The position numbers and the translations under genes were made by a program. The notes below the pieces were generated by a model. It did no database searches, was not told the DNA's origin, and saw nothing but the letters and a program-made list of their open reading frames with translations. From IMG/VR virus record IMGVR_UViG_3300010354_000859, positions 1 to 20,707 of that record: a stretch of DNA of 20,707 nucleotides. One strand, given 5' to 3'. Below, in pieces: positions 1-20,707 of this stretch. This DNA is from a virus. The number at the start of each line of letters is the position of its first letter. Within the stretch, counting starts at the first letter, position 1.

Positions 1-914
1 ATCTTGGGTAATATAGAGAAAACATCACCAGATTGAATTGGAGTTCCACCATCGGGATAAACTTCACACAAAACAATTGTAGCGACACCATTAGACACTG
101 TATATGAATCTATTGTTCCTATTTTACCATTTTCAAAAAATACAACATAATTTGTGTTGTAAAAATTATTAACACTAGACATCGCAGAACCAACAGATGC
201 TGTCATTGTTAGTGTTTGAGTGTTATAATTTGTTACACTATAAGAAGTATCGGAAAAATCAGGATTTACTAAATTAGTAAATTCATCTGTTGTGTTTATC
301 GTTATTTTTTGAATACTTCCATTCTCTGCATCCAATTTGACTGCTAGAGCCAAAACACGAGCATCGTTGTAAGATATTTGATCCAAAATCACAACTGGAA
401 TATAACTGGATGTTAGAAATTTTTCCATTTCATCTGTAAGAGTATAAAGATATTTCCAAACATATCCATCCGAAGTTATTATTTCCTGAGTTGCGGCTGA
501 ACCGTTGATTGGTAAGGATGGAGATGCTGTGGATTGTGATCCTCCATTATTAGACAAACAGACAAACACTCCAAATTCATCACCTTCTTGAACTAAAACA
601 TAATACTTCTTGCTTAGTTTCCAAAGTTCTACATCATCCTCATACTGATCGTAAACAATACCTGAAGTCCAATCATATCTTGGTGCAACCAAAGATACAT
701 CAGATGGTATTATTTTTTGATAAAAAAGAATATTTCTTTTTGCTTCATTTTGTTCTTTTATTGTATCAACAGTAGTTGGTGTAGTATTTCCGCTCCAAGG
801 CTTGGCTCTCCCATAAAACATATAATAATCATCATTTGATATGGGATCGGTCAAACTTTGAAAGAACTCTTTAGCAAAAGTAGATCTCAATGAATATGAT
901 AGTGAATCTGCCAT
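1..914 (-). CDS. 8: Baseplate wedge protein gp8 (partial, C-terminus beyond window)
   Basis: The minus frame is open from an ATG at 914 to the window edge, about 304 codons. The translation carries landmarks of T4 gp8 in the right order: YGRAKPWS near residue 36 (FGRSEPWS in T4), a RYDW motif (RRDW in T4) and DGYVWKYLYTL followed by SSYIPV (DGYVWEYLFEI in T4). In T4, gp8 (334 aa) forms a dimer in each baseplate wedge and works with gp7, gp10, gp6 and gp53 in wedge assembly. The start codon shares one base with the stop of the upstream gp7-like gene (TAATG), so translation is probably coupled. Only a short C-terminal part can be missing if the length is like T4. The family assignment rests on motifs recalled from T4, not on a search. 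Confidence 0.85.
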   Translation of the reverse strand, partial: MADSLSYSLRSTFAKEFFQSLTDPISNDDYYMFYGRAKPWSGNTTPTTVDTIKEQNEAKRNILFYQKIIPSDVSLVAPRYDWTSGIVYDQYEDDVELWKLSKKYYVLVQEGDEFGVFVCLSNNGGSQSTASPSLPINGSAATQEIITSDGYVWKYLYTLTDEMEKFLTSSYIPVVILDQISYNDARVLALAVKLDAENGSIQKITINTTDEFTNLVNPDFSDTSYSVTNYNTQTLTMTASVGSAMSSVNNFYNTNYVVFFENGKIGTIDSYTVSNGVATIVLCEVYPDGGTPIQSGDVFSILPK

Positions 915-2746
915 TAGAACTCATCCCCTACTTGTATTTCTATGTTGTCTATTGCTAATTCTTCAATAGTTAATTCTAAAAATGAACTTATCGTTTCATT
1001 TGTATTTAGATTAAAATTTGGATGAGGAAATACCACCCAATAATTATCTTTTTGATAGATGTCTGGAACATCTGGTAATGTCCTACTCGAAGAGTAAGTT
1101 GCATTGTTTATATTTGTTTTTATAGGAGAACCAGCAACATCGTGAACAAATTCACCTTCTCCCGTTTGTGGACTAATAGGTTGATCTGGATTAAATCCTT
1201 GTGGAAACAGATCGTTGTCCTCATGTCTTAAATTCAAGTTGGATGAAACTCGATAAGGTAAATAGTTTCCAATAAAATTACTTCTAGTTGTGATAATGTT
1301 GTTTAAACTAGAAGGATTGGACAAGATCAATGGTCTTAATGTAAGTTTTCCAAACATCTTGTATCCAGCAGGATGCGCCAATCTGGTTATTGGATCCTTA
1401 AATGTATCGTAAGAAACATCAGTTTTTATTTCGTAAGAGTGCGTTTGATAGTAATAGTTGTCTTGCAAGAAGTTTTTAGCACCAAGAAGACTTTTACTGT
1501 TCTTGTAATAACCATCATATTTACACATAAATGTGCTCAATGGTGAACCAGAAGCCCCCGATCCACCAGAACTTGTTATGAATAAAGTGTAAGAAGTTGG
1601 AGTTTGTTCATAATTTACTCCAAAGTTTATGGTTTTTATTTTTAAAATAGATCCAGTGATAGGATCAACTTTAGACACCACACCTTTATATCCAACACCA
1701 GAGGAAGAGGTACTGGGTAGTAGTTCTACCACATCTCCTTCGGAATAATTTGCTCCTCCACTTGACAAATTTATATTCTGTATTGATCGTTTTAATGGAA
1801 AAGAGAATGTTTGAAAAGCGTCCTCATATACTAAATCGCAATAAATATTACCTTCTACAAAGTCACCGTATACTTCTTCTAAAAACAATTCTGCTACTTT
1901 ATATGGACTCTGAATATAAACATTGCAAGAAGAAACTCTTGCTGTAGTTGTTCTGATATCGTTTTCGTTCTTTTGATATATGTTTTTACCAACCAAAGAT
2001 CTTATCTTATCTTCGTTAACGAAAGCAAAAAGTTTAACCGATTTCGATTCCAACCAAAGACCACCAGAAGCCACAAATATTTCTGTTCTTGGATAGAATA
2101 TTTCTATCTCAGAATCATAAAGAATTTTGAACAAAAAGTTCAAAGATTTTTCAGTTCCTTTTGATTGATAAAATTCTATTGCTCTTTTTATCAAATTTCT
2201 TATATTAAGAGGTTCACCTGTCTGTCTATCCGTGGTCAGTTCTTGTGGAAAATCAGGTATGAATATTCTTCTAAATCTCTCAATCAGTATTTCTGGTGTA
2301 TGATCGACATCAAAGAAATCAAACTGAGAAAAGGGTACATAATTTGGATTGTTCGATTGTTCTAGAAACTGATAATATTTTTCCAAGAACAAAACAAACA
2401 TATCATATTCTTCTTTTATGAATGATGGAATCTGTGAAGACATAACATTTGAAAGTTTATTCTTCAAAAAGATTACATTATCATCTGTCTTAAACTTTAC
2501 TCTTTTTTCAGATCCTACTATTATCTTTCCAGATTTATTTACCAAATAAGCACGAAGAAGATGATTGCCTGATTCTACATTTTGTATTTCAAAGGAACCA
2601 AACAAATCTTGTTTCTCGTATTTTACTCCATCGAGTATAAAAACAACCTTATCTGTAAACTTTGAATTTTCTTCGACCAAATAATCAACATATACTTTAT
2701 CCGAGTATAGAGTAGATTTAGAAACTGGACTTCTTAAGGTTATCAT
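914..2746 (-). CDS. 7: Baseplate wedge protein, C-terminal gp7-like, short form
   Basis: This 610-aa protein matches the C-terminal third of T4 gp7. It has a helical segment at about residues 105-130 (QIPSFIKEEYDMFVLFLEKY), then YQSKGTEKSLNFLFKILY at about 193-210 (T4: YSTKGIEASYKFLFKVLY) and RLAHPAGYKMFGKLTL further on (T4: RFVHPVGFGFIAITLL). The first 90 residues look beta-rich, and nothing corresponds to the long N-terminal part of T4 gp7 (1032 aa). T4 gp7 is the large wedge subunit that contacts gp8, gp10 and gp53. The position between gp6 and gp8 is the same as in T4. The start overlaps the gp6 stop as ATGA and the stop overlaps the gp8 start as TAATG. The family match is strong for the C-terminal part. 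The role of the N-terminal 90 residues is unknown. Confidence 0.75.
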   Translation of the reverse strand: MITLRSPVSKSTLYSDKVYVDYLVEENSKFTDKVVFILDGVKYEKQDLFGSFEIQNVESGNHLLRAYLVNKSGKIIVGSEKRVKFKTDDNVIFLKNKLSNVMSSQIPSFIKEEYDMFVLFLEKYYQFLEQSNNPNYVPFSQFDFFDVDHTPEILIERFRRIFIPDFPQELTTDRQTGEPLNIRNLIKRAIEFYQSKGTEKSLNFLFKILYDSEIEIFYPRTEIFVASGGLWLESKSVKLFAFVNEDKIRSLVGKNIYQKNENDIRTTTARVSSCNVYIQSPYKVAELFLEEVYGDFVEGNIYCDLVYEDAFQTFSFPLKRSIQNINLSSGGANYSEGDVVELLPSTSSSGVGYKGVVSKVDPITGSILKIKTINFGVNYEQTPTSYTLFITSSGGSGASGSPLSTFMCKYDGYYKNSKSLLGAKNFLQDNYYYQTHSYEIKTDVSYDTFKDPITRLAHPAGYKMFGKLTLRPLILSNPSSLNNIITTRSNFIGNYLPYRVSSNLNLRHEDNDLFPQGFNPDQPISPQTGEGEFVHDVAGSPIKTNINNATYSSSRTLPDVPDIYQKDNYWVVFPHPNFNLNTNETISSFLELTIEELAIDNIEIQVGDEF

Positions 2747-4584
2747 CTGTTTTTGTATGGTACTAGTGTTTCATTTATCACTAAAGACAAAGGATCATTA
2801 AAATCGTGAACTAAGAACATTTTTTGTTTTGCAACTATATCCGATTCATTTGGTACACAATAAACACTTATTGGTTTTTGATCAATCAAAGATGTTGGTT
2901 TAAATTTGTTCAAATAAATGATTCCGTTATCATAATCTACAGAACCTATCTTTGAATTTATGACTATTTTGTTTCCATTAAGAGTATAGAAAAGACGAAT
3001 ATTACCATAACCATCGTCATCTAGTTCACAATCTCTATCAATCCCATTTTTATCAAAATAACCAAATAGATTTGTAGACAATATACTCTTGTATCCATCT
3101 TGGGGATGATACAATTTATTGTTTAATTTTAGCACATAATTATGTGATTTTAAATCAAAAAGAGGTACAAATCTTTTTTCTAAGACAACTAAAACTTCAT
3201 TGCTAACTATGTTAGTATTTACTTCTTGAATTGAAGTGCTCAATTCTGTAGAATAAAAATCTTTATCGAATTTATCCAAATATTCATCCGTGAAGGAATA
3301 TACAGACTGTCTTATATCCGAAATAATTTGATTGGTTCCTTCTGGTAAATTGATTGGATCAATTTTTACATTTACAGTAAGATTCAAATAAAGAACTTCT
3401 GGATCTACAAACTCCACCAATACTCCAACAACATTTCTAGTTCTCGTAAGGGTTTGTACTATTTTACTTTTTTCATCGGAAGAAAGAAATACACCTTCTT
3501 TTGGTTTTACAGAAATAAACACCTTTCCATATTGGATAGGATCATTGTCCTCACCACCCCAACAAATAACATCTTCTAAACTGTTAAAATCTTTTAGAAT
3601 TACATTTCTGTAATCTTCTTTGGTGACTGCTCTGTTCTGGGTGACATAGTTTCTAGTAACATTGAATCTGATTGATTCTTTACTTTCTTTGTCTGTTCCA
3701 CCAGAAGAAGGAACTATTAGTTTAGTAGATGTACTGCTAAATCCAATTGCTCCACCAAAAACATTGGTGCTGTTTGCAATTCCAATACCATTTGCAGCAG
3801 AACCACTGGATTCGACTACTTCTATCCTTATCACATTACCGTTTTCTAATCTTTTACCTAAAACTCCATCTCCAAAAAGCAACTCAAGATAACCATCAGA
3901 ATTTTCTTCTAAGTAATAAACAAGACTATCTTCAGTTACTTCTGTGATATTAGTTGCTTCATAGAAAGTTTGAAATTCTGTAGAAGAAGAATTTGTTTGT
4001 ATCTGTACCTTTAAAGTAGAAGCATCAACATTTTTATATGGTATTACAAATCTTTGAGTGCTGTCACCAGAATCAGCGACAAAAGAATATTTTCTAACTA
4101 CACCCTCTATTAGAGTTACTGTGTCCGTTGAGTATTCTCTTACATTTCCATTTTCATAGTATGAGGAAGGGACAAGATTTGCATCTATTGGTAGAAAAAA
4201 CATATAACTAAAACCATCTTTTATAGCATTTACTCTAGTGCCTCTAGGTAATGTTCCGCTAGATGGGTATTCGGTGGCATCAATAGTTATTTGAACTTGA
4301 CACCTAGAAGATGTTATTGTTTTTGGTCTATAAGCAAAATGTTTTGCAATAGAAACTATAGATGATCTTTTTGTAGCACTATCCAAGAACATTTCATTTA
4401 TTGTCATGTTATTGTAAAATGCTTGGTAATAGGTATTGTATGCCAATACATCAAGAATGATATTTAAAGCAGAACCTTCAAAATTATAACTAGTGAACTC
4501 CTGTTGGGATTTCAAGAAATTTTTCAAATTTTGTTTGATTAAATCAAACTCAATATCTGTTATTTTTAAGTCTTTAGTCTTCAT
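2743..4584 (-). CDS. 6: Baseplate wedge protein gp6 (baseplate J family)
   Basis: This 613-aa protein has the N-terminal pattern of T4 gp6 (660 aa): a helical stretch with FEGSALNIILDVLAYNT at about residues 40-56 (T4: FEGSRLNVLCDLLAYNT), then SATKRSSIVSIAKHFAYRP and a beta region with LPRGTRVNAI. The middle contains the GSGGTDKES/ENFRFNV-type segment (residues near 295-310) and ENRAVTKEDYRNVIL (written here NRAVTKEDYRNVIL), typical of baseplate J proteins. gp6 dimers form the ring that holds the wedges together around the hub and trigger the change of baseplate shape on infection. The start overlaps the gp25 stop as ATGA, and the stop overlaps the gp7-like start in the same way. Confidence 0.92.
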   Translation of the reverse strand: MKTKDLKITDIEFDLIKQNLKNFLKSQQEFTSYNFEGSALNIILDVLAYNTYYQAFYNNMTINEMFLDSATKRSSIVSIAKHFAYRPKTITSSRCQVQITIDATEYPSSGTLPRGTRVNAIKDGFSYMFFLPIDANLVPSSYYENGNVREYSTDTVTLIEGVVRKYSFVADSGDSTQRFVIPYKNVDASTLKVQIQTNSSSTEFQTFYEATNITEVTEDSLVYYLEENSDGYLELLFGDGVLGKRLENGNVIRIEVVESSGSAANGIGIANSTNVFGGAIGFSSTSTKLIVPSSGGTDKESKESIRFNVTRNYVTQNRAVTKEDYRNVILKDFNSLEDVICWGGEDNDPIQYGKVFISVKPKEGVFLSSDEKSKIVQTLTRTRNVVGVLVEFVDPEVLYLNLTVNVKIDPINLPEGTNQIISDIRQSVYSFTDEYLDKFDKDFYSTELSTSIQEVNTNIVSNEVLVVLEKRFVPLFDLKSHNYVLKLNNKLYHPQDGYKSILSTNLFGYFDKNGIDRDCELDDDGYGNIRLFYTLNGNKIVINSKIGSVDYDNGIIYLNKFKPTSLIDQKPISVYCVPNESDIVAKQKMFLVHDFNDPLSLVINETLVPYKNR

Positions 4585-5006
4585 CTGCTTCTGGATACAA
4601 CTAGAGATATCGTCTCTCTAGATGCTTCCTCTCCTATGATTGTGTAAGTTACTAAAACTACCAATTCTTGTTCTCTTGTATCAATAAAGACATCATCTAT
4701 AGTTTCTCTAGTTTTACCATAATTTATAGAAACATCTTCAACAACTATTCTTGGCTCATGTATTTCTAGTATTTTTTTAATTCTTTGTATGATGTCGTTT
4801 TCTATGATAAAATCAAAATTATCAAAAAGTTTATTTCTTAAATTTGCGGACATTACAAAAAAAGGTTTTTCAAAAGAATTTATCAACAATAAAGTCCTTA
4901 CGGATTGTTTTATTGCTTCTTTCCCTGTTTTTAAAATCAAATTTCCAGACACGGGATGTGCCTTGAAAGAATAATCTATGTCTGTTATTTTTAGATTTTT
5001 GTTCAT
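4581..5006 (-). CDS. 25: Baseplate wedge protein gp25 (GPW/gp25 family)
   Basis: This 141-aa protein is about the length of T4 gp25 (132 aa). It has the family pattern: an N-terminal DIDYSFKAHPVSGNL segment, a helix with KQSVRTLLL (residues 33-41), the FEKPF turn and the EPR motif at residues 84-86, which is conserved in gp25, phage W and type VI secretion TssE proteins. gp25 sits in the inner baseplate with gp6 and gp53 and starts sheath assembly. The ATG at 5006 lies 15 bases after the stop of the spike gene; a late-promoter-like CATAAATA occupies that gap and no good Shine-Dalgarno sequence is seen. The stop overlaps the gp6 start as ATGA. Confidence 0.92.
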   Translation of the reverse strand: MNKNLKITDIDYSFKAHPVSGNLILKTGKEAIKQSVRTLLLINSFEKPFFVMSANLRNKLFDNFDFIIENDIIQRIKKILEIHEPRIVVEDVSINYGKTRETIDDVFIDTREQELVVLVTYTIIGEEASRETISLVVSRSR

Positions 5007-5013
5007 TCTTTTT

Positions 5014-5021
5014 TATTTATG
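5014..5021 (-). promoter_or_regulatory. Late-promoter -10 element CATAAATA before gp25
   Basis: Read on the minus strand, the gap between the spike gene and gp25 holds CATAAATA, 7 of 8 bases of the T4 late consensus TATAAATA. Seven bases separate it from the gp25 ATG. By T4 spacing, transcription would start about two bases before the ATG. It lies inside the operon and could give extra transcription of the wedge genes gp25-gp8. It is a sequence match only, and AT-rich DNA yields such matches by chance. Confidence 0.45.
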
Positions 5022-6767
5022 CTATTTGCATTTAGTATTTTGTTTAGTTGGAGTCCATTTTCCTGGCGGACATTGTATAAATTTTACGGGTAATTCTGGT
5101 TGTATCGACTTTATATTACTGTAAATTTCTTGATAGAATTCAGAAAATCCACCACCATCATCAAATTCTTTGTTTTTAAACAGTTTAGAAGCAGTATAAA
5201 GAGCAATATTGTTTATGGCCATAATATCTATTTTCTTCCTACTGGATATTTTAAAATCTCCCTGAGAACCAAGAAAAGCGTCTCCTTGAGTGTGGATAGA
5301 AAGAATGCTAGACTTGTTTTTTTCTTTTCCTTCCACATTTCCACAGTCTATACTCACAGAAGTGTAACCCTGTAATTCTAGACTACCTTGTGACATAAGA
5401 ATGTTGTTTTTTAAAGATCTTATTATGCTTCTTTCGGCAACTATAGAAAGATCACCCAAAGAAAGAGCACCCTTACTCAGGCCAATGTTGTCACCCAAAG
5501 TTATAGAAAGAGATTGGTGTGATTCTGCTGTTCCAGCACCTTCATATGTTCTTTCTGCACCAAATTTATAATGCTCTCTTACCGTTTCTTCTTTTCCTCC
5601 AGCCCCATACTGTCTCTCTACTAAATTTAGATAATGTTCTTGTGCCTGTCCCTGAACAAGTTGTCCTAGATTATAAATCTTTGTTTCCTTTTTTGATCCC
5701 TTTTTTGTCATTTCTAAGTTATCAAAATCACCGTCTATTCTGACATCTCTGTTTTTCCCTATTTCTGTTACTTGATCTTCACCTACAACCACATGCATAT
5801 GTCCAGTGCATTCTAGATTGTAGTCACCGTTGATAAAGTGATTAAAATTACCACAATCTTGACGCATATTTATGTCTCCCTTTTTAAGTTGAACATTAGC
5901 GTCACCTTTATCCATGAGGACATTTAGTTGACCTTCCTCGACATAAATGTTTATATTTGCTCCCTTACCTACATGAATATCAAAATTTACTGCATTGTGT
6001 TCTTTTGTTTTCATTTCATCCGTGTTCATACGGATTTTTAATGCTTTATCTACAGTAATATCGCAATACCCATCAACATGAACATGACCGTCTCTAAGAA
6101 CAGAAATATAACTATCCCTTACTATTTTTACTACTTTATCGCCGTTTGGATGGTATTCTTCAAAAGTTCCACTTCTATGATTTGTTGAAATTCTCTCACT
6201 GCCTGGAGTATCATCAAATTCTAAAACATGACCAGATTCTGTTTCTGTTACTTTATTATATGGATAGATTGTTAAGTCTTTAAATCTTTCTTCTTCCGTA
6301 TCTCCAACTCCATCACTACCTTCACAGTCATTGCAACCTTTTCTTGGTTTTATGTCCTTACCTTTAATTTTTGCGTATTGCGTTGGAGTTTCAGACCATC
6401 CTTTTCCTTTATTTGTTTCTTTCTTTTTTGAAAAAGGATCGCATCTGGTAGAACCGCCACCACCGCCACCAGAACCGCCTCCTCCTCCTCCACCACCACC
6501 GCCACCAGAACCGCCTCCTCCTCCACCACCACCGCCACCAGAACCGCTGCTAGGTCTGGAGGGAGCAACGGGATCGGTTGTAGAAACTGTTGGACGAGTA
6601 GGTCTAGGTCTTCCCCCAGAACCTCCCCCACCTCTTCCACCACCACCAGATCCACCACCAGATCCACCACTGGTTCCTCCACCAGAACCAGCGCCGCTGT
6701 CGCCACCACCCGTGTTGGGGTTTGGGGGTAATATCGGGGGATCACAATTATCCAAAAAATCTGGCAT
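5022..6767 (-). CDS. Tail spike protein, gp5 C-terminal-like, with long Gly-rich N-terminal region
   Basis: This 581-aa protein begins with a Pro/Asn-rich peptide (residues 1-18), followed by about 90 residues that are mostly glycine with Ser, Pro, Arg and Thr. After residue 110 comes a folded part. Residues from about 190 to 360 are short beta repeats with regularly spaced Gly and Asp (for example HVHVDGYCDITVDKALKI, GQLNVLMDKGDANVQLKKGD, GEDQVTEIGKNRDVRIDGDF), the pattern of the trimeric beta-helix of T4 gp5 C-terminal domain and VgrG spikes. The C-terminus has paired Cys (CPPGKW...KCK). In T4 this spike pierces the outer membrane. The upstream gene supplies the gp5 OB-fold, and the start overlaps its stop as TAATG. 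No lysozyme domain is seen in either gene. The spike role is well supported; the function of the glycine region is unknown. Confidence 0.75.
   Translation of the reverse strand: MPDFLDNCDPPILPPNPNTGGGDSGAGSGGGTSGGSGGGSGGGGRGGGGSGGRPRPTRPTVSTTDPVAPSRPSSGSGGGGGGGGGGSGGGGGGGGGGGSGGGGGGSTRCDPFSKKKETNKGKGWSETPTQYAKIKGKDIKPRKGCNDCEGSDGVGDTEEERFKDLTIYPYNKVTETESGHVLEFDDTPGSERISTNHRSGTFEEYHPNGDKVVKIVRDSYISVLRDGHVHVDGYCDITVDKALKIRMNTDEMKTKEHNAVNFDIHVGKGANINIYVEEGQLNVLMDKGDANVQLKKGDINMRQDCGNFNHFINGDYNLECTGHMHVVVGEDQVTEIGKNRDVRIDGDFDNLEMTKKGSKKETKIYNLGQLVQGQAQEHYLNLVERQYGAGGKEETVREHYKFGAERTYEGAGTAESHQSLSITLGDNIGLSKGALSLGDLSIVAERSIIRSLKNNILMSQGSLELQGYTSVSIDCGNVEGKEKNKSSILSIHTQGDAFLGSQGDFKISSRKKIDIMAINNIALYTASKLFKNKEFDDGGGFSEFYQEIYSNIKSIQPELPVKFIQCPPGKWTPTKQNTKCK
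6453..6713 (-). repeat. Poly-glycine coding region made of short repeats
   Basis: On the plus strand this reads as runs of CCACCG, CCTCCT and AGAACC units; on the coding strand as GGTGGC/GGAGGA glycine codons with TCT or AGT serines. A block of about 36 bases is repeated around 6465-6545. The longest uninterrupted glycine runs are 10-11 residues. The GC-rich DNA stands out from its AT-rich surroundings. The mixed use of glycine codons suggests selection for glycine and not just DNA slippage. It probably encodes a flexible linker. Confidence 0.85.
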
Positions 6768-7645
6768 TATTTTTGTTCCTTGTATACCAACTCTCCATTA
6801 GAGTTAGTTGGTTTTTCTTTGTTTGCAGCATAATTTTCATATGTAGAAGGAATCCAAGTAGACGGAATAGAATTATCACCTATACCCATTTTTTTATTAG
6901 TTCCTTTATTGACTTTAGACTCATTAGTGACACCGCACTTAAAATACTTGAAGTCTATGGAAGCAATTTTAACACCTTCATCCAAAAGACCTCCCTTTTC
7001 CCTCGGAGTTCTTTTATAACCTATAATTGTGTCGTCTATGTGATCTTTATCATTAGTAGCAATAACAGAAACATCTGAAAGTTTACCGTTTGTAAAATCT
7101 ATACAATCGTTAGAGTTTTTTCTTGGAAACTTTTCTGCTACATCATTCTCTATCTGGGCGCCTCTTTCATCGCCTTTTTTATCTTTACCGTCTGGATATT
7201 CTTTCTTTTTAAACCTAGTAGATGGCTCTTTTTTTAAATCTTCTTCTGTTCTTGGATCTCTAAAACCGTCACCGTAGTTGTCCACACTTTTAATGTCTTT
7301 TATTCCCTCTTGCAGCAAATCAACACCAGAAGATTTATCTTCTTTTACTATATTGCCAGGGAGAGTACCAACTACAAGAGGATGTTGATAACCCTCACCA
7401 TCATCTAACCATATCCCAAAAACCCAAGAGCCAGGTGCTAAAGATGCAGATGTTCCAAATCCAGAAACCGAAGCAGATGTTGTGGGTAATGACACTTGGG
7501 CCCAAGGAAGATCCTCAACAGGAATATCTTTTTTAAGAGGAGAATGATATCCAAATATTCTTACTTTAACTCTGTAAAGTTGCAATGGATCTTCTCGATC
7601 TTCTACTACTCCTATCCAATATGTACCAAATTTAGATCTTTCCAT
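6767..7645 (-). CDS. 5: Baseplate hub protein, gp5 N-terminal OB-fold part
   Basis: From the ATG at 7645 this is 292 aa. Residues 1-100 match the OB-fold of T4 gp5: YWIGVVEDREDPLQLYRVKV (T4: WFVGVVEDRMDPLKLGRVRV), then VEDLPWAQVSLPTTSASVSG (T4: TEKLPWMSVIQPITSAAMSG), a PGSWVFGIWLDD strand and HPLVVGTLPGNI. This domain sits on the gp27 trimer. The remaining 190 residues are charged and lysine-rich, with no lysozyme catalytic pattern that I can see, so the muramidase of T4 gp5 is absent. A GTG at 7648 is also in frame, but the ATG gives the ATGA overlap with the hub gene stop seen throughout this operon. The stop overlaps the start of the spike gene. Function is inferred from the T4 hub structure. 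Confidence 0.85.
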   Translation of the reverse strand: MERSKFGTYWIGVVEDREDPLQLYRVKVRIFGYHSPLKKDIPVEDLPWAQVSLPTTSASVSGFGTSASLAPGSWVFGIWLDDGEGYQHPLVVGTLPGNIVKEDKSSGVDLLQEGIKDIKSVDNYGDGFRDPRTEEDLKKEPSTRFKKKEYPDGKDKKGDERGAQIENDVAEKFPRKNSNDCIDFTNGKLSDVSVIATNDKDHIDDTIIGYKRTPREKGGLLDEGVKIASIDFKYFKCGVTNESKVNKGTNKKMGIGDNSIPSTWIPSTYENYAANKEKPTNSNGELVYKEQK

Positions 7646-8949
7646 CACTCTTCTCCAATAGAATCTTTAAGTGCAGTTATATCACAACCGTATTGGTACA
7701 TATCTCCAGATGCTTTGTATATTGTATGTTTTATAGTAGTTACTAAAAATTTACCAGTATTGATGATATCACTTCCCTCTTTATCATCAAATTGAGGTCT
7801 GGAAATCATTATGGTTTTTCCTGCTGAGAGTTTATTAAAATCTGAATTGCCTGTTACAAAAAAATTAATAGACAATTGATTTAGTTGCTCCATACTACTT
7901 ATTCTTTTAGTCAACCAATCGTCTTCCCCACCTATTTTATTGTTTCCATTTTTATGTTCTTTACAGCAATGAGAGTGTCTAGATTTTGCGTAAAATCTTT
8001 GAGTAAAGGCTCCATTTACTATATCATAAAATTCAGAACCAGAATCCACTATGGGTTTATTTGAAATATGACTTTGTTTTTCCCATATCTTAGGTAAAAA
8101 GAATGTACTACCAGACCATATTTTTGACAGACAATCTAATGTCATAACACTGGAAGAATGCATACCATTCAGTGCATTTTGAAATTGATTTGACTCTCTG
8201 GTTGAAAAAGAAAGTATAGATCTCCTCGCAGAATAAAAATCTTCTCCTCTGTTCAATCCAACATAGAACCCATCATTTTTAGTTCCAAAAGAAGATTGCT
8301 GACTCATCAATTTTCCTATGCTGACAAAATTATGTTTTCCTTCTATATTTTGATAAAAAACATAATTGACATTATTTGGATTTTCATTACTTCTACCATA
8401 TGGAGTGAGAAACAGCATTTGTGATACTGGTGTTCTGTAAGGAAGAACAAAATTGAATTTTTTATCAGTTTCTTCTACATCATTCCATTCTAGTTGCAAT
8501 TTACTAGATCCTATCTCTTTAACGATCTCAGATATTTTTTTCTTTTTAAAGGATCTAGACATAACAGATCCTTCATTTTTAAACAAAGATTTATGAGCAA
8601 AATAAACTTCTGCTTGTTGTGTGTAACCATACTGAGATGAAGGTAATATCTTGTAGATAATATAATCATCACCTTTTATTTTAATTTCTTTTTGTGGACT
8701 GTTACCATCATCTTCAAGACCAGCAAAAGAAAAATCTATCTTGGATGAAAAATCTGTTGGTATTTTCTTTCCTTTAAAAATACTGACAGACGCTGGTTCG
8801 TTTACCATTAATTTACCACTTATGAAAGATTTAAAAATACTTTCAGTTACTTCTATCTGAACCACCAATGAAGTAATATCATAAGATGCAGATCTTGTGG
8901 TTACTCTGATATTGCTTAATTTACCTAATTTTAAAGTTTTCTGACTCAT
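7645..8949 (-). CDS. 27: Baseplate hub protein, gp27-like
   Basis: This 434-aa protein lies directly before the gp5 part. Its layout fits T4 gp27 (391 aa) and other hub proteins: an N-terminal beta barrel with ITSLVVQIEVTESIFKSFISGKLMV (cited in two parts: ITSLVVQIEV and ESIFKSFISGKLMV), a middle part with a helical PYRTPVSQMLFLTPYGRS segment and a C-terminal strand TGKFLVTTIKHTIYKASGDM resembling the last strands of gp27. Residues near 375-385 (AGKTIMISRP) correspond to the hub pattern for a second barrel. gp27 forms the trimeric ring that joins the tail tube to the gp5 spike. Sequence identity to T4 seems low, so the assignment depends partly on position. It is coupled to gp53 and to the gp5 part by ATGA overlaps. 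Confidence 0.7.
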   Translation of the reverse strand: MSQKTLKLGKLSNIRVTTRSASYDITSLVVQIEVTESIFKSFISGKLMVNEPASVSIFKGKKIPTDFSSKIDFSFAGLEDDGNSPQKEIKIKGDDYIIYKILPSSQYGYTQQAEVYFAHKSLFKNEGSVMSRSFKKKKISEIVKEIGSSKLQLEWNDVEETDKKFNFVLPYRTPVSQMLFLTPYGRSNENPNNVNYVFYQNIEGKHNFVSIGKLMSQQSSFGTKNDGFYVGLNRGEDFYSARRSILSFSTRESNQFQNALNGMHSSSVMTLDCLSKIWSGSTFFLPKIWEKQSHISNKPIVDSGSEFYDIVNGAFTQRFYAKSRHSHCCKEHKNGNNKIGGEDDWLTKRISSMEQLNQLSINFFVTGNSDFNKLSAGKTIMISRPQFDDKEGSDIINTGKFLVTTIKHTIYKASGDMYQYGCDITALKDSIGEE

Positions 8950-9746
8950 TCAGAAATATCCCCTAATGTCTGTCTGACCTCTACAATATTGTATGATTTG
9001 TCTATTCCATCAAACAATCCTTGAACATCCTTGAGTATATTTTCCAACTGATCTTCTTGTGCCAATAAAATTTCTCGTTTTTCGTCGTTTATTATTGTTT
9101 CATAATCTATGTTCTTAACAGCATACTCCTCTGCTTCTTGATTAATGTATTGTAAAAGAAGAGTTGCATTTGCCTCCAAATTTAATTCTCTTGGATCAGC
9201 ATACAATCCATCTTTTTCAAAATGATGCAAAGAAAAGATATCTTCATACACTATTCTTCTTGGAACAACATTTGCTTTGATAAGTCCACCATCTTTACTA
9301 AACAAACTAACAGTATCTCCAGACAAAAATCCAGTTATTTTAATATCGGATGTTATTTTGTTTAAATTTCTATTTACCGATTTTACATCATACCTTGTTC
9401 CTCTGTGGACAAAGTAATGAACTTTACTGAAAGAAAAATCAATATCACCATCATACAGAAAAAAAGAAGATCCAGAATATTTGTTGTTTAGAACATTTTG
9501 TAATTCGTTATAAGAATAAGGCCATTCGTTATTTCTATCAGTTATGTAATTTAACATCAATATTATCCAAGAATATTGTGTGTCTTTGTACAACGCATAA
9601 GACAACGATTCTGGGGTTTCTCCATCCCTTACTGTATAATTTTCAACATATGAAGATGCTCTAAACTTATCGGAAAACTGAAATCTCTTTGTTATATCAG
9701 TTACCATAATTCCGTTATACTCTGTTGGTGGAAAAAATCTATACAT
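8946..9746 (-). CDS. 53: Baseplate wedge protein gp53 (LysM-like)
   Basis: Starting at ATG 9746 the protein is 266 aa. Its opening MYRFFPPTEYNG resembles T4 gp53 (FTFFDPIEY). Residues 38-68 (VRDGETPESLSYALYKDTQY, then SWIILMLNYI) form the LysM-like segment of gp53 (T4: IKGSPRPEELANAIYGNPQL, then YWVLLMCNDN). T4 gp53 is 196 aa; the extra length here is C-terminal, ending in a probable helix or coiled coil (residues 215-266). gp53 clamps the inner baseplate iris with gp6 and gp25. An in-frame TTG at 9770 would extend the gene into gp48, but the ATG has a GGA eight bases ahead and is one base beyond the gp48 stop, so I prefer it. Confidence 0.88.
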   Translation of the reverse strand: MYRFFPPTEYNGIMVTDITKRFQFSDKFRASSYVENYTVRDGETPESLSYALYKDTQYSWIILMLNYITDRNNEWPYSYNELQNVLNNKYSGSSFFLYDGDIDFSFSKVHYFVHRGTRYDVKSVNRNLNKITSDIKITGFLSGDTVSLFSKDGGLIKANVVPRRIVYEDIFSLHHFEKDGLYADPRELNLEANATLLLQYINQEAEEYAVKNIDYETIINDEKREILLAQEDQLENILKDVQGLFDGIDKSYNIVEVRQTLGDISE

Positions 9747-9747
9747 A

Positions 9748-10569
9748 TTAATTCCAATCTTTCTGAACAAGCATATAAATTTCTTGAAAAGTTGCGCTTA
9801 TGGAAACTTGAGTTGGTTTTCCGTCTTCGTGAACACCATAAGATCCCTGTACACCATATGTGAGAGTAAATTCAGTACAAGCACAAGGAAATGTCTTAAA
9901 AATTTCGTACTGTTGTCCTTGTTGACCTTTTCCTCTTGCATAAAAACTTAACTCAAATTCTGCTGGATATTTCAATCTAGTTGCACCACCTAAACCCCCC
10001 GCTTCTGGGTATATGTAATTTATCATTTCTTTTCTAAAATCAACTATACTTGTCGAATCACCAGAAGTAAGAGGTATCAAATTCCAACTGAATTGAAATG
10101 TTCTTAGATTTGCAGATTTAAAAAGTATTTCTGTTGCGGGATTTGCGGCACTTCTCATAAAAGCACCTCTGACTTGTTCAAGTCCTTCTGCACCAAATGC
10201 ATTAAGAGCACCAGAAATTACAGATCCAATGGTGCCTGTTAGTTCTCCAGAATCCTTTAGAGGTCCCCCTGCAATAAATTGTTGAAAAGCACCAAAATCA
10301 GTTTGTTCCCATGTAAAAGAATTGGATTCTGTTAAGTCAATAGGTAATGGTAGAACCCAAGTTTTAACATTACCACTGGTAGTTCTACCTCCAGTAACAC
10401 CTCTTCCGTTTCTAGGAACACCATCTGGGTATATTTTTATAACGCTCCAAGTTGATAAATCGGAACTTGGACTATTTCTACTGGGTGTTCCCTGACTAGG
10501 AACTACAGTTCTAAGAGAACCATTTAACCCCTGAAATCCTCTAGATATACTTGAACTTACTGATGGCAT
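9748..10569 (-). CDS. 48: Baseplate tail-tube cap protein gp48
   Basis: This 273-aa protein carries the gp48 signature NPATEILFKSANLRTFQFSW followed by NLIPLTSGDSTSIV at about residues 143-176 (T4: NPRTEILFNEIQYRSFNFSF then RLIPKSK). The N-terminus (1-40) is Ser/Gly-rich and probably disordered, as in T4. The C-terminal part has tube-like strands (CTEFTLTYGVQGSYGVHEDG, then QVSISATFQEI). gp48 binds the top of the gp27 hub and forms, with gp54, the base on which the gp19 tube grows. It is the first gene of the minus-strand baseplate operon. Its ATG follows a good GAGGT Shine-Dalgarno sequence. Confidence 0.88.
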   Translation of the reverse strand: MPSVSSSISRGFQGLNGSLRTVVPSQGTPSRNSPSSDLSTWSVIKIYPDGVPRNGRGVTGGRTTSGNVKTWVLPLPIDLTESNSFTWEQTDFGAFQQFIAGGPLKDSGELTGTIGSVISGALNAFGAEGLEQVRGAFMRSAANPATEILFKSANLRTFQFSWNLIPLTSGDSTSIVDFRKEMINYIYPEAGGLGGATRLKYPAEFELSFYARGKGQQGQQYEIFKTFPCACTEFTLTYGVQGSYGVHEDGKPTQVSISATFQEIYMLVQKDWN

Positions 10570-10573
10570 ATTT

Positions 10574-10578
10574 ACCTC
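10574..10578 (-). promoter_or_regulatory. Ribosome binding site of gp48
   Basis: GAGGT on the minus strand, four bases before the gp48 ATG. It contrasts with gp4 on the other side of the same gap, which has no Shine-Dalgarno sequence. Confidence 0.7.
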
Positions 10579-10587
10579 GTTTGAATT

Positions 10588-10594
10588 CTAAATA
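10588..10594 (+). promoter_or_regulatory. Late-promoter -10 element CTAAATA before gp4; overlapping minus-strand element
   Basis: The 31-base gap between the divergent genes gp48 and gp4 holds CTAAATA on the plus strand, a form of the T4-type late element reported for marine T4-like phages. Six bases separate it from the gp4 ATG. By T4 spacing the RNA would start one base before the ATG. On the other strand the same bases read ATAATATTTAG, so a -10 for gp48 may overlap this one. There is no room for separate promoters. Confidence 0.5.
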
Positions 10595-10600
10595 TTATGT

Positions 10601-11035
10601 ATGTCGTACAAAGGAATATACAAAGTACAAAATCCTTCCAAATATGTCGGTGATCATAATAATGTCACCTATAGATCCCTATGGGAAAGAAAATTTATGG
10701 TGTTCTGTGATAAGAATTCTAGTGTTTTAAAATGGTCTTCCGAAGAAGTCGCAGTACCATATTTATCGCCAATTGATGGTAAATACCATAGATATTTTGT
10801 TGATTTTTTAGTAGAGTTTAAAACCAATAATGGATCAGAAATATTCCTGATAGAAATAAAACCAAAAAGACACTGCTCTCCACCCAAAAAGGGTAAAAAA
10901 ATGACAAAAAATTACTTACAAGAAATGCAAACTTGGAAAATAAACAGTTCAAAATGGAGTCACGCAAGACAATTCGCAGACAAGAATAATTGGAAGTTCA
11001 AAATATTAACGGAAGATGATCTCAACATAAAATGA
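10601..11035 (+). CDS. 4: Head completion nuclease gp4
   Basis: This 144-aa protein matches T4 gp4 (150 aa) along its length: SKYVGDHNNVTYRSLWERKF (T4: SKYRGDPKKITYRSNWEKFF), the YFVDFLVEF strand, IFLIEIKPKR and KILTEDDL at the end (T4: RILTEDGL). Glu29, Asp68, Glu85 and Lys87 (in E-I-K) fit a PD-(D/E)XK nuclease site. In T4, gp4 is needed to finish filled heads so that tails can join, and it has been reported to have nuclease activity. The start at 10601 fits the T4 N-terminus. There is no Shine-Dalgarno sequence, and the late promoter element is only six bases away. The stop overlaps the next start as ATGA. Confidence 0.92.
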   Translation: MSYKGIYKVQNPSKYVGDHNNVTYRSLWERKFMVFCDKNSSVLKWSSEEVAVPYLSPIDGKYHRYFVDFLVEFKTNNGSEIFLIEIKPKRHCSPPKKGKKMTKNYLQEMQTWKINSSKWSHARQFADKNNWKFKILTEDDLNIK

Positions 11036-11643
11036 AAACCATACAAGAAGCCATTCTAGAAGAAGTTCAAAAAATAAACAAAAACCAAGATTTACCAAAA
11101 GATAAATCTATAATTGGAAAAATCTCAAGAGATTTACAAAAAATAAGAGGTCTTGTTCCTAAAAAAGATCTTAATCAAGCAAAATTAAAAAAATCATTCC
11201 CATCTAAAAAAGATGGATATCTTTACATGATGGAATATGTCCCTCCAGACAAAAACAAAAGAGTGTTTTTTGATAGATTTCCTGTGATATTAGTTTTGGG
11301 ATTTTTTGGGAATAAATTTCTGGGAGTAAACTTACATATTCTTCCCCTCAAGGAGCGAGTGTTGCTGATGTTCTTTATGATTAAAAACATGAGAAAAACA
11401 AAAGAAAAATATGCAAGAATTAAAATAAATTCTCTTCTTTCAAATAAAACAATTTTGAAATACATACTTGAAACAAAAGATACTTTCTATACTACTGGTA
11501 TAAGATCGAAGATAAGACCAATAGAAAAAGAAGAAATAGTAGAAAGTGTATTTTTACCAGTAGAAAAATTCATAGGTATGCCAAAATTAAAAGTACACTC
11601 AATGATGAGAAAGAGACTAAGAGCAAATGATTTCTTTAACTAA
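11032..11643 (+). CDS. Conserved phage protein of unknown function
   Basis: This 203-aa basic protein begins with a helical, Lys-rich part (1-60). The core has VFFDRFPVILVLGFFGNKFL followed by GVNLHILPLKERV at about residues 78-110. I recognise this DRFP...FLGVNLHxLP pattern from proteins in other T4-like phages without being able to attach a proven function. A second conserved-looking part is ESVFLPVEKFIGMPKLKVHS near residue 170-190. It lies between gp4 and a tail-tube-fold gene and overlaps both (ATGA with gp4, 17 bases with the next). In T4, gene 2 (DNA end protector) is the neighbour of gene 4, which makes a head or DNA-end role possible, but this is from position only. A structural or assembly role is likely because all its neighbours are virion genes. 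Confidence 0.8.
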   Translation: MKTIQEAILEEVQKINKNQDLPKDKSIIGKISRDLQKIRGLVPKKDLNQAKLKKSFPSKKDGYLYMMEYVPPDKNKRVFFDRFPVILVLGFFGNKFLGVNLHILPLKERVLLMFFMIKNMRKTKEKYARIKINSLLSNKTILKYILETKDTFYTTGIRSKIRPIEKEEIVESVFLPVEKFIGMPKLKVHSMMRKRLRANDFFN

Positions 11644-12139
11644 CATCAATATAGCAAGAACAAACAGATTTGCTGTTACTGTCATTCCTCCTTCAGCATC
11701 TGGTTTAGGATCTACAGTATTCAATGATACTTACATAGAATCCGTAGATATGCCTTCTCTTACAATAGCAACGGAAGATTATGAAATAGATGGAAAACCC
11801 ACTATCAGAGTACCTTACAAAAAAACACCAGCAGGAACTATTACTATAAGTATTCGTCTGGAAGAAGATGGTAAATCTAGAAATTATTTCAAAACTTGGA
11901 TGAACAGCATCATCTCTTCAGATCAACAAAAAACCTATTACAGAAAATATTACAACGAGATAGTAGGAACCGTGAGAATAGCACAATTAGATGTAAAAGA
12001 AAAACCAAAATTTGGTGTTACTTTATTAGATGCTTATCCAGTAACTGTTGATACTATTCAGTATAACTGGGGTGAGCAAAATGAATATGTAAGACAAAGT
12101 GTAACCTTAGCGTATTATGATGAAATAGACTCAATTTAA
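11627..12139 (+). CDS. Tail-tube-fold protein (gp19/gp54 type), probable tube initiator
   Basis: This 170-aa protein has the order of elements of T4 gp19 and gp54: an N-terminal RTNRFAVTVIPPSAS strand, the loop SVDMPSLTIATEDYEIDG, then VPYKKTPAGTITISIRLEED, an aromatic helix KSRNYFKTWMNSII, a KYYNEIVGTVRIAQLD strand and a C-terminal TIQYNWGEQNEYVRQSVTLA strand ending YYDE (T4 gp19: LDWDSNNEIQTFEVTLALDY). The main tube gene gp19 normally lies next to sheath gene 18, which is not here, while in T4 the tube initiator gene 54 lies beside 48. I therefore favour gp54 function, although T4 gp54 is longer (320 aa). The ATG at 11627 is inside the previous gene and follows AAGAG. Confidence 0.7.
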   Translation: MISLTNINIARTNRFAVTVIPPSASGLGSTVFNDTYIESVDMPSLTIATEDYEIDGKPTIRVPYKKTPAGTITISIRLEEDGKSRNYFKTWMNSIISSDQQKTYYRKYYNEIVGTVRIAQLDVKEKPKFGVTLLDAYPVTVDTIQYNWGEQNEYVRQSVTLAYYDEIDSI

Positions 12140-12154
12140 TTCATGGAGAATATA

Positions 12155-12868
12155 ATGAAATTACCTCGTATTGAAAATCCGATATTTGTGACAGAATTAC
12201 CTTCTAATGGTAAAAAAGTGAAGTACAGACCATTTTTGGTAAAAGAAGAAAAGATGCTTCTAATAGCGGCAGAAACAAAAGTAGCAACAGAAATAATTGA
12301 AAATGTAAATAATGTTATTCAAAATTGTTTAATAGAAAGCGATATAAAGGTTGAAGATCTACCATCTTATGATGCTCAGTGGTTGTTTTTGCGTTTACGA
12401 CAAGTATCAATAAGCGATGCAATAAGCGCAAGAGTCAAATGCCCAATAACCAACAAGTATTTTGAAACCGATATAAAGTTAGCAAAAACACAAATAATAA
12501 AAGAGAACAAAAGAAACAACAAAATATTATTTGAAAACGGAATAGGTGTTGTTTTGAAAGATCTCACTTTAAAGGATGTATTTTGTGACGGTGCTCTTGA
12601 GAATATGGATAGTTACTCGACCGTTCTCAACCTCATAGCAAAATCTATATCTCAAATTTTTGATAAAGAAAATGTATATGAATCAAAAGACATGAAGTTG
12701 GAAGAAATAGTAGAGTTTGTGGAGAGTCTGAGAAAAGAACATTTTGATAAGTTAGTAGCGTTCTTCGAATCAATACCCACAATGAGATTAGAAGATGAGG
12801 TGTTTTCACCACACGCAAATCAAAATATTAAAGTAGTTTTGGATAACTTTATGGATTTTTTCGCCTAG
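12155..12868 (+). CDS. 26: gp26-like baseplate hub/tail assembly protein (T4_baseplate family), upstream part of a frameshift pair
   Basis: From ATG 12155 the protein is 237 aa (T4 gp26: 208 aa). It has the family pattern KYRPFLVKEEKMLLIAAETK near residues 23-42 (T4: KVRPYLVKEEKLLLTAMESK), IQNCLIESDIKVEDLPSYDA and the C-terminal HFDKLVAFFESIPTMRLEDE segment. An earlier in-frame ATG at 12143 is less likely because its own bases include the GGAG at 12145-12148, which is ideally placed six bases before 12155. gp26 is needed for T4 hub assembly but its exact place in the virion is unclear. Here it lies just before the tape-measure candidate, the place of tail assembly chaperones, and its 3-prime end has a perfect -1 slippery site. 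Confidence 0.88.
   Translation: MKLPRIENPIFVTELPSNGKKVKYRPFLVKEEKMLLIAAETKVATEIIENVNNVIQNCLIESDIKVEDLPSYDAQWLFLRLRQVSISDAISARVKCPITNKYFETDIKLAKTQIIKENKRNNKILFENGIGVVLKDLTLKDVFCDGALENMDSYSTVLNLIAKSISQIFDKENVYESKDMKLEEIVEFVESLRKEHFDKLVAFFESIPTMRLEDEVFSPHANQNIKVVLDNFMDFFA
12856..12862 (+). promoter_or_regulatory. Candidate -1 ribosomal frameshift site T TTT TTC
   Basis: In the gp26 frame the codons are GAT TTT TTC GCC TAG, giving the canonical X XXY YYZ heptamer T TTT TTC with the zero-frame stop two codons later. After a -1 slip, reading goes TTT TTT CGC CTA GGG CTG and stays open for 62 more codons to 13050. Only a weak possible stem (CCTA at 12864 with TAGG at 12890) is seen downstream. A six-T run is also a place for sequencing error, which would have to be excluded. 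Confidence 0.65.
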
Positions 12869-13050
12869 GGCTGTCGCGTGAAAGTCTGTTAGGAATGTAT
12901 AAAACCAATTTCATTCTTATGCAGGAACACAAGTACAGCCTGGAAGAATTAGAAAATATGATTCCGTGGGAAAGAACTTTATATGTGAGTTTACTGGTAG
13001 ATCATGTGAAGATGATAAACGAAAGAATAAAGCAAAGAAGGAAAAAATAA
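12862..13050 (+). CDS. -1 frame extension of gp26, probable tail assembly chaperone (GT-like) part
   Basis: This short frame encodes 62 residues after the slip site. The product would be gp26 residues 1-236 followed by RLGLSRESLLG, then MYKTNFILMQEHKYSLEELE and NMIPWERTLYVSLLVDHVKM, ending in a basic tail (about 298 aa in all). The frame stays protein-like upstream of its first Met (12895), back to the slip site, and that ATG has AGGA directly against it, too close for good initiation, so frameshifting explains it better than a separate start. The stop TAA at 13048-13050 touches the ATG of the tape-measure candidate. By comparison with lambda G/GT, the extension could connect the chaperone to tube subunits. 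A free 51-aa protein from 12895 is the alternative. Confidence 0.7.
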   Translation, partial: RLGLSRESLLGMYKTNFILMQEHKYSLEELENMIPWERTLYVSLLVDHVKMINERIKQRRKK

Positions 13051-16000
13051 ATGGCAACTTCACAGCAAGAATCAAACAACCCAATTTTTAATTTAGCAAA
13101 GTCTCTTGGACCTGTTGAAAGAGATGAAAACGGAAAAAACAAAGATTTGGTTCTTGCTGTTGAGGAATTGACTTTAACCACTGAAAAATTAGAAGAAACT
13201 AACTCTTTGCTCGTTAAAATGCTTTCAGTAAAAGAGTCAACTGTGGAGAAGATTCAATCTTTAGGATCTCCCATGCTCACACCAAACGATGAGCCTATTC
13301 AAGATATAGTTGTAGAAAATGAAGAAAAGACAGAACAACAATTAGAGGAAGAAAAAGAAAACAGAAAAGAAGATGAAAATCACCAAGAAAAAGTAGAAAA
13401 ACTATTAGAAGAAATTAAGGATAAACTAGGAAAAGAAGGATCGGACAAATCGGATAAGGACAGTGGAGGGGGAGGCGGAATAATAAGCAACTTCTTAGGA
13501 ACACTTGGTGGTTTAATTGCCATAAGTGTAACAAATGCTATTTCTAAGAAATTTGGAGGAGCAATTGCTCGTGTAGGGTTAGCGATTGCTAAAAAATTTC
13601 CAAAAATAGGTGGTGCTGTAACAAAATTTGGTGTAGACACAGCAAAAACGGGAATAAAAGGAGCAGCACAAAAAGCAACACTTTCTGGCTTGTCTAAAGT
13701 TGCAACAAAAGTAGGCGCTACTAAATTAGGCGCAAAGATGACTGAATTGGGAGAGGGGATAGGAGCAAAAGCAGCAGGATCATCAAAATATGCAGGAAAA
13801 GGCGCCGCTTCCGCTGCTAAAGCAGCAACTGGTACGGCTGGAGCCGCTGGTACGGCTGGAGCCGCTGGTGCGGCTGGAGCCGCTGGTGCGGCTGGTGCGG
13901 CTGGAGCCGCTGGTGAAGTTGCAACAGGAACAGCACAAGTAGCATCTAAAGGTGGATTCTTCAAGAATATGCTTACTAGCGTAAAAGGAGGTTTAAGTAA
14001 TTTTGCTTCTAATGCAGTAAATTTGGTTAAAAACCCAATGACTGTTCTCAAAGAAGGTGCTCCAAAAATACTATCTGCTGCTAAGTCGATACCAATTATC
14101 AACACAATATTGGAAAGCATAATAGGTGCTATCAACATATCATCTATTAAAGATGATCCAAATCTTTCAGCAGAAGAAAAGAAAGAACAAATAGGTAAAG
14201 AAATAGGAGCAAGATTTGGTTCATTTGCTGGTGGTACTTTACTAGGAGTCCTCGGAACTGCTTTGGGTCCACTAGGAACCATTGTTGGTGGTGTTGTTGG
14301 TTCTATGGGTGGTGAGTGGTTGGGTAGTAAAATTGCAGAGTGGGTAGGGCCACAAGGAATTTATGATTTTGCTGCAAGCATACCAGGCATAGGAAGTCTA
14401 ATAGAAGTCAAAGATGGAAATGAAATTCAAGAGGAACAACAAAAACAAGCAGAACAAAATGTTTCAAATGTGACTCCATCTGTAGAAAACCAATCCCCGC
14501 AACTTTCAACCACAGAAACTTCACCAACACCAGCAATTGCTACAACACCGGCAGTTGCTGCTACTTTGGCTGCACCTGTTTCTACCACAGTTTCTCCACA
14601 AACTACAAGTGTTGGAACAGGTATGACGGGAATTCAATCATCAATAAATCCAGCAACAGGAATGATAGCGGCAGCAACAATGTCTTCCATTCCAGTTACA
14701 TCAACAGAAACAGTTGATAAATCAACAATTCAATCTGTTTCCACACCGAATGAACCAGTTAAACCATTGACTATTTCCGAATTAATCATAGAAAATGCTA
14801 CAGTAAAAAATCTATCTTATGATAAAGATCAAAGTATCGTAACCAAAGAAGAATCTAAAGTAAAGCAAGAGGAATATGAAAAAACTTCAGAAGAAGAAAC
14901 AAAAACAGAAAATGTTTCACAAGAAAATAAATCTGAAACTTCTTCTCTTTTAATGTCTTCTCCATTGATGCAAGCAATAAACGCTGGTGGCAGTGGATTC
15001 AGTAAACTTTTTTCAAACATCACACTTCCATTTAAAACAATTTCACAGAAATTGTTTGAATCTTTAGGCATAACAACACAGAACAATAATAACAACAATC
15101 AATCAGTAGCAGGAACTGCAAATACCACCACTACTGGACCAACTCTTAATATAACAACTGCTAATGTTGAAACATTAAACATTTCCAACAAATCAAATCA
15201 AACTTCTGAAGAAAATACCTCTTCCTCTGTTGGTGATGCAGTAGAACCATTAGCAGCAATGGCGGAACAAGCAACGGAACCAGGATCAATTTATGTTCAC
15301 GACATACATGCTGTTGCTGTTTTGACAGAAATACTAGGCATACTTTCTAATAAGACACCTGATGTTCAAACAGAACAAACAACTGAAGTAAGTCCAAGTA
15401 CGACTAATACATCTAATAATACATCTAATACCAGTACTCAAGTAAGTCCAAGTACGACTAATACATCTAATAATACATCTAATACCAGTACTCAAGTAAG
15501 TCCAAGTACGACTAATACCAGTACTCAAGTAAGTCCAAGTACGACTAATACCAGATCTACTACTAGAAATGCAAATTATTATGATAATCATCCAGAAATT
15601 GTCGATCTTTCACAAGAAGATTGGGATAACGAAGGTCAATTACAGAGAATAAAAAATCTAGAGATACAAAAAATTATTATGGAAGAAGTAGGTTTGTCTC
15701 AAGGCATGTTTAGAGCAAATCATTTGGTAGATGAAAACAACAGAGTTATAAATTTTGACAGAAGGTATGCTTCTTCTATAGAAGAAGCACAAAATCAAGT
15801 TAATTCAGTGTTGGAATTAACAAGATCAATGTCTGGAGAATCTACAACACAAATTCAACCAGCACCTCCATCATCCCCATCAATATCACCACAATCAACT
15901 AGTCCATCAGCACCAACAACACCAACAACTCGTCCATCAGCACCAGGAACTAGTCAAACTACTTCCAATCCTGATGTGTCTAGTATGACACCAGAACAAA

Positions 16001-17817
16001 GAAGAAGAGCACTTGAAGATGCTTTCAGACAACAAGAACAACTAGAACAAAACAACCAAGTTCTGCCCCCACAAACATCCGCCGAACAACCCGTCTCTGT
16101 ACAACAACCTACACAACAACCAAGTTCTGTCCCAACAACAAGTAATGTGTCAATGGCTTCCTCCACTACCATTTCACCAATGTTTAGTGAAGAACAAATA
16201 ACAAAAATAGTCTCTAACCTTCCAGCAGAATCCAGAATTGATGCTGAAACTGCTGCTCAATATTTAAGAGATTTAAATGAAGAGGAAGATCCTAAAACAA
16301 GAGAAGAAATGCTTAAACATTTCAAAAATACAGTTTATGGTGAACAGGAAGAAAGTAGCACCCCTCAATATGCTAATGAACAGGAATTTAAAAAAGCAAA
16401 TGTAGCAAAAATGAAAGAAGATGCTGCAAAGATTCAAGATCCAGAACAACAAAGATTGTTCTTGGAGTATATTGATCAGTACGAAAAAAATGAAGCAGAA
16501 AAGAGCAGCACTCCACAGTTCTCTACAGAAGCAGAGTGGAAAGACTACAACATCAAATTGATGACTGAAAATGCTGGCAAAATTCAAGATCCAGAACAGA
16601 AAAAGAAATTTGAAGAATATATTGAACAATATAAAAACAATGAAGCAGAAAAGGGGACAGAAGCACCAGATCATACAAAGATGATGCTTGATGCTATTCC
16701 TAGCATGGATTCTGAAAGTGCAATTAAATTGCTTGAGCATATGGATAATCAAGCAAAGGGAGCACCAGAGGAAAGCACACCATCTCTAAGCAATAAGGAA
16801 AGTTTAAAACAGACAATAAATTCTGAAAAAGATCCTGTTACAAAGAAAAAACTGATAGATCATTATCAGAGAACTTTTGGGGAAAAGTATACACCTCCGA
16901 AGATGCAAAATACTTCAGAACAAAGTATGCCCGTTTCTACATCGGTACAATCAGCAAATACATCTTCAACACAACAAATTAGTAAAGAAGATCAGGTAAA
17001 AAGATATGAAGAAATAATAATGGTTATAAAACAAACCATATCTAAGATCAAAAAAGAACCAAATACACCACAAAAGAAACAAAAACTAGAAAAAGCACAA
17101 CAATTACTAAAAGAAGCAATTGCCGCTAAAAATCAACTAACAAAACAAGAAAAACAACAAACTCCTAAAAATAATACAAGTGATGTAAAACCAACATCAA
17201 GTTCGGTTTATCCATCTACTTCTAAATCTACAGTTGTTCCTTTACAACCACAAACAACAGCAATATCATCACCTACCAGTGAAACTACTTCAACTACTGA
17301 TGTGTCTAAAATGACACCAGAACAAAGAAGAAGAGCATTGGAAGATGCTTTTAAACAACAAGAACAATCTACTAACCAAACTACTTCAACTACTGATGTG
17401 TCTAAAATGACACCAGAACAAAGAAGAAGAGCATTGGAAGATGCTTTTAAACAACAAGAAGAAAAAGAAAAATTTAGGTACATTCATCCAGAAAGTCCAG
17501 AAGCCAGATTGAAAGCAGAAGGACTAGCAGCGGTAGATAAAGATGTTTCCCAAGAAATAACACCATCTCCTCAATGGACTAGAGAGGAATCAAATCTATC
17601 ACAAGGGTTGTATGCTCAGAGTATGGAAAGTAAATTCTTAACAACACCAATGTCAAACTATAGTAAATCAGATCAAGAATCTTCAAAACCATCAACAATA
17701 AACATAAACAACAATTCTGGTAGTCAACCACAACATTTCTATGGAAAACAAGGAACGCCAGGAGAACCTACTCTAGACGATCTAGCAAGATCACAAGTAA
17801 CAGTTATGATAGTATAA
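13051..17817 (+). CDS. Tape measure candidate / large repetitive virion protein
   Basis: This 1588-aa protein starts right after the frameshift frame, with AAGGA eight bases before the ATG. Residues 85-135 are Glu/Lys-rich and probably coiled coil. Residues 144-164 (IISNFLGTLGGLIAISVTNA) and 390-432 (with LLGVLGTALGPLGTIVGGVV) are hydrophobic, Gly-rich segments such as tape measure proteins use near the membrane. Residues 261-287 are Gly-Ala-Ala triplets. From about 450 to the end it is Ser, Thr, Gln, Asn and Pro-rich with several repeat families. It ends with a more ordered segment (HFYGKQGTPGEPTLDDLARS). T4 gp29 (590 aa) is the tape measure, but I see no clear similarity, so the call rests on position, size and hydrophobic parts. 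The length is far more than a T4-size tail would need, so the C-terminal part may have another job. Confidence 0.6.
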   Translation: MATSQQESNNPIFNLAKSLGPVERDENGKNKDLVLAVEELTLTTEKLEETNSLLVKMLSVKESTVEKIQSLGSPMLTPNDEPIQDIVVENEEKTEQQLEEEKENRKEDENHQEKVEKLLEEIKDKLGKEGSDKSDKDSGGGGGIISNFLGTLGGLIAISVTNAISKKFGGAIARVGLAIAKKFPKIGGAVTKFGVDTAKTGIKGAAQKATLSGLSKVATKVGATKLGAKMTELGEGIGAKAAGSSKYAGKGAASAAKAATGTAGAAGTAGAAGAAGAAGAAGAAGAAGEVATGTAQVASKGGFFKNMLTSVKGGLSNFASNAVNLVKNPMTVLKEGAPKILSAAKSIPIINTILESIIGAINISSIKDDPNLSAEEKKEQIGKEIGARFGSFAGGTLLGVLGTALGPLGTIVGGVVGSMGGEWLGSKIAEWVGPQGIYDFAASIPGIGSLIEVKDGNEIQEEQQKQAEQNVSNVTPSVENQSPQLSTTETSPTPAIATTPAVAATLAAPVSTTVSPQTTSVGTGMTGIQSSINPATGMIAAATMSSIPVTSTETVDKSTIQSVSTPNEPVKPLTISELIIENATVKNLSYDKDQSIVTKEESKVKQEEYEKTSEEETKTENVSQENKSETSSLLMSSPLMQAINAGGSGFSKLFSNITLPFKTISQKLFESLGITTQNNNNNNQSVAGTANTTTTGPTLNITTANVETLNISNKSNQTSEENTSSSVGDAVEPLAAMAEQATEPGSIYVHDIHAVAVLTEILGILSNKTPDVQTEQTTEVSPSTTNTSNNTSNTSTQVSPSTTNTSNNTSNTSTQVSPSTTNTSTQVSPSTTNTRSTTRNANYYDNHPEIVDLSQEDWDNEGQLQRIKNLEIQKIIMEEVGLSQGMFRANHLVDENNRVINFDRRYASSIEEAQNQVNSVLELTRSMSGESTTQIQPAPPSSPSISPQSTSPSAPTTPTTRPSAPGTSQTTSNPDVSSMTPEQRRRALEDAFRQQEQLEQNNQVLPPQTSAEQPVSVQQPTQQPSSVPTTSNVSMASSTTISPMFSEEQITKIVSNLPAESRIDAETAAQYLRDLNEEEDPKTREEMLKHFKNTVYGEQEESSTPQYANEQEFKKANVAKMKEDAAKIQDPEQQRLFLEYIDQYEKNEAEKSSTPQFSTEAEWKDYNIKLMTENAGKIQDPEQKKKFEEYIEQYKNNEAEKGTEAPDHTKMMLDAIPSMDSESAIKLLEHMDNQAKGAPEESTPSLSNKESLKQTINSEKDPVTKKKLIDHYQRTFGEKYTPPKMQNTSEQSMPVSTSVQSANTSSTQQISKEDQVKRYEEIIMVIKQTISKIKKEPNTPQKKQKLEKAQQLLKEAIAAKNQLTKQEKQQTPKNNTSDVKPTSSSVYPSTSKSTVVPLQPQTTAISSPTSETTSTTDVSKMTPEQRRRALEDAFKQQEQSTNQTTSTTDVSKMTPEQRRRALEDAFKQQEEKEKFRYIHPESPEARLKAEGLAAVDKDVSQEITPSPQWTREESNLSQGLYAQSMESKFLTTPMSNYSKSDQESSKPSTININNNSGSQPQHFYGKQGTPGEPTLDDLARSQVTVMIV
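13831..13911 (+). repeat. 18-base tandem repeat coding (Gly-Ala-Ala)n
   Basis: Four full copies and one half copy of GGTGCGGCTGGAGCCGCT (with GGTACG in the first two) lie head to tail: 13831, 13849, 13867, a 9-base half at 13885 and 13894. They code nine Gly-X-X triplets with Ala (Thr twice) as X. The DNA is far more GC-rich than its surroundings. The period of three is collagen-like, but there is no proline. Confidence 0.9.
15388..15552 (+). repeat. 54-base and 33-base tandem repeats
   Basis: Two identical 54-base units start at 15388 and 15442 and begin GTAAGTCCAAGTACGACTAA. A 33-base version lacking an internal 21 bases follows at 15496, and a partial one at 15529. They code Ser/Thr/Asn-rich peptide (SPSTTNTSNNTSNTSTQ). 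The identical copies indicate recent unequal expansion. Confidence 0.92.
16354..16653 (+). repeat. Two 50-residue helical modules (150-base period)
   Basis: Residues 1102-1151 and 1152-1201 of the large protein align with exactly 50 residues between them. Both start SSTPQ, contain KIQDPEQ and end in E-Y-I-(D/E)-Q-Y-x-x-N-E-A-E-K. The DNA has diverged while the protein pattern is kept, so these are older duplications than the 54-base and 81-base repeats. Confidence 0.85.
17284..17460 (+). repeat. Perfect 81-base duplication coding the MTPEQRRRALEDAF module
   Basis: Positions 17284-17364 and 17380-17460 are identical. Each encodes TTSTTDVSKMTPEQRRRALE followed by DAFKQQE. A third, diverged copy lies at 15973-16041. 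The module is a short basic/acidic helix with a TPEQ cap. Confidence 0.93.
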
Positions 17818-17823
17818 AAGAAA

Positions 17824-17846
17824 CAGGGGAGGATAAACCTCCCCTG
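17824..17846. terminator. Bidirectional transcription terminator
   Basis: CAGGGGAGG and CCTCCCCTG form a perfect 9-bp stem with a 5-base loop. On the plus strand it is followed by CTCTTTTCTT, and on the minus strand immediately by TTTCTTTTA. It lies six bases after the stop of the tape-measure candidate and 27 bases beyond the stop of gp32, between two convergent units, so it probably ends both. Confidence 0.88.
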
Positions 17847-17873
17847 CTCTTTTCTTGCTCATAGTGTAAAGTA

Positions 17874-18794
17874 TCACTCTTCGTTAGCAAGTTTCTCGAA
17901 ATAACTGAGAGCATCTTCCTCTTCAGCCCCTTCATCGTATGAAGGTTTCTTCTCTGGAATCTTTGGTGCTGGCTTAGTCTTGATGGTTTTTGCGACAGGA
18001 ATTTCTTCCTCTTCGATTTCATCATCTTCTGCGCTTTTGACAGCGGCAGAGCCCTTGTTGACAGAATCAAACTTAGTCTTGAGTTCCTCGTAGGATTTAA
18101 ACTCGGAAGGATCAGTGAAAGCCTTGAGTGAGTGTTGTGTCTTCCATAGAGACTCCAACTTGGCATCATCTCCACCAAGAAGAGCAGAGGGACCATCAAA
18201 CTCAGACTTGTCATAGTTCACATAACCCGCTACGCTGCGAACACGCAACTTAAAGTTGGCTCCAGCCCAGAAATCAAAGACATTCAGTGGTGCTACTGGA
18301 TCGTATTCGTTACTCTCTGGTTGCAACTTCTCCATAATCTTATCAAAGATCTTCTTGCCAAACTTGAAAAGGAAGACCTTTCCTTCATTCTCAGGATGCT
18401 TTGGATCTTGAACAACCATGATGTTTGCAATATACGACAACTTACGCTTGCGATCACTGGCAATCTTCTTGTTGCTGTCACTGCCACTATTCCAGAGTTC
18501 GCTGTTGGCTTCGCAGATTGGACACTTCTTACCGATTGTGGTTGGGCAGTTCTCAATGAACCAGCCACCTGGTCCCTTGAAACCGTGATTGAAAGTGCGT
18601 ACCCACGGTACTTCCTCTCCTTCAACTGGCGGAAGGAAACGAATGACTGCAAATCCGTTTGATGCTTTGTCTAATTCGGGACGCCAGAAACGATCATCCT
18701 TGTAGGACTCGGCGCCTCCCTTGTTCATCTTCTCAAGTTCTTGAGTAAGTTTGGAAATATCGGTTGACTTCTTTTTTAGATCTTTAAATGACAT
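17874..18794 (-). CDS. 32: Single-stranded DNA-binding protein gp32
   Basis: This 306-aa protein (T4: 301) has all parts of gp32. The N-terminal LKKKST (residues 6-11) resembles the basic T4 motif for cooperative binding. The zinc site is His70, Cys83, Cys91 and Cys94, with the same H-x12-C and C-x2-C spacing as T4 and two residues fewer in the middle. The core follows with GFAVIRFLPP and FKFGKKIFDKI. The acidic C-terminal part (DDEIEEEEIP, and EEEDALSYFEKLANEE at the end) is the arm that binds replication partners. gp32 coats single-stranded DNA in replication, recombination and repair. It has its own sigma70-like promoter and an AAGGAG ribosome site. Its GC content is clearly higher than that of neighbouring genes (27 of 60 and 30 of 60 G+C in two lines counted by eye). 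Confidence 0.96.
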   Translation of the reverse strand: MSFKDLKKKSTDISKLTQELEKMNKGGAESYKDDRFWRPELDKASNGFAVIRFLPPVEGEEVPWVRTFNHGFKGPGGWFIENCPTTIGKKCPICEANSELWNSGSDSNKKIASDRKRKLSYIANIMVVQDPKHPENEGKVFLFKFGKKIFDKIMEKLQPESNEYDPVAPLNVFDFWAGANFKLRVRSVAGYVNYDKSEFDGPSALLGGDDAKLESLWKTQHSLKAFTDPSEFKSYEELKTKFDSVNKGSAAVKSAEDDEIEEEEIPVAKTIKTKPAPKIPEKKPSYDEGAEEEDALSYFEKLANEE

Positions 18795-18928
18795 ATGTTT
18801 CTCCTTGTACGATGTGTACGCTGTGTGTGTTTAGTATACGAGATATAACCGTCTGGGTCAAGTGTGCTGATGGAAAATCCATCAGGATCTTGAGGTATTT
18901 CAAATGGGCCTTTGAGTCCATCTATCAT
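18776..18928 (-). CDS. Possible 50-aa small protein between gp33 and gp32
   Basis: An ATG at 18928 opens a 50-codon frame 10 bases after the gp33 stop, with AGGAG only three bases ahead (short spacing). The first 33 residues look protein-like, with DPDGF and DPDGY repeated; the rest is Arg/His/Thr-rich because it runs through the gp32 promoter, leader and first codons. If real, the gp32 promoter lies inside it, as the T4 gene 32 promoters lie in an upstream gene. I do not recognise it. Confidence 0.35.
   Translation of the reverse strand: MIDGLKGPFEIPQDPDGFSISTLDPDGYISYTKHTQRTHRTRRNICHLKI
18801..18806 (-). promoter_or_regulatory. Ribosome binding site of gp32
   Basis: AAGGAG on the minus strand, six bases before the ATG: the strongest Shine-Dalgarno sequence in the window, as fits an abundant protein. 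A short GTAC-ACATC-GTAC stem could form just before it, a possible but weak place for translational self-control as known for T4 gp32. Confidence 0.8.
18833..18861 (-). promoter_or_regulatory. Sigma70-type promoter for gp32
   Basis: On the minus strand TTGACC (18861-18856) and TATACT (18838-18833) are separated by exactly 17 bases. Each differs by one base from the consensus -35 and -10. Transcription would start near 18826, leaving a leader of about 32 bases with the AAGGAG site. This suits early or middle expression by host polymerase, unlike the late-type elements near gp4 and gp25. Confidence 0.78.
18867..18885. repeat. Inverted repeat beside the gp32 promoter
   Basis: CTGATGGA and TCCATCAG form a perfect 8-base inverted repeat with a 3-base centre, five bases upstream of the -35 element. 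There is no T-run on either side, so it is not a terminator. It could be an operator, or chance within the small ORF that covers it. Confidence 0.5.
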
Positions 18929-18938
18929 ACACTCCTAT

Positions 18939-19160
18939 TTAGAAGGGCAGACGAGCAGATTTGGGAAGAAGATTGATAGATTCTCCTTCTTCCCTAAGTT
19001 TTTCGATGATTGGCTTCGGAAGGTGTTTGGCAATGTAGGATGGTTCTAGAGCATAATCCTCACAGAGTTTGAGAATAGCATCAATATAGGTGTATTTCTT
19101 ATGTAAGACTAATTTTTCTATTTCTGTCTGGATGTTGAGATCGCCATTTTCAAGAATCAT
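18939..19160 (-). CDS. 33: Late transcription coactivator gp33
   Basis: This 73-aa protein aligns with the second half of T4 gp33 (112 aa): IEKLVLHKKYTYIDAILKLC (T4: IEKMVEEFGMSYLEATTAFL), LEPSYIAKHLPKPIIEKLRE (T4: IPETQFAKFIPSGIIEKIQS) and SINLLPKSARLPF (T4: DENLLRPSVV and then a hydrophobic end). T4 gp33 binds the beta-flap of host RNA polymerase and, by its hydrophobic C-terminus, the gp45 sliding clamp, and so couples late transcription to replication. The C-terminal LPF here may be the clamp-binding end. The N-terminal part of T4 gp33 is missing. As in T4 the gene is near gp32. Its ATG overlaps the end of the epimerase gene by 11 bases. Confidence 0.85.
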   Translation of the reverse strand: MILENGDLNIQTEIEKLVLHKKYTYIDAILKLCEDYALEPSYIAKHLPKPIIEKLREEGESINLLPKSARLPF

Positions 19161-20067
19161 ATATTTTGTTCTCCATATAGTTCAACAAGTTCATGGCTGG
19201 ATTCCAACCCAGATATTCTCTTATTTTTGAAATATCCGCTAGAGTGTGTCTAGCCTCTCCTGCTCTTGCTGGTACATAAGTATACTCTCCACCCATCATT
19301 TTTGCAAGTTCTAATACGGAATAATTTTTACCAGATCCTACATTAAATACTTCACCATAAACATCGGATGTTGCGGCTAAAATATTTGCAATAACAACAT
19401 CAGATACATGGACATAATCTCTTGTTTGAAGTCCGTCTCCCACAATAGTCATAGGTTCTTTGTTTTTCTTTTGTCTTGAAAAAATACCAATTACAGGAGC
19501 ATATGAACCCTTCTTTGGTTGATTTGGTCCATAAACATTAAAATATCTGAGACAAATAGTAGGAAGACCATATAAATCTGTATACATCTTGCACGCTTGC
19601 TCTGATGCTAATTTAGAACAAGAATATGCGTTTAGACAGTCAGGAACCATATCTTCGTTCAAAGGTACTGCTTCTTCGCCTGGACTATTCTTCAGTCCAT
19701 AAACAGCAGATGTCGAAGAAAAGACAAACTTCTTTACTTTGTTTCTCACACAAAGTTGAAGCATATTCAGAGTACCGATCAAATTGGTTTCGTATGCAAG
19801 AATGGGATCATCTACGCAGTTCTGTATTCTAGCAAGAGCAGCAAAATGAAGGACATAATCTGGTCTAAATTTCTCGAACACTTGACTGCACATCACATAA
19901 TCTTCTATGTGATACTTGTGGTATTTTGCTCCTTCGTGAAACACGAACTCATCATGTGCATCCGAAGAAAGATTATCTATTACTTCAACTTCGTGTCCTA
20001 GTTGAAGAAGTGCTTTTACTGCATTGGATCCTATGAATCCGTTTCCACCTGTGATTAAGTATTTCAT
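19150..20067 (-). CDS. NAD-dependent sugar-nucleotide epimerase/dehydratase (GalE-like, extended SDR)
   Basis: From ATG 20067 this is 305 aa. Residues 7-14 are the nucleotide-binding GGNGFIGS; Asp31 ends the second strand (VEVIDN), as in NAD-using GalE. The active site has Ser118-Thr119 (FVFSSTSAVYG) and Tyr148-xxx-Lys152 (AYSCSK). RYFNVYGPNQ, TRDYVHVSDV and EVFNVGSGK are typical of UDP- or GDP-sugar epimerases. It would change a nucleotide sugar; the exact substrate cannot be told. Such genes in marine T4-like phages are auxiliary genes, possibly for surface sugar changes. A TTG 21 bases upstream is in frame, but the ATG gives an ATGA overlap with the methyltransferase gene. It is 20-30 residues shorter than GalE, mostly at the C-terminus. 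Confidence 0.9.
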   Translation of the reverse strand: MKYLITGGNGFIGSNAVKALLQLGHEVEVIDNLSSDAHDEFVFHEGAKYHKYHIEDYVMCSQVFEKFRPDYVLHFAALARIQNCVDDPILAYETNLIGTLNMLQLCVRNKVKKFVFSSTSAVYGLKNSPGEEAVPLNEDMVPDCLNAYSCSKLASEQACKMYTDLYGLPTICLRYFNVYGPNQPKKGSYAPVIGIFSRQKKNKEPMTIVGDGLQTRDYVHVSDVVIANILAATSDVYGEVFNVGSGKNYSVLELAKMMGGEYTYVPARAGEARHTLADISKIREYLGWNPAMNLLNYMENKIYDS

Positions 20068-20707
20068 TTTTTCACTGCTCCATACCAAATAAAAGGATAA
20101 TTAAATTTTGTTTGAAATCCTAAAGATTCTATATCTTTTATTATTTTGTTCATTTTTTCTTCGCTATCGTGTTCTATTCTATGAAATTGTATTTGTATAC
20201 TATTAACATTATTTAACAAATAGTGTTCCATCATAAAAGGTAACAATTCATATTCATATCCTTCTATATTAATCTGAAGAACATCTATTTTTGTGTTTAT
20301 ACTTTCAAAAAAAGTTTTTGCATATTTACTGGGAACTATATTCCCTTCATCTTCTAAAGAAATACAAGATGAATCTTTTTTATCTATCATTTTTATTTCT
20401 TTGTTTTTAATAATTGATAAAGCAAAATTGTCAATTTTAATTTTATCATCAGTCAGTATTCTACTTGCTTGATCGTAATATTTTGTAAAAGGTTCAACAC
20501 CTATACAATTACAACGATATTTACAATACATGTCTTTCAACCAAGTACCGTTATAACATCCAATATCTACCACCAAACTATTTTCATTTAAATCAAAATT
20601 TCTCAATAAATGATAATCATTTTCATCTTCAAACCATTTCATAAGTTCTTCGGATGGATAACCTTTTTTTATCCATTCTGGTTGTTCTGGTTGTTCTGGT
20701 TGTTCTG
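20064..20707 (-). CDS. FkbM-family methyltransferase (partial, N-terminus beyond window)
   Basis: From the first Met in the window (20642) there are 192 residues, but the frame stays open to the edge and remains protein-like upstream (EQPEQPEQPEWIKKGYPSEE before LMKWFEDE), so the gene probably starts outside. SAM-binding motif I is VVDIGCYNGTW (residues 24-34), followed by Glu50 in IGVEP. IDVLQINIEGYEYELL is the FkbM-type motif, and the protein ends FIWYGAVKK. FkbM-type enzymes O-methylate sugars and other metabolites. With the epimerase, to which it is coupled by an ATGA overlap, it suggests changes to a glycan. The Glu-Gln-Pro repeat looks like a linker from another domain. Confidence 0.82.
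   Translation of the reverse strand, partial: EQPEQPEQPEWIKKGYPSEELMKWFEDENDYHLLRNFDLNENSLVVDIGCYNGTWLKDMYCKYRCNCIGVEPFTKYYDQASRILTDDKIKIDNFALSIIKNKEIKMIDKKDSSCISLEDEGNIVPSKYAKTFFESINTKIDVLQINIEGYEYELLPFMMEHYLLNNVNSIQIQFHRIEHDSEEKMNKIIKDIESLGFQTKFNYPFIWYGAVKK
20676..20707 (-). repeat. 9-base tandem repeat coding Glu-Gln-Pro
   Basis: TTCTGGTTG is repeated three and a half times up to the window edge and probably continues. On the coding strand it reads GAA CAA CCA. It is in frame with the methyltransferase. Confidence 0.9.

Follow-up and report, generated by a model that had tools for sequence, protein, structure and literature searches.

A very likely −1 frameshift joining gene 26 to a gp51 domain in T4-like phages, and a candidate RNA element downstream of the slip site

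The end of gene 26 in a T4-like phage fragment has the layout of a −1 programmed frameshift that would give rise to a pair of tail assembly chaperones, and codon choice just after the slip site favours RNA structure. The fragment, referred to here as the window, is the 20,707-nt IMG/VR virus record IMGVR_UViG_3300010354_000859, which carries T4-type baseplate and tail genes. In the account that we regard as highly probable as a whole, gene 26 would encode a short tail assembly chaperone (TAC-N), and at U UUU UUC a minority of ribosomes would shift back by one base, with the help of an RNA stem whose start lies 5 nt further downstream. The slipped ribosomes would continue into the gp51 domain (TAC-C) and produce a TAC-NC protein of about 300 residues. 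Like lambda gpG and gpGT, the short and long forms would attach to the tape-measure protein and bring in tube subunits while the tail is being built, and would then leave. We infer that slippage occurs in this phage and does so in a minority of passages, that the stem stimulates it and, by homology, that the products likely act as chaperones. The frameshift itself is very likely real, as judged from the sequence comparisons described below. The mechanism is not new, because frameshifting in the tail assembly chaperone genes of T4-like phages has been described in earlier work.

The gene 26 junction and its conservation

The features of the window that enter the argument are the following.

11627–12139, + strand: gp19-like tail tube family protein (PF06841, E 2.1e-07; PHROG 45, E 2.2e-27), directly upstream of gp26
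12143–12868, + strand: gp26 / TAC-N, 241 aa as listed (PF12322, PHROG 150, alignment with relatives)
12856–12862, + strand: slippery heptamer T TTT TTC (read from sequence; T TTT TTN in 109/109 junctions)
12862–13050, + strand: TAC-C / gp51 extension in the −1 frame (PHROG 634, C-terminal end of PHROG 150, extension alignment)
12866–12868, + strand: gp26 0-frame stop TAG, one codon beyond the slip, a spacing shared by 98/109 junctions
12868–12880, + strand: 5′ arm of the predicted stem (minimum-free-energy fold; synonymous-codon z −4.04 over 90 nt)
12928–12941, + strand: 3′ arm of the predicted stem (98.1% of cells paired in 9 distinct sequences; no covariation)
13038–13042, + strand: Shine-Dalgarno-like AAGGA of the next gene, inside the extension (read from sequence)
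13051–17817, + strand: tape-measure candidate, 1588 aa (position and length; PHROG 1047 'tail associated lysin', E 2.4e-09 over part)

The 3′ end of gp26 reads GAT TTT TTC GCC TAG, and the −1 frame runs without stops from 12847 to the TAA at 13048–13050, which abuts the ATG at 13051. An earlier note on this DNA had claimed a perfect T TTT TTC heptamer at the end of gp26 and a −1 frame open over 12847–13050 with its stop touching the next ATG; both are present in the sequence, the heptamer at 12856–12862. The extension contributes 62 aa beyond the Phe-Phe pair encoded at the slip. The true start of gp26 is likely the ATG at 12155 and not the listed 12143, as the Met at 12155 is the start in most aligned relatives and GGAG lies upstream of it at 12145–12148. 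The predicted TAC-NC product is accordingly 302 aa from 12143 or 298 aa from 12155.

Profile searches assign both halves of this product. The gp26 protein matches PF12322 (Pfam T4_baseplate, TAC-N; E 1.9e-45) and PHROG 150 (E 7.5e-46). The small frame, left unnamed in the earlier note, is a gp51 domain, matching PHROG 634 ('baseplate hub assembly catalyst', gp51) with E 2.8e-22 and also the C-terminal end of PHROG 150 with E 7.9e-08. A profile built from 40 extensions aligned with T4 gp51 residues 200–245 (probability 79%, E 1.6e-05), and the alignment of these 40 has a mean column identity of 59%, with the Phe-Phe pair and the residues after it conserved. When the −1 peptide was used in tblastn, 542 of 50,697 phage records matched at E ≤ 0.1, and among the matches listed 57 of 60 start at the first slip Phe, which is a weak test of where homology starts because the query held one residue before that Phe. 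In T4, gp51 (249 aa) matches PF12322 over residues 1–201 and PHROG 634 over residues 147–246; gp26 (208 aa) matches PF12322 and PHROG 150, and its profile search returned no match to PHROG 634. T4 gp51 thus reads as a gp26-type domain plus the extension, since both profiles match it, so that the pair gp26 and gp26-51 is like gpG and gpGT of lambda. The direct profile comparison of gp26 with T4 gp51 is weak (probability 21%, E 0.0011), though both match PF12322. Unlike T4 gp51, the small frame in the window carries no gp26-type domain itself, although the contig is a fragment and another copy could lie outside it.

Structure prediction bears on the family assignment of gp26. An AlphaFold2 model built with 61 sequences reached pLDDT 88 and pTM 0.82. 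In a comparison with 917 chains using VIA-align 2, 2OB9, the tail assembly chaperone of HK97, matched best (Z 7.6, with an rmsd of 5.2 Å over 88 residues, covering the first ~90 residues), followed by YqbN 3KLU (Z 7.1). A Z of 7.6 is middling, and values below 8 may reflect a mere common arrangement. Foldseek ranked 2OB9 only 12–13 (E 0.92–0.98), with GTP cyclohydrolases at the top. Against predicted viral proteins, the named top matches of the model were gp26-type baseplate hub proteins, and the family is therefore confirmed, but no more than that. PDB sequence searches gave no matches for the window's gp26 and a chance-level match only (E 1.3) for T4 gp51. The extension modelled alone is mostly helical, at modest confidence (pLDDT 75, pTM 0.47).

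The heptamer by itself is unremarkable: across 17 ORFs of the window, 6,465 codons in all, there are 6 more in-frame copies of T TTT TTN. It is the conservation that exceeds chance. We collected 93 IMG/VR loci (13 from one search and the best 80 matches listed from another), the window and 15 hand-picked GenBank phages chosen to span hosts, giving 109 junctions, of which 104 are distinct. The GenBank hosts are Synechococcus, Prochlorococcus, Pelagibacter, Ochrobactrum, Rhizobium, Sinorhizobium, Stenotrophomonas, Delftia, Aeromonas, Vibrio, Caulobacter, Acidovorax and Pseudomonas. The 80 loci were obtained with two peptide patterns, one of them close to the C-terminus; all codons were allowed in back-translation, which left wobble bases unselected. 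All 109 junctions have an in-frame T TTT TTN within the last ~15 codons of gp26, near its stop, and an open −1 extension, although these counts are not independent because the loci are related. The heptamer is TTTTTTC in 92, TTTTTTT in 12, TTTTTTA in 3 and TTTTTTG in 2, and the gp26 stop lies one codon after the slip in 98. In four loci (L022, L025, L095 and L099) the 0 frame stops only 8 codons past the slip, and both frames are open there. The extensions are 57–69 codons long including the two Phe, apart from L089, whose extension is cut to 45 codons by the end of its contig. Immediately ahead of the slip stands an Asp, Ser, Asn or Gly codon, which is always NNT (background 64%), and the first slip Phe is always TTT (background 69%). 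Among other Phe-Phe pairs in gp26 bodies, 1 of 89 is written T TTT TTY. Five further covered junctions all have the same arrangement, as does Vibrio phage Bakedbeans. The earlier note had proposed looking for the heptamer and the −1 frame in relatives, and had named one continuous ORF or loss of the heptamer as outcomes that would count against a frameshift; the two elements are kept throughout the set, and each of those outcomes was seen at 0 of 109 junctions.

Independent initiation and other rival explanations

The arrangement might instead mean that gp51 is a separate small protein made by independent initiation or reinitiation from a start of its own, which would be ATG 12895 in the window. 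A separate gp51 gene is how most GenBank records present it, the extension being annotated as such in 14 of 19 frameshift-type records looked at and not at all in the other 5, namely S-CAM8 (L133), S-SSM4 (L134), S-PRM1 (L135), AS-zj (L104) and ACP17 (L109). The gp26 stop also overlaps a −1-frame ATG, as TGATG or TAATG, in 6 of the 15 GenBank phages (L101, L102, L103, L106, L107 and L111), where the overlap could also permit reinitiation. The start codons themselves speak against such a protein. The first one in the extension falls anywhere from 3 to 34 codons past the slip across the 104 distinct junctions, a scattered position, and it is preceded by a Shine-Dalgarno sequence of dG ≤ −4 in 6% of them, as compared with 15% of random positions, 45% of gp26 genes and 41% of next genes (n=97), the last two figures being the best of several candidate starts. 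When all starts up to 40 codons into the extension are considered, the proportion rises to 30% of the 104; in the window, the strongest of these starts reaches −3.3. The earlier note had held that the small frame has no well-spaced Shine-Dalgarno sequence, which agrees with an AGGA placed directly against ATG 12895 and a dG of −0.4. Independent initiation also does not account for protein-level conservation that extends back to the slip Phe-Phe, upstream of any start codon, for heptamer wobble positions that are fixed across junctions, or for T4 gp51 also carrying the gp26-type domain. We consider a separately initiated gp51 improbable.

A shift in frame could also arise during transcription. 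Polymerases can slip on runs of six or more T, and at least six T in a row are always present at the junctions. Six T is short for efficient transcriptional slippage, however, and the phase of the T run relative to the codons is fixed, while downstream of it an RNA structure with ribosome-like spacing is favoured, so that slippage of the polymerase rather than the ribosome appears very improbable. As for a sequencing error or a decaying fusion, one single-base change could join the two frames, yet the same arrangement at 109 of 109 junctions, 15 of them in GenBank phages, refutes error or decay and leaves that explanation a negligible probability.

RNA structure downstream of the slip site

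The earlier note missed a predicted RNA stem downstream of the slip. Structure was assessed by randomising synonymous codons according to local usage and expressing fold stability as a z value relative to the randomised sequences, with positions counted from the slip. Over the 45 nt from +9, the mean z is −2.0 in the 104 distinct junctions versus −0.3 in control segments from gp26 bodies (p about 6e-21, phylogeny ignored). This near structure has a z below −1.5 in 60% of the junctions and above 0 in 12%; about 40% fall short of −1.5. In the 96 loci outside the clade of the window, the structure signal in 48-nt segments is strongest between +6 and +12 (mean z −2.1 to −2.3) and has faded to −0.35 by +45, and many of the individual folds are compact hairpins.

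The window clade (10 members, 9 distinct sequences) is built differently, with a mean z of −0.3 to +0.2 for 48-nt segments at +6 to +18 and hence no near hairpin; a compact hairpin was considered for this clade and rejected, z over 60 nt being −1.3 to +1.5. Its signal appears over 90 nt from +9, where z is −2.2 to −4.7 in 10 of 10 members. Over 120 nt z is weaker (−0.8 to −3.7), and 90-nt segments starting at +18 give −0.6. The 48-nt segments at +24 and +30, with z of −2.2 and −1.5, take in the inner part of this longer fold, and one upstream segment stands at −1.35. The predicted stem begins 5 nt past the heptamer and has more pairs inside, and the window's own fold adds two extra pairs at 12864–12865. 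In the clade, 98.1% of stem cells are paired in register versus 25–51% when slid. There is no covariation in the window-clade stem, in which 10 of 12 pairs never vary. Codon use was also examined by hand. Degenerate codons of conserved residues are invariant at 6 of 7 positions in the stem arms versus 5 of 39 elsewhere (p 3.5e-4 with 38 entered for elsewhere, phylogeny ignored), the arms having been chosen for this count after the conservation was seen. Covariation is scarce in relatives as well: where a His-Met motif is present (34 loci), between 25 and 34 of the 34 cells are paired at each of five positions, and the Asp subset of these loci contains one covarying pair (Fisher p 0.022; 22/23 loci; uncorrected, phylogeny ignored). 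An Rfam search of the window gave no match.

The downstream RNA element is a probable candidate for the stimulator of the frameshift. It also seems fairly likely that frameshifting in the tail assembly chaperone genes of T4-like phages is set by a selected RNA element that takes at least two forms across lineages, many relatives having a compact hairpin and the window clade a long interrupted stem whose arms span ~75 nt of the extension.

Relation to known chaperone systems and the tape-measure gene

Vladimirov and colleagues, in 2022, reportedly found frameshifting to be conserved in several T4-like groups, with T4 said to use genes 26 and 51. The title of their article names the tail assembly chaperone genes of T4-like phages (Vladimirov, Gautam, Davidson, Virology 2022, 566:9–15). 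One passage that cites it refers to polyT slip signals in TAC-N genes of T4-like phages (PMC12846349), and another states that in some T4-like phages a short TAC gene is accompanied by a longer, fused one in place of frameshifting (PMC10885494). The genes and polyT slip signals referred to in these passages are of the same kind as those in the window, and the earlier note, which knew of no description for gp26, had overlooked this work. The titles and abstract openings of the open-licence literature searched name no RNA stimulator at T4-like TAC sites. In Adele-type phages (Vandenendeviridae), as a passage in PMC12846349 describes them, TAC-NC is likewise made by a −1 shift at a T-rich site, and the extension, which lies ahead of the tape measure gene, was annotated as a hypothetical gene of its own; they differ from the window in belonging to another phage family and in using a GTTTTT motif. 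Lambda makes a short form, gpG, and a −1 frameshift long form, gpGT, that bind the tape measure protein, as stated in PMC5009743, which also excepts T4 from the conserved G-T frameshift. The window shares with lambda a short form and a predicted −1 long form, and differs from it in having contractile T4-like tail genes and a predicted downstream stem. The −1 frameshift and the parallel with lambda G and GT put forward in the earlier note are supported on sequence evidence, with the extension identified as gp51 and both domains found in T4 gp51.

T4 itself, which the earlier note did not recognise as using two separate genes, 26 and 51, provides a comparison. Its gp26 and gp51 contain the same domains as the window's gp26 and extension. 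They come from two separate divergent genes, gene 51 lying on the opposite strand to gene 26, and the gene 26 end has no in-frame slippery heptamer; its Phe-Phe is kept, coded TTC TTT after G. T4 gp26 and gp51 are listed as hub assembly chaperones in a passage of PMC3004832, and one in PMC9024508 mentions proposed chaperone roles for both. We sampled eight such two-gene phages (T4, Thanatos-2, CC31, Roth20, PS2, AM101, 011D4 and phiAS4), and none of the 8 has a gene 26 that ends with an in-frame heptamer or is followed by a gp51-like −1 extension. Six T are present in Thanatos-2, in another phase. In AM101, gp26 and gp51 are both annotated as tape measure protein assembly chaperone.

The gene at 13051–17817 is the presumed tape measure, and near-identical repeats (TPEQRRRALEDAF..., SPSTTNTS...) lie in its second half. 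In Cr30 and phiM12, a gene annotated as, or similar to, a tape measure follows after one small gene; in S-SSM4 and DLP6, genes downstream carry the names endolysin or lysozyme. For 70 of 97 loci, the distance from the extension stop to the next start is −20 to +3 nt. Frameshifted ribosomes that end at the ATG of the candidate tape measure might drive its translation, which stays a guess because the next gene in the window has its own Shine-Dalgarno-like AAGGA. Elsewhere in the window, the ORF at 11032–11643 (+) matches the DNA end protector family (PHROG 429, E 3.6e-19), and the one at 10601–11035 (+) is positioned as are the gp4-like head completion genes in OC and phiM12. A 581-aa ORF at 5022–6767 (−) has a very glycine-rich low-complexity stretch near its start.

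These observations bear on how gp51 is to be read across the T4-like phages. The absence of the heptamer where gene 51 stands alone (8/8) is a natural contrast for the frameshift. In a passage of a 2010 comparison (PMC3037559), cyanophage gp51 was described as reduced, at ~20% of the usual length. The present analysis points to the small 'gp51' of marine T4-like phages being the distal part of a frameshift product and not a reduced protein. If the RNA element is confirmed, frameshift signals would become comparable across phages from their sequences.
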